Shown piece by piece: positions 1 to 64,000 of a stretch of 64,000 nucleotides of DNA. Source of the stretch: Halobacteria archaeon AArc-dxtr1. Its GTDB lineage: Archaea > Halobacteriota > Halobacteria > Halobacteriales > Natrialbaceae. The stretch is taken from NCBI GenBank assembly GCA_025517425.1, contig JAOPJY010000002.1, positions 496,001-560,000 on the forward strand, written 5' to 3'. The notes below the pieces were generated by a model. It was not told where the DNA came from. It made no database searches and worked only from the letters and a program-made list of their open reading frames with translations. Position 1 is the first letter of the stretch. Each line of letters begins with the position of its first letter. The position numbers and the translations under genes are program-made.

Positions 1-9
1 GACGAGCGC

Positions 10-1968
10 TTACTCAGCGTACATATCGGCCACGCGGTCGTCGTACCGATCTAAGATGACTCGGCGCTTTTTCTTCATCGTCGGCGTGAGCATCTCGTTT
101 TCCTCGGTGAACTCCTCGGGGAGGAGGCGGAACTGTTTGATCTGTTCGTGGGGTTCGAACCCCTCGTTTATCTTGTCGACCTCTTTGCTGACGTAGGTCC
201 GAACGTGCTCGTTGTCGACGAACGCTTCCGGGTTGTCAGGGATGTCGAGACCGACGCCGGAGAGCCATTTCCGAATGTGGTCGGTGTTCGGCACCAAGAG
301 CGCGCCGACGAACTTCTCGCCATCGCCGACGACGAGACACTGCTCGACCACCTCGCTGGCCGCGAAGGCGTCCTCGATCGGTCCCGGCGCGACGTTCTTC
401 CCGGTCGAGAGGACCAAAATCCGTTTCAGTCGCTCGCGGAACTCGAGGTAATCGTCGGGCCGGCGGTGGACGATGTCGCCGGTGCGAAACCACGGTCGGC
501 CGCCGTCGTCGGCCTCGACGAACGCGCGCTCGGTTTTCCTGGGCTTGTTCCAGTAGCCGTCGGTGACGTTCGGCCCTCGGACGAGCAACTCGCCGACGTC
601 GCCCTCGTCGTCCTCGAACGACGACTGGGTGACGACGCTCTCGTCGATGCGAATCTCGACGCCAGGAAGCGAGGGACCGATCGTCCCGATCTCGGGCGCC
701 TCCGTCGGGTTAGCTGCGACAACCGGGGCGGTCTCGGTCAGCCCATATCCCTCGTAGATCGGCAGTCCCATCCCGTGATACAGCGTACACAGGTCAGCAG
801 AGAGGCTACCGCCGCCGCTGATCAGCAGTTCGATCTCGCCACCAAGGGCCTCCCGAATCGATTTGAACACGAGGCGATCGGCGAGTCGCTGTTTGATTCG
901 GAGCCCCCGGTCCGGGTCGTCGGTGCGCTGGTAGGTCGCCCCGGTTCGAACCGCCCAGCGGAAGATACGCCGCTTGATCCGGGAGCCACTTGCCTGCTCG
1001 CGGGCGGCGTCGTAGATCTTCTCGTAGACCCGCGGGACGCTCGTGGCCGTTGTCGGACTGACGAGCGCGAAGTCGTCCCGGAGGGTGTCGGGGTTCTCGG
1101 CGTAGGCGACCGAGCCCCCGCTTGCGAACAACAGAAAGTGTCCTGCAGTGCGCTCGAAGACGTGTGCGAGGGGGAGATACGAGACGACGCGAGTCGTCTC
1201 GTCGATTACGGGTATCCCGTCGGGTTTGTCCGGCCTGGGACCGTACCGACGCCGGATCTGGGAGACGTTCGACCGGAAGTTTCGGTGGGTGAGTTTGACG
1301 CCTTTTGGCTTTCCGGTGGTCCCGCTCGTGTAGATCAGGCTCGCCACGTCGTCCATCGCGGGCGCATCGACCCACTCCTGATAGGTCGGTTCGTCGAACG
1401 CGGCCGCGCCGCGGTCGTGAACATCTGCGAGCGTCAGGACGTCATCGCGGTCGCCGTAGCCGTCGACACCGTCCATCGAGACGATGAACTCGAGATCGAG
1501 GTCGTCCTCGACTGCAAGCACCTGTTCGAGCAGCGCTTCGTTCTCCACGACGACGCCGTCGGCGTCGGGGTCGTCGAGGAGGTAGCGGACGTTGTCCGTC
1601 GAGGATTTCGGGTAGATCGTGGTGACGACGGCGCCGGCCGACAGCAACGCAAAGTCCGTCTGGGCCCACTCCATACGGGTGTTCGCAAAGATGGCGACGC
1701 GATCGCCCCGGTCGACGCCGAGATCGCGAAAGCCGGCCGCCAGATGGCGGACAATCTGGCGCATCTCTGCGTAGGTGAGCGCCCGGAACTCGCCGATCTC
1801 GGCCGCAGGAACGATGTCCGGCGCCAGCGACCGATCGTAGACGCCACCTTTGTACCGCTGGGCCGGTCTGTCGGGGAACCGATCCGCGGCGTCCTCGAAC
1901 AGGCGTCCGAGGGTAGTCTCGCCCGTCACCTCGTCGTCGTACTCGCGTTCGGCGTCCCGCCAGTCCAT
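10..1968 (-). CDS. Long-chain fatty-acid--CoA ligase (AMP-forming)
   Basis: About 652 aa. It activates a carboxylic acid, most likely a long-chain fatty acid, to an acyl-adenylate and then an acyl-CoA in the cytoplasm. The ANL-family P-loop motif YTSGTTGKPKG lies near residue 220, followed by YLPLAHVFER, by YEGYGLTETAP near residue 420, and by the hinge/A10-type stretch RILVLSTGKNVAPGPIE, all in family order. Length and the FACL-like N-terminal half match bacterial and haloarchaeal long-chain ligases. A GTG start nine codons upstream is possible. I prefer the ATG giving MDWRDAEREY because a TATA-like box lies about 30 nt before it. Exact substrate chain length cannot be read from sequence. 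Confidence 0.93.
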   Translation of the reverse strand: MDWRDAEREYDDEVTGETTLGRLFEDAADRFPDRPAQRYKGGVYDRSLAPDIVPAAEIGEFRALTYAEMRQIVRHLAAGFRDLGVDRGDRVAIFANTRMEWAQTDFALLSAGAVVTTIYPKSSTDNVRYLLDDPDADGVVVENEALLEQVLAVEDDLDLEFIVSMDGVDGYGDRDDVLTLADVHDRGAAAFDEPTYQEWVDAPAMDDVASLIYTSGTTGKPKGVKLTHRNFRSNVSQIRRRYGPRPDKPDGIPVIDETTRVVSYLPLAHVFERTAGHFLLFASGGSVAYAENPDTLRDDFALVSPTTATSVPRVYEKIYDAAREQASGSRIKRRIFRWAVRTGATYQRTDDPDRGLRIKQRLADRLVFKSIREALGGEIELLISGGGSLSADLCTLYHGMGLPIYEGYGLTETAPVVAANPTEAPEIGTIGPSLPGVEIRIDESVVTQSSFEDDEGDVGELLVRGPNVTDGYWNKPRKTERAFVEADDGGRPWFRTGDIVHRRPDDYLEFRERLKRILVLSTGKNVAPGPIEDAFAASEVVEQCLVVGDGEKFVGALLVPNTDHIRKWLSGVGLDIPDNPEAFVDNEHVRTYVSKEVDKINEGFEPHEQIKQFRLLPEEFTEENEMLTPTMKKKRRVILDRYDDRVADMYAE

Positions 1969-1994
1969 ACGAGTGCGTGGTAGAGGCTCCCGCA

Positions 1995-2004
1995 CGATAA
2001 AACG
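1995..2004 (-). promoter_or_regulatory. TATA-like box of the acyl-CoA ligase gene
   Basis: Read on the minus strand this is CGTTTTATCG, centred about 31 nt before the ATG at 1968. That is the usual haloarchaeal spacing for a leaderless or nearly leaderless transcript. Assigned by pattern only. Confidence 0.45.
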
Positions 2005-2034
2005 TAGCGAAACGAGCAGGACGTGTACCAGCGT

Positions 2035-2970
2035 TTATCTGGACTCCTCCAGTTCGTCGAGATACCCCAAGACGCCGCGCACGTTGAGTTCGATCTCCGC
2101 GCGAGCGGTTCCCTCGCCCCACTCCTCGACCGGCGTGACCGCCTCGCCGAAGTACTCGACGACGGCCTCGTCAGAGGGCAGTTTCTCGCGGGTGGTCTCG
2201 ACGTCGTCGACCCACTTCCGAAGTGCATCGGCGTACGTCTCGAGAACGGTCTCGAGATCACCGTCGACCGCTCGGGGACCGAAGTGAGTGTAGAGGAGGA
2301 CGTCGGGATCGATCTCGGCGATAGTCCCGAGATCTGCGAGCGCCTCCTCGAGATCGAAGTCCGCGGGTGGAGACGTGGGACGGATCTCCGATCGCGAGGG
2401 GACCCAGATGCCGGCGGCATCGCCGGTGAACACCGCGTTGTTGGCCGGATCCGCAAAGATCACCTGGTGGAAGGTGTGACCCGGCGCGTCGTGGACGTGC
2501 AGTTCGTGAGTTCCGAGATCGACGACGTCGCCGTCTTCGACCGCGACGAGCCGATCGTCGGGAACCGGGGCTGGCTCGGCGTAGTACTGCCAGCGGTCGC
2601 CAACGGCGCGTTTCGTTCCCTCGACGAGCCGCGAGGGGTCTGCGAGGTGCGAGCGGCCGGGTTCTGCGACGTAGACGTCGGCGTTCGGGCAGGCCTCGGC
2701 GAGCAGTCCGGCGCCGCCGGCGTGATCTAAGTGAACGTGGGTGACGGCAATAGCCGCGACGGCTTCGCGATCGATATCGGCCCAGTCGAGCGCGTCGAGC
2801 ACGCGCTCGTGGTTGGCACCGGTTCCGGTCTCGACGATCGCAGGTCGGTCGTCGTCGAGAACGTAGGCGGCGCCGTATCGTCGCGCGTCGAACATCCCGG
2901 TGTCGACGCAGTAGAGATCGGTGCAGTCGCCGGCGGTGACCTCGCGGATGCGATCCGGGTGCATGTCCAT
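2035..2970 (-). CDS. MBL-fold metallo-hydrolase
   Basis: 311 aa metallo-beta-lactamase superfamily hydrolase. The metal-binding signature THVHLDHAGG lies near residue 77. Further ligands are probably the His of APGHTFHQ, the Asp of FTGDAAG, and the His of LLYTHFGP. The C-terminal 70 residues are helical and acidic and do not resemble a second catalytic domain. The substrate is unknown; this branch includes glyoxalase II-like and lactonase-like enzymes, and nothing here decides between them. It is a single gene 41 nt downstream of the CDF transporter stop on the same strand, with its own promoter in that gap. An alternative ATG lies two codons downstream. Confidence 0.88.
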   Translation of the reverse strand: MDMHPDRIREVTAGDCTDLYCVDTGMFDARRYGAAYVLDDDRPAIVETGTGANHERVLDALDWADIDREAVAAIAVTHVHLDHAGGAGLLAEACPNADVYVAEPGRSHLADPSRLVEGTKRAVGDRWQYYAEPAPVPDDRLVAVEDGDVVDLGTHELHVHDAPGHTFHQVIFADPANNAVFTGDAAGIWVPSRSEIRPTSPPADFDLEEALADLGTIAEIDPDVLLYTHFGPRAVDGDLETVLETYADALRKWVDDVETTREKLPSDEAVVEYFGEAVTPVEEWGEGTARAEIELNVRGVLGYLDELEESR

Positions 2971-2991
2971 ACCGGTAGGGCGTCGGCGAAC

Positions 2992-3004
2992 GGATTAAAA
3001 ATAT
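2992..3004 (-). promoter_or_regulatory. Promoter of the MBL hydrolase gene
   Basis: On the minus strand the A/T block reads ATATTTTTAATCC, about 25-30 nt before the ATG at 2970, as expected for a leaderless haloarchaeal gene. It sits directly after the stop of the CDF gene, so the same T-run could also terminate that transcript. Confidence 0.5.
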
Positions 3005-3011
3005 GGGCCCG

Positions 3012-3944
3012 TCAGTCGTCGCTCCCCGCGTCGTCGCCCGTCTTCCACTCACCGATCCCAGAGGGATCCAGGTGGACGTGGGCGTCGCCGACTGCCTCCA
3101 GCCCGCGGAGCGCGGCGACGAGGTCCGTCTCGATATCGTGGGCCTCGCGAAACGGCATCTCGCCGTCGACTTCGACGTGAACCTCGACCTCCAGGTCGGG
3201 GCCGTCGTGGAAAACGGTCAGGTCGTGGACGCCCTCGACGTCCGGGTGGGACTCGAGAGTTCGATGGATGCGATCGCGTTGCTCCGGCGAGGCTGCCGCG
3301 CCGACGAGGTAGTCGACGTTCTCGCGGGCGATGACGACGCCCTGGTAGATAACCAGCAGACTCACCAGGGCGCCGGCGAGGGCGTCGAGCACTGGGTAGC
3401 CAAGCAGGACGCCGACGACGCCGACGACCGCCGCGAGAGAGGTGTAGATGTCGTTCAGACAGTCCGTGGCCAGCGCCCGCAGCGCCGTCGAGTCGAGATC
3501 GGCGTTTATCCACTCCGTGTAGCGGTAGACGAGGTACATATCGACGATGGCGAACGCCAGCGCGCCGAGCAAGAGGAGGTTCGCCTCGGGTGGGTCGAGA
3601 TCGAGAAGCCCCTGGACGGACTCGGAGAGCAACAGCAAGCCGAGCAGAGCGATCACCGCGCCGACGAACAGCGCCGTGAGCGGTTCGATGCGCTCGTGAC
3701 CGTGGGGGTGGGTCGAGTCCGGCTCGTCGAAGGAGCTGCGCCCCCAGACGAGGACGACGACGCTCGCAACGAGGTCGGCGACGGAGTGGGCCGCGTCCGC
3801 GAGCAGGGCGACGCTGCCGAAGGCGAGGCCGACGGCGCCCTCAACGGCGATCTTGGCCGTATTTCCGAGGACGTTCGCCGCCGACGCCTTGGTAAACTGG
3901 CGTCGCTGCGCGGCGCTGGCTCCGTCCTCCGTTACGTCGGCCAT
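3012..3944 (-). CDS. Cation diffusion facilitator family transporter
   Basis: 310 aa CDF exporter, expected to move a divalent metal (Zn, Mn, Fe, Co or Cd) out of the cytoplasm in exchange for protons. Six hydrophobic segments span roughly residues 25-205. The first metal-site motif is LLADAAHSVADL (about residue 48); the second, in TM5, is ALATDCLNDIYTS (about residue 160). The cytoplasmic C-terminal domain (about 215-295) has the ferredoxin-like CDF dimerisation pattern ending in AHVHLDPSG. Metal specificity cannot be set from these motifs. The gene is monocistronic, and a perfect palindrome (3951-3967) overlaps its probable promoter, suggesting metal-dependent repression. Confidence 0.92.
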   Translation of the reverse strand: MADVTEDGASAAQRRQFTKASAANVLGNTAKIAVEGAVGLAFGSVALLADAAHSVADLVASVVVLVWGRSSFDEPDSTHPHGHERIEPLTALFVGAVIALLGLLLLSESVQGLLDLDPPEANLLLLGALAFAIVDMYLVYRYTEWINADLDSTALRALATDCLNDIYTSLAAVVGVVGVLLGYPVLDALAGALVSLLVIYQGVVIARENVDYLVGAAASPEQRDRIHRTLESHPDVEGVHDLTVFHDGPDLEVEVHVEVDGEMPFREAHDIETDLVAALRGLEAVGDAHVHLDPSGIGEWKTGDDAGSDD

Positions 3945-3950
3945 ACCACA

Positions 3951-3967
3951 TTTAGATGGAGTCTAAA
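3951..3967 (-). promoter_or_regulatory. Perfect palindrome overlapping the CDF promoter (candidate operator)
   Basis: TTTAGATGGAGTCTAAA has perfect 6-bp arms (TTTAGA/TCTAAA) and a 5-bp spacer, starting 7 nt upstream of the CDF start codon. One arm falls where a TATA element is expected for a leaderless transcript, so a bound repressor would block transcription. A metal-responsive regulator of DtxR/SirR or ArsR type is a reasonable guess but not shown. Confidence 0.5.
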
Positions 3968-4036
3968 CTTGGGTCTTTTCGTTTGGGGTGACTTCCGGAA
4001 TCCTCTTTGTCCCCACCTGAGTAGCGGGCCGTATCC

Positions 4037-4089
4037 GGGCGATGGGGCCCGCCTGATCCAACCGCCGTCACCGGCTGACGGTCCCTGTT
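4037..4089 (+). ncRNA. Fluoride riboswitch (crcB motif)
   Basis: This leader matches the fluoride aptamer piece by piece. GGGCG (4037-4041) can form the pseudoknot with the CGCC of CCGCC (4049-4053). GGGGCC (4044-4049) pairs with GGTCCC (4080-4085) as P1 with one G-U. GCCG (4064-4067) pairs with CGGC (4072-4075) around a TCAC loop as P3. The conserved TGA joins P3 to P1. I recall the Thermotoga petrophila aptamer as having the same order and spacing. Two fluoride-channel genes follow directly. A competing 6-bp stem, GGCTGA (4073-4078) with TCAGCC (4094-4099), abuts the start codon and could be the expression platform. Confidence 0.85.
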
Positions 4090-4099
4090 TCGATCAGCC

Positions 4100-4489
4100 A
4101 TGTCTGATGCCCACCCCATAGCCCGTCTCGAGACGCTCGCCCTGATCGCTATCGGCGGCTTCGCCGGCTCGAATCTTCGGTTTCTCGCCGTCGGCACGCT
4201 CCCCGAGATCCAGGCGGTGTTGCTCGTCAACGTCCTCGGAAGCGCGGCACTCGGCGTTCTGGTCTACGAAGCCGCCTACACCGGGATCGTCGACCGGAAG
4301 TCCCGGCTGCTTCTGACGACCGGGTTTCTCTCCTCGCTGACCACCTACAGCACCTTCGCCGTCCAGACCGCGACCGCCGGTGGACCCCTCCTGACGATGG
4401 GAATCGTCGCGGCGAACTACGGCCTGGGCTTTGCCGGCGTCCTCGTCGGGCGAAGGATCGCTCGGTGGGTTCGGGGTGGTGAAAAGTGA
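4100..4489 (+). CDS. crcB: Fluoride efflux channel CrcB/Fluc, first subunit
   Basis: 129 aa, four hydrophobic helices, the normal length of a Fluc/CrcB protomer. Family landmarks are GGFAGSNLRF (about residue 16), the TM2 motif NVLGSAALG with its fluoride-pore Asn, and the TM3-break region GFLSSLTTYSTF. Fluc channels are dual-topology dimers that export toxic fluoride. Genomes with two adjacent crcB genes usually make heterodimers with opposed topologies, which fits the 4-nt overlap with the next gene. Expression is probably switched on by the fluoride riboswitch ending about 10 nt before this ATG. Confidence 0.94.
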   Translation: MSDAHPIARLETLALIAIGGFAGSNLRFLAVGTLPEIQAVLLVNVLGSAALGVLVYEAAYTGIVDRKSRLLLTTGFLSSLTTYSTFAVQTATAGGPLLTMGIVAANYGLGFAGVLVGRRIARWVRGGEK

Positions 4490-4902
4490 GTTCGGGGCTC
4501 GTGGCTGCTGTCGCGGACCTCCTGGCCAGCCTCGCCACAGCGATCGAGCCGGAGCCGGCCCACCTCGTGGGCACCGGCGGGGCGGTCGGCGCACTGTTGC
4601 GCCACTGGGTTTACCTCTACGTTCCCCAAGACGAGTTTCCGACAGCGACGCTCGCGGTCAACGTCCTGGGGAGTTTCGTCTTCGGGGCAGCAGTGTTCGC
4701 CGGGGCAGGGACATCGATGATCCAGCTCCTCGGGATCGGGATCTGTGGCTCGTTTACGACGTTTTCCTCGTTTTCGGTCGAAACGGTCCAGCTGTGGGAA
4801 CGGGGGGACCGTCGACTGGCCGCGGCCAATGCGGCCGCGAACCTGCTCGTCTCGCTGGCAGCGATCGGGCTGGCGTGGCTGGTGGTGGCCAGTATCGTCT
4901 GA
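4486..4902 (+). CDS. crcB: Fluoride efflux channel CrcB/Fluc, second subunit
   Basis: 138 aa, starting at a GTG that overlaps the previous stop (GTGA at 4486-4489), so the two genes are translationally coupled. It has four hydrophobic segments and the Fluc signatures GGAVGALLRHW (about residue 30), NVLGSFVFG and GICGSFTTFSSF, the last closer to the canonical pore motif than in the first subunit. It has a longer N-terminus than its partner and probably inserts with the opposite orientation. Together they should form the fluoride channel controlled by the upstream riboswitch. Confidence 0.94.
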   Translation: MSSGLVAAVADLLASLATAIEPEPAHLVGTGGAVGALLRHWVYLYVPQDEFPTATLAVNVLGSFVFGAAVFAGAGTSMIQLLGIGICGSFTTFSSFSVETVQLWERGDRRLAAANAAANLLVSLAAIGLAWLVVASIV

Positions 4903-4955
4903 GCAGTAGTGGCGATGGCTGGGGCCCAACTGTGGCGGCGACCGTCGCCGGCTGC

Positions 4956-5636
4956 TTAGCGGTCGTCGAGCGATTCGACGAGCTCCATCGTCCGGTCGGC
5001 GCCGAGATTGAGCACAGCATCGACAGCCGACAGCTCCGGGACGAAGTCGTCGAACCGCTGTTCGTATTCTGGATGATCGAGAGATTGGTACGCCAGATCG
5101 ATCCCCGCCTCGTCGAAGCGATCCTGTTCGAGGTAGGATCGTGCGCCAGTTCCTGAGAGGTACCGGTCTGCGCCGACGGCGCGACAGAGTTCGACGATCC
5201 GCTTGCAGTCGGTGGCGTCGACACCGATATCGGACGACCTGACGAACGTACAGTCGATCCCGAGCCGGTCGACGAGCCGACGGAGGAGTTCGGTGTTGAG
5301 CGCGTACAGCGACTCCCACTCTCGCTCGTACACGTCCGCGAAGCGCTCCTCGAACTCCTCGAAGGCGGCCGCCTTACCGTAGTTTTGCTGGAAGCTCTTG
5401 CGATGGTCCGCTCGCCAGCCGGTATCGTCGGCGATCGTGACGTCGGCGATGGGACCGCCGGTGTCTCTGACCGGGACGGTGAGCCACGTCCAGCCGTCGG
5501 GCGTCTTGATGCGGTTTCGGTTGATCCAGGAACCGCTCGTGTACTCGACGTCGTCTAAGAGGACGAAGACGTCACAGCGGTGGAGCTTGTGGAGGTAGCC
5601 GAGCCACGGCAAGTAGTTGGGCTGATGGGCCGCCAC
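4956..5636 (-). CDS. WbqC family protein
   Basis: 226 aa from the GTG chosen here. WbqC proteins occur in O-antigen and other polysaccharide clusters and in archaeal genomes; the reaction is not established. The family N-terminal motif HQPNYLPWLGY begins four residues in, followed by DVFVLLDDVEY and WINRNRIKTPDGWTWLTVP, and by the later YLSGTGARSYL. The frame stays open upstream to an ATG at 5897, which would add 87 polar, poorly conserved residues. I prefer 5636 because family members start just before the QPNY motif and a TAAAC box lies about 30 nt upstream. No glycan genes are nearby. Confidence 0.8.
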   Translation of the reverse strand: MAAHQPNYLPWLGYLHKLHRCDVFVLLDDVEYTSGSWINRNRIKTPDGWTWLTVPVRDTGGPIADVTIADDTGWRADHRKSFQQNYGKAAAFEEFEERFADVYEREWESLYALNTELLRRLVDRLGIDCTFVRSSDIGVDATDCKRIVELCRAVGADRYLSGTGARSYLEQDRFDEAGIDLAYQSLDHPEYEQRFDDFVPELSAVDAVLNLGADRTMELVESLDDR

Positions 5637-6157
5637 AGTGACCGTCTCGGTGTCAGAGACAGCGGCGTTTACCGGCCCCGTCTCGGGCGACGCAATACCA
5701 GACCGGTTCGGATCCGTTTCGGGGACTATCGGCGTCTGACTGGCATTTTGTGGCCCGCGCTCGGCCGACGTGGATGGAAAGTTTCGGGCATCGGTTGCGT
5801 CGGCGTGCTCGGAGTGATGCGAGTCGTGTGGCAACGCTGTTCGTCGGCAGTGCTCGTCCAGATCGGTCAGGTCGGATCGGTCGGATGGTTGTCTCATGTC
5901 GTCGTGCAAATGGTGCTGGCGTTGACACCACTCAGTTCGGACGAACCGAATCGGTAGTCCCCTATTGTTAATGAGTGGAAAATGGTCGCGGAAGATAGAC
6001 AGTCACAGTGGTAGAGAGTGAAACCCCGTTCTCGCATCTCCAACAGCGCGCCCGCAACACACCAGACCATCACCAAGCCAGAGAAATGACACCCTACCAA
6101 CCGATATGGGCGTCGTTTCGCGTCTCGATCGGGCTGTCGCAGTAGCGACACTCGATA

Positions 6158-6166
6158 CGTTTAACA
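6158..6166 (+). promoter_or_regulatory. Promoter of the mgtE pair
   Basis: CGTTTAACA is centred about 27 nt before the ATG at 6189, the expected position for a leaderless transcript. The rest of the 5637-6188 gap shows no convincing gene apart from the possible WbqC N-terminal extension. Confidence 0.5.
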
Positions 6167-6188
6167 CGATACTGTGTGACTCAGGGAT

Positions 6189-6758
6189 ATGAGCGTCCGC
6201 GGCGACTTTTGGTCGATCTACCGTGAGACGATACCCATCCTGTTCGTTGCCCTCGGCGGCGGTCTCTTCGCCGGGTTGGTGCTCGAAGGAATCCTCGAGA
6301 GCGTCGAGCGATTTCCGGGGCTGCTCGTGATGGTCCCGGTGTTCCTCGCTACCCGGGGCAACGTCTACGGCGCCCTCGGGGGCCGGATCGCGAGTGGACT
6401 CCACCAAGGGTTGATCGAACCGCGCTTCGAGTGGGACGAACGACTCGTCAACGCGGTGGCTGCCTCGTTTATCAACGGCATCGGTATCTCGATCGTGATC
6501 GGCGTCGTCACGTGGCTGGCGCTGTTGATTCTCGGGTGGGAGCCCGCCGCACTCTACGAACTGGTCGGCATCATGCTGATCGCCGGCGTCCTGACATCGG
6601 TCGTCTTGATCTTCGGCTTGCTCGCGCTCATCTTCGCCGGCTACAAGCACGGCTACGATCCCGACAACCTCGTCGGGCCCATCGTGACGACGCTCGGTGA
6701 TATCTTCGGGATGCTGTTCATGCTGTTCGCCATCGGCTTCGTGGAGGTGCTCGTCTGA
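6189..6758 (+). CDS. MgtE/SLC41-type divalent cation transporter, first half
   Basis: 189 aa integral membrane protein with five hydrophobic segments, corresponding to one MgtE/SLC41 membrane domain without the cytoplasmic N and CBS domains of bacterial MgtE. The signature PVFLATRGNVYGALGGRIAS (about residue 56) matches the P-x(5)-GN-x(3)-GGR-type pattern of the first transmembrane repeat. The substrate is probably Mg2+ or a related divalent cation. Its stop overlaps the start of the second half by 1 nt (TGATG), so the two half-transporters are made together and presumably assemble into one unit. Confidence 0.9.
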   Translation: MSVRGDFWSIYRETIPILFVALGGGLFAGLVLEGILESVERFPGLLVMVPVFLATRGNVYGALGGRIASGLHQGLIEPRFEWDERLVNAVAASFINGIGISIVIGVVTWLALLILGWEPAALYELVGIMLIAGVLTSVVLIFGLLALIFAGYKHGYDPDNLVGPIVTTLGDIFGMLFMLFAIGFVEVLV

Positions 6759-7357
6759 TGGTCGTTCCACAGGGCTCGCTTGGCACCTGGGAGTGGAAGT
6801 CGATCGTCGGCAACATGTTCCCGCTGCTCGTGATCCTCTCGATCATCGTCCTCTGGGCCGGGATCACCCTCGAGGGCGCCGAAGAGATGTTAGAGGAGTT
6901 CGCGATCCTCGCCGTGATGGTGCCGACGATGGTCGACATGGGCGGCAACTTAGGCGCGATCTTGAGTTCGCGGCTATCGACGCGGTTTCACCTCGGGACG
7001 ACGGAACTCGATCCCCGAGATCGAGTGCTGTGGGCGAACGTCGGCGCGATCCTGGCGCTCGCGGCGACGATCTTTACCGCACTGGGGATCGGTGCCTACC
7101 TGCTCGGCGTCCTCTTTTTCGACACCGCGATCGAACTCGGAACGCTGCTTTTCATCTCGCTGGTCAGCGGGATGTCGGTGGCCGTGATCGCGATCGTCTT
7201 CAGCTTCGCGGCGACCTACGGCTCCTACCGATTGGGGATCGATCCCGACGACACGACGATCCCGATCGTCACGAACGTCGTCGACGTCTTTGGGATGGTC
7301 ATCTTTATCGGCGTCTCGGCGGTGGTACTGGAGTTCGATCTTCCGGCACCGTTCTGA
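6758..7357 (+). CDS. MgtE/SLC41-type divalent cation transporter, second half
   Basis: 199 aa with five hydrophobic segments. It is homologous in layout to the preceding gene: the motif PTMVDMGGNLGAILSSRLS (about residue 50) is the counterpart of PVFLATRGNVYGALGGRIAS. Both halves end with a matching segment (DNLVGPIVTTLGDIFGM and DDTTIPIVTNVVDVFGM), typical of the internal duplication in MgtE/SLC41. The 1-nt overlap indicates translational coupling. The halves are split into two genes, unlike eukaryotic SLC41A1, where they are fused. Confidence 0.9.
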   Translation: MVVPQGSLGTWEWKSIVGNMFPLLVILSIIVLWAGITLEGAEEMLEEFAILAVMVPTMVDMGGNLGAILSSRLSTRFHLGTTELDPRDRVLWANVGAILALAATIFTALGIGAYLLGVLFFDTAIELGTLLFISLVSGMSVAVIAIVFSFAATYGSYRLGIDPDDTTIPIVTNVVDVFGMVIFIGVSAVVLEFDLPAPF

Positions 7358-7419
7358 GCGCCGGCCCGATCGGCGTCACTCGAAAGTCCTTAGACTCGTC
7401 CAGCCGAATATATCGGCCG

Positions 7420-7797
7420 ATGACAGATACCGACACGATGCTTCCAACCGTCACGATCGCGACCGGCGCCGCACTCGCGGTGATCGGTGTCGCCGCGTAC
7501 GTGCTTTCGGACTTCGCGAGTATGACGGCGCTCATTCCGGCGCTGTTCGGCATCCTGTTCGTGATTCTGGGCGCCGTCGCCCGCGAGCCAGAGCGCAGGC
7601 GGATAAGCACTTACGGCATCGCCGTGCTCGCGCTGCTCGGGATCTCCGGCTCCGCACAAGGGCTCCCGGACATTATCGAACTCGTTACCGGTGGCTCACC
7701 CGAGTCGACGCTCGCAGCTGTCACGCAGGGGACGATGATCATTGCCGGAGCGGTGTTGCTGGTCGCAGCCGCGGTCGCGGTCACGAACGATCGGTAA
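7420..7797 (+). CDS. Small four-helix membrane protein
   Basis: 125 aa, almost entirely hydrophobic, with four predicted membrane segments (about residues 9-29, 32-52, 65-85 and 100-122). No catalytic motif is visible and I do not recognise a named family. It follows the mgtE pair by 62 nt on the same strand. The short AT-rich stretch GAATATATCGG before the ATG may be its own promoter or part of an operon leader. The start at 7420 gives MTDTDTMLPTV, a typical short acidic N-terminus ahead of TM1. Confidence 0.7.
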   Translation: MTDTDTMLPTVTIATGAALAVIGVAAYVLSDFASMTALIPALFGILFVILGAVAREPERRRISTYGIAVLALLGISGSAQGLPDIIELVTGGSPESTLAAVTQGTMIIAGAVLLVAAAVAVTNDR

Positions 7798-7827
7798 AAC
7801 GGGGTCACCAACGCAGTCTCGCGGCCC

Positions 7828-8223
7828 TCAGTTGTGTTTTTTCAGCGAGGTCACGTACGGGAGGTAGTTGAACAGCATGATGCCGATCGGGAGCCCGATG
7901 ACGGTGAGGCTAACCAGGTAGGCGACGAGCATGAGGAGTCCACTCGCCCACCACCCCACGAACACGAAATAGAGCCCACGGAGGACGAGCGGTGGAGAGG
8001 TTCCGCTACTGTCGACCGCGACCCCGTCGATGTCGTCTCGTGTCGCGAGGTGTTTGAGCGTCAAGGCGTACGGTGCCTTGTTGATCAGCGCAATTCCGAG
8101 CGGGAGGCCGACGATGGTGAGGTTGAGCAGCCAGGCGATCGAGAGCAGAAGGCCAGTGAGCCACCAGCCGACGAAGACGAACCAGATCGCCCGGACGAGC
8201 AGATTCGGGCTGTTACCAGCCAT
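7828..8223 (-). CDS. YccF domain-containing membrane protein
   Basis: 131 aa with two YccF (DUF307) repeats. Each contains a hydrophobic hairpin followed by a T(I/V)(V/I)GLP(L/I)GI motif: LTIVGLPLGIALINKAPYAL near residue 35 and LTVIGLPIGIMLFNYLPYVT near residue 107. Both are preceded by FVFVGWW, showing an internal duplication. YccF proteins are small inner-membrane proteins of unknown function. The gene is convergent with the small membrane protein gene, separated by only 30 nt. Confidence 0.88.
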   Translation of the reverse strand: MAGNSPNLLVRAIWFVFVGWWLTGLLLSIAWLLNLTIVGLPLGIALINKAPYALTLKHLATRDDIDGVAVDSSGTSPPLVLRGLYFVFVGWWASGLLMLVAYLVSLTVIGLPIGIMLFNYLPYVTSLKKHN

Positions 8224-8359
8224 GGGTCGACACCTCGGGCCGCAGTGGAGCAGCGGATGCAGTGAACGGAGACATTCGTCCCTACTCTCGAGAGGAGCGC
8301 CATCAAGGTTGGTGTCGGCCCGAAGCGGCCGTCCGCCGACGAATCGTTCGGTTCCGGCG

Positions 8360-9571
8360 TTATCCGACCGCAGCCAGCTCTTCGAAGGCAGCAGCGGCCG
8401 TCCGGGTCCCCTTCGCGATCAGGACGTCGCCGGGCTGGAGGTTGGCGTCTGCGTCGGCGACGAGCAACCACCCCTCCTCGGGTCGACGGATGGCGATGAC
8501 CGACATCGTCGGGTCGACGTCCGGGACGCCAGCGGTGATCGTCGTTCCCGCGAGTTCGCTGTCCGACGCGAGTTCGATCCGGGTGAGAATCTCGTCACTC
8601 TCTGAGACCGCCATCTCGACGACCGGATGGACTGCGATATCCCGGAGGACACCCTCGCTAATGTCGACTGCGGCGTCGCTGATGACTTCTGTGGCGCTTC
8701 CGAGGTGGATGAGCCCACGGAGAGCGATCGGATCTTCAGCGTCGGCAGCCGCCCGTAGCGTCCAGGCCTCGAACCGCGACTCCATCGCGTCGACCTCGAC
8801 TTCCAGATTGCGAACCTCCTCGGCTAACTCCTCGCTGTCGAAGAGAATGCTGCTGTAGGCCAGATCGACCGCCAGTTCGGAGAGGTTTTTCATGTGGACG
8901 ATCGTGTCGACTGCCCGTTCGAGATCCTCGATTTCGGGGCTCTCGGCGGTCGGGGGTTCGTAGGTGACACTGGTCAAGCGCTCGTAGACGTCGCCGATTC
9001 CGGGCTCGGGGCCGCGGAGGAAGGCGACGTCGTCGGCTCGGGGAGTCGTCTCCGGGCCGGGGTTGAGCAGCCACTCGTCGCCGCGGCGGAGGGCGATAAC
9101 CCTGACGCCGGTCTCAGACTCAAGGTCGATCTCGCCGAGTGTTCGGTCTGCGTACGCCGAATCGTCGACGATGACGCCCCGAACGAGCGTCTCGACGGCC
9201 TCGGGGAGAGCAGCGCGCATCGCCTCCGGAAGCCGAATGTCGTCCAGAACCACCTTGGCGATGTCGCCGGCGGCGTCGCTAATCGTGCCGGTTGCGGCGA
9301 CGATACCGAGGACAGGGGCGAGTTGCTCCGCGTCGTCGGGGCTGCGGGCGGCCATCATCAGGCTCATCCGCGCTCGCAGTTCGAGGACGTCCATCCGGGC
9401 TTCGAGCCGGAGCACCTCCCGGGCCAGCTCCTCGTTGTGGTGGAGCACTGCCGAGTACGAGAGATCGACCAGCAACTCGGCGGTATCTTTCATCTCCACC
9501 AACACGTCCTTCACGCTGACGGGCTCGTACTCGACCGTCGTCGCCGACGGTTCGCCCTCAAACGGATCCAT
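8360..9571 (-). CDS. Duplicated PhoU-like/TrkA-C protein, probable ion transport regulator
   Basis: 403 aa soluble, acidic protein with two tandem units. Each has a PhoU-like helical part (about residues 20-115 and 225-310, both with the pattern MK-x-(L/T)-x-EL-x-VDL-x-YS) and a TrkA-C/RCK_C-like beta domain (about 130-200 and 325-400, e.g. GVRVIALRRGDEWLLNPGPE and MSVIAIRRPEEGWLLVADAD). RCK_C domains bind small ligands and gate K+ and other ion transporters. The protein has no membrane segment, so it probably acts as a cytoplasmic regulatory partner, possibly for the nearby MgtE pair. That partnership is inferred from proximity only. Confidence 0.82.
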   Translation of the reverse strand: MDPFEGEPSATTVEYEPVSVKDVLVEMKDTAELLVDLSYSAVLHHNEELAREVLRLEARMDVLELRARMSLMMAARSPDDAEQLAPVLGIVAATGTISDAAGDIAKVVLDDIRLPEAMRAALPEAVETLVRGVIVDDSAYADRTLGEIDLESETGVRVIALRRGDEWLLNPGPETTPRADDVAFLRGPEPGIGDVYERLTSVTYEPPTAESPEIEDLERAVDTIVHMKNLSELAVDLAYSSILFDSEELAEEVRNLEVEVDAMESRFEAWTLRAAADAEDPIALRGLIHLGSATEVISDAAVDISEGVLRDIAVHPVVEMAVSESDEILTRIELASDSELAGTTITAGVPDVDPTMSVIAIRRPEEGWLLVADADANLQPGDVLIAKGTRTAAAAFEELAAVG

Positions 9572-9678
9572 AGGTACCCACTATCCGCACGGAAAAAAAG
9601 CGTTTCCCGTCTCCCCGTCCCGCAACGCGGCTGGGATGTGAGAGAACGTGGGTGAGCCGACAGCGGATCGTCGCGATC

Positions 9679-10134
9679 TCACCGGACGAGGGTAACACGA
9701 ACTGGCGATTGGAACGCGACGGCTTCAGAGACGCTCCCGAGCAGGATCCGCGCGTCTTCTGTGCGACCGTGGCTGCCGATAACGACGTGGTCGACGTCGT
9801 GGTCCTCGACGTAGTCGACGATCTCACGAGCCGGCAGTCCGACGACGAGTTCGGTCTCGATCTCAGCGTCGTGTTCGGACGCCTGCTCGCGGACATCCTC
9901 GAACAACGTCTCCGACAACTCCTCGGCGCGTTCGTACCACTCCTCGGAGCCGTGCAGCGGCTCCCTGTCGAACTTGGCTGTGCTGTCGAACGGCTGGTAG
10001 CTGTAGCCGGGTTCGGTCGGATCGACGACATGGAGCACGTCGACGGTGGCGTCGGGGTGTTCTGAGAGGGCGACGTCGAGCGCCCGCTTCGAGAGGGGCG
10101 ATCCGTCCATCGGGACGACGATGTGATCGGTCAC
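9679..10134 (-). CDS. Universal stress protein (UspA family)
   Basis: 151 aa Usp domain. The N-terminus HIVVPMDGSPLSKRALDVAL forms the first strand and helix, with the conserved Asp. The C-terminal ATP-binding motif G-x2-G-x9-G-S is seen in IGSHGRTEDARILLGSVSE, so this member probably binds ATP. Translation starts at a GTG. Haloarchaeal genomes carry dozens of Usp genes whose roles are mostly undefined beyond stress responses. It is convergent with nothing and stands as a single gene divergent from serS. Confidence 0.92.
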   Translation of the reverse strand: MTDHIVVPMDGSPLSKRALDVALSEHPDATVDVLHVVDPTEPGYSYQPFDSTAKFDREPLHGSEEWYERAEELSETLFEDVREQASEHDAEIETELVVGLPAREIVDYVEDHDVDHVVIGSHGRTEDARILLGSVSEAVAFQSPVRVTLVR

Positions 10135-10253
10135 ACAGAGGCGTACAACGGGAGGTTACAAAATACGCATACCACCCATCGCCGGGCCTCGACGAAATCG
10201 GAACACGGAGCCTTCCGACACGGTTTTGCCCGGGCACGGAGAAACCACGCCCA

Positions 10254-11633
10254 ATGTTAGACCGGAGCCACCTTCGCGAGCGTCCCGAGGCGGTACGCGC
10301 GGCCCTCGAGAACCGAGGCGCCGACGTGGATCTGGACGCGGTGATCGAGCTCGACGAGACGTGGCGCGAGTACAAGAAACGCGGCGACAGCTTACGCCAC
10401 GAGCGAAACGAGATTAGCAGTCAGATCGGCGAGCTAAAACAGACAGGCGAGGAGGAGGCCGCCCAGGAGGCCATCGAGGAGTCCCAGTCGCTGAAAGCCG
10501 AGATCGAAGCCGTCGAGGCGGAAGCGACAGAGCTCGAGGCCGAACTGGAAGAACGGCTCCTCGAGTTCCCACAACTACCAGACGAGAGCGTCCCCGTCGG
10601 CGAAGACGAAGACGAGAACGTCGAGCACCGCCGCTGGGGCTTCGATCGAGAACACGACCTGCCCGAGAGGGTCGTCCCTCACTACGACCTCGGCGAGGAC
10701 CTCGACATCATCGACGAAGCACGGGGCGCGAAGACAACCGGATCCGGCTTCTACTTCCTCAAAGGCGATGGCGCACGTCTCGAGCACGCGCTGGTCCAGT
10801 TCATGATGGACGTCCACCGCGAACAGGGGTACGTCGATCTCTTCCCGCCGATTCCCGTCACAAGCGAGTCGATGCGCGGCACCGGCCAGCTTCCGAAGTT
10901 CTCCGACGACGCCTACCGCCTCGGTGGCTCCAATGACGAGGCCTACGACGACGAGGATCTCTGGCTCTGTCCTACCGCGGAGGTACCGGTCACCAACATG
11001 TACGCCGGAGATATGCTCTTACAGGATGACCTCCCCCTGAAACACCAGGCCTACACCCCGAACTTCCGCCGCGAGGCCGGCGAACACGGCACCGAGACGC
11101 GGGGAATCGTCCGCGTCCACCAGTTCAACAAGGTCGAACTCGTCAACTTCGTCGAACCCGAGGAGAGCTACGATCGTCTCGAGGGACTGCTCGACGAGGC
11201 CGAGGAGATTCTGCGACAGCTCGGCCTCCCCTACCGCATTCTCGAGCTCTGTACCGGTGACCTCACCTTCGCCTCGGCGAAGACCTACGATATCGAAGTC
11301 TGGGCGCCCGGCGACGATATGGACGACGGCCCCGAAGAGGGCGGTCGCTGGCTTGAAGTCTCCTCGGCCTCGAACTTCGAGGACTTCCAGGCCCGACGGG
11401 CCGGGCTGCGATACCGGCCCGAGCGCCACGAGAGCGCGGAGTACATCCACACGCTGAACGCCTCGGGCGTCGCGCTCCCCCGCGTGATGGTCGCGATTCT
11501 CGAGTACTACCAGAACGACGACGGCACCGTGACGATCCCCGAGGCGCTACGGCCGTACATGGGTGGCCAGGAGGTCATCGAGGGGCACGAGAAAGTCGGT
11601 GAGGCCGCGGTCGGTGCGGGCGAGCGCGAGTAA
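10254..11633 (+). CDS. serS: Serine--tRNA ligase
   Basis: 459 aa class II aminoacyl-tRNA synthetase charging tRNA-Ser. The N-terminal long antiparallel coiled coil that grips the tRNA long variable arm covers about residues 30-100 (repeated Glu/Ala/Leu-rich heptads). The catalytic core has motif 2 (NFRREAGEHGTETRGIVRVH, about residue 280) and motif 3 (the ALPRVMVAILE region near residue 403). This is the common bacterial-type SerRS, not the rare methanogen type. A tRNA-Ser(GGA) gene lies at 62107-62188 in the same window. Confidence 0.97.
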   Translation: MLDRSHLRERPEAVRAALENRGADVDLDAVIELDETWREYKKRGDSLRHERNEISSQIGELKQTGEEEAAQEAIEESQSLKAEIEAVEAEATELEAELEERLLEFPQLPDESVPVGEDEDENVEHRRWGFDREHDLPERVVPHYDLGEDLDIIDEARGAKTTGSGFYFLKGDGARLEHALVQFMMDVHREQGYVDLFPPIPVTSESMRGTGQLPKFSDDAYRLGGSNDEAYDDEDLWLCPTAEVPVTNMYAGDMLLQDDLPLKHQAYTPNFRREAGEHGTETRGIVRVHQFNKVELVNFVEPEESYDRLEGLLDEAEEILRQLGLPYRILELCTGDLTFASAKTYDIEVWAPGDDMDDGPEEGGRWLEVSSASNFEDFQARRAGLRYRPERHESAEYIHTLNASGVALPRVMVAILEYYQNDDGTVTIPEALRPYMGGQEVIEGHEKVGEAAVGAGERE

Positions 11634-11738
11634 GCGAGGCCGCGGTTGGTGCTGGCGAGTTCGATACTCCGACTGTCCACATATCTGAACGGTCAGCGGC
11701 CAGAACGTTTTTACCGGCAATCGCCATTGGTGAGGGAC

Positions 11739-12974
11739 ATGGTACGAAGAGCGGAGCCTGGCGGAAAAAGAACAGTGAACGGTCGGCGGCGACAATTTCT
11801 GCGGAGCGTCGGTGCGGCCGGAATCGGCAGCGTGTTCGCCGGCTGTGTCAGTGACGACGCAGACGACGAAAACGACGACAGCGATCCTGCGACCTTCGTA
11901 GTGAGCGATCTGGATCCCGAGACGGCGACTGCGATGCGTGACCAAACCGCCGACGTGACCGCGACGGTCGAGAACGTCGGCGACGAGGAGGGAACCCAGG
12001 ACGTCGACCTCCGAATCGACGACGATGGCGTCGACAGCGAAACGCTCACCCTCGAGAGCGGCGAGCGTGCGGACGTCTCGTTCGCAGTCGACATCGCCGA
12101 TCTCGAGGGCGGCGAGTACGAGCACGCGGTGGCGACAGCCGACGATGCGGCCTCCGGAACGATCACCGTCGAGGCCGCACTTGAGGCGCTGACGTACAAT
12201 ATCCGGTTGGATCTTGAGAGTGTAGGGGTGGACCTCGACGATGGAGAGGATCCATGGGACGAGCGACGCGATCGGGTGGTTGATCTCGTCGACGACATTG
12301 ACCCGGACATAATCGGTGCACAGGAAGTGTTGCCACACCAGCTCGATCACCTGGAGGAGGATCTCCCGGCCTACGAGTGGTACGGCGTTGCGCGTGACGA
12401 GGACGGTGAGGGCGAAGCCGTCCCCGTTGGTTGGCGTTGGGATCGCTTCGAGGCGATCGAGACGGGCACGTTCTGGCTCTCTGAGACACCGGACGAACCG
12501 AGTCAAGGCTGGGATTCGGCATTCCCGCGGGTCGTCAGCTGGGCTGAACTGGAGGAACGAAGCTCGGGAACGCGACACTGGGTGGCCAGCGTCCACTTCG
12601 ATAATTCGGGGGAAGAGGCACGCCTCGAGAGTGCGAAGATGATCCGTGAACGAGTCACAGAACGGCTCGGAGACGGCCAACGGTGTATCGTCCTCGGCGA
12701 TTTCAACGCCAGAGTAGACGAGGAGCCGTACGAGGTGGTGACTGACGTGCTCGTCGACTCACGAACGGTTTCAGCGGAGGTCGAGGGCCCCGAAGGGACG
12801 TATCACGGCTGGAACGACGAGCCCGACCCCGAGGATCGAATCGACTACGTGTTCGTCCCGGAGCCCGCACCTGTCGAGCGCTACCAGGTGATCCCCGAGG
12901 ATCACGAGGAGGGGTACCGATCGGACCACCTGCCCGTATCCGTGCGTATCGACAGTTACTCGCTCGAAAAGTGA
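11739..12974 (+). CDS. Tat-exported lipoprotein with CARDB-like and endonuclease/exonuclease/phosphatase domains
   Basis: 411 aa. The N-terminus has a twin-arginine motif (RRRQFLRSVG) and a lipobox ending at Cys about residue 36 (FAGC), so it should be exported by Tat and anchored to the outer face of the membrane. Residues about 50-145 look like a CARDB/Ig-type domain. From about 148 the EEP fold begins: LTYNIRLD, GAQEV, the catalytic DFNARVDEEPY, DRIDYVFVP and final SDHLPV. It may hydrolyse extracellular DNA, phospholipid or other phosphodiesters; the substrate is unknown. The start at 11739 keeps the Tat signal intact and follows a GTTTTTA promoter box by about 30 nt. Confidence 0.88.
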   Translation: MVRRAEPGGKRTVNGRRRQFLRSVGAAGIGSVFAGCVSDDADDENDDSDPATFVVSDLDPETATAMRDQTADVTATVENVGDEEGTQDVDLRIDDDGVDSETLTLESGERADVSFAVDIADLEGGEYEHAVATADDAASGTITVEAALEALTYNIRLDLESVGVDLDDGEDPWDERRDRVVDLVDDIDPDIIGAQEVLPHQLDHLEEDLPAYEWYGVARDEDGEGEAVPVGWRWDRFEAIETGTFWLSETPDEPSQGWDSAFPRVVSWAELEERSSGTRHWVASVHFDNSGEEARLESAKMIRERVTERLGDGQRCIVLGDFNARVDEEPYEVVTDVLVDSRTVSAEVEGPEGTYHGWNDEPDPEDRIDYVFVPEPAPVERYQVIPEDHEEGYRSDHLPVSVRIDSYSLEK

Positions 12975-13001
12975 TAAAACCCGAAACCGAGACGGCGTGA
13001 G

Positions 13002-15188
13002 TTAGATGTAGTCGATCGACTGTGGCAGTTCGAGCTTCATGCCCTTGCGCTCTCGGATCTCCATGATCTTCTCGCGCTGGAGGGAGTCGGACATGACCTC
13101 GAAGCCGGCGTTTTCGGTGTTCCAGGAGGCACGTCCCTCGGTCGCGCTCCGGATGTCGGATGCAAAACCGATCATCTCGTCAACGGGTGCGATACCCTCG
13201 ACGACCATGAGGTCACCTTCCTGGTACATGTCGTCGACGCGGCCACGGCGGCCCTGAATCTCGCCGGAGGCGGCGCCCATGTGGTCGTTTGGTACGTCGA
13301 TGCGAGCATCCTGCATCGGTTCGAGCATCTTGATCTGGCCGTCGATCAGCGAGCGGTGGACGGCCTCGCGGGTCGCGGGGATAACCTGTGCCGGACCACG
13401 GTGAATGGTGTCCTCGTGGAGTCGGGCGTCGTGCAGACGGATGAGCGTCCCCTGAACCGGCTCGTTAGCCAGTGGGCCGTTGTCGAGGGCCTCTTCGAGT
13501 CCCTCGATGAACAGCTCCATCGTCTCGTTTAGGTGCTGGATACCCTTCGTCTGGTCGAGTAAGATGTTCGAGCCGTGGATGTGCTCGACCATCTGGGAGT
13601 CGTCTTTGTCCATACCGGCGTCCTGGAGGGCCTCTCGGCGCTCCTGCTCGGGCATGTCCATCGAGGCCTCGCCGAGCTTGATCGTCTCGACGAGGTCCTC
13701 CGAGAGGGGCTCGGCGGAGATGTAGAAGCGGTTGTGGCGGTTGGGCGAAATACCCTCGACCTCGTCGCTGGCGCGCTGGACGGCCTCGCGGTAGACGACG
13801 ATTGGCTCACCGGTGTTGACCGGGATGCCCTGGTTCTTCTCGATACGCTGAGTGATGACTTCGAGGTGAAGCTCACCCTGCCCGGAGATCAGGTGCTCGC
13901 CGGTGTCCTCGTTGATCGTAATCTGGATCGTCGGGTCCTCCTTGGAGACCTGGCGCAGCGTCTCGATGAGCTTCGGCAGGTCGTCCATCGTCTGGGCCTC
14001 GACGCTCTTCGTGATGACGGGCTCGGAGATGTGCTCGATCGACTCGAACGGCGTCATCTCGACCGAGGAGACGGTCGAGCCGGCGATCGCGTCGCGCAGG
14101 CCGGTGACGGCGGCGATGTTCCCCGCGGGAACGTGGTCTACTTCCTCGCGCTCGCCACCCATGTAGATGCCGACGGACTGAACGCGGTTCTTGCCCGCCG
14201 TCCCGGAGACGTACAGCTCCTGGCCCTTCTCGAGCGAACCCGAGAAGACGCGGCCGGAGGCGACCTCACCGGCGTGGGGGTCCATCGCGATGTCGGTGAC
14301 CATGAAGACGACCTCGCCGTCCTCGTCGACGAGACGCATCGTCTCCGCGAGGTCGGTCTCGTCGTCGCCACGCCAGATGCGTGGGATACGCATCGGCTGG
14401 GCGTCGACGGGGTTCGGGAAGTGCTCACAGACCATGTCGAGGACGACGTCCGACAGGGGCGTCCGCTCGTGGAGCTCCTGGCGTTTGTCGGCACGCTCGA
14501 GTTCCATGATCTCGCCGAAGTCCATCCCGGTACGCTGCATCGAGGGCATCGAGACGCCCCACTTGTACAGCGCGGATCCGAAGCCGACGGTGCCGTCCTC
14601 GACGGAGACGGTCCAGTCGTCGATGTCGTCCATATCCTCGGTCATCCCACGGATGAGCTCGTTGACGTCGCGAATGACCGCGAGGAGACGCTCTTGCATC
14701 TCCTGGGGCCCCTCCTGCAGTTCGGAGATCAGGCGGTCGACCTTGTTGATGAACAGGGTCGGCTTGACGCCCTCGCGAAGCGCCTGGCGCAGGACCGTTT
14801 CGGTCTGGGGCATGGCACCCTCGACGGCGTCGACGACGACGAGCGCACCGTCGACGGCGCGCATCGCGCGGGTGACGTCGCCACCGAAGTCGACGTGGCC
14901 CGGCGTGTCGATGAGGTTGATTAAGTGGTTGGTGTCCTCGTACTCGTGGGTCATCGAGACGTTCGCCGCGTCGATGGTGATCCCACGTTCCTGTTCGTCT
15001 TCTTCCGTGTCCATCGCGAGCTGTTCGCCGGCAGTCTCGTCGGAGATCATGCCCGCACCAGCCAGGAGGTTGTCAGAAAGGGTCGTTTTTCCGTGATCGA
15101 CGTGAGCGGCGATGGCGATGTTCCGGATGTTCTCCGGTTCGTCCATCAGCCGTTCACACTCTTGGACGATCTTCTTGCGTCGGCCCAT
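13002..15188 (-). CDS. fusA: Translation elongation factor EF-2
   Basis: 728 aa archaeal EF-2, the GTPase that translocates the ribosome. G1 is [10 protein letters not shown] near residue 27, followed by the switch II motif DTPGHVDF and the NKVD motif. Domains II-V follow at normal length. The domain IV tip carries [12 protein letters not shown], whose second His is the diphthamide site. The open frame extends 79 codons upstream, but the ATG giving [19 protein letters not shown] is the family's conserved N-terminus. In this genome a divergently oriented gene (15447-16202) separates it from rpsG. Confidence 0.97.
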
Positions 15189-15446
15189 ATACGCCTCGTT
15201 ACTGGTAGCGGGGTCAAAAGGGTAGTGTTTCGTCGCCGCGGAAAACGGCCGATTCGATCGGTTCACGCGGCGAAACGTCCATTTTGCGTGAGTGAATAGC
15301 ACGCAGCAAGCACAAGTTCGGGATGGGACAGCACAGACAGCGCCGCAGGTGGCATCCACAGCGTGTCGAACTCGCGGACGCGAGTCCAAACCCAGCGCGT
15401 ACAGACGGGCACAAGAGCCATACAACTGCGACCCGTGACCGTGTAC

Positions 15447-16202
15447 ATGGAGCTTCGTATTCAGGGGTCGGGGCCGACGGCCCCCTTTCTCGGCGCTCGA
15501 GACCGATTCGAGACCGAGTACGATCTCTCGTTACCCGTCTACGTTCGCCTCCGGGACGACCCCGACGAGCGCACCTGGGCGGGCCACTACGACGACCGCC
15601 ACGTGCTGAACATCTCGCGACAGGCTGCTTCGAGCGCGCTCGCTCGCGAACTCGCGCTTCACGAGTTCGCCCATATGGCTCGGTACGAGGAGGCCCACCC
15701 CTCACACACCCAGTCGATCGAGGAAGTGCTGTACCTCGCGCTGGCGGGCAAGCGTGTCGAGCGCCGACAGCTCGCACACTGCTATCAGATCGCCAACCAC
15801 ATGAAAGACATCTACGCCGACGACATCACCCTCTCGGTCGGTCCCGGCGAGAAACTCCTCTCGTTTCTCGAGTCCTCGCTGGCCGCGGCGGTCGCCGACC
15901 GGCCGGGAACGCCTCCGCAGACGGGCCGACAGCGCATCTCGCCCGCCGCGGACCCGGAGATCACCGCGGTCAACGCGGCGTTTGCGCTCGCACTCGCAGA
16001 GCGCCACGACCTCGTCGGCGAGGACCATCGGCTCTACGACCTCGCACACGTCGCAGGAACCGACGCCCCCAAAATCGACCTCGAGGGATTCCGCCAGCGA
16101 TTCCGAACGCTCGCGACAGATACCGACGAGAGCGCCTATCGGGAGACGCTGGTCGACGCCACCAGGTCATACGTGAGCGCGACGAGTACGGCAGCTGACT
16201 GA
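15447..16202 (+). CDS. DUF5781-type protein with HEFAH zincin-like motif
   Basis: 251 aa, a haloarchaeal conserved protein. The striking element is [17 protein letters not shown] at about residue 72: HEFAH fits the HExxH metal-binding and catalytic pattern of zincin peptidases, and acidic residues about 18-20 positions later could supply a third ligand. No signal peptide or membrane segment is visible, so it should be cytoplasmic. It sits between EF-2 and S7 on the opposite strand. The link to DUF5781 is from memory. Peptidase activity is an inference from the motif. The ATG at 15447 is chosen because the 28 upstream codons have unlike, Arg/Gln-rich composition. Confidence 0.8.
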
Positions 16203-16320
16203 CGCCGTCCTGCTGGGCGAGACGTGTGATGAACGCCTCCGCCCCTCGCAGCTAGATCCGTTCGGTCCGAACGGACCGGCGTCTGTCGGGAGAAAGTGAC
16301 AAAAAACCGCAACGTGTTCC

Positions 16321-16929
16321 TTAGCGTGCCGCAGCTGCGACGCGCTCTTTCTCTTCTTTCTGGCGAACGGCGTACGTGTTGACGTCACCGTTTGCCGCGC
16401 CGATAAGCTGACTCGCGATCGCCTCCGACGCGGACGTCGGCGACTTGAACGAGGCGCTCTGGACGCCCTGGGCGAGGAATTTGAGTGCCTGGTCGACGCG
16501 ACGCTGGGGCGCGACGTCGACGGCCTTGGGGACCGAGATACCACCGTACTTCAGGCGGACGGTCTCCTCTCGGGGAGCCGCGTTCTCGACAGCGGTCACG
16601 AGCACCTGAATCGGGTTCTCCTCGGTTTGCTCGTAGATGAGTTCGAAGGCGTCACGGACGTGATTCAGCGTCTGCTGTTTCTTACCCGTGTTCTCTTCGG
16701 TCTGCATCAGCTGGTTGATAAACCGCTCGACGATCGAGATCTGGGACTTTTTGAACTGCTTGCTCGCGTGGCGCCCACCGGTGTGAGCGATCGGCGTCAC
16801 CGCGATGTAGCGCTCAGTCGAGGGATCCTCGTAGGCGATCTCGCCGATCTCCCACGTGCCGAACAGCTTGGCGCCGACGTCGGCGCCGCCGGCAGGAGCG
16901 TCGGGTTCGGGTTGCTCTTGCTCGGACAT
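16321..16929 (-). CDS. rpsG: 30S ribosomal protein S7
   Basis: 202 aa archaeal S7, which nucleates assembly of the small-subunit head and contacts the 16S rRNA 3' domain near the mRNA exit. Recognisable blocks are HTGGRHASKQFKK, NPIQVLVTAVENAAPREE and the C-terminal VDQALKFLAQGVQ region. It has the acidic, Pro/Gly-rich N-terminal extension common in halophiles. Its ATG follows the rpsL stop by 1 nt (TAA then a single base), so both are cotranscribed and probably coupled. Confidence 0.97.
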   Translation of the reverse strand: MSEQEQPEPDAPAGGADVGAKLFGTWEIGEIAYEDPSTERYIAVTPIAHTGGRHASKQFKKSQISIVERFINQLMQTEENTGKKQQTLNHVRDAFELIYEQTEENPIQVLVTAVENAAPREETVRLKYGGISVPKAVDVAPQRRVDQALKFLAQGVQSASFKSPTSASEAIASQLIGAANGDVNTYAVRQKEEKERVAAAAR

Positions 16930-16930
16930 G

Positions 16931-17359
16931 TTATCGCACCGGTTTCTCCGCGTTGCCACGAACGAGTTCGAGCAGCGCAACGCCGTTTACCTTGTCGACT
17001 TTGTAGTTGACGCCCGAAAGGTCACCCATCGCACGACCCTTCGCCCCACCGATCCCGGCGATGGTGACTTCGTCGTGTTCGTCGATAAAGGAGATGGCGC
17101 CGTCACCGGGACAGAACGCGGTGACCTGCTTGCCGTTTTTGATCAGCTGGACTCGGACGCACTTTCGGATCGCCGAGTTGGGCTGCTTTGCCTCGATACC
17201 GACCTTCTCGAGAACGATACCGCGAGCTTGCGGGGCGCCCTCGAGGGGGTCGGACTTCTCGCGAAGTCCACGAGCGCGGCGCGCGTAGTCAGAGTCGGAC
17301 CACCGCTGATTCTGGCGGTCCTTCTTTAACTTGCGCGCGGCGTACTTGCCGTTTGCCAT
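16931..17359 (-). CDS. rpsL: 30S ribosomal protein S12
   Basis: 142 aa archaeal/eukaryotic-type S12 (uS12), needed for decoding accuracy. The start [20 protein letters not shown] and the blocks [15 protein letters not shown] and [19 protein letters not shown] are diagnostic. The conserved K-Q-P-N-S-A-I-R-K loop holds residues altered in streptomycin-resistant bacteria. It lies upstream of rpsG in a two-gene unit. In other haloarchaea I recall nusA directly upstream; here there is only a 194-nt gap with a promoter-like box. Confidence 0.97.
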
Positions 17360-17385
17360 AGTACCCGTCGCTATCCGACGAAGGC

Positions 17386-17393
17386 ACTTAAGC
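17386..17393 (-). promoter_or_regulatory. Promoter of the rpsL-rpsG unit
   Basis: The minus strand reads GCTTAAGT, centred about 30 nt before the rpsL ATG. This indicates that rpsL-rpsG has its own start site within the gap after rpoA''. The remainder of 17360-17553 holds no recognisable gene. Confidence 0.5.
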
Positions 17394-17553
17394 ATCCCTG
17401 TTTGGCGCCGGCGTTACGCCACGAGAGCGCGTTAGGACACCCCATAGAGAGATCTGAGCGCGTTTTGGAGAGTAGCGTTACGGACAGAACGGGCAGTAGC
17501 GACGATATAGTCGACGGAGAATCGCGAACGGGACGAACGCAGATGAGAGACGT

Positions 17554-18741
17554 TCAGTCGGCTTTCCCGCCGGTCGAACCCATCCGGAGATCGACGTCGC
17601 CGGTGCCGAGCTTGATCGGTTTGCCGACAATGACGTTCTCCGTCACGCCGTCGAGTTCGTCGATCTCGCCGTGGATCGCGGCGTTGAGCAGGTGGTTGAC
17701 CGTCACCTCGAACGCCGCGCGGGCGAGTACGGAGTCTTTCGAGCCGGAAATGCCGTGGCGGCCGATCGACTCGACCGTACCCTCGTTGGTCATCATGTCC
17801 GCGACCAACATCAGGTGCCGAACGTTCACGTCGTCGAGACCCTGCTCGGCGAGCGTGTTGTTGGTCTCCTCGATGATCGCCTCGCGAGCGGCTTCGATCC
17901 CGAGGTTGCGGTGAATCTCGTGGATGTTGTTACAGGTCGTTCGGGAAGCGTCGACGCCCTCGATCGAGAGCACGTCGCCGAAGGCAGATCCCTCGGTGTA
18001 GAGGATGAACTGCTCCTCGCCGTCGTCCATCTCCTCACGGCGAATAACGACTCGGGAGATCTCCTCGATTCCCTTGAACGTGATGTCCCGAAGCTCCTCG
18101 ACCAGCTGGAGGAGATCACGGTACGAGGGTTCCTCGGGGCCGAACTGAATCTCGGTGCCCTGCTGAACCGTCGAGACGCCGAGGTTATCCTCGATGATCT
18201 CGGCGACCTCCTCGGGCGTGATCATCCGCTCCTCTAAGGTGTCGCGGTTGAGCGAGATCTGGACGCGCATGTCCGCGACGTTCGTCGAGACGTCACCCAG
18301 TGCGAGGATCTTCGTCGCCTCGATCTTCCAGACGACCTCGTGGGCGCGCTCTCGCTCGGTGGCGTACTCGTCTTCGAGATACACCGTCATCATCGGCGTG
18401 TCGGGCGTCTTCCGGGCGTCGACCAGCTCGATGAGCCGGGGCAGCCCCTGGGTGACGTCGATCTCGGCGACCCCTGCGTAGTGGAACGTGTTCATCGTCA
18501 GCTGCGTTCCCGGTTCGCCGATCGACTGGGCGCTGACGGTGCCGACGGGGTCCAGGGGATCGACGCGAGAGTCGATGTAGTCGTTCTCGACGGCGGTCAC
18601 GATGTCGGCGGCCTGCTCGACAGTAACCCCGTCTCGGTCCTCGATGGCGCCGTAGACGCGATCCTTGAGTCGACGCGGCAGGCTGGTGTCCTCGACGAGA
18701 ACGATCACGTCGTCGTCGACGTCGAAGTCGACCTCAGTCAT
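17554..18741 (-). CDS. rpoA2: DNA-directed RNA polymerase subunit A''
   Basis: 395 aa C-terminal part of the archaeal largest subunit, equivalent to the end of bacterial beta' and Pol II Rpb1. The trigger-loop/bridge-proximal region [20 protein letters not shown] (about residue 62) and the following [20 protein letters not shown] are canonical. The C-terminal cleft segment includes [23 protein letters not shown]. It overlaps the 3' end of rpoA1 by 8 nt (18734-18741). It is the last gene of the RNAP operon here, because nusA is missing after it. Confidence 0.97.
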
Positions 18742-21664
18742 CCGAGGTCACCTCCGTTCCCTCGGGCAGGCGACGGCTGTCGGCGTGCTCGGAGAGGTTC
18801 GTCGGCAGCGGCTCACGGCCGAGGAACTGTGATCGCTCCTCCTCGCTGTCGAACTCTTCGTTGAGTATCCGGTCAGCGATCCCCTCGACGTCGACGTCGT
18901 GGTCGTCGCCAGACGAGACTTTGACCGGCGAGGTGCCGTCCTCGCCGAACTCGAACTGGACGATCGTGTCCGAGGTGTCCCGGACGGTGCCGTCGTACTG
19001 CGTCTCCAGTTCGGAGAGCGCGTTGATCAGTCGACGCTGCAGGTAGCCGGACTTCGAGGTTCGGACGGCGGTGTCGACCAGCCCCTCGCGGCCACCCATC
19101 GCGTGGAAGAAGAACTCCCGCGGCGTGAGGCCGGCGGTGTAGGAGTTCTCTACGAAGCCGTGGGCCTCTGCCGAGAGGTCGTTTGGCTCGTAGTGGCTCA
19201 GCGTTCGGTCCTCGTAGCCGCGGTTGATTCGCTCGCCCCGAACTGCCTGCTGGCCGACGGCGCCTGCCATCTGGGTCAGGTTGAGCATCGATCCGCGAGC
19301 CCCGGAGTTGGCCATGACGACCGCCGGGTTGTCGGCTTCGAAGTGCTCTTCGGCGATGTTCCCGGCGTTGTCACGGGCACGCGAGAGCGCCTGCATGATC
19401 TTCATCTCCAGGGTCTCGTCGATCGTCCGCCCGGGGAGGCTCTCGAGCTCGCCGCGCTCGTAGGCCTCGATGAGCTCTTCGACGCGGTCGTTTGCGTCTT
19501 CGATCGTCTCGTCGATCCGATCCTGGGCCTCGCTCGGAATCGTCTCGTCGTCGATCCCGATCGAGAACCCGAAGTGCATGATCGCCCGCATCGCGAGCGT
19601 CGAAACCTCGTTGATGAAGACGCGGGCACGCGTGTTACCGTACTCCTTGGTGATCGTGTCGACGATCTCGCCGCCGAACTCGCCGACTTCGTCTTCGGCG
19701 ATCGTCCCCTCGACAAGCTGGCCGTCCTCGATGACGACATCCTCACCGATTGTACCGGTGAACTCGAGATCCAGATCGTCGGGGAGGAGTTCTGAGAAGA
19801 CGTCCCGGCCAGTCCAGAACGGCTTGTCCTCGTCGTCGATCCCGCTGGGTTCGGGTAGTTCGTCGATCCGGGTCGCTCGCAGGAGATCCAGGGCCTGCGT
19901 CTCGTTAAAGCGCGGGTTGTCGTGGGTCAGCAGATAGGTTCCACTGATGTGGTCCTGGATCGCCCCGATGATGTTCTCGCCGAAGCGTGGGGAGAGGATC
20001 TGCTCCTGGACGCGCATGAGAACGCGAGCCTCGGCGCGGGCCTCCTCGTTCTGGAGGGCGTGCATGTTCATCTCGTCGCCGTCGAAGTCGGCGTTGTACG
20101 GCGGACAGACGACGGTGTTCAGTCGGAACGTCTTGTACGGCATGACCACGACCTCGTGGGCCATGATCGACATCCGGTGCAGCGAGGGCTGCCGGTTGAA
20201 GATGACGATGTCGCCGTCGACGAGGTGGCGGTTGACCTCCCATCCAGCCTCGACCTTTTCGGCGAGTTCCTCGCAGTTCTTCTCAGTAACCTTCAGCCGC
20301 CGGCCGTCGGGACGGCGGACGTAGTTCGCGCCTGGGTGGCCCTCTGGACCGTTCGAGACGTATCGACGTGCCTCGGAGACGTTCCGAGCCGTGACGTTCA
20401 TCGTCTGGGTCATCTCCTTGGCGACGCGGTCCGGAACGCCGACCTCGTTCAGGCTGAGTGTCGGGTCAGGCGAGATGACGGTACGAGCCGAGAAGTTCAC
20501 GCGCTTCCCGGACAGCGAGCCACGGAAGCGTCCCTCCTTGCCCTTGAGGCGCTGTGAGAGGGTCTTGAGGGGTCGGCCGGATCGGTGTCGGGCCGGCGGC
20601 GTCCCCGAGATCTCGTTGTCCATGAACGTCGTCACGTGGTACTGCAGCAGCTCCCACAGGTCCTCGATGATCAGCTGCGGAGCACCGGCCTCGCGGTTTT
20701 CCATGAACCGCTGGTTGATCCGGATGATGTCGACCAGCTTGTGGGTGAGGTCGTCCTCGCTGCGCTGCCCGTTGTCGAGCGTAATCGAGGGGCGCGCGGT
20801 GACCGGCGGGACGGGAAGGACAGTAAGGATCATCCACTCGGGCCGGGAGCGCTCGGCGTTGATCCCGAGCACTTGAAGGTCCTCGTCGGGGATGGCCTCG
20901 AACCAGTCCCGAATGTCGCTTGGCATCAGCTTGTTCGTGTCCTCCTCGGTGAGGTCGATATCCAGTGCCTTCTCGATGGCCTTGCGCTGGCTCTCACGTG
21001 GGCGGAACGAACCCGAGAGGATTTCGTTGATCCGGGTCAGCTCGATCTCGGTCTTCTCGGCGAGCTCGTCGGGAGTGGTTCGGTCGATTCCCTCCTCCTC
21101 GTTGCCCTGCATCGCGCCGGCGATGCGCTGGGAGTACTCGCTCGTGAGAACCTGCTGGACCTCGTAGTAGGTGGTCGGCTTCTCGTGGTCGATGTCGTAC
21201 TGAATCTCGCCACAGTGGGGGCACCGATCTTTCTTTCTCGCCTGTCGGATCGCCGCTTTCGTCACGTCGTTTAAATCCCGACCCAGCTTGCGTGACTCCG
21301 TGATGTCTGCTCGGAACTCGTCTCGCTCGTCTTCGGTGAGCAACAGCTTCGAACACTCTCGACAGGTGCCCCGAAGCAGGCGCCGGATGAGCTTCGTGAA
21401 GCCGACGTGGATGACGGGCGCGGCCAGCTCGATGTGGCCGAAGTGGCCGTTACACGAGCCGGAGTGTTTCCCACAGGTCTTACACTCGAGGCCGGGGTCG
21501 ATGACCCCCAGTCGGGGGTCCATCAGCCCCATATCGATGGGGAAGCCGTCGTCGTCGTAGGTGTCGGCCGTGATGATCTTCGTCGCGCTCATCTCCCGGT
21601 ACTCTTCGGGCTCCATCAGCCCGAAGTCAATCGATCCGATGTCCTTTGGTGTACTGTTTTGCAT
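18734..21664 (-). CDS. rpoA1: DNA-directed RNA polymerase subunit A'
   Basis: 976 aa N-terminal two-thirds of the archaeal largest RNAP subunit. The N-terminal clamp zinc site is in [22 protein letters not shown], with a second CPHC-type site near residue 155. The catalytic Mg2+ loop is [12 protein letters not shown] (about residue 530), with all three Asp. The bridge-helix region [17 protein letters not shown] is intact. Genes are packed rpoH-B''-B'-A'-A'' with gaps or overlaps of a few nt, so they form one transcript. Confidence 0.98.
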
Positions 21665-21667
21665 GGG

Positions 21668-23497
21668 TTAGACGGCGTCCTCGAGTTCCAGTCGCGGCGC
21701 GATGCCAAGCGCCTTCATCTCGTCTAGCAGGAGCTTGAACGCGTAGCTCATCTCGATCTCGTGTATGTCGGTCTCCTCGTCGCAGTTCGGACAGTAGACC
21801 CGGCGTTGCTCGACGTTCTCGACGGCGCTCATCCCACAGTTTCCACAGACGTGGATGAACTCGCGGTCGGACTCGTCTAACAGTCGCTCTTTCAGCGTCA
21901 TGGCCGCGCCGTGGCCGATGAAGACGTCCCGCTCCATCTCCCCGATACGAAGGCCACCCTCGCGGGCGCGACCCTCGGTCGGCTGTCGGGTGAGCACCTG
22001 CACCGGCCCGCGCGAGCGGGCGTGCAGCTTGTTCGAGACCATGTGGTAGAGCTTCTGGTAGAAAATGACGCCGACGAAGATCTCGGCCTCGATCTTCTCG
22101 CCGGTGACGCCGGAGTACATCGTCTCCTTACCCGCGGAGTTGAATCCGTTGTCCTCCAGTCCGCCACGGAGTTCGTCCTCGTCCTCGCCGAGGAAGGGGG
22201 TGCCGTCGACGCGCCGTCCTTCCATCGAACCGAGTTTGCCGCCGATCATCTCTAAGATGTGTCCGACGGTCATCCGCGAGGGCAGCGCGTGCGGATTGAG
22301 CACGAGGTCAGGCACGACGCCCTCCTCGGTAAACGGCATGTCCTCCTGGGGTGCGAGGTGGCCGATGACTCCCTTCTGGCCGTGTCGCGATGCGAACTTG
22401 TCCCCGAGTTCGGGGATTCGCTCGTCGCGCACGGAGACCTTCGAGAGCTTCGAGCCGTCCTCGCCTTCCATCAGGGTGACCGTGTCGACGACGCCGGATT
22501 CGCCAGAGCGCATCGTGACACTCGTCTCGCGGCGCTTCTGGGGCGAGAGGCCGCCCATATCGTCGGGTTCCTCTAAGAATCGCGGTGGCGAGGTCTTGCC
22601 GAGCAGGACGGAGTTCTCGTCGACGTCGGTCTCTGGATTGACGAGGCCGTCCTCGTCGAGATGCGTGTACGCCTCCTCACCGCGGGCACCGCGGACGTCC
22701 TGGGAGGGAATCTCGAAGCGGTCCTCCTGACCGCCGGGGTAGCGTCGCTCCTCGCCTTCGTAGGTACGGAAGAAGTGCGAGCGGGCGAGTGCACGCTCGA
22801 CGCTGGCTTTGTTCATGACCAGCGCGTCCTCGATGTTGAACCCCTCGTAGCTCATCACGGCGACGACGAAGTTCTGTGCGGCGGGCCGGTCGTCGAAGCC
22901 GATCTGCTCGGTGGTCTGGGTCTTGACCATCGAGAGCTGCGGATAGTGTAAGAGGTGCTGGCGCGTATCCGGTCGGATACGGTAGTTCGCACTCGGGAGG
23001 CCAAGCGACTGCTTGACCATCCCCGACCCCATCGTAATGCGGGGACTCGCGTTGTGCTCTGGATACGGAATCATCCCCGCACCGATCCCGAAGATCAGCG
23101 ACGGGTCGATCTCCAAGTGCGTGTGCTTCTCGGTCAGGTCCTCCTCGTCGACCGCGACCAAGATGTCCTCTTCCTCTTCGGCGTCGATGAACTCGATGTA
23201 GCCGTGAGAGACGAGGTCCTCGAACTCGAGGTCGTCCTCGCGGAGGGCGTCGATCTCCTCGGGCGAAATTCGTGGTTCGCCGTCCTCGACGACCAGCAGC
23301 GGGCGTCGAGCCCGGCCGGCGTCGGCGTTGACGATGACTTCTCGCGTGCGCTCTTTGACGGAGACGTTGACCATGTCCGACACGTCGCCGATGCGTCGCG
23401 CTTCGCGGATCTGTTCGGCTAGCTCGTGGGGATCCTCGTGGGTACCCACGAGCGATCCGTTGACGTACACCTTGGCTTCTCGTTGTTGGCTACTCAT
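21668..23497 (-). CDS. rpoB1: DNA-directed RNA polymerase subunit B'
   Basis: 609 aa C-terminal half of the second-largest subunit. It includes the active-site region ([15 protein letters not shown], about residue 395) and the wall and anchor regions. The C-terminal zinc-binding cluster is [22 protein letters not shown]. The frame is open further upstream, but [14 protein letters not shown] is the conserved start and places the ATG 4 nt after the rpoB2 stop. The split of B into B'' and B' is normal for halophiles and methanogens. Confidence 0.97.
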
Positions 23498-23501
23498 GGT
23501 A

Positions 23502-25082
23502 TCAGTCGTCCGCCGGCTGCGTCGATCGTTCGATGCTCTCGATGCCCGGAATGCCCTCGACACCCATCGAGGCCAGCTCGCGTTTGAGTTCGCTCTCGTC
23601 TTCGATGTTCTGGGAGAGTTCCATCGCCTGCGCGAAGTTCTTCACTAGTCCACAGTTCGGTCCTTCGGGCGTCTCGGAGGGACAGATGCGACCCCACTGG
23701 GTCGCGTGGAGGTCCCGCGCCTCGAAGTGAGGCTGGCTGCGCGAGAGCGGACTGCGGAGCCGTCGCAGGTGCGAGAGAACCCCCATGAAGTCCGTCCGGT
23801 CGACCAGCTGGCTGACACCGGAGCGGCCGCCGACCCAGTTACCCGTCGCGATCGGGTGCTCTAAGCGCTCGGTCAGGACGTCGGATCGGACGACGGTGTT
23901 GACCGAGAGGTTCCGGTTTCGCATATTCGCACGTTCTAGCTGGTACTTCACGTCCCGGGAGAGCTTGTTCAGTGCCGTCCGGAACAGGTCTTTCATCAGG
24001 TCGCCGCTGACCTTCAGGCGCTTGTTGGCGTAGTGGTCCTTGTCGTCCGCTTCCCGTCGGTTGAGCGCGAGTTCGAAGCAGGCCTCGGCCATCCGACAGA
24101 GGTAGTGGGCCTTGTTGATGCGGACGTCCTCCTCGTCGACGCCGTCCTCGTGGAGGTGCGGAAGCAGGTAGCGGTCGATGACGTAGTTGGCTCGTTTGAG
24201 CTGGTAGTTCTTGCCCTGACCCGAGGCGACGCGTTTGCCGAGCGTCTCGATTGCCTCCTCTTCGGTCTGGACGTCCGCTTCCTCCAGATTCTCGAGCATG
24301 TACTTGACGACCTCGGGGTCGTTCGAGACCTTGTGAACGATCTCCTCGTCCGATTCGAGGCCGAGAGCGCGCACGAGCGTCACGAAGTTGATCGAGCCCG
24401 AAACCGAGGGGAACGAGACTTCGAGGAGCCCGTTTCGCGTGCGTTCACAGAGCACGAGCGCCCGGTAGCCACGGCGCTGCGAGAAGGTCTTTGCGACCTG
24501 GATCTCGTCGCCGTACTTGGTGTCGTACTCCGCGAGGATCTTGTTCGGCGCCAGGTCCTCGCTGGTCATCAACACCCGCTCGGAGCCGTTGACGATGAAG
24601 TAGCCGCCAGGGTCGGCGGGATCCTCGCCGATCTCGATCAGTTCCTGATCGGAGAAGCCGGCGATGTTACACTTGTCGGAGCCGACCATGATCGGCATCC
24701 GGCCGATCTTCGTCTCCGTCGAGTCGACGACGCGCTGGTCGCCCTCCTCGCCCTTGACGATCGACATCTCCATGAAGACGGGCGCGGAGTAGGTGATGTT
24801 GCGCAGCCGCGCTTCCTGTGGGTACAGCAGTTCTTCGGAGCCGTCGGCCTCGCGAACGCGAGGCGTGACGACGCGCACGTCACCGAGTTCGACGTGAACC
24901 GGCTCTTCGCCTTCCTTGTCGCCGATGTCCGTGTCGATCGTCGCCTTCTCGTCGACGACCTCCTGCATCCCCCGGTTGAGGAAGGCGTTGAACGATCGGT
25001 AGTGGTGCTCTGCGAGCCGTTCTCGGGAGAAGTACTCCCGCGAGATATCGCGTCGTTCGTCTCTGTCGAGTTCCATCGCCAT
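23502..25082 (-). CDS. rpoB2: DNA-directed RNA polymerase subunit B''
   Basis: 526 aa N-terminal half of the second-largest subunit (protrusion, lobe, fork loop). Characteristic segments are [38 protein letters not shown] and the fork-region sequence [21 protein letters not shown] near the C-terminus. The gene abuts the rpoH stop (25083). An alternative start two codons downstream gives [10 protein letters not shown]; both fit the family. Confidence 0.97.
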
Positions 25083-25310
25083 TTATTCCACCACGAGTCG
25101 ATAGACGATGGCTTGGTCAGTGGTACGCGAGTCCCGGACGATCTTGATGACGTCCCCGACGTCGGCCTCGTCGGGCAGGGCGGGATCGTTGCGTTTGATT
25201 TTCGGCAGGTCTGTGCGGTCGATGTCATACTCTGAGAGCACGTCCTCTAAGACCGCCTCGTCGAGGATGGTGTGCTCCGGAACGAGTTCGTGTTGGCTTA
25301 CGTCTACCAT
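25083..25310 (-). CDS. rpoH: DNA-directed RNA polymerase subunit H
   Basis: 75 aa archaeal RpoH, homologue of the C-terminal domain of eukaryotic Rpb5, which sits at the downstream-DNA jaw. The core [10 protein letters not shown]...[11 protein letters not shown] and the terminal [12 protein letters not shown] are diagnostic. It is the first gene of the RNAP operon. The promoter is probably the CTTAAC box on the minus strand at 25381-25386, about 75 nt upstream. This gives a longer leader than most genes in this window. Confidence 0.96.
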
Positions 25311-25642
25311 GTGTTTTGCTGGGCTCTGAAGGGAGAAGCGGCTGTCACGAGATACTACAGAGACGTATCGGCGGAACCCAGTTAAGGGTTACTAAGTCGT
25401 CCCGCAAAAGCACGGCTAACCGGTCGGGCGAACCTGACCGGGCGAGTCGTTCACAGGGGAGAATACCGCGTTCTCGGTTATATCCCTTGTGGGTCTTCTC
25501 GGATTTCCAGACAGTTGTGGCTCTGGTGTGGTGGTGGATATCCGAAGAGATGGCCTCTACGAGACACCGGTGAAGAGTACCACACGGCGTCCGATTGGAA
25601 AGCCTTAATACTGCGACCGGGAAACGATAAATTGCGTCGAAG
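25311..25642. other. Intergenic region with divergent promoters for rpoH and tRNA-Asp
   Basis: I see no credible gene in this 332-nt gap; overlapping open frames lack haloarchaeal amino-acid bias. On the minus strand CTTAAC (25381-25386) is the best candidate for the RNAP operon promoter. On the plus strand AGCCTTAATA (25601-25610) lies about 35 nt before the tRNA 5' end and is the likely tRNA promoter, implying a leader of roughly 10 nt. Confidence 0.5.
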
Positions 25643-25715
25643 GCCCGGGTGGTGTAGTGGCCCATCATACGACCCTGTCACGGTCGTGACGCGGGTTCAA
25701 ATCCCGCCTCGGGCG
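25643..25715 (+). tRNA. tRNA-Asp (anticodon GTC)
   Basis: A 73-nt cloverleaf. The acceptor stem GCCCGGG pairs with CTCGGGC (one G-U), with discriminator G at 25715. The anticodon loop CTGTCAC presents GTC, read as Asp, and the T-loop is GGTTCAAATCC. No intron and no encoded CCA. The last 22 nt (25694-25715) are duplicated exactly at 25838-25859. A T-run (CTTTTTA) follows the 3' end immediately and may serve as terminator. Confidence 0.96.
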
Positions 25716-25859
25716 CTTTTTACTGACGCCAATTCGTGAGTGAGGAGCGTAGCGACGAACGAGCACGGCGTCAGCAAAACGCCAAACAAGGGATTTGAAG
25801 CAGGGAGTGACACGAGCGAAGCGAGTAGAATGACTGTGGTTCAAATCCCGCCTCGGGCG
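25716..25859 (+). repeat. Structured tRNA-tail element, copy A, ending in a duplicate of the tRNA-Asp 3' end
   Basis: A 144-bp block between the tRNA 3' end and an exact 22-bp copy of that end (25838-25859). Hairpin 1 has 8-bp arms CTGACGCC (25723-25730) and GGCGTCAG (25767-25774), extendable imperfectly towards the tRNA, with a 36-nt loop containing GCGTAGC. Hairpin 2 has 10-bp arms GGGATTTGAA (25790-25799) and TTCAAATCCC (25840-25849), the second being the T-loop part of the duplicate, around CGAGCGAAGCGAG (25813-25825). The same architecture occurs after tRNA-Ser. No protein is encoded. It could be an integration scar, a miniature element or a processed RNA. Confidence 0.8.
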
Positions 25860-26051
25860 TCTTCTTCGATTTCAAATCCGCGAGCGACCGGTCCATCCGA
25901 TCGCGAACACTCGAATCGAAGAGCGGTAGAGTCGGAGTGAACGCTACCAGCCACGCGAACGACGTGGACACGTCCGACTGTGTTTACAGATCGTGAGGAG
26001 CAGATTCCGGGAGAGCCGGATATGGAGGTCTCTGTTCGCCTATTGAGAGTT

Positions 26052-26099
26052 CTATATAACCACATGTCTAAATATATAGCTCATAGCATCGTACTTATT
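26052..26099 (+). promoter_or_regulatory. pstS promoter region
   Basis: An AT-rich island upstream of the pst operon with three TATA-like elements: CTATATAA (26052-26059), AAATATATAG (26070-26079) and ACTTATTC (26093-26100). The last is about 24 nt before the ATG and would give a leaderless mRNA. The extra boxes may be alternative start sites or part of a phosphate-responsive element. The stretch 25860-26051 before it shows no gene. Confidence 0.5.
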
Positions 26100-26119
26100 C
26101 ATGTGCATGGTCGTCCCAG

Positions 26120-27145
26120 ATGATGACGGACGAGACGTCCGAAGCTGGACAGGGTGTATCGCGGCGGAACTTCATCGTCGGTACCGGCGCCGTTGGACTG
26201 GCTGGCGTTGCAGGCTGTCTCGGTGGGGATAGCGAACTCGACGGAACGATCGACGCTTCGGGATCGAACACGGTGGCACCGATCACCGACTGGACGGGCG
26301 AGAACTTCGAGAACGAGTTCTCGGGCGTGCTGGTCGACGTCGCACCGGAGGGGACCGGCGCCGGCTTCCAGGAGTTCTGCCGAGGCAACTCCGCTGTGCA
26401 GAGCGCGAGTCGGGAGATCACCGAGGAAGAGATCGAACTCTGTGAAGAGGAAGATGTCGACTACGACTTCTTAGAGGTCGGGCTCGACGGGCTTTCGGTG
26501 GTAAAGAACTCCGAGAACGACTGGGTCGACAACATCACCTTAGACGAGCTCCAGATGATCTGGGAGTTCGAGGCGACCGACGAGGTGACTCACTGGAGCG
26601 ACGTTCGCTCTGAGTGGCCCGACGAGGAGATGCAGTTACACGCCCGCGACGACGCATCCGGGACGTTCGACTACTTCACACGGGAGATCTGTGGCGAAAT
26701 TGGGAACATCCGAGACGACTACTCTGCAACGAGCCAGACGAACGAGATTATGAACGCGGTTGCGGGCAACGAGCACGGCTTCGGCTGGGGCGGACTTGGC
26801 TATCTTCGAGAGATTGAAGACGACGAACCGATCGAAGCCGTTCCGGTCGAGAGCGACGCAGACGGCGATTTCTACCTTCCGGAGGAGCAGAACATCGAAG
26901 ATGGGCTCTACTCGCCGCTGGCCCGCCCGCTGTTCGCGTACTTCAACATGGCGAGTCTGGAAGAGGAGACGGAACTGATCGGTTCGTTCGCCCGTTATTA
27001 CGCGAACAACGCCCAAGAGTTCGCCCGCGACGAGAACTTCTACGCGGCACCAGACGAGGTCACCGACGAGAACCACGACAAGATCGACGACTGGCTCGAC
27101 CAGGTTGGTGCCTCACAAGACGATCTCGCTGTCGACCGCGCATAA
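26120..27145 (+). CDS. pstS: Phosphate ABC transporter substrate-binding lipoprotein PstS
   Basis: 341 aa. Tat signal (SRRNFIVGTGAVGLAGVAGC) with the lipobox Cys near residue 34, so it is exported folded and membrane-anchored, facing the outside. The mature domain starts GTIDASGSNTVAPIT, the PstS phosphate-binding loop, and has further typical segments such as VQSASREITEEE and HARDDASGTFDYFT. It delivers phosphate to PstCA. First gene of a pst operon; ATG-ATG at the start leaves two equivalent start codons. Confidence 0.95.
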   Translation: MMTDETSEAGQGVSRRNFIVGTGAVGLAGVAGCLGGDSELDGTIDASGSNTVAPITDWTGENFENEFSGVLVDVAPEGTGAGFQEFCRGNSAVQSASREITEEEIELCEEEDVDYDFLEVGLDGLSVVKNSENDWVDNITLDELQMIWEFEATDEVTHWSDVRSEWPDEEMQLHARDDASGTFDYFTREICGEIGNIRDDYSATSQTNEIMNAVAGNEHGFGWGGLGYLREIEDDEPIEAVPVESDADGDFYLPEEQNIEDGLYSPLARPLFAYFNMASLEEETELIGSFARYYANNAQEFARDENFYAAPDEVTDENHDKIDDWLDQVGASQDDLAVDRA

Positions 27146-27160
27146 CGGGGACCACACAGG

Positions 27161-28153
27161 ATGAGCACTGAAACGACCCACGGGCCGGGGATCAGCGGCG
27201 AGACCGCAGCCGAGGACCTCGCCGCCAATCAGCGTGCACGACGCCTCCTCTTTGGCTGTGCCGCGATCACGGTCCTCACGACGCTCGCGATCTTTTTCGT
27301 GTTGATCGACAACGCCGCGAGCTACTTCTTCGGCGCCCGGTTCACCCAGATGGTCACGGGCGCGAGCATCACCCAAGAGATCACATTCACCGAGTTCTTC
27401 ACCGGCACGCGATGGGCACCATCTCACGCGACGCCGGCTCACGGCGCGCTTCCGATCATCTTCGGAACGCTCGCGATCACGGTCGGGGCGGCGTTCGTCG
27501 CGATCCCGATCGGAACCGCGACGGCGATCTACCTCTCTGAGTACGCCTCGCCTGGCGTGCGCGCAAAGCTGAAGCCGACACTCGAGGTGCTCGCCGGCAT
27601 CCCGACGATCGTCTACGGCTACTTCGCGATCGCCTTCATCAACCCAGTGTTGCTCAGTCCGATTGCCGAGACGCTGTTCGGGATCAACATCGGCCGGTAC
27701 AGCCTGCTGTCGGGGATTCTCGTCGTCGGCATCATGACGATTCCGATGGTCTCGTCGATCTCGGAGGACGCGATGTCAGCCGTTCCCGACGATCTGCGAA
27801 ACGGGGCGTACGCGCTCGGTGCGACGAAGTACGACGTCTCGACCCGGATCGTGCTCCCAGCGTCGATCTCGGGTGTGATGGCCTCCTACATTCTCGCGGT
27901 CTCGCGAGCGATCGGTGAGACGATGGCCGTGACGCTTGCGGCCGGGTTCAACGCGAACATCACCGCGAATCCGTTCGACGAGATCATGACGATGACGGCG
28001 TACATGGTGTCTGTCGCCCGCGGGACGTCCGCGGTCGGCACCATCGAGTACCAGAGCCTGTTCGCCGTCGGACTGCTGTTGTTCGTGATGACGCTGGTGA
28101 TGAACTTGCTCAACGACGCGTTCAAGCGCCGCTTCCAGGAGGAGTACCGATGA
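27161..28153 (+). CDS. pstC: Phosphate ABC transporter permease PstC
   Basis: 330 aa integral membrane permease with six main transmembrane helices in a BPD_transp_1 domain. Diagnostic parts are IPIGTATAIYLSEYASP (about residue 115), GIPTIVYGYFAIAF, and the EAA-type loop GAYALGATKYDVSTRIVLPA that contacts PstB. The acidic N-terminal tail is cytoplasmic. It starts 15 nt after pstS, and its stop overlaps the pstA start by 4 nt (ATGA). Confidence 0.95.
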   Translation: MSTETTHGPGISGETAAEDLAANQRARRLLFGCAAITVLTTLAIFFVLIDNAASYFFGARFTQMVTGASITQEITFTEFFTGTRWAPSHATPAHGALPIIFGTLAITVGAAFVAIPIGTATAIYLSEYASPGVRAKLKPTLEVLAGIPTIVYGYFAIAFINPVLLSPIAETLFGINIGRYSLLSGILVVGIMTIPMVSSISEDAMSAVPDDLRNGAYALGATKYDVSTRIVLPASISGVMASYILAVSRAIGETMAVTLAAGFNANITANPFDEIMTMTAYMVSVARGTSAVGTIEYQSLFAVGLLLFVMTLVMNLLNDAFKRRFQEEYR

Positions 28154-29082
28154 GCACGGACACCGAAAACCGGCGAGACGTCGAGGACAGAGACGGGAGC
28201 GAAGAACGCTTTACTGGCGCCGATCTCGGCCGAGAGCACCTGAAGAATCGACTCTTCCTCGGCCTCATCTTCGCGGCCTCGATGTTCGGCGTCGTCATGC
28301 TGGCGCTGTTGTTGCTCGACGTCGCGACCGACTTCTACACTGGACTGACGGAGTTCAACATCAACTTCGTCGACTTCCTCACCCGAGACGGCTCCCGACG
28401 GGAGGAGCTGTCCGGCTTCAGGGGCGCGATCGTCGCCTCGATCATGCTGATGATCCTGACGGCGATCCTCGCGTTCTTCGTCGGCGTCGGGTCGGCGATT
28501 TATCTGGAGGAGTACGCGCCCGATACGCGCATCACCCGGCTGATCGAGGCGAACCTCGCGAACCTCGCTGGCGTCCCCTCGATCGTCTACGGACTGCTCG
28601 CGCTGGCGGCGTTCGTCAACGGGGTCGGTATGGGACCGATCCTGATCGCCGGAGCGATCGCGCTCGCGTTGCTGGTGATGCCGATCATCATCGTCTCCAC
28701 ACAGGAGGCGTTGCGGGCGGTTCCAGACGGCGTTCGAAACGGCTCCTACGCGACCGGCGCGACGAAGTGGCAGACGATTCGCAACGTCGTCCTCCCCGCG
28801 GCGATTCCGGGGATCATGACTGGAACCATCCTCGCGCTCGCGCGAGCAATCGGCGAGACGGCGCCGCTGATCATGGTCGGGGCGCTGTTTACCAACCGGA
28901 TGCCGTTCGGTCCACTCGACCGCTTCAGCGCGATGCCGACCCAGATCTACAACTGGGCAGCAGAGCCGAGCCAGCACTTCATCCACCTCGCGGCGACGGG
29001 GATCGTGGTGTTGTTGCTGTTCATGTTCGCGATGAACGCGGTCGCGATCTACATCCGAAACAAGTACGAGACGGAGATCTGA
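28150..29082 (+). CDS. pstA: Phosphate ABC transporter permease PstA
   Basis: 310 aa, partner permease of PstC. It has six transmembrane helices and the family segments [36 protein letters not shown] and the EAA loop [20 protein letters not shown]. The C-terminus ends with a final helix and a short positive tail. Overlap with pstC and a 1-nt gap to pstB show tight operon organisation. Confidence 0.95.
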
Positions 29083-29083
29083 G

Positions 29084-29908
29084 ATGGCACAAACAGAAGA
29101 GACGATACTCACGACGGAGGTACAGTCGACGGATACCGGACGGACATCACGGCCCGACGAGGCGATCCTCGAGGCCCGGAACCTGAACGTCCACTACGGG
29201 GACGAGCAAGCGCTCTCAGACGTCACCGTCGAGATCCCGAAAAACAAGGTGACGGCGATCATCGGCCCCTCGGGCTGTGGAAAATCGACGTTCCTGCGCT
29301 CGATCAACCGGATGAACGACCAGATCGACGTCTGTCGGGTCGACGGCGAACTCAGCTTCGACGGCAAGAACGTCTACGACGAGGACGTCGACCCCGTCGC
29401 GCTGCGTCGAAAGATCGGACAGGTGTTTCAGAAGCCGAATCCCTTCCCGAAGTCGATCCGGGACAACGTCGCCTACGGACTTCGAATTCAGGGAAAAGAC
29501 GACGATGTCGATTCCCAGGTCGAGTCGGCGCTACGAGGGGCGGCGCTCTGGGACGAAGTAAACGACCAACTCGACAGTTCAGGGCTCGATCTCTCGGGTG
29601 GCCAACAACAGCGCCTGTGCATCGCACGGGCGATCGCCCCCGATCCGGAGGTGCTCTTGATGGACGAGCCGACGTCGGCGCTCGATCCCGTCGCGGCCTC
29701 GAAGATCGAAGACCTGATCGACGAACTCGTCGAGGACTACACCGTCGTCATCGTGACTCACAACATGCAACAGGCGGCCCGTATCTCGGATAAGACCGCC
29801 GTCTTCCTCACCGGCGGCGAGCTCGTCGAGTTCGACGACACCAGCACGATCTTCGAGGACCCTGATGACCAGCGCGTCGAAGACTACATCACCGGCAAGT
29901 TCGGGTAA
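29084..29908 (+). CDS. pstB: Phosphate ABC transporter ATP-binding protein PstB
   Basis: 274 aa cytoplasmic ATPase energising PstCA. Walker A is GPSGCGKST (about residue 63), the ABC signature [13 protein letters not shown], Walker [13 protein letters not shown] and the H-loop [13 protein letters not shown]. The stretch SINRMND...[18 protein letters not shown] after Walker A is specific to PstB. An N-terminal extension of about 25 residues is usual in haloarchaea. Confidence 0.96.
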
Positions 29909-29916
29909 TCACGACT

Positions 29917-30579
29917 ATGCCACGAGACTCATACCAGACGCAACTTGAAACGCTTCGCGAAGACGTGCTCGCGATGAGCGACCTCGTCTGCGAGCGCCTC
30001 CGACTGGCGCTGCAAGCGCTTGAATCGAAAGACGAGACCCTCGCCGAGGAGGTGATCACCGGCGACCACGAGGTAAACCAGCTGTATCTTGATCTGGAAG
30101 GAGACTGTATCGACCTGTTCGCCCTCCAGCAGCCGGTTGCAGGCGACTTGCGCTTTATCGCTGCTTCGTTTAAGATCATCACCGATCTCGAACGCGTTGG
30201 CGATCTGGCAACTAATCTCGCCGGGTATGCCATCGGGGCCGACCAGGATCGCTACCCAGAGGTCGATCTCGAGCGAATCGGTTCCCAGACCGTCGAGATG
30301 GTCGAGGACGCGATGGCTGCCTACGCGGCGGACGACGCCGAGGCGACCTACGAGATCGATGAGCGAGACGACGAGATCGATACCCGTTGTGAGGAGGCAA
30401 GCCAGATCGTGATGCGGAGCCTGCTCGAACGCGACGAGCCCGACGACGAGGACGTGCTCGAGGACGTATCCCGAATGCTGTTGACGATTCGGGACCTAGA
30501 GCGTATCGCGGACCACGCCGTGAACGTCGCCGCACGAACCCTGTACATGGTCGAAAACGACGACGAGCTGATCTACTGA
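29917..30579 (+). CDS. phoU: Phosphate signalling complex protein PhoU
   Basis: 220 aa, two three-helix PhoU bundles. Conserved metal-cluster motifs are present in each half: ERVGDLATNLA (about residue 92) and ERIADHAVNVAA (about residue 192). PhoU restrains Pst transport and links it to phosphate signalling in bacteria. In archaea without PhoR/PhoB its target is less clear. It is cotranscribed with pstSCAB, starting 8 nt after pstB. Confidence 0.94.
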   Translation: MPRDSYQTQLETLREDVLAMSDLVCERLRLALQALESKDETLAEEVITGDHEVNQLYLDLEGDCIDLFALQQPVAGDLRFIAASFKIITDLERVGDLATNLAGYAIGADQDRYPEVDLERIGSQTVEMVEDAMAAYAADDAEATYEIDERDDEIDTRCEEASQIVMRSLLERDEPDDEDVLEDVSRMLLTIRDLERIADHAVNVAARTLYMVENDDELIY

Positions 30580-30585
30580 CCGGAG

Positions 30586-31740
30586 ATGTGCAGCCAGCAC
30601 GCGAAGGAGGCGATCGAACGGAAGGTGCAACTGACCGGCTCCTCGACGTACTCCATCTCGCTTCCGAAGACGTGGGCGGTCGATCGGGGAATCGAATCGG
30701 GGGCCTCGATGTACCTCTACCCCCACCACGATCGGCTGATCGTTGCCAGCCGTTCGCTCGATCGGACGGACCGCGAGACCACTATCGAGGCGAACGCCAT
30801 CGAACCGGCGGCGGTCCGGCGTCGCATCGACGCCGCCTACCGCGCCGGCTGCGATGAGATCACCGTCGCGAACGACGCCGGCATCGACGCCGAGACTCGA
30901 CTGGCGGTCACCGAGGCAGCCGGTCGCTTCCTCGGTCTCGAGGTCGTCCGCGAGAGTGAGACATCGATCACGGCGCGGAACTTGCTCGACGCCGACGAGG
31001 TGTCGTTCGAGCAGACGCTCACGCAGATTCGTGGCCTCGCGCTCGCAATGCACGAGGACGCCGTCGATGCCCTCGAACGCGGGGATGAGAAGCTGGCGGC
31101 CCGCGTGGTCGAGCGTGACGACGACGTCGACCGCTTCTTCGCGATCGTTGCCCGGTCGTTCCACCGGGGGCTGGGCGACGTGACGGAGCTCGACCGGCTC
31201 GACGTCGACCGCGCGACGGCGTGGTACGCGTACCGGACCGCACGCCAGTTAGAGCGACTCGGCGACCTCGCGACGCGAATCGCGAGCGTCGCCCGGCAAT
31301 CGCCGGACATCTCCGGAGACCGACCAGATCCCCGGCTGGCGACTGTGGCAGGGGACGCCAGGGCGGTCGTCGAACTCGCACTCGACGGGAAGCTGCAGGC
31401 CGCGACCGACGCCCACACAGAGGTACGATCGTCGATCGATTCGCTCGAACGCGCGTTCGCCGGCGGCGACGGTAGCTACCGCGACGGCGTGGTGCTCGAG
31501 TGTGTTCGCCGAACGGCGGCGCTGGGTGGAAACGTCGCGACCGCAACCGCGGAGCGACGGGCGGTTCCGAACGGAGCGATTCGAGGTCACTCAACGTCCG
31601 AACAAACCGAAATACCCCCAACCTACACAGAGACAGATGACACCAATACCAGTCAGACCGCGGAGGAGCACGGACGAGACAAACGTGGCGACGGAGCGGG
31701 ACGCAACGGCTGGAACGCCGGCTCCGGGTGGTCGGCGTGA
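30586..31740 (+). CDS. AbrB-domain/PhoU-domain regulator
   Basis: 384 aa. The N-terminus (ERKVQLTGSSTYSISLPKTWAVDRG) is a SpoVT/AbrB swapped-hairpin DNA-binding domain. The rest is PhoU-like, with RQLERLGDLATRIASVARQS near residue 225. This pairing is common in haloarchaeal pst operons and suggests a transcriptional regulator that reads PhoU-type signals. The last 50 residues, after about residue 335, are Thr/Gly/Asn-rich and unlike the rest, with lower GC. They may be a read-through tail. Its stop overlaps the next GTG start (GTGA). Confidence 0.85.
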   Translation: MCSQHAKEAIERKVQLTGSSTYSISLPKTWAVDRGIESGASMYLYPHHDRLIVASRSLDRTDRETTIEANAIEPAAVRRRIDAAYRAGCDEITVANDAGIDAETRLAVTEAAGRFLGLEVVRESETSITARNLLDADEVSFEQTLTQIRGLALAMHEDAVDALERGDEKLAARVVERDDDVDRFFAIVARSFHRGLGDVTELDRLDVDRATAWYAYRTARQLERLGDLATRIASVARQSPDISGDRPDPRLATVAGDARAVVELALDGKLQAATDAHTEVRSSIDSLERAFAGGDGSYRDGVVLECVRRTAALGGNVATATAERRAVPNGAIRGHSTSEQTEIPPTYTETDDTNTSQTAEEHGRDKRGDGAGRNGWNAGSGWSA

Positions 31741-32171
31741 GTGACGCCGTTCGCCTCGGATTCGTCTGCGTCCAGAACGCCGGCCGGAGCCAGATGGCGA
31801 CCGCGTTCGCCGAGCGCGAGCGCGAGCGGCGGGAGTGGACCGACCGGGTCGAGATCGAAACCGGTGGTACGCACCCGGCCGACCAGGTCCACCCAGTCGT
31901 TGTCGAGACGATGGCCGAGGAGGGTATCGACCTCTCAGATCGGACGCCACAGGCAGTCAGCGACGACGAACTCGCCGCCTGTGACGTCGTCGCGACGATG
32001 GGCTGTTCGACGCTCGAACTCGACGCCGATTCGGGGATCGACGTCCGCGACTGGGCGCTTGAGGACCCCCACGGTGAGGACGCAGAGACGGTTCGGGAGA
32101 TCCGAGAAACGGTTCGCGGGCACGTTCAGACGCTGTTCGACGAACTCGAGGATCGAGCCACGAGCGCGTAA
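31737..32171 (+). CDS. ArsC-like low-molecular-weight phosphatase/arsenate reductase
   Basis: 144 aa. The LMW-PTPase/ArsC P-loop CVQNAGRSQMA (C-x5-R-S) is at about residue 10, and the general-acid region DWALEDPHGED at about residue 102. NAGRSQMA is closest to arsenate reductases of the thioredoxin/mycothiol-coupled type. However, the second redox Cys I expect after MGC is absent (MGCSTLEL). It overlaps the AbrB-PhoU gene by 4 nt (GTGA), placing it in the pst operon. That suggests it deals with arsenate entering by Pst or dephosphorylates a regulator. I prefer the GTG at 31737 over one three codons upstream. Confidence 0.82.
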   Translation: MSDAVRLGFVCVQNAGRSQMATAFAERERERREWTDRVEIETGGTHPADQVHPVVVETMAEEGIDLSDRTPQAVSDDELAACDVVATMGCSTLELDADSGIDVRDWALEDPHGEDAETVREIRETVRGHVQTLFDELEDRATSA

Positions 32172-32256
32172 CCACAGACGAGCGAATCGGGCGCAGTTCG
32201 GTCGGAGATATCGACGGAAGGGAAGGGCTTTCGACCCTCTGGCACCATCTGTGGGT

Positions 32257-33213
32257 ATGAGCGACCTTCGATCGCCGGCCGAGACGGCCGTGAGACAGTG
32301 TCTGAAACTTCAACCCGAAGAATCCTGTGCGATCGTCACTGACGACAAGCGCCAGCCGATCGGTGAGGTGCTGTACGACGTCGCCAGCGAGATCACCGAC
32401 GACGCGGTGATCGTTCGGTACCCGCCGGGCGAGACCCACGGCGGCGAGCCCCCGTCCCCCGTCGCCGCAGCGATGGCCGGCGCCGACGTCGTCCTCGCAC
32501 CGACATCGAAGAGTCTCACGCACACTCGAGCGAGAACCGATGCAACCAACGCAGGTGCCCGCGTCGCCACCCTTCCAGGGATCACCGAAGAGGTGTTCGT
32601 CGCCGGCTTAGACGCCAACTACGAGTCGATCGCCGCCCACTGCGAGGAGATGCTCGCACAGGTCGGCGACGCCGACGAAATTCGGGTGACAACTGACGCC
32701 GGCACCGACGTCACCTTCGAGATCGGCGACCGTGAGTTCCTCTCCGATACCGGCATCGTCCACGAGCCCGGCGCGATGTCGAACCTGCCCGCTGGCGAGG
32801 TGTTCGTCAGCCCCGAAAGTGCAACGGGGACGGTCGTCGTCGACGGGACGATGCGACCCCACGGCCTGCTCGAGGACGGCCAGCCGATCACCTTCGAGTT
32901 CGAGGACGGAGAGGTCACGTCGATCTCCGACGACGAGATTCGGGAGACGGTCGAGGGCGCAGCCGAGGAAGTCGGCGACGCCGCGTACAACGTCGCCGAG
33001 TTGGGCATCGGGACGAACGTCGCCGTCACGGAACTCGTCGGCTCGGTGCTGTTAGACGAGAAGGCCGCCGGCACGATCCACGTCGCGATCGGTGACGACG
33101 CCGGTATCGGCGGCACCACGGACGCGCCAATCCACCTGGACGGGATCGTTCGGGAGCCGACGGTTGAGGCGGACGGGGAGGTCGTAGACCTCCCAAAAGT
33201 CGAGCGGCCGTAG
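32257..33213 (+). CDS. Aminopeptidase, M29-like family
   Basis: 318 aa acidic cytoplasmic protein. The C-terminal half has the landmarks of thermophilic (M29) aminopeptidases and their relatives: HEPGAMSNLPAGEVFVSPE, AELGIGTN and HVAIGDDAGIGGT, which carry the probable metal-binding Glu, His and Asp residues. Some relatives are annotated as leucyl aminopeptidases and some as 2,5-dihydroxypyridine dioxygenases, so peptidase function is likely but not certain. It is a single gene, not overlapping its neighbours. Confidence 0.82.
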   Translation: MSDLRSPAETAVRQCLKLQPEESCAIVTDDKRQPIGEVLYDVASEITDDAVIVRYPPGETHGGEPPSPVAAAMAGADVVLAPTSKSLTHTRARTDATNAGARVATLPGITEEVFVAGLDANYESIAAHCEEMLAQVGDADEIRVTTDAGTDVTFEIGDREFLSDTGIVHEPGAMSNLPAGEVFVSPESATGTVVVDGTMRPHGLLEDGQPITFEFEDGEVTSISDDEIRETVEGAAEEVGDAAYNVAELGIGTNVAVTELVGSVLLDEKAAGTIHVAIGDDAGIGGTTDAPIHLDGIVREPTVEADGEVVDLPKVERP

Positions 33214-33278
33214 CCAGGCCCAGACCGGCGTCCAAACTGTAAACAGTTATCCGACTGCGGGCGCAAGCGACCCACAAG

Positions 33279-33983
33279 ATGGCCACGGACGTCAAACCCA
33301 CCCGAAAGAACCTGATGGCGATCGAGGATCGCATCGAGCTTTCGGAGCGGGGACACGGGACGTTAGAGAAGAAACGCGACGGCCTCATCATGGAGTTCAT
33401 GGACATTCTGGACAAGGCCCAGGACGTCCGCGGAGAGCTCGCCGACGACTACGAGTCGGCCCAAAAGAAGATCAACATGGCCCGGGCGATGGAAGGCGAC
33501 GTCGCGGTCCGAGGCGCCGCTGCGGCGCTTCAAGAACACCCCGAGATCACCACCGAGTCGAAGAATATCATGGGTGTCGTCGTCCCGCAGATCGAGTCCT
33601 CGCGCGTCTCGAAGAGCTTAGATCAGCGCGGCTACGGGATCATGGGCTCTTCGGCCCGAATCGACGAGGCCGCAGAAGCCTACGAAGACCTCTTGGAGAG
33701 CATCATCCTCGCCGCGGAAGTCGAGACGGCGATGAAGAAGATGCTCCGCGAGATCGAGACGACCAAACGGCGCGTCAACGCGCTCGAGTTCAAGCTCCTC
33801 CCCGATCTCTACGAGAACAAAGAGTACATCGAGCAGAAATTAGAAGAGCAAGAGCGCGAGGAGATCTTCCGGCTGAAGAAGATCAAAGAGAAGAAAGAAC
33901 AAGAGGAGAAAGCGCAGAAGGAAGCAGCAGCCGGCGAGGAGATGGAGCAGGCCACGGCAGGTGGCCTTCCGGGCGGCGACTGA
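33279..33983 (+). CDS. atpD: A/V-type ATP synthase subunit D
   Basis: 234 aa. Central-stalk (rotor) subunit D, a long antiparallel coiled coil that rotates inside the A3B3 head. Typical segments are the N-terminal [20 protein letters not shown], the middle [15 protein letters not shown], and [12 protein letters not shown] before the second long helix. The C-terminal tail is Glu/Lys/Gln-rich, longer than in many archaea. No other ATPase genes are in the window, so it is away from the main atp operon or the operon is split. Confidence 0.95.
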
Positions 33984-33996
33984 TCCGAGACACCCG

Positions 33997-34401
33997 ATGG
34001 CCTGTTCTCGTTGCGAGCGTCCGACGGTGGCGTTCGCCGTTCCCGAAAAGTACCGCGAGTACGCACCCGAAACGACAGCGATTGCAACGATCTGCTCGCA
34101 GTGTCTTGCTGTCTCGGCCGGTGGCGAGAACCGCGACGTCTCCGGCGATGTGGCTGCTTTCGATCCGATCAGTGACGCGTATCCGACCGATCCCGATGCG
34201 GGGGTCGTCCTCTCCTTGCTACTTGACCAGTGTGACTCGCTTGCGACCAACCGGGCGGCCATCGAGACGCTACTGCTCGATCTCGAGCGACGAGGGGTCG
34301 ACCCGCTGTTGACGATCGACCGGCTGCTGGCAGACTCCGACGTCGAGCCGGCGATCGATCTGGACCGGCGTCGTCACCAGCTCGAGCAGCTGCTGTACTA
34401 G
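33997..34401 (+). CDS. Small zinc-ribbon protein (DUF6276-type)
   Basis: 134 aa. N-terminal MACSRCERPT (CxxC) and ATICSQCLAV (CxxC), about 34 residues apart, make a likely zinc ribbon. The rest is helical and acidic (DQCDSLATNRAAIETLLLDLERRGVDPLLTIDRLL). It follows atpD by 13 nt on the same strand, an arrangement I recall from other haloarchaea. Function is unknown. The start at 33997 puts the first CxxC at the N-terminus. Confidence 0.78.
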   Translation: MACSRCERPTVAFAVPEKYREYAPETTAIATICSQCLAVSAGGENRDVSGDVAAFDPISDAYPTDPDAGVVLSLLLDQCDSLATNRAAIETLLLDLERRGVDPLLTIDRLLADSDVEPAIDLDRRRHQLEQLLY

Positions 34402-34544
34402 CAGTGGAAGCCGTCTAACCGAAGGCAAAGAGACGGCGAACCCCCGATCGGACGCTGGCTGCCAGTCGCAACAACTGAGAACTGCACTCGAAGCGAAGGG
34501 GTTGCACGTGGCCCGAGAGTCGGCGTTCGAACCGGTTCGTCCGG

Positions 34545-35018
34545 TTAGTCGTCCTCGGCGCGGACGTAGGTTACCGGACAGGGCGCCGTGAGCAGAATTT
34601 CCTGTGAGGTGCTTCCGAACACTGCCTTACCGGTCGGCGATCGCTTGCGGCCGCTGATGATGAGGTTCTCGGCAGCGACATCCTCGGCCATCTTGACGAT
34701 CTCATTCGATCGGTCACCGACCGCAGCGCGAATCTCGACCTTGAAACCGGCATCCTCGAGGCGGTCGACCATCGATGCGATCGTCTCTTTCTCGCGGGCG
34801 AGCGTTTGTGGGGAGAGATCGCGCTCTTCGATGTCGGTGCCGACCCGTTCGATCGCTTCGTGGTACTCCTCGGATTCGGCCTCGAACTCGCTCTCAGAGA
34901 GGACGTGGGCCAACACGACCGACGCGTCCGTGGCACCGGCAACCGAGATCGCGTGTGAAACCATCGCATCCGCTCGATCGGCGTCCTTTGGGCCGATCGC
35001 GACCATTATCGTATCCAT
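34545..35018 (-). CDS. Universal stress protein (UspA family)
   Basis: 157 aa. The start MDTIMVAIGPKDADRADAM gives the first beta strand of the Usp fold; an upstream ATG would add eight residues. The C-terminal SGRKRSPTGKAVFGSTSQEI resembles, with a variant first Gly spacing, the ATP-binding loop, and ends with the common APCPVTYV strand. Role: an unspecified stress response. Monocistronic. Confidence 0.9.
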   Translation of the reverse strand: MDTIMVAIGPKDADRADAMVSHAISVAGATDASVVLAHVLSESEFEAESEEYHEAIERVGTDIEERDLSPQTLAREKETIASMVDRLEDAGFKVEIRAAVGDRSNEIVKMAEDVAAENLIISGRKRSPTGKAVFGSTSQEILLTAPCPVTYVRAEDD

Positions 35019-35092
35019 CGTTGGCCACACGTTGGAAGTCAATCTTCTTAAGCGTGCGGTGTATCGGTCGCGAAACTGCCCACGGAACCGAC

Positions 35093-36052
35093 TCAGTAGG
35101 TGTCGACGTCGGTGCCGACCGAGCAGACGTATTCGCCCGTCGCGACCTGTGGAAGCCGGCGGGTGCGCCAGAAGATTCCGTCGCTATCGGCGGTCACGGT
35201 CGCCTTCGGCTCGCCGAAGACCGTCGTCACCTCGAACAGCGTCTCACCAGCTTCGACCCGGTCGCCCAGCTCCGGACCGAACGAGACCAGTCCGCCAGCC
35301 GGGGCGCCGTACTGCTCGAAGCCGGCCGCGCGGGTCTGGGCCGTTACCTCCGACTGGTCGGACAAGAAGTCGTAGTGCCGGAGGACGTTGAACACGCCGT
35401 CGACGCCGGTCTGGATGCTCGATTCGTCCCAGCCGACACAGCCGCCGAGTTCGGGGTCGACCGTCGGAATACCGTCGTCCGGTGCGGCGCGAGCCAGTTG
35501 GCCGTCGGGCCCCTTCTGATCCAGAATATAGCCACAGCCAAACGCCTTCGCGAGTTCGAGACACGCCTCGTGCATCCGGTGGCGTCGACCACAGCGTACC
35601 CGGACCTCGTCGATCATCCGGCTAGTCGATCCCTGGTGGAGATCGAGGATGAGGTCGGCCCGACTCGCCGCCTCGAACGTGGCGTGAGCGATGCGCTCGC
35701 TCGACGTCCCCGACTCGTTGCCTGGATAGGCGCGATTCATCTTGGTGTCGTCTAACGGGTTACGGTGCTCGGCGACCTGGAACGCCGGATAGTTGACGAT
35801 GCCGACGATCAGCAACGTCCCCGAGAGGACTGCCGGATCGATTCGGGGGAGCACCCGGCTCAGGACGCCGACCCCGTTTAGCTCGTCGCCGTCGCTTACC
35901 GCCTGCAGATAGAGCGTCTTCCCGGATTTGGCGCCGTTGACCACGGCGACCGGGAGCCCGAACGGGCTCCCATCTCGGGTTTCTCCCACCTCGAGTCGGC
36001 CCGTATCGATCTCACCGGGGTCCGCGCTCGCCGTACCGAGCGTGGTCGTCAT
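35093..36052 (-). CDS. Succinylglutamate desuccinylase/aspartoacylase-family protein
   Basis: 319 aa, M14-like zinc hydrolase fold. The segment QAVSDGDELNGVGVLSRVL corresponds to the first metal motif, normally HGDE or HGNE. Here the position of the His ligand is Asp (SDGDE). The second motif DLHQGSTSR keeps its His. After about residue 225 there is a beta-rich C-terminal domain (FGPELGDRVEAGETLFEV) like a lipoyl/barrel module. It may remove an acyl group from an amino-acid-like substrate. The His-to-Asp change leaves activity open. Confidence 0.82.
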   Translation of the reverse strand: MTTTLGTASADPGEIDTGRLEVGETRDGSPFGLPVAVVNGAKSGKTLYLQAVSDGDELNGVGVLSRVLPRIDPAVLSGTLLIVGIVNYPAFQVAEHRNPLDDTKMNRAYPGNESGTSSERIAHATFEAASRADLILDLHQGSTSRMIDEVRVRCGRRHRMHEACLELAKAFGCGYILDQKGPDGQLARAAPDDGIPTVDPELGGCVGWDESSIQTGVDGVFNVLRHYDFLSDQSEVTAQTRAAGFEQYGAPAGGLVSFGPELGDRVEAGETLFEVTTVFGEPKATVTADSDGIFWRTRRLPQVATGEYVCSVGTDVDTY

Positions 36053-36227
36053 GTCATCGAGGATGGTCGCACTCGCCTTTACTGGTTCGGTCTCCGTCGC
36101 TTACCGACGATTCCAGGCGTTACAGGCGCGATCCGGACCGAGAGGGATCAGTGAAAACCGTGGGGCCCACACGAGCGGTTTGAACACTCTGGAATCTGCC
36201 GGCTCGTGGCGAAGATTGACGACCCAG

Positions 36228-36500
36228 TCAGCGGTAGGTTCGGTCGCCGAACACGTCCTCTTCGGCCGGCTCGTCGCTCCGGGAGAGGCGCGGAGTAAAT
36301 CCGCCGGTGAGGATCACCGCGACGACGATCAGCGCCGAGGAGAGGACGACGAAGTCCGCGCTGGGCTCGTATCCCGCAAGGCTCGAGCCGGTCGAGACGA
36401 CGAAGATCGTCACGAAGAAGACGACGGTCGCGAGCAACACCATGACGGCGATCCCAACGGCCAGCAGCGCCAGCGACGAGACGGGTTTTAGAAGCGACAT
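36228..36500 (-). CDS. Small membrane protein, two helices
   Basis: 90 aa. Two strongly hydrophobic segments (about residues 8-34 and 45-65) are followed by an acidic C-terminal tail (SRSDEPAEEDVFGDRTYR). No family recognised. The start at 36500 gives MSLLKPVSSLALLAVG with a TM1-compatible N-terminus; longer upstream frames have non-haloarchaeal composition. It stands alone. Confidence 0.65.
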   Translation of the reverse strand: MSLLKPVSSLALLAVGIAVMVLLATVVFFVTIFVVSTGSSLAGYEPSADFVVLSSALIVVAVILTGGFTPRLSRSDEPAEEDVFGDRTYR

Positions 36501-36647
36501 ACGCGGCGTTCGAAGGGCGCCCACGTAGGGATTTCGACTCTTCGAGTCGGCGGGACGGTCCCCCGGAGCCCGGTGGGTGCAGGATCGACCGGTTTTGCTG
36601 CCGTCGCAAGCACGGCGACTATCCGCACCAGCACACAATCGCCGTCG

Positions 36648-37004
36648 ATGACTGACTCGACGAGATCGGTGAGCCGCAGGCGGACGATCACGGGTACCGC
36701 ACTCGTCGCCACCGGCTCGATCGCGGCGCTGGCTGGCTGCGGCGACGAGGGACCCGGCGAGGAGGGCGAGGACGACGGCATCGATCACCCGGACGAGGCC
36801 GACAACGAGACGAACGGTGGCGGCGGTGGTCCCATCGACGAAGAGGACTCCACCGGCGGCCACCCCGACCCGACGAGGACGGGGATGATGAGGAAGCCGA
36901 CGCGTGAGTGGCGGGGCGACACTGTAGCAGATCGGTGCCGAACCGACCTCGACCGACAAGGGGCGACATTTAGGGCCCCGAATCGCGTACACCCGGTATG
37001 GTAA
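36648..37004 (+). pseudogene. Short Tat lipoprotein, probably frameshifted
   Basis: The N-terminus has a Tat motif (SRRRTITGTALVATGSIAAL) and lipobox LAGC, then an acidic Gly-rich stretch (GEEGEDDGIDHPDEADNE). After GGHPDPT the composition changes abruptly to basic (RTGMMRKPTREWRG), and the frame runs past the start of the next gene. In another frame from about 36872 the DNA encodes DEDGDDEEADA and stops at 36905-36907. A single missing base in the C-rich stretch 36861-36871 therefore explains everything. Either a real mutation or a sequencing error. Function unknown. Confidence 0.6.
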
Positions 37005-38143
37005 CGACACTCTCTGCGGATCGGCTCGCGGCGCTGCAAGACGATCCGGAGGTAACGTACGCCCTCGTTGATACGCGGCCCGAAGAGAGCTACGAGTCCT
37101 GGCACGTCGACGACGCATTGCACTTCCCGTTCGGTCCCGAGGAGGAGTTAGACGGCCGGCTCGAAGAGCTCGAGTCGGTCGTCGGTGACGCAGAGCGCGT
37201 GATCACCATCTGTGCGAAGGGGATCTCCTCGGCGAATCTGGCGACGCAACTCGAGTCGGCGACCGACGCCTACGAGGTCGAGGCCGTCGAGGGCGGCATG
37301 CAAGGCTGGAGCGGCGTCTACGATCACGTCGAAATCGACGCCGGCGAGGACGTCTCGGTCGTACAGGTCCAACGCCGGGCGAAGGGGTGTCTGGGCTACG
37401 TCGTCGGCTGCCCCGAGACAGGTGAGGCGGTCGTCGTCGATCCCACTGCCGATACCGACGAGTTCGTCATCGCAGCCGAGGAGTCCGGTCTCGAAATCGT
37501 CGGCGTGATCGACACGCACGTCCACGCCGACCACGTCTCTGGCGGCCGGAAACTTGCGGACGCCCACGACGTCCCCTACTACCTGAGCGCGCGGGTCGAC
37601 GAGCGCGACGTCGCGGTCGAGTACGACCCTCTCGAGCGAAACGAAGTGCTCGAGGTCGGAAACGTGGCGATGAAGGCCGTCTACACGCCCGGCCACACCA
37701 GCGAGATGCTCTCGATCCTCGTCGACGACGCGGCGCTGTTAACCGCCGACACGCTCCACGTCGACTCGACGGGCCGGACGGAACTCGAGTTCAGCGAAGA
37801 CGAAGGTGAGGAGGGAGCACGAATGCTCTACGAGTCGCTCCACCGGACGGTGCTCGCCGAGCCCGAGGATATCGTCGTACTGCCCGGCCACGTCACCGTC
37901 ACCGCGGATGGGAAGTTCGGCCACGGTGCGCCCGGCGAGGCGATCCAGACGACGATCGGGGAGGCCCGAACCGGGATCGACGTCCTCGCGATGGACGAGG
38001 AGGCGTTCGTCGACCGGCTTGCAGACGCCGGAGAGAAGCCGGCGAACTACGAGGAGATCATCGACCGCAATCGCGGAGCACTCGAGGTCCCGCCCGAGGA
38101 GCGGATCGAACTCGAGATGGGGCCGAACAACTGCTCGGCGTAG
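36998..38143 (+). CDS. Rhodanese-MBL fusion (sulfur metabolism, persulfide dioxygenase-like)
   Basis: 381 aa. Residues about 1-110 are a rhodanese domain with DTRPEESYESWHVDDALHFP and the active-site loop ICAKGISSANLA (catalytic Cys). The C-terminal part, from about 125, is an MBL domain of the ETHE1/glyoxalase II type: DTHVHADHVSGG, YTPGHTSEM, LTADTLHVDSTGR and VLPGHVT. Fusions of these two domains oxidise or transfer persulfide sulfur in bacteria. Here the order is rhodanese first. The start overlaps the frameshifted lipoprotein only because that frame lost its stop. Confidence 0.87.
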   Translation: MVTTLSADRLAALQDDPEVTYALVDTRPEESYESWHVDDALHFPFGPEEELDGRLEELESVVGDAERVITICAKGISSANLATQLESATDAYEVEAVEGGMQGWSGVYDHVEIDAGEDVSVVQVQRRAKGCLGYVVGCPETGEAVVVDPTADTDEFVIAAEESGLEIVGVIDTHVHADHVSGGRKLADAHDVPYYLSARVDERDVAVEYDPLERNEVLEVGNVAMKAVYTPGHTSEMLSILVDDAALLTADTLHVDSTGRTELEFSEDEGEEGARMLYESLHRTVLAEPEDIVVLPGHVTVTADGKFGHGAPGEAIQTTIGEARTGIDVLAMDEEAFVDRLADAGEKPANYEEIIDRNRGALEVPPEERIELEMGPNNCSA

Positions 38144-38191
38144 GCAACGCGGGATGCCACAGATCGCCAGCGAAGCGGTAGCCGCCGACGC

Positions 38192-38527
38192 CTACCGCGA
38201 GTAGGTGTCGAGGCGCACAATTGACTCGCCATTCTCGTCGAGTTCGAAGAAATCCGCGAATTCGAATAGCTCCCGGTCACCGTCGAGGACGCGCCCGTGG
38301 GCTGCGACGCAGCCGCGGTCGGGATCGACGACGTGTCCGGCCAGCTCGTGGGTCGTGTCCGGATTCGGTCGCTCCTCGCGCATGAACCGGACGAAGGCGT
38401 CCCGGCCCTCGAACGTTCGGTCCGGTCGCTGCTGGACGAATGCTGGGTCGAGAACGGCACGGAGGGTGTCGTACTCGTGTTCGTCCAGCGCGTCGTAGTA
38501 CCGCCGCACGACCGTTTCGGCGTTCAT
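38192..38527 (-). CDS. SnoaL/NTF2-like family protein
   Basis: 111 aa with the NTF2-like cone fold pattern: the N-terminal helix ETVVRRYYDALDEHEYDTLRA, the PAFVQQRPDRTFEGRDAFVRFM helix-strand region and the strands GRVLDGDRELFEFADFFEL. Such proteins bind or isomerise small molecules, or act as scaffolds; nothing here points to a substrate. The gene is convergent with the rhodanese-MBL gene. Confidence 0.82.
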   Translation of the reverse strand: MNAETVVRRYYDALDEHEYDTLRAVLDPAFVQQRPDRTFEGRDAFVRFMREERPNPDTTHELAGHVVDPDRGCVAAHGRVLDGDRELFEFADFFELDENGESIVRLDTYSR

Positions 38528-38713
38528 GCCGGCGAGTTCGTCCCGGGGCGCAAAAAGGCTCGGCGTCGAGCCGAGAACGCTCTCGGCGGCCCGAGCGTCT
38601 TTTCCCGGGCGCGAGATCCACGACCATGACTCACGGGACGACCGTGATCACCAACCTCTCCGCGATCACCCTCGCCGAGCGCGGTCGGCCTCGTTTTGAG
38701 GGGGAAGCCAGAG

Positions 38714-38720
38714 TTATATA
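38714..38720 (+). promoter_or_regulatory. Promoter of the 38742 lipoprotein gene
   Basis: TTATATA is centred 25 nt before the ATG, followed by the AT-rich TAATATTAAAAAAAG. This is a strong candidate for a leaderless promoter. A 39-codon open frame (38626-38745) running through it is not believed to be a gene. Confidence 0.6.
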
Positions 38721-38741
38721 CGATAATATTAAAAAAAGGAC

Positions 38742-39257
38742 ATGAACAGACGCGACGTGTTACGTGGCGCTGGCGTCGCGATGACAGCGAGCCTCGCAGG
38801 ATGCCTTGAAACGGTCGACGAACTCAGTACCCGGTTCGGAGGTGGCTGTCCATCACGAGATATCGAGGAGCTGTCGTACGAGAGTCAGCGTTCCAGCAGG
38901 GACATCATCGGATTCGAGCAGGGGATTCGGCTGGCTACGGCCGCCGATCACGCCGAGAAGTTCGATCGGGAGTTCCGGTTCATCCGCGAGACGGATTTCG
39001 AAACGTCGGTGATCGTCGGTGTCCAGGCGATCTCGTCGGTTTCCTCGGACGCGTTCGAAATCAGCGCCGTCGGTTTAGAAGACGAGTCGACGATACACGT
39101 GTTCACGTGCATACCGGATTCGTCGCGTTCCGACGTGGCGTATACGCACGCGCGGCTGCTGAGAATACCCCGCGAGGAGGTCGGTTCGACGGTGCAACGA
39201 GCGTTTCTCACGCACTGGAACGACGGTACCGAGAGTACGCACGAGGACGAAGTGTGA
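38742..39257 (+). CDS. Tat-exported lipoprotein, unknown function
   Basis: 171 aa. Very short Tat signal MNRRDVLRGAGVAMTASLAGC with the lipobox Cys at residue 21. The mature part is a mixed alpha/beta domain of about 130 residues with a second Cys pair possibility (GGGCPSRD and FTCIPDSS). No family recognised. GC content is lower than its neighbours, and the gene has its own strong TATA box, both consistent with an accessory gene. Confidence 0.75.
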   Translation: MNRRDVLRGAGVAMTASLAGCLETVDELSTRFGGGCPSRDIEELSYESQRSSRDIIGFEQGIRLATAADHAEKFDREFRFIRETDFETSVIVGVQAISSVSSDAFEISAVGLEDESTIHVFTCIPDSSRSDVAYTHARLLRIPREEVGSTVQRAFLTHWNDGTESTHEDEV

Positions 39258-39366
39258 TCGCACTGAATCGTGGGCCATACGGAACCGCGGGCCAGTGCAT
39301 AACTGTCCCAGTGCGTAACGACCCGAACCGACCGGCTTTTGCCATGCTCGCGCCTACGCCCAAGTA

Positions 39367-39870
39367 GTGGAGGTCCACGTCTACTACGAGGGCGACGACG
39401 ACCCGAAGAAGTGCACTGCTCGGCGCCTCGAGAAGTTCGATCGGGCGATCCTCCATCGCTCGATGTCCGCGGTGCCCTACGGTGTCGTACTCAACCCCCA
39501 CGCCGAGCAGGCGCTCTCGCCGGCCGACGCCGAGGAGGCCCTCGGGACGCTCGTCGCACTCGACTGCTCCTGGGAGTCCGCAGAAGCGGCCGCCTTTTCG
39601 ATGCCCGGCGTCCACCGCGCCCTCCCCTTTCTCGTCGCCGCAAACCCGGTCAACTTCGGCCGCCCGTTCGAGCTGACGACCGCCGAGGCGCTCGCGGCCG
39701 CGCTCTGTATCTTCGGCGAGAACGAGGCGGCCGCCGACCTGCTGGAGCCCCTTCGCTGGGGCGAGACGTTTCTGGAACTCAACGAGGAGCCGCTGCGCCG
39801 GTACGCCGACTGCGCGGACTCCACCGAGGTCGTCGCCGTGCAATCCGAGTATCTAGCCGACGAGGAGTGA
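39367..39870 (+). CDS. tsr3: 16S rRNA aminocarboxypropyltransferase Tsr3 (DUF367)
   Basis: 167 aa from a GTG start. The family blocks are [16 protein letters not shown] at the N-terminus, [29 protein letters not shown] and the C-terminal [19 protein letters not shown]. Tsr3 transfers the aminocarboxypropyl group of S-adenosylmethionine to a hypermodified uridine of small-subunit rRNA (SPOUT-like fold). It lies 77 nt upstream of rpl40e, so both serve the ribosome. Confidence 0.93.
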
Positions 39871-39947
39871 GGCCGATACCGGATGGCTACCGCGCCGCCA
39901 AACTGCGGACCACAGCGGTTAAATGCGCCAGCGCGTAACGAACCCGT

Positions 39948-40097
39948 ATGGCCAGTTTCGACGCCGCGGAAAAACGAACGCTCGAGAAGATGATCTGCAT
40001 GCGCTGTAACGCCCGCAACTCCAAGGAGGCAAAGCGCTGTCGCAAGTGCGGTTACAAGAAGCTCCGACCGAAAGCGAAAGAAGCCCGCGCGGCCTGA
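39948..40097 (+). CDS. rpl40e: 50S ribosomal protein L40e
   Basis: 49 aa zinc-ribbon ribosomal protein, homologue of the ribosomal part of eukaryotic ubiquitin-L40. Four Cys are arranged as [10 protein letters not shown] and [11 protein letters not shown], followed by a basic C-terminus ([11 protein letters not shown]). The ATG at 39948 gives [15 protein letters not shown]. Downstream of tsr3 on the same strand. Confidence 0.96.
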
Positions 40098-40165
40098 TCG
40101 TCGGTTCTCGCACTATTTCCTGTTTGCCTGCCAGCTACAGCTCTGTTTCTCGACAGCCGGAGCCG

Positions 40166-40777
40166 TCACTCGTCGGGATACTTCGGCTCGCGTCTCTCGG
40201 CCCGCTCTAAGGCCCGCTCGACGACGGTCCGGACATCGCCGTGGAAGACGCCGCCGTGGCCCGCGTACATCTGCTCGACGGTGTCGGGCATGCGGTCGAG
40301 CAGTTCTTCGATACTCTCGATCAGCCGTTCGCGGGACTGTCCGGGTCTATCGGTCCGGCCAAAGCTGCCGTCGTCGAAGGCGCCGTCGTCGTGGACGACC
40401 ACGTCGCCCGAAAAGAGTGCGGTGTCAGAAACCATCGAGACGTGATCGTCGGCGTGGCCCGGCGTGTAGACGACGTCGAAGTCCTCGTCGCCGATCCGGA
40501 TCGTGTCGCCGTCCGCGAGTTCGTGCGTTCGGGCCGAGTGGTCGTCGAAGGCGTAGACGTCGGGGTCGAAGGCGTCGACGACTGCCTCGAGGCTGGCGAC
40601 GTGGTCGCCGTGTTGGTGGGTCAGGACGACCGCATCGAGGCCGTCTGCGTGCTCGCGAATCTCGTCGACGGCCCCGTCCCACGCGCCGGCGTCGACGAGT
40701 ACCGTCCGGTCGCCGACCACGAGGTAGGCGTTTGCGGTGAACGACTCGGCGTCCTCGGTGACGTTGGTGACGTCCAT
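40166..40777 (-). CDS. MBL-fold metallo-hydrolase
   Basis: 203 aa single-domain MBL hydrolase. Metal motif LTHQHGDHVAS near residue 53, then YTPGHADDHVS, the SGDVVVH Asp and the C-terminal AGHGGVFHGD. The small size is like glyoxalase II-type cores without an extra domain; the substrate is unknown. The start MDVTNVTEDAESFTANAYLV is preferred over a longer frame, because the strand-forming N-terminus begins there and GGTTATCC lies about 30 nt before it. Confidence 0.87.
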   Translation of the reverse strand: MDVTNVTEDAESFTANAYLVVGDRTVLVDAGAWDGAVDEIREHADGLDAVVLTHQHGDHVASLEAVVDAFDPDVYAFDDHSARTHELADGDTIRIGDEDFDVVYTPGHADDHVSMVSDTALFSGDVVVHDDGAFDDGSFGRTDRPGQSRERLIESIEELLDRMPDTVEQMYAGHGGVFHGDVRTVVERALERAERREPKYPDE

Positions 40778-40922
40778 GCGTGCTCGGAGCGTCGGCTTGC
40801 GGAAGGATAACCCTGGCGCGAGCACGATGGTGGTCGCGATCGGCCGGCACGAACCGGGAATTAAAAACGCAAACTGGGACAACCCCGGAACTTTTTGCCG
40901 TGGCTCGCATACGTGTGTCTGT

Positions 40923-41093
40923 ATGGGATTCGGAAGCTACGACGAATCCGAGCAGCAGGACGTCGACGCCGATTTTGACGAGGACGACGCGGTTGAGTCC
41001 GAAGAACACAGCCACCAGGGAAGCATCGAGTTCGAAAACGGGGCCACAAACGACGAGCTACTCGATCGTCTCGAGGAGATCAAAGAGGAGTGA
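40923..41093 (+). CDS. DUF5786-type small acidic protein, copy 1
   Basis: 56 aa. N-terminal MGFGSYDESEQ, a central acidic linker and the C-terminal helix NDELLDRLEEIKEE. It is a paralogue of 45231-45425, with the same two conserved ends. A TATA-like CTTTTTG about 30 nt upstream suggests leaderless transcription. Its stop overlaps the next gene's start by 1 nt (TGATG), coupling it to the DUF99 gene. Function unknown. Confidence 0.85.
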   Translation: MGFGSYDESEQQDVDADFDEDDAVESEEHSHQGSIEFENGATNDELLDRLEEIKEE

Positions 41094-41665
41094 TGAAATC
41101 GGGGGTGCGGGCGGTCGGCGTCGCCGAATCGGCCGGCGACGATCGGCAGACTGCCACCCTCGCCGGCGCAGTCGTCCGGGCCGACGGGATCGTCGACGGC
41201 CTCAGCTATGCCGACTGCACGGTCGGCGGCACCGACGCGACTGCGGCCGTCGGCTCCCTACTCGCCGATCTCGACCGGCCGGACGCGCGGTACGTGCTTC
41301 TGGGGGCGGTCGCACCGGCGTGGTACAACGTCCTCGACCTCGAACGGCTGGCCGAAGCGAGCGACGGGCCGGTGATTGCTGTCACCTTCGAAGAGAGCGA
41401 CGGGTTAGCGCCCGCGCTCCGAGCTGAATTTTCGGGAGTGGAGCTCGAAAGGCGGCTGACACGCTACCGCGCTCTGCCGCCGCGAGAGCCGGTCGCTGTT
41501 GGATCAGAGACAATGTACGTCCGCGCGGTGGGCTGTGAACGCCAAGAAGCCGAGCGCGTCGTCCAGGCGTTTACCGATTCGGGCGGGCGGCCGGAGCCGA
41601 TTCGCGTCGCCCGGCTGGCCGCGCGGGCGGCCCGGCGCTACCGAGAGAAGTCGAGCCAGCCGTGA
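41093..41665 (+). CDS. DUF99 family protein
   Basis: 190 aa. DUF99 proteins are archaeal, about 190 aa, related to endonuclease V-type folds, and of uncertain function. Supporting segments are VRAVGVAESAG at the N-terminus, VVRADGIVDGLSYADCTVGGTDAT, LLGAVAPAWYNVLDLERLAE and PVIAVTFEESDGL. It begins within the stop of the DUF5786 gene (TGATG), so the two are translationally coupled. Confidence 0.85.
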   Translation: MKSGVRAVGVAESAGDDRQTATLAGAVVRADGIVDGLSYADCTVGGTDATAAVGSLLADLDRPDARYVLLGAVAPAWYNVLDLERLAEASDGPVIAVTFEESDGLAPALRAEFSGVELERRLTRYRALPPREPVAVGSETMYVRAVGCERQEAERVVQAFTDSGGRPEPIRVARLAARAARRYREKSSQP

Positions 41666-41767
41666 ACGCCGAGTCAACCCCGTCGCAGCACGCCAAATTG
41701 AACCGGGTGGGCCGACCCGGCGTTCGCGAGCCGAAACACGTAGTACCGGGCCGTTCGACCGACCGCT

Positions 41768-42367
41768 ATGGACGAGCAGATGGAGGGCGTCGAGGTGACC
41801 GCCTGCGAGCGGTGCCCGGCGCTCGTCGAGTCGCGCAGCCGGATCGTCAACGGAACGGGTCCCGAAGACGCCGACGTGGTCTTCGTCGGCGAGGGACCCG
41901 GCGCGACCGAAGACGAGCGCGGCGAACCGTTCGTCGGGCGTAGCGGCACGGTGCTAGACGATGGGCTTCGACGGGTCGGGCTCGCACGGTCCGACATCCG
42001 GATCACGAACTGCGTGCGCTGTCGACCGCCCGACAATCGGGATCCGACCCGTGAGGAACTGGGGAACTGCCGGGGCTACTTAGAGACCGAACTCGACCGC
42101 CTCGATCCGGACGTGATCGTCACGCTGGGAAAGGTCCCCAGCGAGCACTTGCTGGAGCGCTCGGTCGCGGTGACGTCGGAGGCAGGCACCGTCGAGGAGG
42201 TGCGAATCGCCGAGACGCCCCGGCGGGTCGTGATCTCGGTCCACCCCGCGGCGACGCTGTACGATCGGAGCCAGGAGGAGACGTTCGCCGAGGCGCTCGC
42301 GACGGCAGCCGATCTCGCGGACGTAGCGGGAAGCGAGAGCGGCCAGTCGCGACTGGACGGCTTTTGA
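41768..42367 (+). CDS. Uracil-DNA glycosylase, family 4 (Fe-S)
   Basis: 199 aa. Family 4 UDG removing uracil from deaminated DNA. The Fe-S ligands are probably the Cys of ACERCPAL at residues about 13 and 16, with two later Cys in TNCVRCRPP/GNCRGYLE. Motif A is GEGPGATEDERGEPFVGRSG and motif B is HPAATLYD. All key elements are intact. Convergent with the membrane protein gene by 4 nt. Confidence 0.94.
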   Translation: MDEQMEGVEVTACERCPALVESRSRIVNGTGPEDADVVFVGEGPGATEDERGEPFVGRSGTVLDDGLRRVGLARSDIRITNCVRCRPPDNRDPTREELGNCRGYLETELDRLDPDVIVTLGKVPSEHLLERSVAVTSEAGTVEEVRIAETPRRVVISVHPAATLYDRSQEETFAEALATAADLADVAGSESGQSRLDGF

Positions 42368-42371
42368 GTGG

Positions 42372-42806
42372 CTACAGCCGCCGTCGGACGCGCGAGCCGA
42401 GCAGGTACGCCACACCCCCGATGACGAGCGCCCCGATCAGGGCCGACGGAACCCCATTCGTGATCCCCTCGACGAGCTCGCCGGGCGGGTCGCGCTTGTA
42501 ACCGAGGAGCCGCGGCGGGGTGTAGCGCGTCTCCTCTGACCACCTGATGTAGCCGATCAGCGGCGGAACGACGAACCGCCAGAGGATCGCGAGGAAGACC
42601 GGCGACAGCCCCGCGATCACGCCGGCTCGCGCCCAGCCGGCGTAAAGGGTGACGACCACGGCGACGGCGACGAGCAGTGTTAGCGAGAGCACCGCATCGT
42701 ACTCGAGCAAAAACGCCACCGACGCGAGGGTCGGGATCAGAGCTGCAAGCGCCAGCACGCGAGTGCGCGCCGGCCGAGTGCCGAGAATCGAGGATCGGAG
42801 GGTCAT
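42372..42806 (-). CDS. Four-helix membrane protein, unknown function
   Basis: 144 aa with hydrophobic segments at about residues 17-35, 38-56, 60-80 and 113-135. A hydrophilic loop (WSEETRYTPPRLLGYKRDPP) lies between the third and fourth, and a basic C-terminus (SRVRRRL) points to the cytoplasm. No motif or family recognised. Confidence 0.7.
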   Translation of the reverse strand: MTLRSSILGTRPARTRVLALAALIPTLASVAFLLEYDAVLSLTLLVAVAVVVTLYAGWARAGVIAGLSPVFLAILWRFVVPPLIGYIRWSEETRYTPPRLLGYKRDPPGELVEGITNGVPSALIGALVIGGVAYLLGSRVRRRL

Positions 42807-42950
42807 AGAATCAAAACAGTTCTACAGGTTGATAATATCTCGCACGGTTCGCAGCGACGGAAAGTCACGGCGAACAACCCGCCGACTCGATGCCTCGCGC
42901 GCGTTGCGCGAAGGGCAACGCACTTGCCCGCGCGCCACCGACGGGCAGAC

Positions 42951-43613
42951 ATGAACACGACACTCTCGCCGCCCGAAAACGCACTCGCCGAGGTGGTCGT
43001 CGTCGACTACGGCCTCGGGAACCTCCGCAGCGTCACCCGCGGATTGGAACGCGCAGGCGCAGCCGTCGAGATCACGGACGACCCCGCTGCGTTCGAAGCT
43101 GCTGACGGCGTCGTCCTCCCCGGTGTCGGCGCCTTCCGCGAGGGAGTCGAGAACGCCGATCCAATCCGCGACGATCTGTTGGCGGTCGCCGAGCGCGGCC
43201 AGCCCCTGTTCGGGATCTGTCTGGGAATGCAGATGCTGCTGACTGCGAGCGAAGAGGGAGAGACCGACGGCGACGCCGCCGTATCGGGGCTGGATCTCGT
43301 CCCGGGAACGAACGTCCGATTCGACGACGGCCAGAAGGTGCCCCACATGGGCTGGAACGAACTGGTGATCGAGCGCGAGCACCCACTCGTTGAAGGGGTA
43401 GACGGAGAGTACGCCTACTTCGTCCACTCGTACTATGCGGTCCCCGACGACGAGGCCGCGATCGTCGCCAGCACGGACTACGAGCGGACGTTCCCCTCGA
43501 TCGTCGCCAACGAGGCCGGCAACGTCTTCGGGACGCAGTTCCACCCCGAAAAGAGCGGTGAGACGGGGCTGCAGATTCTGCGAAACTTCGTCGAGATCTG
43601 CGCGGCAGAGTGA
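42951..43613 (+). CDS. hisH: Imidazole glycerol phosphate synthase subunit HisH
   Basis: 220 aa glutamine amidotransferase supplying ammonia to HisF in histidine biosynthesis. The triad is Cys in FGICLGMQ (about residue 90) and His/Glu in GTQFHPEKSG. The N-terminal VVVDYGLGNLRSV and VLPGVGAFREG are HisH-specific. No other his gene is nearby, so the pathway is scattered, as usual in haloarchaea. Confidence 0.95.
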   Translation: MNTTLSPPENALAEVVVVDYGLGNLRSVTRGLERAGAAVEITDDPAAFEAADGVVLPGVGAFREGVENADPIRDDLLAVAERGQPLFGICLGMQMLLTASEEGETDGDAAVSGLDLVPGTNVRFDDGQKVPHMGWNELVIEREHPLVEGVDGEYAYFVHSYYAVPDDEAAIVASTDYERTFPSIVANEAGNVFGTQFHPEKSGETGLQILRNFVEICAAE

Positions 43614-43770
43614 TCTGTCGCGACGACAGCGGGACGTAACCAGCGTTACAGAGTGCGTGTGAGGGTTGTAGGTGTACATTTCTCAGTCAGTACAGGTCCC
43701 AAAACGACCAGCGCGGCTTTTCTAGAGATGTACCAGAACACCCAACCGACTTCTGTTGCTAGCACTCTCT

Positions 43771-44037
43771 ATGGAGGGAGCAGACAACGCACTCGTGGTC
43801 GATCTACAAACGACCGATTTGAAGCCGAGTGTTGCAATCGTCGACGCTATTGCAACACTCGAAGGGGTTGAGTTGGAAACTCTCTCGGAGACTCACGATA
43901 TCAGAGTCTATGACTGGGTCGATCCTGATGCCCTCGACACCCTGCTGGCCAGCGGTGACGGTGTTTCTGTGCAGTTCCCCATTGGGGAGTATCGAGTGGA
44001 CAGTACGGACGCCGAGTTACGTATTCAACGCAGATGA
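43771..44037 (+). CDS. HalOD1 output domain protein
   Basis: 88 aa. The whole protein is a HalOD1 domain: SVAIVDAIATLEGVELETLSE followed by YDWVDPDALDTLLASGDGVSVQFP and a short strand ending in LRIQ. HalOD1 is found alone or at the end of haloarchaeal signal-transduction proteins, with unknown output. It is next to a small zinc finger and a Bat-like regulator on the opposite strand, a neighbourhood typical of such proteins. I chose the ATG at 43771. Confidence 0.82.
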   Translation: MEGADNALVVDLQTTDLKPSVAIVDAIATLEGVELETLSETHDIRVYDWVDPDALDTLLASGDGVSVQFPIGEYRVDSTDAELRIQRR

Positions 44038-44072
44038 CCCAAGAGCAGGATGCGTTCCGGTAGTCGACCAAT

Positions 44073-44255
44073 TCAGTTACCACGAACATCCGCCGTACTC
44101 GTCGTTTCGACGGTGTGAAACTCCGTTGATCCGCAGTCACACCCGTCTCGCTTCCCAATTGGCTGTATTGTACCGTCGGGCCATTCCAGCGCAGCGTAGG
44201 CTGATCCACAATTGAGACACGTGATGACCGTTCGATCGCTGTCTCCCTCGGGCAT
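44073..44255 (-). CDS. Small zinc-finger protein
   Basis: 60 aa. CLNCGSAY (CxxC) and CDCGSTEF (CxC) form a likely zinc-binding ribbon of the kind abundant among haloarchaeal microproteins. It may belong to the HalOD1/HTH-10 group. A GCTTAAAAAGC box at about 44314-44324 could be its promoter or the terminator of the preceding HTH gene. Confidence 0.7.
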   Translation of the reverse strand: MPEGDSDRTVITCLNCGSAYAALEWPDGTIQPIGKRDGCDCGSTEFHTVETTSTADVRGN

Positions 44256-44325
44256 CAGTTACCCATTGTTCGACGGATACCACTGTCAGCGCTACTGTTG
44301 GGAGTACAACAGCTTTTTAAGCGAG

Positions 44326-44985
44326 TTATCGATTCGAATCCGACGTTTCGGGAAGGGTGCGCCCGAGGATGTGTTTCGTCCCACGGCGGAGTCGAGACGC
44401 GATGGCCTGCTGGGAAATACCGAGTTCGTCGCCGAGTTCTTCCATCGTCACCTCACGCGGGGACTCGAAGTACCCACGCTGATAGGCCAGTACCAGCGCT
44501 TCTTGCTGTGTGTCAGTGAGTGCTGCCTCAGTTTCAGTCTCGACCGGCGTCAGTGCGTGCAGTTCGGTCAGCGTGACTGGAATGTCCAACTCTTGACACC
44601 GAGAGTGAAAGGTTGCGACATCACTTCGGGAATCTCCGCGGATGTCGAACGTCCACCGACGGCTTGTGCCGATAGCTTTGATAAGCGGGATGTCGGTCTC
44701 GGTCAACACACTCAACACGTCGTCGTATTCGAGTGACCACTCGACACGTAGCAGAGACTCATCATCGACGGAATCGACGAGCTGGATTCGATTGACGCCC
44801 GGATGATCAGAAAACGCGTCCTCGATGTTCGCAACGTCCGTCCCCCGAACCCAGAAGTAGGGGATTACCACGTCACGCGACGGGATCAGTCGCTCTAGTT
44901 CGACCGTCACGTCCGGCAATTGAGCGAACACGGTACCAAGGGGGAACTGATCGGATGGAACGGTAAACGTAGCCTCAGTAGCCAT
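44326..44985 (-). CDS. Bat-like HTH-10 family transcriptional regulator
   Basis: 219 aa. The C-terminal HTH_10 domain reads TDTQQEALVLAYQRGYFESP, then VTMEELGDELGISQQAIASRL and the positively charged RRGTKHILG. The N-terminal 150 residues are a sensor-like beta/alpha domain related to those in bacterio-opsin activator (Bat)-type proteins, without PAS or GAF motifs that I can identify. Start MATEATFTVPSDQ, with a GTTTTTA box about 30 nt upstream. Confidence 0.88.
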   Translation of the reverse strand: MATEATFTVPSDQFPLGTVFAQLPDVTVELERLIPSRDVVIPYFWVRGTDVANIEDAFSDHPGVNRIQLVDSVDDESLLRVEWSLEYDDVLSVLTETDIPLIKAIGTSRRWTFDIRGDSRSDVATFHSRCQELDIPVTLTELHALTPVETETEAALTDTQQEALVLAYQRGYFESPREVTMEELGDELGISQQAIASRLRRGTKHILGRTLPETSDSNR

Positions 44986-45230
44986 TGCTGAAATGATGTC
45001 TCGCTGGCTGTAAAAACCTCCGCGGAGCACGCACCGCGTGCTGTGCGATTATTAGAACGATGGCCGGTCGATACACAACTGTAGTGAACACGGATTCTAC
45101 GGGAGTAATTGTCAGAGAGGGCACCAGTCAACAGAGCCACGCACCCGCATACGACGAGCTACCGTGGGAGGGCAACGCGAGGCGCCGGCGGACCGGTGGC
45201 GCTTTATCGCCGGGCGATCGCTGCGGTAGT

Positions 45231-45425
45231 ATGGGTTTTGGAAGCTACGACGAGTCCGAACAGCGCCAACCTGACGCCGGAACCGAAGACGACGAGGACG
45301 CGGCCGTCAACGTCCACCAGAACGACCACGACGGCGAAATGAGCGTCGAGACGGGAGGGTCGACCGACGCCCTCCTCGGACAGCTTCAGGAGATCAAGGA
45401 GAAGAAGGCCGCCAAAGACGAGTAA
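45231..45425 (+). CDS. DUF5786-type small acidic protein, copy 2
   Basis: 64 aa. It shares the start MGFGSYDESEQ with copy 1 and ends with the matching helix TDALLGQLQEIKEKKAAKDE. The middle is divergent and acidic. A CTTTATCG box about 28 nt upstream supports leaderless transcription. Function unknown. Confidence 0.85.
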   Translation: MGFGSYDESEQRQPDAGTEDDEDAAVNVHQNDHDGEMSVETGGSTDALLGQLQEIKEKKAAKDE

Positions 45426-45563
45426 GACGCCCGGAACCGGGGGTGTCTATGAAGTCGCTCGTCGATTCCGTTGAGATCCACCAGCCACCGGCGATCGACC
45501 GCCGCGAAGTGATGACCACTGGGTAGCACGGGTTCGGAGGAGGGAAGCGTAGTCAACCGACCG

Positions 45564-45947
45564 CTAAAGCAGTTCTCGAACCTCGGAGTACCACATGTCG
45601 TGGTAATCGACGTGACCGATTCGTCGCGCGATGGCGACCGCGAGAATGTGCCAGCAGAGATCCGTGGGGTCGTCCGCATCGAGATTGTACTCGTAGTCCT
45701 TACAGGTACAGCCGCCGTCTTCGACGATGTACTCATCCTCGTAGCCGACGACGATGGTAAAGTCCTGGTAGGCCTTGACTCGCCCTTCGCCGACGGCCTC
45801 GATCGCGCGGGCGCCGCGATCGTCGTGAATCCGGGTGATCCGGTCGACGATCTCCGGCGTGAGGCGACCCGTCTCCTCGAGGCGAGCTTGCCACCGCTCG
45901 ACGGGATTCGACGCGGACACGTTCAGGTCTGGGTACCGAACCGTCAA
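45564..45947 (-). CDS. SWIM zinc-finger protein
   Basis: 127 aa. The SWIM motif CxCxnCxH is present: CTCKDYEYNL and, 17 residues later, DLCWHILAVAIA. SWIM domains mediate protein or DNA contacts; in archaea some partner with SNF2 or recombination proteins, none of which are nearby. Translation begins at a TTG, or at the GTG eight codons downstream. Confidence 0.84.
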   Translation of the reverse strand: MTVRYPDLNVSASNPVERWQARLEETGRLTPEIVDRITRIHDDRGARAIEAVGEGRVKAYQDFTIVVGYEDEYIVEDGGCTCKDYEYNLDADDPTDLCWHILAVAIARRIGHVDYHDMWYSEVRELL

Positions 45948-45979
45948 ATCCGTTTGGTTGTTGGACGAAAGCGAGAGGC

Positions 45980-46429
45980 TCAGCCGTCCTCCTCGCGCTC
46001 TCCGTCACCAGTTGCTCCAGGGAGTTCGATCGTGATCTCCGTCGCGTTATCCTCCGCGTCATCTTCGTCGTTGGCCTCGTCGAGTGACACCTCGCGCTCG
46101 ACGACGTCGAACTCGTCGGCTAAGCTTTCGACGGTCACGGTGTACGCGCCGGGATCTGCGAGCGTCCGAGCGACGAGGCGTCCGCCGTCGATTTCGTGTT
46201 GGAAGTTACTGGTGAAACTCTGCTCGTCGTGCGATATCGTGACCGAAACGCCCTCAGAGACCGGTTCGCCATCGTCGTTTTCCAAAGAGACGACCAGGTG
46301 GACTGGCGTTCCGCCGGTGTCGAGGTTCTCGTCGTCACCGTTGTTATTGAGGCACCCCGCGAGGGCGGCGGAAACGGTTGCGAGAGCCGCGGCGCCAAAC
46401 TGGCGCCGGGTAACCGCAGACGTGTGCAT
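45980..46429 (-). CDS. Tat-exported lipoprotein with Ig-like domain
   Basis: 149 aa. Tat signal TRRQFGAAALATVSAALAGC with the Cys at about residue 26. The mature part (HLVVSLENDDGEPVSEGVSVTI ... YTVTVESLADEF) resembles a carboxypeptidase-regulatory or Ig-like beta sandwich, with an acidic C-terminal tail (ANDEDDAEDNATE). Function unknown, extracellular. Confidence 0.8.
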   Translation of the reverse strand: MHTSAVTRRQFGAAALATVSAALAGCLNNNGDDENLDTGGTPVHLVVSLENDDGEPVSEGVSVTISHDEQSFTSNFQHEIDGGRLVARTLADPGAYTVTVESLADEFDVVEREVSLDEANDEDDAEDNATEITIELPGATGDGEREEDG

Positions 46430-46525
46430 AGTACACCTATCAAACCAGTGTGATTTGACTCTTTTGACACTGATCGGAACGCGAAAACCGGGTCGCTTTT
46501 CGCGGTACCGCGACCATCTGACTGT

Positions 46526-47644
46526 ATGCGCGTGACGGAGGGTGGCGTCGAGATCGCGGTACCCGGCGAGCAGACGGAGGGGTTCGAGGAGTCGGTGTTC
46601 TACAACCCGCGCCAGGAGTTAAACCGTGATCTGACGATCGCGGTCCTGCGGGCCTACCGCGAGCGTGAGCCGCGAGCCGAGCGCTACCTGGACGGAATGG
46701 CGGCAAGCGGCGTTCGGGGCGTCCGCGCCGCTGCCGACGGCTGGGACGTGACCTGCTGTGATATCGACGAAGGGGCCGTCTCCCTGGCCCGGGAGAACTT
46801 CGAGCGGAACGATCTGGAGGGTGAGGTTGTGCGACGCAACGTCAACGCACTCTTGCACGACTCGATGTTCGACGTCGTCGATCTCGACCCGTTCGGAACG
46901 CCGATGCCCTTTGCCGACGCCGCGTTCGCGAACTGTCACAACCTCGTCTGCGTAACCGCGACCGACACCGCGCCGCTGTGTGGCGCCCACTTCGCCAGCG
47001 GCGTCCGCTCGTACGGATCGGTCCCCCGGAACACGGAGTACCACCCGGAGATGGGCGTCCGAACGCTGCTCTCGGCGCTCGCCCGGAGTGCGGCCCGCTT
47101 CGACGTCGGGATCACCCCGCTCGTGACCCACGCGACGAGTCATTACGTGCGGACGTATCTCGAACTCGACCGTCGCGCAACCGCCGCCGACGCCACACTC
47201 TCGGAGCTGGGCACGCTCAGTCACTGCGAAGACTGTCTCTACCGCGAGACTCAGTCGGGGTTGATCGCGAACACGCTGGAAGCGTGTCCGAACTGTGGAG
47301 GCGACCGAATTCTTGCAGCCGGCCCGCTCTGGCTCGGTGCCACCGTCGACCTGGAATTCACAGCGACCGTCCGGGAGGCGATCCCGGACGAGTTCGCGAC
47401 CGCCGAAACTGCCCGCGACCTCATAGAGACCCTCGCCGGCGAACTCGCCGAGCCGACCCACTACGACCAGCACAAACTCTGTAAGAACTGGGGGCTGCCG
47501 GCTAACGCGATGGACGACTTCCTCGCTGATCTCCGAAAGGCGGGCTACCGCGCGTCGCCGGCTCACTACGGCGGAACGACGTTCAAGACGGACGCCGACG
47601 TGGGCGAGATCCGGGCAGCGACGGCGTCGGAACTGACCGACTGA
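46526..47644 (+). CDS. trm1: tRNA (guanine(26)-N2)-dimethyltransferase
   Basis: 372 aa Trm1, a SAM-dependent enzyme making m2,2G26 in tRNA. N-terminal [17 protein letters not shown], motif [16 protein letters not shown], motif [13 protein letters not shown] and the zinc-binding cluster [24 protein letters not shown] (four Cys, residues about 235-258) are all present. A single gene. Confidence 0.95.
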
Positions 47645-47719
47645 GCCCGTCGGTGGCCTGGCTCGAACCACCACAGCGTGCGCCATCCCACCCGCTATTT
47701 GCCTCTGGGAAGTGATACT

Positions 47720-49063
47720 GTGGGCGTGCTCGACCGCCATCGCGCCGAAGACGTCCTGGGACGCTCGATTTCCCTCGCACGGACCGAACAGCTGACACTG
47801 TTGGCTGCCGGTGTCGCCTTCTACGCATTCGTCTCGCTGGTCCCCCTGGCACTGCTGACCGTCGCGCTCGCAACGACCGTCGGCGGGGACGCGCTCGTGG
47901 CCCGCGTCACGACCGCCGCGAGCGACGTGCTCACGCCCTCGGCGCTCGATCTCGTCGCCGAGACGCTGGTCGACGACACGGGCAGACGGAGCGCGACGGC
48001 CGTGGGAGCGGTCGGCTTGCTGTGGGGTTCGAGTCGGGTGCTTCGCGGGCTCGACAGAGCCTTCGCGCTGGTGTACGGAACTGCCGCGGCGAAGTCGTTC
48101 GTCGACTCCCTCTGGGACGTGCTCATCGTCTCCGCCGCAATCGTAGTCGGTCTCGGCGCCGTCGCTGTGATCGAAGCCGTGTTGCTGTTCGTTCCGCCAG
48201 CGCTAACCGGACTGACCGTGGTCGGCTACGCGCTCGTCGTGCTCGGTCTGCTGGCGGCCTTTCTGCCGATGTACGTCGTCTTCCCGGACGCGAACGTCGG
48301 AGTTCGAGAGGCTCTCCCCGGGGCGATCGTGGCAACGATCGGCTGGTTCCTACTCAGTCGGACGTTCGGCCTCTACGCGGCTTTCGCGGGCGAATTCGCC
48401 GTCTACGGGGCGATCGGTGCCGTCTTTCTCGTGCTGGCCTGGCTATACGTGGCGTCGGCCGTCGTCGTCTTCGGCGCCGTGGTGAATGCGGTACTCGCGG
48501 GCCGTGACACGGATCGGCAGCTACAAAGTCCGGGAGCGCGACAGATCTCGACAGAAGCGATGTCCGACGACGCCAGCAGCGCCGACGAGGACGGGACGGG
48601 TGCGGACCCGCGAGGGGACGACCCCCGCGAAGAGCGCCGGAGCGGCGCCGATGGGTCGGATGGGCGCGGAACGTCCCGGACGCGGGACAGAGCCGACGAC
48701 CCGCAGGCGCTTCGCGAGGAGATCGCGCGCCTTCGCGACCAGGTCGAGTCGTTCGAGGACGACGTCGAGCGCCGAACGGTTCGCAAGGAGTCCGTAGAGT
48801 CCGAGCTCAAACGCTACGTCCGTCGGCGCGTGCGGCGCAGCCACGCCCACGGCTGGGGGCCGTACCTGGTGTTGCTCTACGGGACGATCATGGCCGTCGC
48901 GGCGTTTCGATTCCTTGAGGGTGGCTGGGCCATCCTCGCGATGTTCGTCGTCTGGACCTCGACGCTCGGCGTCTACGTGCTGATGGTGCTGTTCGGAGCC
49001 GGACTCTCGGTACTCGGGCTCCCGGGTCGCCTCCGAGATCGAGTCGGCGAGTGGCGCTCCTAG
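47720..49063 (+). CDS. YihY/BrkB-family membrane protein with extra C-terminal domain
   Basis: 447 aa. Residues about 1-270 are a YihY/virulence factor BrkB domain with six helices: LTLLAAGVAFYAFVSLVPLAL, GLLWGSSRVLRGLDRAF and the YGAIGAVFLVLAWLYVASA end. An acidic linker (SSADEDGTGADPRGDD) follows, then a coiled coil (LREEIARLRDQVESFEDDVE), a basic stretch and two further membrane helices. The extension is unusual for YihY. The molecular function of the family is unknown; early reports of RNase BN activity were withdrawn in favour of another gene. GTG start at 47720 preferred over 47678. Confidence 0.84.
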   Translation: MGVLDRHRAEDVLGRSISLARTEQLTLLAAGVAFYAFVSLVPLALLTVALATTVGGDALVARVTTAASDVLTPSALDLVAETLVDDTGRRSATAVGAVGLLWGSSRVLRGLDRAFALVYGTAAAKSFVDSLWDVLIVSAAIVVGLGAVAVIEAVLLFVPPALTGLTVVGYALVVLGLLAAFLPMYVVFPDANVGVREALPGAIVATIGWFLLSRTFGLYAAFAGEFAVYGAIGAVFLVLAWLYVASAVVVFGAVVNAVLAGRDTDRQLQSPGARQISTEAMSDDASSADEDGTGADPRGDDPREERRSGADGSDGRGTSRTRDRADDPQALREEIARLRDQVESFEDDVERRTVRKESVESELKRYVRRRVRRSHAHGWGPYLVLLYGTIMAVAAFRFLEGGWAILAMFVVWTSTLGVYVLMVLFGAGLSVLGLPGRLRDRVGEWRS

Positions 49064-49106
49064 CCCAACAGGAACAGCTACGCTGCGGAAATGACAGTCA
49101 GACACT

Positions 49107-50012
49107 ATGTTCCACGTCGGCATCACGGTGTTCGAGCCGTCCCACGTCGAAGCCGTCCGTGACACGTTCCCGGAGTGGATGGCATTCGTCTTCGCGTTTC
49201 TCTCGTACTTCGGTAGCGTCTGGATCGTCGCGCCGACGGTCGTCTGCTGTTACTGGCTCGTCGACCGCCACCGGTTTGCCCCCTGGGTGGGGATCGTCAT
49301 GGGCGGCTACGCCGTCATGGTCGGGCTGAAGGGCTTCTTTTCGGTTGCGCGACCGGGCGTCGGGCCGGCGATCGCACCGGAGAGTCTCCCCACTGTGGTC
49401 GCGCTCGTCTACGCGCCCGCCGTCGAAGTCGGAACGACGAGCTTTCCGAGTGGACACGCCATCGCGGGAACGGTGCTCTGGACGATGCTCGCACTCGAGA
49501 CGAACTACGGGACGCGCCGAATGCGCTACGGCGTCGCGGCGACGATGATCGCACTCGTCGGCTTCTCGCGGGTCGGCGCCGGCCTGCACTACCCGTTCGA
49601 CGTCGTGATTGGAACCGCGATCGCGCTTGGCTATCTGGCCGTCGTGCTCGCGATCCGGGCGTGGCTGTCCGGTCGAGGGCAAGAGACGGCGACACAGGGC
49701 GTGTTCGCGACCGTCGCTACAATCGCGCTGCTGGCGCTACTCGTCGGCGGGCGGCCGGACGCGGCGGCCCTGTTTGGCGCCGCGATCGCGGGCCTCGCGC
49801 TGTGGTGGTACGCGCCACCGCCACAGGCGCCGTGGTCGCTCACGGTCGGCGCGGGCGCCCGCATCCTCACCGGACTCGCGCTGTTGGCGGCGATCGCGGC
49901 ACTGCTGGTGGTTCTCGAGGGGTACGCCGCCTGGTTCCTCGTCGGACTCGTCGGCGCAGCGGTAGTGCTCGCGCTCCCTCACTGGGAGGCGTCGACCGGT
50001 GCTGTTTCTTGA
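49107..50012 (+). CDS. PAP2-family phosphatase
   Basis: 301 aa with about eight hydrophobic segments. The phosphatase motifs are C1 KGFFSVARPG, C2 TSFPSGHA (catalytic His) and C3 SRVGAGLHYPFDV. It probably dephosphorylates a membrane lipid phosphate such as an isoprenoid or archaeal lipid intermediate. The last 100 residues add further helices not needed for catalysis. Downstream of the YihY gene by 43 nt. Confidence 0.9.
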   Translation: MFHVGITVFEPSHVEAVRDTFPEWMAFVFAFLSYFGSVWIVAPTVVCCYWLVDRHRFAPWVGIVMGGYAVMVGLKGFFSVARPGVGPAIAPESLPTVVALVYAPAVEVGTTSFPSGHAIAGTVLWTMLALETNYGTRRMRYGVAATMIALVGFSRVGAGLHYPFDVVIGTAIALGYLAVVLAIRAWLSGRGQETATQGVFATVATIALLALLVGGRPDAAALFGAAIAGLALWWYAPPPQAPWSLTVGAGARILTGLALLAAIAALLVVLEGYAAWFLVGLVGAAVVLALPHWEASTGAVS

Positions 50013-50108
50013 CAGTACACACCGTAGCGGACGGAGACGGAGTCGCCAAAGATACAAAAAAAGCGACGCGGAGATCGCGGCGCATCAGTAAGGACCGTAG
50101 TCGGAGCC

Positions 50109-51464
50109 TTAGAACGTCTCTAAGTACCGGTCGAGCTCCCACTGGGAGACGTCGACGAGGTACTCCGAGAACTCCTGGCTCTTTGCCTCGACGAACTTCG
50201 GTCCGATGTGCGGGCCGAGGGCATCAAGGATGACCTCGTCCTCCTCTAAGGCGTCGACGGCCTCGCCGAGGTTCGTCGGCAGCGTCTCGATGCCGTACTC
50301 CTCGCGTTTCTCCTCGTCGAACTCGTAGATGTTCTCGCGGACGGGGTCGGGACACTCGAGACCCTTCTCGATGCCCTCGAGACCGGCCTGGATGAGCGTC
50401 GCGAGTGCGAGGTACGGGTTACAGGACGGGTCGGGGAAGCGCGCTTCGACGCGGCTGGCGGCCGGGACGCGTGCGGCCGGCTTGCGGATCAGCGCCGAGC
50501 GGTTGCGGTCGGACCAGGCGACGTAGACGGGCGCCTCGTAGCCGGGGACCAGTCGCTTGTAGCTGTTGACCGTCGGATTCGCGACGGCGGTGATCGCCGG
50601 AGCGTGCTCTAAGATACCGGCGGTGAACTGCTTTGCCGTCTCCGAGAGGTCGAACTCGTCGTCGCCGTCGTGGAACGCGTTCTCGCCGTCCTCGGTGAAC
50701 AGCGAGAGGTGCGTGTGCATCCCCGAGCCGTTGATCTTCGGGATTGGCTTGGGCATGAACGTCGCGTGGAGGTCGTGCTGGGCCGCAATAGCACGAACGA
50801 CCGTCCGGAAGGTGCCGACGTTGTCGGCCGTCGTCAGGGCGTCGTCGTACTCGAAGTTGATCTCGTGTTGCCCCTGGGCGACCTCGTGGTGGCTGGCCTC
50901 GACCTCGAAGCCCATGTCCTCGAGTCCGTAGATGATGTCACGGCGCACGTCCTGTGCGAGGTCTTTTGGCGCGAGGTCGAAGTAGCCGCCGGCGTCGTTG
51001 GTCTTCGTCGTCGCGCGGCCCTCCTCGTCCTCCTCGAAGAGGAAGAACTCCGGCTCGGGAGCCGCATTGACCGTGTACCCCATCTCCTCGGCACGCTCTA
51101 GGGCCTGCTTGAGCACGTAGCGGGGGTCGCCCTTGAACGGCTCGCCAGTCGAGGTGTTGATGACGTCACAGATCATCCGACCGGCAGCGCTGTTCTCCTT
51201 CTGGCGCCATGGCAGGACCGCGAACGTCTCTGGGTCGGGCTTGAGACGCATGTCCGACTCCTGGATACGGACGAAGCCTTCGATCGAAGAGCCGTCGAAG
51301 TAGATTCCCTCGGTGAACGCTTTCTCAGCCTGGCGGGCTGGGACGGAGACGTTCTTCACCACACCGAGAATGTCGGTGAACTGGAGGCGAAGGAAGTCGA
51401 CGTCGTGTTCCTCGATCTGATCCAATACGTCCTGTTCGGCACTTGTGAGATTTCCGCTTGTCAT
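50109..51464 (-). CDS. glnA: Glutamine synthetase, type I
   Basis: 451 aa GSI, cytoplasmic dodecamer condensing glutamate and ammonia. Motifs: the beta-grasp region [18 protein letters not shown], the catalytic region [12 protein letters not shown] (His loop), the ATP site [20 protein letters not shown] and the end [14 protein letters not shown]. The length suits the GSI-alpha type without adenylylation. It is divergent from lrp (51590), across a palindromic site, as in other haloarchaea. Confidence 0.96.
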
Positions 51465-51492
51465 CTTCTCGTCGTGCTATCAAACTATCCCT

Positions 51493-51509
51493 AGTACATT
51501 AATGCTACT
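51493..51509. promoter_or_regulatory. Near-palindromic site between glnA and lrp (candidate operator)
   Basis: AGTACATTAATGCTACT, with CATTAATG exactly self-complementary and AGTA/TACT flanks (one extra base). It lies 29-45 nt upstream of the glnA start codon, overlapping the likely TATA region. Its position between glnA and a divergent Lrp gene makes it a candidate Lrp-binding site. Confidence 0.4.
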
Positions 51510-51589
51510 GCATCGAGCAAATCTTCCCTCGTCGCCACGTAATTGGATATTCGTAAAGTTCTAAAGGGTGGAGTGAGAGGATGGAGTTG

Positions 51590-52054
51590 ATGACGTACGA
51601 AAATCTCGATGCAAAATTGGTAAATGCACTGCTAGGCGATGGCCGAGCGAGTCTGCGAAGTCTCGCAGAGGATCTCGACGTCTCGGTGACGACGATCTCG
51701 AACCACCTCTCGGACTTAGAGGAGGAAGGAGTCATCGAAGGCTACACGCCTCGAGTGGACTACGACGCGGTCGGCTACGACGTGACCGCCGTGATCCAGC
51801 TCCAGGTCGAAGGTGACGCACTCCCGGACATCACCGACACCCTCAGCGAACACCGACAGATGACCAGCGTCTACGAAGTCACGGGTGACTACGACGTCAT
51901 CGCCATCGGCAAGTTCAAAGACACCGATGGGATGAACGACCAGATCAAGGCGCTGCTGACCGACCCGGACATCAAGGCCTCGAACACGAGCGTCGTGCTC
52001 AACGCAGTCTCGGAGAACGAACAGTTCGAGCTCGACGTCGACGAAGACAGCTAA
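51590..52054 (+). CDS. lrp: Lrp/AsnC-family transcriptional regulator
   Basis: 154 aa from the ATG at 51590; an ATG three codons upstream is also possible. N-terminal winged HTH ([20 protein letters not shown] through [20 protein letters not shown]), then the RAM/AsnC ligand-binding domain ([19 protein letters not shown] ... [15 protein letters not shown]). Divergent to glnA, so it probably regulates glutamine synthesis in response to nitrogen or amino-acid levels. Confidence 0.92.
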
Positions 52055-52247
52055 TTCTGCGGTACTACGCGCGTTCGGTCGCTCGGTCCGACGTGCGATT
52101 ATAACGGTGTACGATCAGCTTGTAACGACAGACGATCGGCTCGGTCGTGGTGGGGTCTGGCCAGCCCAGTCTCGAGACGGCCACAAAAAACGGATCGTCG
52201 GTCGTCGAACGGAACGGAACGAGCGCAAAGCGGTGTGTCCCGCGGTG

Positions 52248-53909
52248 TTACATCATGCCGCCCATGCCGCCGCCCATGCCGCCCATGCCGCCGCCGGGGG
52301 CGCCTTCCTGGTCGTCGCCCTTGTCGGTCGAGAGGTCGCCGGCGGAGATGATGTCGTCGATCTTGAGCACGAGGTTCGCGGCCTCCGCGGCGGAGGTCAC
52401 GGCCTGCTCTTTGGCGTGGGCCGGTTCGACGACGCCGGCCTCGAAGGTGTCCTCGACGTCGCCCGAGAAGACGTTCAGACCGGCGCGGATCTCGTCGTCC
52501 TCGTGGGCTGCGCGGAGGTCGACGAGCGTGTCGATGCTGTCGAGGCCGGCGTTCTCGGCGAGCACGCGCGGGACGAGCTCGAGCGAGTCGGCGAAGGCCT
52601 CGACGGCCAGCTGCTCGCGTCCGGAGACGGAGTCGGCGTAGTCACGCAGGCGCGAGGCGAGTTCGACCTCGATTGCGCCGCCGCCAGCGAGCACGCGCCC
52701 GTCGGAAACGGTCGTCGCGACGACGTCGAGTGCGTCGTTGATGCCACGCTCGAGTTCGTCGACGACGTGGTCGGTCGAACCGCGAAGCAGGAGGGTGACG
52801 CCGTGGGCGTCCTCGCCCTCGACGTAGAACAGTTCGTCCTCGTCGTCACGGGTGAGGTCGCCGTGTCCGAGGTCGTCCGCGCTCGCGCTCTCGAGATCGG
52901 AGACGATGGCGCCGCCGAGGACTTCTTTTAAGAACTCGAGGTCGGACTTCTTGACGCGGCGAACCGCCAGGATACCCTCCTTGGCGAGGTAGTGCTGGGC
53001 GAGGTCGTCGATGCCCTTCTGGCAGAGAACGACGTCGGCGCCGGTGTCGACGATGTGGTCGACCTTCTCGCGCAGCTGCTTTTCCTCACGGTCTAAGAAC
53101 TTCTGGAGCTGGTCGGGATCCGTGACGGATACCTCGGTGTCGACGTCGGTTTCCTCGACCTCGATCGGGTCGTTGAGCAGGAGGACGTCGGCGTCCTCGG
53201 CGCTGTTGGGCATGTTGTCGTGGACCGGGTCCTTGTCGACGATGCCGCCTTCGAGGAGGTCGGACTCGCCGACGCCGCGGCCCGACTGGGTCTCGATGTT
53301 GAGGTACTCGAGGTCGACGACGTTCTCGCCGTCGTCGGCCTCGACGGTGACGCCGGAGACGGCGTCGACGATAAGCTGGGAGAGGTGCTCTTTGTTGACC
53401 TCGGCGCCCTTGCCGGTCATCGACGTCTCGGCAACCTTGCGAAGCAGGTCCTCGTCGGAGGTGTCGATCTCCGTCGCGATGTCGTCGATCTCCGCGCGGG
53501 CCTGCTCGGCGGCAAGGTGGAAGCCCTTGATGATCGCCGTCGGGTGGATGTCCTGCTCTAAGAGATCCTCGGCGTTCTTGAGGAGTTCGCCCGTGACCGC
53601 GACGGCCGTCGTAGTGCCGTCGCCGGCTTCGTCCTCCTGGGTTTCGGCGACCTCGATGATCATCTCGGCCGTCGGGTTGTCGATGTCCATCTCCTTCAGA
53701 ATGGTCACGCCGTCGTTGGTGATCGTGACCGAGCCCGTCGAGTCGACGAGCATCTTATCCATTCCCTTCGGTCCGAGCGTCGAGCGAACTGCCTCGGCGA
53801 CTGCGCGGGCAGCGCTGATGTTGTAGTCCTGCGCGTCCTGATCCTTGACGCGCTGGGAGTCCTCGCTCATAACGATCATCGGCTGACCCTGCTGCATTCG
53901 CTGACTCAT
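52248..53909 (-). CDS. thsA: Thermosome (group II chaperonin) subunit
   Basis: 553 aa. Nucleotide-binding segments are AVRSTLGPKGMDKMLVDSTG, EAGDGTTTAVAV and the late GGGAIEVELASRLRD. The built-in lid/apical region is in the middle. The C-terminus ends in a GGM repeat (GGGMGGMGGGMGGMM), normal for CCT/thermosome. Folds proteins in an ATP-driven closed cage. It is likely heat-shock regulated from the TATA box at 53936-53947. Which of the several paralogues of a haloarchaeon it is cannot be fixed here. Confidence 0.96.
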   Translation of the reverse strand: MSQRMQQGQPMIVMSEDSQRVKDQDAQDYNISAARAVAEAVRSTLGPKGMDKMLVDSTGSVTITNDGVTILKEMDIDNPTAEMIIEVAETQEDEAGDGTTTAVAVTGELLKNAEDLLEQDIHPTAIIKGFHLAAEQARAEIDDIATEIDTSDEDLLRKVAETSMTGKGAEVNKEHLSQLIVDAVSGVTVEADDGENVVDLEYLNIETQSGRGVGESDLLEGGIVDKDPVHDNMPNSAEDADVLLLNDPIEVEETDVDTEVSVTDPDQLQKFLDREEKQLREKVDHIVDTGADVVLCQKGIDDLAQHYLAKEGILAVRRVKKSDLEFLKEVLGGAIVSDLESASADDLGHGDLTRDDEDELFYVEGEDAHGVTLLLRGSTDHVVDELERGINDALDVVATTVSDGRVLAGGGAIEVELASRLRDYADSVSGREQLAVEAFADSLELVPRVLAENAGLDSIDTLVDLRAAHEDDEIRAGLNVFSGDVEDTFEAGVVEPAHAKEQAVTSAAEAANLVLKIDDIISAGDLSTDKGDDQEGAPGGGMGGMGGGMGGMM

Positions 53910-53935
53910 AGTCAGCCGATTCTATGTTTGTCCTT

Positions 53936-53947
53936 CTATAAAAAAGC
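53936..53947 (-). promoter_or_regulatory. Thermosome promoter
   Basis: The minus strand reads CTTTTTTATAG, about 32 nt before the ATG at 53909, a strong haloarchaeal TATA box. The gap 53910-54260 also contains GTATATATAC (54084-54093), a palindromic TATA-like element, and TTTTATTT (54203-54210), a candidate promoter for the DUF4129 gene. No gene is visible in this gap. Confidence 0.55.
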
Positions 53948-54260
53948 TTCTACTCAGTGGAGAGCGCGGGTGTCCCACGTCTCCGACAGCCCAGGAGAAG
54001 ATCGCCGTAGGGCCAACTGGTACGCGCAGATCCGTGTGAACTGCTATCGCACAGTCGGTCCGATCTGTCGGTCCATCTTCGACCGTATATATACCACAGT
54101 GAGACAGCGCCAACCCAAGAAACGGGAGGTTGCGCTACCGGTGTGTTTGCCGGACGTTGGCCGGATGCAACACCCCTCACAAGAGGACAGCGGAGCGAGG
54201 AGTTTTATTTCCGGGGACTGTGGATACCTAGCTGAACGACAGTTCGGAGCAGTAACTGGA

Positions 54261-56696
54261 ATGCGAGAGACAGCAGACCGAAACCGCGAGGGGACGGGTG
54301 GGCCGGACTGGGGACAGTTCACACTGGTTGTGCTGTCGGTTCTCATTCTTGCGTTAGCAGCGGTTGCGGCACCGACGCTGGGGGGTATTGGCCCGGGGAG
54401 CAGCGGGGTTAGCCCTGGTGATGGCGCCGATGGTGAGGAACCCGGAGACGGGCATCCAGACGCAGGTAACGAGTCGGAGCACGGCGATCCGGGCGACCAG
54501 AGTAGAGACGATGTCCCATCAGATGGCGCTCCCGCCGATGGCGGACCAGACGACGGAGATGTCGATAGCGGAGATCCGAACGGCGGAGATCAGGCTAACG
54601 GAGACGTAGACGGCGGTGACGAGCAGCTAGGTGACGGTGATGATCACGACGGCGACCCAGCTGATGGTGTCGAGAACGGTGGAGACGACCACGACGTCGG
54701 AGATGGAGACGGTGGCGCTGGAGACGAGGATGGGGACGGGGATGGCAGTGATGGCGACGAGGACGGGATCGGAGATGGCACCGGTGAGGATGGCAGTGAC
54801 GGGGACGAGGATGGGATCGGAGACGGTCAGAATGGCGACGGCGACGGCAGTGATCCGGGCGACGGTGAGGATGGTGACTCCGATGACAGCGACACGGGAG
54901 ACGGTGATGGTGGCGACGGTAATGATGGTGAGGACGAAGAAAGCGGTGACGGTCAAGGCAGCGATGACGGAGACAGCGATGGTGGGGATGGCGGTGACGG
55001 TGATGAGGGAGATGGTGTGGACGGTGGTGACGACGATGAGAGTGAGGTCGGCGATGGTGGAGAGAATGGAGATGGCGACGGAGATGACAGCGATGGTGGA
55101 GACGACGAAAACGGCGAGGAGAACGGAGACGATGCAGACAGCGGTCCCGAGTACGACGTCGCGTTCGACGACCCGCCGAGCCCAGGCACGGAGGTCACGG
55201 CGACGGTTACCGAAGACGACGAGCCACTCGAGGGAGCATCGGTCGCGTTCGACGGCGAGCCGATCGGAACGACCGATTCCGATGGAACGGTCACCGGAAC
55301 GGTTCCGTACACGACGGAACTTGAGGTAACGATCGATCCGAGCGCGGCGACTGAGACGGCAGTGGCCAGTGGCGGGACCGACGGTGAGCAACTCGACGCG
55401 AAGTCACAGCTCGTTGCTGATCCGGGAACCGCCTCCGAAAACGAGACGCGAACGACCGTCGAGTTGAATCCCGAGACGGCCGTCGAAATCGACGAACCGA
55501 TCCTTCCCGAGATGGATACCACGGTTTCGGCGACAGTCGACGGGAATCCGATCCCAAACGGAACGGTGCTGGTCGACGGAGACGAGATCGCCGTCACTAA
55601 CGACGAGGGCACCGCATCGTTCACCGTCCCCGAGAGCGAGGGGAACGTGACCGTTGCGGTCGAACGCGGCGAGATTCGCGTCGAGCGGGACGTCGAAGTT
55701 CGGATGCTCGACGTCGAGGTCGAAACGATCCTACCGCTTCCCGGCCGAACGGTCGACGTCGCCGTTACGGACGGCGTCGACCCGGTCGAGAACGCGACGG
55801 TACTCGTCGACGGAGAGCCCGTCGAGACGACAGAAAACGGGACGGCGACCGTCGGGTTGCCGGTCGCCGACGGGGCGACGATCAGCGCGGCGTTAGCCGG
55901 GGCCGAGGCGGAGACGACCCTCGACGGCCTGTATCGGAACGCTGCACTCGTGCTCGGCGGGGCGGCCGTCCTCGTGGCGGTGACGGGTTGGGTGCTCGTC
56001 CGGCGCGTCGGGCTCTCGAGAGCGGGGCTATGGTCGGCTCCGGGCGCAGTCCTCGCGCGGCTGCGTGCACTCCTCTCGGCGCTCGGGCGGCGAGCAGTCG
56101 ACGGCATCGTCCGGCTCGCAGCGCTGCTCGATCGCCTGGGCGATCGACTGGCCGAGCGGGCCCGTTGGGTCGCGCTCGCGATCCGGCGGGCCGGGCGATG
56201 GCTCGCCGCGCTGCCGTGGCGGCTCCGGGAGACCGGGCTCGCCGGTCTGGCAGCGCTCGACCCCCGACGGCTGGTCCGGGCGGTCGTCGCGGCGATCCGG
56301 TCGCTGCTCCGGTCCGTCCGCTTCCGAGGAAAGCGGGGTGTCGGATCGAAATCGGGAAGCGCGGGTACGGCCGGCGAGGACACAGCGGGGGCGGTCACCC
56401 AGACGCTCCGGGAGCTGTGGATCGAGTTCGTCAGAGTCGTCCGCCCACCGGGGGTGCGAACGAAGACGCCGGGCGAGATCGGCCGGTACGCAGTCGAGAA
56501 CGGAGTTCCCGAGCGAGCGGTCGAAACCGTCGTGGAGACGTTTCGCGACGCCGAGTACGGGAACGTGGCCCCCTCATCCGATCGGCTCGATCGGGTGGCG
56601 GTCGCGGTCCGGTCGATCAGTGCCGATGCCGAGTCCGGGACGGCAGAAACTGACGCAGCGAACGGCTCCGGTACCGACGGGAGGGAGGAGCCGTGA
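54261..56696 (+). CDS. DUF4129-domain membrane protein with a long Asp/Gly repeat region
   Basis: 811 aa. A first TM helix (LVVLSVLILALAAVAAPTL, about residue 20) precedes about 240 residues almost entirely of Asp, Gly, Glu, Asn and Ser (54420-55145), probably outside the cell. Then come two or three Ig-like domains (e.g. VTEDDEPLEGASVAFDGEP) and a second TM (ALVLGGAAVLVAVTGWVLV, about residue 570). An Arg-rich cytoplasmic helical region and the DUF4129 domain (TPGEIGRYAVENGVPERAVE) complete it. It starts the MoxR-DUF58-type module. The ATG at 54261 precedes the TM directly; an earlier frame of 111 codons is not believed. Confidence 0.82.
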   Translation: MRETADRNREGTGGPDWGQFTLVVLSVLILALAAVAAPTLGGIGPGSSGVSPGDGADGEEPGDGHPDAGNESEHGDPGDQSRDDVPSDGAPADGGPDDGDVDSGDPNGGDQANGDVDGGDEQLGDGDDHDGDPADGVENGGDDHDVGDGDGGAGDEDGDGDGSDGDEDGIGDGTGEDGSDGDEDGIGDGQNGDGDGSDPGDGEDGDSDDSDTGDGDGGDGNDGEDEESGDGQGSDDGDSDGGDGGDGDEGDGVDGGDDDESEVGDGGENGDGDGDDSDGGDDENGEENGDDADSGPEYDVAFDDPPSPGTEVTATVTEDDEPLEGASVAFDGEPIGTTDSDGTVTGTVPYTTELEVTIDPSAATETAVASGGTDGEQLDAKSQLVADPGTASENETRTTVELNPETAVEIDEPILPEMDTTVSATVDGNPIPNGTVLVDGDEIAVTNDEGTASFTVPESEGNVTVAVERGEIRVERDVEVRMLDVEVETILPLPGRTVDVAVTDGVDPVENATVLVDGEPVETTENGTATVGLPVADGATISAALAGAEAETTLDGLYRNAALVLGGAAVLVAVTGWVLVRRVGLSRAGLWSAPGAVLARLRALLSALGRRAVDGIVRLAALLDRLGDRLAERARWVALAIRRAGRWLAALPWRLRETGLAGLAALDPRRLVRAVVAAIRSLLRSVRFRGKRGVGSKSGSAGTAGEDTAGAVTQTLRELWIEFVRVVRPPGVRTKTPGEIGRYAVENGVPERAVETVVETFRDAEYGNVAPSSDRLDRVAVAVRSISADAESGTAETDAANGSGTDGREEP
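54420..55145 (+). repeat. Low-complexity GAY-GGN repeat tract inside the DUF4129 gene
   Basis: An irregular tandem of GAT/GAC and GGA/GGT codons with occasional GAG and AGC, encoding Asp/Gly-rich protein. Third positions vary less towards GC than in the neighbours, so the tract looks like repeat expansion rather than codon-selected sequence. The antisense frame is also open (54627-55391) but has Val/Ile-Thr monotony and is not taken as a gene. Confidence 0.75.
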
Positions 56697-57418
56697 GCGG
56701 GCGGTCTATCGGCAACGTCGTGCTCGTGCTCGTCGCGCTCGCAGGACTGGGAGTCGGCGTCGGCGTCGCGGCGGCACCGACGCTCCTCCCCTCGGAGCTC
56801 ACCGCGACGATCGAAGCGGCCGAGCAATCGGTAGATCCGGATCACGCACTACTCGCCGTCGTCGCGGTCGTCGCACTCTTCGGGCTGTGGCGCGCGTACT
56901 TCTCCGGAGCAACGGACGTCCGAGATGGCGGCGTCGAGGGTGCCGCCGAAGCCAGCGACTCGAAGCACGTCGCAGTGGCCGGCAAACGGACGACCCACCG
57001 GATCGACACGACGATCGACGCCCTAAAACGCGGTCGGTCGGCAGGCACCCGAGAGGTCATCCACGAGGTGCGAGACGTAGCCCTGGCCGTCGAAACGGCC
57101 CGCGGACAGTCGACGGAGCGGGCCGCCGAGCGCGTCCGGCGCGGGGAGTGGACCGACGATCGGATCGCCGCGGTGTTCCTGGGCGACGAGTCGGCAGGCC
57201 AACTCACGCTCTGGCACCGGCTTCGCGCCTGGCTGTTTCCCGGCTCGACGTTCGAGCGTCGCCTCGAGCGGACGGTCGACGAACTCGAGCGAGCGACAAC
57301 AGACGCAGCGACGAGCCAGCACGCCGGAACGACAGACGAACACGCGAGTCGGCAGAGATCCGAGCCCGCTGCGAGCGCGGCCGAAAGAGACGGCTCGGGG
57401 GAGCGATCGAATGCGTAG
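56693..57418 (+). CDS. DUF7269-type membrane protein of the MoxR module
   Basis: 241 aa. Two hydrophobic segments (about residues 7-29 and 52-70) are followed by a cytoplasmic helical domain (HRIDTTIDALKRGRSAGTRE ... LWHRLRAWLFPGSTFERRLE) and a Ser/Ala/Glu-rich tail. Starts with a GTG overlapping the DUF4129 stop by 4 nt and overlaps the next gene by 8 nt. The family link is from neighbourhood and memory; function unknown. Confidence 0.78.
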   Translation: MSGRSIGNVVLVLVALAGLGVGVGVAAAPTLLPSELTATIEAAEQSVDPDHALLAVVAVVALFGLWRAYFSGATDVRDGGVEGAAEASDSKHVAVAGKRTTHRIDTTIDALKRGRSAGTREVIHEVRDVALAVETARGQSTERAAERVRRGEWTDDRIAAVFLGDESAGQLTLWHRLRAWLFPGSTFERRLERTVDELERATTDAATSQHAGTTDEHASRQRSEPAASAAERDGSGERSNA

Positions 57419-58766
57419 AGTGACGCGGTGGCACTCGGGCGTCGTCGCGTCAATCGTCCTCGTCGCCGCCGGACTTCTCGTCGGCTCGAGCGCGCTGGTG
57501 CTGGCCGCGATCGTCCCAATCGCGTTTGTGGGATATGCAGCGCTGTCGTCCGTTCCAGAGCCGACAGCGGCGATCGCGGTCGAACGCAGCTGTACGCCCG
57601 CGAACCCGCTGCCGGGCGAGCGCGTCGAGGTCACGCTCACAGTGGGAAACGAGACGGACCGAACGCTGGCTGACGTCCGGATCGTCGACCGCGTTCCCGA
57701 CGGACTCGACCCCGTCGAGGGGACGGTCAAGCAGGCGACGACGCTGCGAGCCGGCGAACAGACGAGCGTCTCGTACGCGCTCCGGCCGCGCCACGGGACG
57801 TACGCGTTCGGTCCGACGTGGATCAGACTCCGCAGCCTGAGCGCGGCGGCCGTCACGACCGACTCGATCCGAGCCAGTGGCGACACCGAACTCGACTGTT
57901 CGATCCCCCTCGATGGACTTCCGTTACACCGAAAAACAATCCCGTTGGTCGGTGCGGTCGCGACGGATAGTGGCGGCGCAGGCTACGAGTTTCACTCGAC
58001 GCGAGAGTATCAGCGAGGCGATCCGCTCAAGCGCATCGATTGGCGGCGGTACGCCCGAACTGGCGAGCTCGGAACCGTTCGCTACCGCGAGCAGGAAGCG
58101 GCCAGCGTCGTCGTGCTCGTCGACGGCCGCGACGCCTCCCGGGTAGCCGCCGACCGCGGCCACCCAGACGGCGTGACGCTCGCCGCCTACACCGGCATCG
58201 TCGCCGCCAGCGTCCTGGCCGATGTGGGCCACAGCGTCGGCGCCGTGGGCCTCGGCGTTCGCGGCCGGATGCCCGGCGTCTACACCGGGCCACCGGCGTA
58301 CGTCGAGCCGGGGATGGGTGCCGACGTCGGGGGCCGGATCGCGACCGTCTGTGACGCCGTCGCCGCATCCGGAAGCGCTGGCTCACCGGCTGACGGATCG
58401 ACGCCTGATCCGTCGATGCGAAGCGGGGAGCGCGAGCCGCCCCGGGCCCGCCCGGATGGCGGCGCGGAGCTGGCAACACGCCTCGATGCGCTCTTCCCGC
58501 CGAACACGCAGCTCGTGTGCTGTACACCCGCGGTAGACGACGAAATCGTCGATCTCGTGCTCGCGCTTCGCCGACGTGGCTACCCCCTGTCTGTGCTCTC
58601 ACCGAACGTGACCGGCGGCGACGAGGTGGGAGCCAGGCTCGAAGGCGTGCGCCGGCAGGCACGCCTCGAACGGCTCCGGCGCAGCGACGTCCCGGTCGTC
58701 GACTGGAGCACCGATCGAACGCTCGCGAGCGCACTCGCTCGCGGGTTCGGCGAGGTGATCCGCTGA
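57411..58766 (+). CDS. DUF58 domain-containing protein
   Basis: 451 aa. Two N-terminal membrane helices (about residues 12-50) and a CARDB/Ig-like region (VNETDRTLADVRI-like, about 60-140) precede the DUF58 core. Its motif STREYQRGDPLKRIDWRRYARTGEL lies at about residue 197-221, followed by a VWA-like half (VVVLVDGRDASRV). DUF58 proteins partner with MoxR ATPases. The overlaps with both neighbours show one operon. Confidence 0.9.
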   Translation: MRRVTRWHSGVVASIVLVAAGLLVGSSALVLAAIVPIAFVGYAALSSVPEPTAAIAVERSCTPANPLPGERVEVTLTVGNETDRTLADVRIVDRVPDGLDPVEGTVKQATTLRAGEQTSVSYALRPRHGTYAFGPTWIRLRSLSAAAVTTDSIRASGDTELDCSIPLDGLPLHRKTIPLVGAVATDSGGAGYEFHSTREYQRGDPLKRIDWRRYARTGELGTVRYREQEAASVVVLVDGRDASRVAADRGHPDGVTLAAYTGIVAASVLADVGHSVGAVGLGVRGRMPGVYTGPPAYVEPGMGADVGGRIATVCDAVAASGSAGSPADGSTPDPSMRSGEREPPRARPDGGAELATRLDALFPPNTQLVCCTPAVDDEIVDLVLALRRRGYPLSVLSPNVTGGDEVGARLEGVRRQARLERLRRSDVPVVDWSTDRTLASALARGFGEVIR

Positions 58767-60763
58767 TGGGCAGCTCAGGAGAGCGAGCCGCCAGTGTGAC
58801 ACCGGTGCCGAGCCGAGCCGACCGCGAGCGAACAGCCGAAACCGTCAGCGCTCCCGCGACGGTGGTGGGAACAGTGCTCGCGACGGCTGTCGGGGCCATC
58901 GTCCTCGCAGTCGGGACCGACGTCCTTCTCCCGGGTGTCGTCGCCGCCCTCGCGGGCAGTCTGCTAACGGGTACGGTCTCGGCGGCCAACCGTCGAACGC
59001 CGGGCGGCCGAGCCATCGCGAGCGTCCTGACAGTTCTCGCGGCGGTCGCTGCGACGGCGGCTGGCGCCATCGCGGTCGTCGGAGGCCCGACATCGATCGC
59101 GGTCGGATACCGACTCGGTGTCGTCGCTGCGATCGGGCTCGCCGCCTTCGGCGCGACGGCGACTGTTACCGGGGCGATCGGCGACGGCGCCGTCCGGGCT
59201 GCGATCCCGATCGCCGTTGCGACCGCGGTTCCGATCGCGATCGTGGGGGCGGTACACACCGATCCGGCACGCTCGGTGTGGGGCGAGCGTGGAGGGGACG
59301 CGGACGCAGTCAACGTGGGCATCGTCTCCGAGCTGGCACTCTCACCGACAGGATCGGTCACCGCGATGGCGACGTTCGTCGGACTGGTGGTCTGGGCGCT
59401 GTGGGTTGTCGCCGCCGTGGGCCCCCGATTACCGATTCCGCAGCTGCTGGCACGGGATCGACGCGAACCGGCGCGAAGACAAATCGAGCGCGTATCGACG
59501 GCTGCCACTCGGTACGGCTTTCTCGTCTTCTTGTTCGGCAGCGGGGCAACGATCGCAATTGCCGTCTCGGATGGGATCGAGGTCGAGGCCGCCGCACAGG
59601 CCGTCGCGACGCTCGAGACACTCCTTCTCCCGGTCGCGACGTCGACTGGCCTCCGGATCGTCCTCCTCGCGGGCATCGCAGTGATGGCCGTCCTGTTCGT
59701 CCTCTCGTGGCTGCCGGGACTCCGGCGACTCAGGCACAGCCGCCTCCTCGCGTGGCTCCCTGCGTTTACCGGTGGGGCAGTCGTCGCATCCCTGTTGATC
59801 GTCGGCTACCCGATGCTCTTCGAGCGGGTACTCCGGCCGGAGCTCGAGGGAACGACGGAACAGACGGTCGCCGTTCCGGGAACCGGAGTGGTGCCGGTAG
59901 CGGACGTGCAGGCGGTACTCGCGCCACCGAGTGGGATCGCTATCGCGAGCGTGGCGACCGTCGCCGTCGTCGGGTTGGTCGTCACGCTCCTGGTTGGCGT
60001 CTGGGGGATCGGAGCGCTCGCGCTCTTGCCGGATCGGGCAGCACCCGGCTCGTTCGGCGCTGCAGCGCTCGTGCTTGGCGCGATTGTCGCCGCGGTGGGC
60101 GGGGCCGGAACGCTGGTCGTCGCGATCCCCGTCGCCTGTGCGATGGTCTCGTGGGACGCCGCCCTCTACGGCGTGTCGATAACCGAAGAACTCGGCCGCG
60201 ACGGCTCGGCCCGGCGGCCCGCGATCGTACATATCACCGGCACAGCCGTCGTCGCCGGGACCGGGGTCGGGGTGGCACTCGGGCTGCTGGCGCTCACCGA
60301 GACGGTCGTCGTACAGCCGAGACTCACCGCTCTCGGCGCGCTGATCGTGGCGCTGATTGCGGTCTGGATCGCCCTGAAGCGGCGGGCGCTCCGAGTCGGT
60401 AGAAGGGACGAGGAGAGAGACGACGAGGCGAGAACCGATGCGACGGGTTCCAGCGGAAACCCGGGAGACGAGTCGCCGCCCCACGCAAAAGCGCCCCGAA
60501 GAAGGCACTCCTCCGAGCAAAGCGACGGGGCGGCGAGGACCGAACGTGCCCGAAGCGATCTGGCGGTGTCCGAGATGACGCTCCCGGAGCTCTACGGTGT
60601 CGAGGTGGCGATCCTGCGAGAGCACGGCTTCGAGACCATCGGCGATCTGCAGGCGGCCACCGCGACGGAGCTCGAGACCATCGACGGCATCAACGCGACC
60701 CGAGCGAGCGTGATCGTAGATGCGGCCCGGGACGACCACCAGCACAGGCAACAGTCGCGGTGA
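58766..60763 (+). CDS. DUF7519-type polytopic membrane protein with C-terminal helix-hairpin-helix
   Basis: 665 aa. About 12-14 hydrophobic segments from residue 28 to 545, a polar linker (EERDDEARTDATGSSGNPGD), and a C-terminal 60-residue region (LPELYGVEVAILREHGFETI, then LETIDGINATRASVIV) that reads as a helix-hairpin-helix of the kind found in RadA/Pol X/DnaK-type DNA proteins. A membrane protein ending in HhH is odd. Start overlaps the DUF58 stop by 1 nt (TGATG). Confidence 0.78.
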   Translation: MGSSGERAASVTPVPSRADRERTAETVSAPATVVGTVLATAVGAIVLAVGTDVLLPGVVAALAGSLLTGTVSAANRRTPGGRAIASVLTVLAAVAATAAGAIAVVGGPTSIAVGYRLGVVAAIGLAAFGATATVTGAIGDGAVRAAIPIAVATAVPIAIVGAVHTDPARSVWGERGGDADAVNVGIVSELALSPTGSVTAMATFVGLVVWALWVVAAVGPRLPIPQLLARDRREPARRQIERVSTAATRYGFLVFLFGSGATIAIAVSDGIEVEAAAQAVATLETLLLPVATSTGLRIVLLAGIAVMAVLFVLSWLPGLRRLRHSRLLAWLPAFTGGAVVASLLIVGYPMLFERVLRPELEGTTEQTVAVPGTGVVPVADVQAVLAPPSGIAIASVATVAVVGLVVTLLVGVWGIGALALLPDRAAPGSFGAAALVLGAIVAAVGGAGTLVVAIPVACAMVSWDAALYGVSITEELGRDGSARRPAIVHITGTAVVAGTGVGVALGLLALTETVVVQPRLTALGALIVALIAVWIALKRRALRVGRRDEERDDEARTDATGSSGNPGDESPPHAKAPRRRHSSEQSDGAARTERARSDLAVSEMTLPELYGVEVAILREHGFETIGDLQAATATELETIDGINATRASVIVDAARDDHQHRQQSR

Positions 60764-60803
60764 GCCAGAGACGACACACCGGCTGTTACGAACTCACCGC
60801 CAG

Positions 60804-61772
60804 TTATGGGCGCACCGCCGGGACCTCGACGCGGTCTATCACGTCGGCGACGACGTCCGCTCCGTCGACGCCCGCGATCCTCGCGTCGGTCGTCAGGACG
60901 AGCCGGTGTTGCATGATCGGTTCAGCGATGCGCTTTACATCGTCCGGGGCGACGTACGCTCGACCGGAAATCACCGCGCGGGCGCGGGCTGCCTCGTAGT
61001 AGCGCTGGATACCGCGCGGGGAGACGCCGATTTCGACTCGGTCGTCGGTCCGGGTCTCTCGGGCCAGCTTGACGAGGTACTCCCGGAGGTCGGGTTCCAT
61101 CGAGACGCCCTCTGGAACCTGCTGGAGCGCACGGACGCCCTCCGTATCGAGTACCGAACCGACCGACGGCATCTTCGTCTCACGCCGGCTGCGCCGCTCG
61201 ATCAGTTCGAGTTCACCCGCCAGTTCCGGGTAGCCGATCGAGGATTTGACCATGAAGCGGTCGCGCTGGGCTTCCGGCAGCTCGAAGGTCCCCTCCTGTT
61301 CGACGGGGTTCTGGGTCGCGATCACCAGAAACGGGTCGGGGAGGTCACGCGTCGTCCCGTCGACGGTCACCTGTCCCTCGTCCATCGCCTCTAACAGCGC
61401 CGCCTGTGTCTTCGGCGGCGCGCGGTTGATCTCGTCGGCGAGCACGACGTTCGCGAACACCGGTCCCTCGGTGAATTCGAACTCGCCGGTCCCCTCGTTG
61501 AACACGTGCGAACCCGTGATATCACCCGGCAGGAGATCCGGTGTGAACTGAATCCGGTTGAAGTCGAGCCCGAGCGCCTGCGAGAGCGTCAGTGCGGTCA
61601 GCGTCTTCCCGGTTCCGGGGACATCCTCCAAGAGGACGTGGCCGCGTGCCAACACCGCCGTGAGCACGTGCTCTAAGAACCCCCGATCCGTGATGACGGC
61701 CTCGCCGACCCGCGAGAGGACGGCGTCACAGCGCTCGCTCGCCGACGCGACCGGGCGGTCGTCGCGTTCCAT
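60804..61772 (-). CDS. MoxR-family AAA ATPase
   Basis: 322 aa AAA+ chaperone-like ATPase. Walker A VPGTGKT (about residue 45), Walker B LADEINRAPP, sensor 1 VIATQNPVEQEG and sensor 2 in the C-terminal lid. MoxR proteins act with DUF58/VWA partners in assembly or metal insertion of other complexes. It is convergent with the four-gene operon (40 nt gap) and has a TATA-like TATTTTG about 33 nt before its ATG. Confidence 0.93.
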   Translation of the reverse strand: MERDDRPVASASERCDAVLSRVGEAVITDRGFLEHVLTAVLARGHVLLEDVPGTGKTLTALTLSQALGLDFNRIQFTPDLLPGDITGSHVFNEGTGEFEFTEGPVFANVVLADEINRAPPKTQAALLEAMDEGQVTVDGTTRDLPDPFLVIATQNPVEQEGTFELPEAQRDRFMVKSSIGYPELAGELELIERRSRRETKMPSVGSVLDTEGVRALQQVPEGVSMEPDLREYLVKLARETRTDDRVEIGVSPRGIQRYYEAARARAVISGRAYVAPDDVKRIAEPIMQHRLVLTTDARIAGVDGADVVADVIDRVEVPAVRP

Positions 61773-61922
61773 CGTGGCAGACTTTCGTCCGAAACGGTAT
61801 CAAAATACTGGCGCTAAGTAAGGTCGTCTCGACGAGTCGCGACACTGCGCGTTCGCACCGCTACGCGGCGTTCACCGGGTTGTAACGACAAAATGCGTCA
61901 CGGTTTCGTCGTTCGGTAACCC

Positions 61923-61954
61923 GCGATTCTCGCTCTCTGTTCGCTCCGAATCGC
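61923..61954. repeat. Palindrome beyond tRNA-tail element B
   Basis: GCGATTC (61923-61929) and GAATCGC (61948-61954) form a 7-bp inverted repeat with inner TCGCTC/GAGCGA-like pairing possibilities. It lies just past the duplicated tRNA-Ser end. A further GC-GTA-GC mini-hairpin lies at 61857-61868. The whole gap 61773-62106 contains no gene. Confidence 0.5.
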
Positions 61955-61958
61955 GCAA

Positions 61959-62106
61959 CGCCAGGACAGGGATTTGAACTACGGCTGAGAACCTGCTCGC
62001 TTCGCTCGCAGAACCTCAGTCTAATTCAAATCCCGCTTCTTGCGTTCTTCGAGTTCGGATGACTCGCGCCGCTACGCGTCGCTCGTTGATAGTGAACTCG
62101 AAGAAG
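61959..62106 (-). repeat. Structured tRNA-tail element, copy B, ending in a duplicate of the tRNA-Ser 3' end
   Basis: Same design as copy A (25716-25859), read from the tRNA on the minus strand. Hairpin 1 has 12-bp arms TTCTTCGAGTTC (62045-62056) and GAACTCGAAGAA (62094-62105), with a 37-nt loop containing GCGTAGC. Hairpin 2 has 10-bp arms (62025-62034 and 61969-61978) around CGAGCGAAGCGAG (61996-62008). It ends in an exact 21-bp copy (61959-61979) of the tRNA 3' end (62107-62127). Length 148 bp against 144 in copy A. Sequences of hairpin 1 arms differ between copies; the architecture and loop motifs do not. Confidence 0.8.
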
Positions 62107-62188
62107 CGCCAGGACAGGGATTTGAACCCTGAATCCCGAAAGGGAACACGCTTTCCAGGCGTGCGCCTTACCGTTCGGCCATCCTGGC
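62107..62188 (-). tRNA. tRNA-Ser (anticodon GGA)
   Basis: An 82-nt class II tRNA. Acceptor GCCAGGA/TCCTGGC with discriminator G, anticodon loop CTGGAAA giving GGA, a long variable arm, and the T-loop GGTTCAAATCC. No intron, no encoded CCA. Its last 21 nt are repeated at 61959-61979. The TATA-like GTTTAAC on the + strand (GTTAAAC on the minus) at 62214-62220 is 26-32 nt upstream. Confidence 0.96.
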
Positions 62189-62213
62189 TCACCAGTTGCT
62201 AGCCCCGAGAGTC

Positions 62214-62220
62214 GTTTAAC
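62214..62220 (-). promoter_or_regulatory. Promoter of tRNA-Ser
   Basis: GTTAAAC on the minus strand, about 29 nt before the tRNA 5' end, flanked by GAAATA. Good spacing for transcription starting at or just before the mature tRNA. Confidence 0.5.
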
Positions 62221-62275
62221 TATTTCGAAGCAGTCACCGGGTGCAAGGACGGTGTCGGACCTGCGACAGTCGCAG

Positions 62276-63487
62276 TCAGACGAGCACGTCGACCTCGTAT
62301 CCAGCCTCGCGGAGGGCAGAGACGACGGTCTCGACGTGGTCCGGGCCGCGCATCTCGAGGTCGAGTTCGACCTCGGTGTCGCTCATCCCGACTTCCCGGG
62401 AGGTTCGGTCGTGCTGGATGGCGTAGATGTTCGCGCGGTGGCGTGACAGAATCTCGACGAGCTGCTCTAAGGCGCCGGGGCGATCGACCAGCACCGTTCG
62501 AATCTTGAGGTAACGTCCGGTCTCGACCAGCCCGCGGACGATCACCGTCGTCAGCGTGTTGAGATCGATGTTGCCGCCACAGAGCGCGGGGACGATCACC
62601 TCGCCCTCGTCGTACTCGAAGCGCTCGAAGAGAACCGCCGCGAGCGCCACCGCGCCGGCACCCTCAACGAGCGTCTTCGAACGCTCCAGAAGGTGGGTGA
62701 TCGTGACGGCGATTTCGGGATCGGAGACGGTGACGATCTCGTCGACGCGCTCACGGATGATCGGGAGCGTCCGCTCGCCGACGCTGCGAGTCGCGATCCC
62801 GTCGGCGATCGTGTCGACCCCATCCAAGACGACGCGCTCGCCCGCCTCGACTGCAGCAGCGGCGCTCGCAGCGCCCTCGGCCTGCACGCCGACGACGCGG
62901 ACCTCAGGGTGGGCGCCCTTGATCGCGGTGGCGATTCCACTGATGAGTCCGCCGCCGCCAATGGGGACGACGACGGTCTCGACGTCGGGGCAGTCCTCCA
63001 AAATTTCGAGCCCGATCGTCCCCTGACCGGCCATCACGTCCGGGTCGTCGAAGGCGTGAAGGTAGGTTCGGCCCTCCTCGCGTTCGATCTCGTGGGCGCG
63101 GGCGGCGGCCTCGTCGTAGTCGATCCCCGAGAGAACGACCTCGGCGCCGTAGCCTCTGGTGGCTTTCACCTTCGCGATCGGCGCGTCCTCGGGCATGACG
63201 ATAGTCGCGTCGACGCCGGCCCGGGTGGCAGCCAGGGCAACGCCCTGGGCGTGGTTGCCCGCGCTTGCGGTGACGATACCGGCGTCTTGCTGTGCATCCG
63301 AGAGCGTCGCGATGCGGTTGGTCGCGCCACGAATCTTGAACGCCCCCGTTCGCTGGAAGTTCTCGAGTTTGAGGAAGATCTCAGCGCCGGTCATCTCCGA
63401 GAACGTGTGTGATCGGTCACAGGGCGTGTGTCTGGACGTCTCTTGCACCCGCGGCCGGGCGGCGAGGACGTCCGAGCGGTCGAGCAT
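62276..63487 (-). CDS. ilvA: Threonine ammonia-lyase (threonine dehydratase)
   Basis: 403 aa PLP enzyme deaminating threonine to 2-oxobutanoate for isoleucine synthesis. The PLP lysine is in FQRTGAFKIRGATN (about residue 52), the phosphate-binding glycine loop VPIGGGGLISG (about residue 180), and a C-terminal ACT domain (about 325-403) probably binds a regulatory amino acid. The gene is preceded by a long leader (see 63584-63691). Confidence 0.95.
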   Translation of the reverse strand: MLDRSDVLAARPRVQETSRHTPCDRSHTFSEMTGAEIFLKLENFQRTGAFKIRGATNRIATLSDAQQDAGIVTASAGNHAQGVALAATRAGVDATIVMPEDAPIAKVKATRGYGAEVVLSGIDYDEAAARAHEIEREEGRTYLHAFDDPDVMAGQGTIGLEILEDCPDVETVVVPIGGGGLISGIATAIKGAHPEVRVVGVQAEGAASAAAAVEAGERVVLDGVDTIADGIATRSVGERTLPIIRERVDEIVTVSDPEIAVTITHLLERSKTLVEGAGAVALAAVLFERFEYDEGEVIVPALCGGNIDLNTLTTVIVRGLVETGRYLKIRTVLVDRPGALEQLVEILSRHRANIYAIQHDRTSREVGMSDTEVELDLEMRGPDHVETVVSALREAGYEVDVLV

Positions 63488-63583
63488 ACGCCCCAGTACT
63501 CGGTCGGGTGGGTAATGATTTCGGCTGTGGGCGAGTCGTCCCGACGGGTGATCGGATCGATGTCACTCAACTGTGATAAACGG

Positions 63584-63611
63584 GTAGTGCTGTTGGGCGG
63601 AACAGCACTAC
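63584..63611. promoter_or_regulatory. Strong perfect hairpin in the ilvA upstream region
   Basis: GTAGTGCTGTT (63584-63594) and AACAGCACTAC (63601-63611) form an 11-bp perfect stem with a 6-nt loop. It is 97-124 nt upstream of the ilvA ATG and about 200 nt downstream of the citrate synthase stop, so it is in the ilvA leader if transcription starts near 63645, or else in the citrate synthase 3' region as terminator or processing site. No T-run follows on either strand, which argues against a simple terminator. Confidence 0.6.
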
Positions 63612-63654
63612 AGGGAATACAGGAGTGCACGGCGTGTGACGTGCAACTGGAAAC

Positions 63655-63691
63655 GGGAAGGCAGACCATATAAATCTCATGGCTCCTTCCC
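63655..63691. promoter_or_regulatory. Nested palindrome around a TATA box (candidate ilvA promoter/operator)
   Basis: Outer arms GGGAAGG (63655-63661) and CCTTCCC (63685-63691); inner arms CCAT (63666-63669) and ATGG (63679-63682); between them the box ATAAATC, which on the minus strand reads GATTTATAT. A transcript towards ilvA would start near 63645 and carry a leader of about 158 nt. The remainder of 63488-63808 holds no gene. Confidence 0.45.
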
Positions 63692-63808
63692 GAAAGTGAA
63701 AGTGGCAGACTGAGTCGAGATAGGGGCGGCGTCAGACGCGGGTCAGACGCACGTCGTTCGTGATGGATTCGCACGAAGGCGGCGACCGGAATTGGGGGTG
63801 AAGACGGC

Positions 63809-64000
63809 CTACCGCTCGTCGATCGAGACGAACTCCTGATCAGTCTCACCCGTGTATCGAGCTCGGGGTCGGATGAGACGGTTGTCGTCCTGGTACTCGA
63901 GGACGTGAGCGATCCAGCCGCCGACGCGGCTCATCGCGAAGATGGGGGTGTACATGTCGATCGGGATGCCGAGCTGGTAGTAGACCGAGCCGGAGTAGAA
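63809..64000 (-). CDS. Citrate synthase, C-terminal part (truncated by the window edge)
   Basis: 63 residues ending in a TAG stop. The peptide contains GIPIDMYTPIFAMSRVGGW, IAHVLEYQDDNRLIRPRA and YTGETDQEF, which are the C-terminal citrate synthase landmarks around the catalytic-domain Arg. The 5' part is beyond the window. It catalyses oxaloacetate plus acetyl-CoA to citrate in the TCA cycle. Confidence 0.93.
   Translation of the reverse strand, partial: FYSGSVYYQLGIPIDMYTPIFAMSRVGGWIAHVLEYQDDNRLIRPRARYTGETDQEFVSIDER

Follow-up and report, generated by a model that had tools for sequence, protein, structure and literature searches.

Two-hairpin units with an exact copy of the tRNA 3' end follow many tRNA genes of haloarchaea

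A unit of two hairpins that carries an exact copy of the 3' end of its own tRNA follows about half of haloarchaeal tRNA genes, often in shuffled tandem arrays, and occurs in nearly every haloarchaeon examined. Whole units and half-units (hairpin 1, HP1, and hairpin 2, HP2) vary between genomes and are gained or lost at joints formed by T-loop/T-stem sequences of either orientation, and the copy proximal to the tRNA is the freshest. From the comparison of these arrays we tentatively favour, at slightly less than an even chance, the reading that each tail represents a single unit in a recombination array anchored on a tRNA, which may use the T-loop as its site and may work like cassette or att systems.

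The window, the whole 64-kb stretch of DNA that was analysed, contains only two tRNA genes, Asp(GTC) and Ser(GGA), according to ARAGORN and Rfam, in agreement with an earlier note on this DNA. Two covariance models were used, R1 for the whole tail and R2 for HP2 alone. The features of the two loci are as follows.

62106-62188, minus strand: tRNA-Ser(GGA) (ARAGORN, Rfam)
62107-62127, minus strand: 3' end of tRNA-Ser that is repeated in its own tail; its T-loop is the proposed recombination site
61959-62105, minus strand: whole Ser tail
62045-62105, minus strand: HP1 of the Ser tail, beginning at the tRNA end (sequence, DNA fold, family covariation)
61969-62034, minus strand: HP2 of the Ser tail, an inverted T-loop/T-stem copy, a structured centre and a direct copy (model R2, DNA fold)
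61959-61979, minus strand: 21-nt self-copy of the tRNA-Ser 3' end, GTTCAAATCCCTGTCCTGGCG (exact repeat)
61922-61955, minus strand: second HP1-like hairpin after the Ser copy, with perfect 8-bp arms
25643-25716, plus strand: tRNA-Asp(GTC) (ARAGORN, Rfam)
25723-25774, plus strand: HP1 of the Asp tail, arms CTGACGCC/GGCGTCAG, 36-nt loop (sequence)
25790-25849, plus strand: HP2 of the Asp tail (model R2, 51.6 bits, E 6e-12)
25838-25859, plus strand: 22-nt self-copy of the tRNA-Asp 3' end (exact repeat)
25863-25922, plus strand: second HP1-like hairpin after the Asp copy, with perfect 9-bp arms (sequence)

The earlier note had described the Ser tail as HP1, HP2 and a copy of the own tRNA end, and its coordinates, arms and spacing were confirmed in the sequence. 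The Asp tail has the same architecture, with a T-loop-to-T-loop distance of 144 bp against 148 bp for Ser, HP1 loops of 36 and 37 nt, and self-copies of 22 and 21 nt. The perfect 12-bp arms of the Ser HP1 (62045-62056/62094-62105) enclose its 37-nt loop, and its DNA fold gave z = -3.1. One arm of the Ser HP2, GGGATTTGAA (62025-62034), is the inverted copy of the T-loop/T-stem, the other, TTCAAATCCC (61969-61978), is the direct copy, and the centre is CGAGCGAAGCGAG, which is present exactly twice in the window, once per tRNA tail. This HP2 scored 58.5 bits (E 8e-14) against R2, with DNA fold z values of -4.1 and -4.9, one per strand. That both tails share the same 10-bp HP2 arms and centre, as the earlier note had it, is correct, and the arms are identical because both tRNAs have the T-loop/T-stem TTCAAATCCC. 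In addition to what had been noted, a further hairpin follows the second tRNA-end copy in both tails, with arms CGCGATTC/GAATCGCG (61922-61929/61948-61955) behind Ser and TCTTCGATT/AATCGAAGA (25863-25871/25914-25922) behind Asp. The Ser one is either an older unit or the end of the array; other arrays are arranged likewise.

The tails are widespread within the host genome, of which the stretches around tRNAs were analysed. A survey of all tRNAs called by the Rfam model found a downstream copy of the own 3' end in 22 of the 41, at a distance of about 62-222 nt. Tails also stand behind Trp (with intron) and Pro CGG, which the model did not find, so that at least 24 tRNA genes carry them. A DNA search with the window tail likewise gave more copies behind other tRNAs of the host. 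In three congeners, tails follow 22/41, 17/41 and 26/43 tRNAs, with a patchy distribution by isoacceptor. No tail was seen in any of the congeners G000, G002 and G003 behind Ala(GGC), Asn, Cys, Gln, Leu(CAG), Leu(GAG), Pro(GGG), Ser(GCT) or Tyr.

The earlier note had expected that a covariance model of the tail would hit immediately 3' of tRNAs in many haloarchaea, and this is what we found. In the host genome R1 has 18 matches, every one of them immediately behind a tRNA or within its array, and across the phylum R1 matched 22 of 24 haloarchaea and one of 124 other genomes (that one at E 0.007). R2 matched 143 of 145 haloarchaeal genomes across the class, covering 57 of 58 genera with 1-32 sites per genome. 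The two haloarchaeal genomes without any R2 match are G135 and G033, one of which has tail-bearing congeners; their low counts at first look suggest an unusual base composition. The exact HP2 pattern was present in at least 120 stretches, haloarchaeal except for one chance match in a Chloroflexi bin. Among the matches listed, a tRNA stands just upstream in 115 of 128 occurrences of the pattern, and the remaining ones are mostly at locus edges or behind tRNAs missed by ARAGORN.

In the collected loci, of which the non-host ones were chosen for carrying the motif, a self-copy follows 139 of 175 tRNAs. These are not chance similarities, because the reversed tRNA end gave an equal score downstream only once among 168 tRNAs. 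The duplicated part extends from the T-loop to the tRNA 3' end and was found in tRNAs of 17 amino acids. As the earlier note had anticipated, each copy matches its local tRNA end: copies are nearer to the tRNA of their own species than to the same isoacceptor of other species by 415:2 in 421 comparisons, which are non-independent and use copies picked by similarity to the own tRNA. Some copies have an extra base in the T-loop (GTTCAATATCC, GTTCACAATCC), which is reminiscent of the unpaired bases of integron attC sites. This one-base insertion recurs in L062, L093, L109, L110, L152 and other loci, and one-base deletions in the inverted arm were seen at the spot matching it.

HP1 starts at the first base after the tRNA or close to it. 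Its short form has the motif C-GA-RC-loop-GY-GA-G, in which the R/Y pair is A-T 62 times, G-C 60, G-T 4 and A-C 2. HP2 has at least three types of centre and arms that are one inverted and one direct copy of the tRNA T-loop/T-stem; its 5' arm reads antisense to the tRNA at positions about 54-63 and covaries with the local tRNA, a match that fades further out. In 33 aligned tails we counted 93 double-changed cells, compared with 30 in shuffled and 8-19 in slid controls, and the compensatory changes that had been predicted for the arms of HP1 are present in this family covariation. Within one genome, different tRNAs (Ser/Phe) can have almost the same HP2 centre with arms matching each local tRNA, so that the centres either pass from one tRNA to another or undergo conversion.

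The dynamics of the arrays were followed at one orthologous tRNA-Lys locus, sought in 52 genomes of one genus. The readable arrays hold 0-6 units, in which HP1, of six classes, and HP2, of five, are combined in many ways. The change from one combination to another falls at the inverted T-loop, with a median of 6 nt of shared sequence on its left and 0 nt on its right. Arg-type, that is foreign, acceptor ends occur in 6 of 140 cases within Lys arrays, compared with 0.1% expected. The first copy is better than the second by 38:6 (p 1e-6), and copy quality drops with distance from the tRNA. Identical tandem units were found in L070 and L295, and some tail-less orthologues retain HP1; the flanks of the tail-less loci are too diverged for a clean junction to be read. 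The inserts are 62-271 bp and thus too short to hold genes.

The pattern in the two window tails had been taken to fit a module that copies or captures the end of whichever tRNA it follows. This stands as a description of the pattern. As a mechanism, active copying or capture seems less likely than recombination at the T-loop, which the arrays, the mosaic units and the breakpoints at direct and inverted T-loops suggest. A unit would run from the tRNA T-loop through the acceptor end, HP1, the inverted T-loop copy and the HP2 core to the next direct T-loop copy. New units may enter by recombination inside the T-loop; the incoming unit would supply a matching acceptor end and rebuild an intact tRNA, and the old tRNA end, displaced downstream, would become the copy. 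Through HP2, two T-loop sites may pair with each other when the DNA is single-stranded or extruded and so form a double-stranded att-like site, comparable to integron attC or CTXphi attP, and the joining could be carried out by a tyrosine recombinase, possibly a XerA-like one found throughout haloarchaea, or by recombination of the host repair machinery.

Several results support the recombination-array reading: the duplications from the T-loop to the 3' end, the fidelity of copies to their own tRNA and their decay with distance, the variable number of units, their mosaic make-up with a switch at the inverted T-loop, the identical tandem units and the patchiness among congeners, the strong covariation of the tails, the mismatch symmetry of HP2, the HP2 cores shared by several tRNAs, and the foreign acceptor ends. 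It is also supported by a XerA-like tyrosine recombinase of about 350-370 aa (L298:430-1491; G000:C1:789039-790052), which is single-copy in 15/15 haloarchaea and present in 0/85 other genomes (E 1e-30). The best NCBIfam model for this protein is 'site-specific tyrosine recombinase/integron integrase', with a score below the cut-off. On the other hand, the gene is present even in one genome without a detected tail, which weakens the case and leaves the protein as only a candidate. The number of integrases (PF00589) does not track the number of arrays either; their counts show no difference between array-rich and array-poor genomes, and integrase load as a driver was rejected. Moreover, HP2 cores were never inverted (138 standard and 0 inverted), although free recombination between inverted sites would flip them, and free flipping of HP2 was rejected accordingly. 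Neither a circular form nor a gain or loss between strains was seen. A wider proposal is more doubtful: T-loop anchors and two-hairpin, tRNA-specific cassettes might form a class-wide system, exchanged within and between cells by the chromosomal XerA-like recombinase on folded DNA; archaea would then have their own equivalent of integrons, with its root in tRNA genes.

The T-loop copies are the very sequences that units share, so that breakpoints there may mean little, and homologous or microhomology recombination of the ordinary kind could be enough. The arrays would then descend passively from an att-like insertion that took place long ago at tRNA 3' ends, their repeats growing, shrinking and exchanging by such recombination, with hairpins that slow decay or help slippage and no dedicated enzyme now. 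The identical tandem units and the lack of a link with integrase number agree with this, as do breakpoints in the sole sequence common to units. It leaves aside that the covarying two-hairpin anatomy and the tRNA-matched inverted arm are kept class-wide, which requires selection or a copying process, and that HP2 cores are found at different tRNAs of one genome. We consider this passive origin unlikely, if worth keeping in view.

The position directly 3' of tRNAs, the frequent T-run at the start and the strong covariation would also suit a structured RNA trailer, co-transcribed with the tRNA, which would offer a decoy tRNA end and so play a part in termination, in processing by RNase Z or in regulation. 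The mismatches in the stems speak against it. Non-Watson-Crick pairs in the outer arms of HP2 are G-T 36 times and A-C 45 times, so that G-U is not favoured in the transcribed strand as in structured RNA, whereas the same tRNAs have 67 G-T and 6 A-C in T-stems, and 49 and 16 in acceptor stems (p 2e-10 and 2e-4 for HP2 against the two). As the mismatches of its arms are symmetric, unlike those of tRNA stems, HP2 pairing is apparently kept at the DNA level. HP1 has 22 G-T and 12 A-C (p 0.001 against the T-stem, 0.35 against the acceptor stem), a trend that is weaker evidence for the recombination array than that of HP2. These counts speak firmly against selection on a transcript in the case of HP2, and with less force in that of HP1. 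Furthermore, the tails are patchy among orthologous tRNAs, distal copies decay, and no Rfam family matches the tails above its gathering score. An RNA trailer therefore seems to us an improbable account.

Casposons target tRNA 3' ends, and the exact duplication of about 22 nt at many different tRNAs could come from a MITE-like non-autonomous transposon, inserted there with a target-site duplication of about 22 bp by staggered cleavage, as by casposase/Cas1 integrases. Such an origin leaves unexplained the inverted arm matching each tRNA, the further HP1 after a copy with its A-HP2-A structure, the shuffling of HP1 and HP2, and the absence outside tRNA sites; unit alignments judged by eye have no terminal inverted repeats and no matching ends inside the duplication. 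We give it a slim chance. Casposons and CRISPR (Cas1) do share direct target repeats separated by inserts and freshest near the anchor, but the haloarchaeal units carry an inverted target copy and have no inverted repeats at their termini. The repeats of REP/BIME and MITE families are also short, palindromic, gene-less and intergenic, but are not tied to tRNA 3' ends or matched to the tRNA.

Haloarchaeal elements are known to integrate at tRNA 3' ends, as described in parts of the literature (PMC8371274, PMC3119063), but that the tails are remnants of such integrase-bearing proviruses or plasmids with the body lost is very improbable, since no plasmid, phage or IMG/VR contig searched contains HP2, the anatomy is conserved in almost every genome of the class set, and a real integrated element behind tRNA-Val(CAC) (L087) has ends without HP1/HP2 and pushed the existing tail away. 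This element is about 2.8 kb and has an ORC/CDC6-like ATPase. Searches of PLSDB, INPHARED and IMG/VR gave no HP2 match, the sole weak phage match being from Streptomyces (E 0.9), and units mobile on viruses or plasmids were rejected. Classic tRNA-targeting elements (T-loop/3'-end attB) resemble the arrays in that a duplicated tRNA 3' part rebuilds the tRNA, and a duplicated tRNA 3' end flanks the units as well; unlike them, the haloarchaeal units are about 100-150 bp without coding capacity and hence no encoded integrase, stand at many tRNAs per genome and have two conserved hairpins.

The closest likeness of the recombination array is to integron cassette arrays (attI/attC, IntI), which share an anchor site, decay away from it, foldable inverted-arm sites and a mosaic order between strains; structure conserved over sequence at such sites is found here in the HP2 arms and their covariation. 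That the first copy is fresher than the second agrees, if indirectly, with the insertion at the anchor that integrons have. The haloarchaeal anchor differs in being a tRNA T-loop, each array bears the end of its own tRNA, the units are essentially without genes except in one array (L118), and none of the ORFs beside the window's Ser tail is an integrase gene. CTXphi attP(+) and other Xer-exploiting elements similarly have two inverted core sites, separated by about 30-60 bp, with the potential to form a double-stranded att site by folding, but the haloarchaeal units are on no virus or plasmid searched, and they have the tRNA T-loop for a core instead of dif. The idea that arrays normally carry cargo cassettes was rejected, HP2 sites off tRNAs being nearly absent in 776 kb of loci. 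L209 has two HP2 sites 1 kb apart, each belonging to a different tRNA. The array L118, about 3.4 kb behind tRNA-Thr(TGT), has HicAB-like (by eye) and winged-helix/PIN toxin-antitoxin-like genes between HP2 sites, and is possibly a cargo-bearing array, a single odd case.

Since the integrase and cargo that define integrons, the integrase of classic elements and the terminal repeats of MITEs are lacking, the tails appear to be a new kind of unit that may work like an att or cassette array. The literature searched, which lay outside subscription journals and preprints, contains no description of them; what it yielded concerns integration scars, partial tRNAs of Haloquadratum, CRISPR or unrelated matter. 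The Haloquadratum 'partial tRNA' repeats were interpreted as prophage scars (PMC3119063), and the passages searched in a review of archaeal tyrosine recombinases give tRNA 3' ends as integration sites and mention no such arrays (PMC8371274). Structured, fast-changing DNA thus lies behind a large share of tRNA genes in nearly all haloarchaea sampled, culturable genera included. It affects tRNA annotation, in which partial tRNA ends turn up, and has consequences for the view that 'partial tRNA duplications' are prophage scars. If recombination at the T-loop is active, it would represent a new archaeal site-specific recombination system, would be relevant to the question why integration is so frequent at tRNA genes, and would give haloarchaeal genetics a naturally occurring collection of tRNA-specific att sites.

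Finally, the window has other features apart from the tails. A fluoride riboswitch match is at 4029-4094 on the plus strand (35.4 bits, compared with the Rfam gathering score of 34), and a long ORF at 53928-56696 has an extreme Asp/Gly-rich acidic stretch, with a MoxR-type ATPase gene (60804-61772) in the same stretch.
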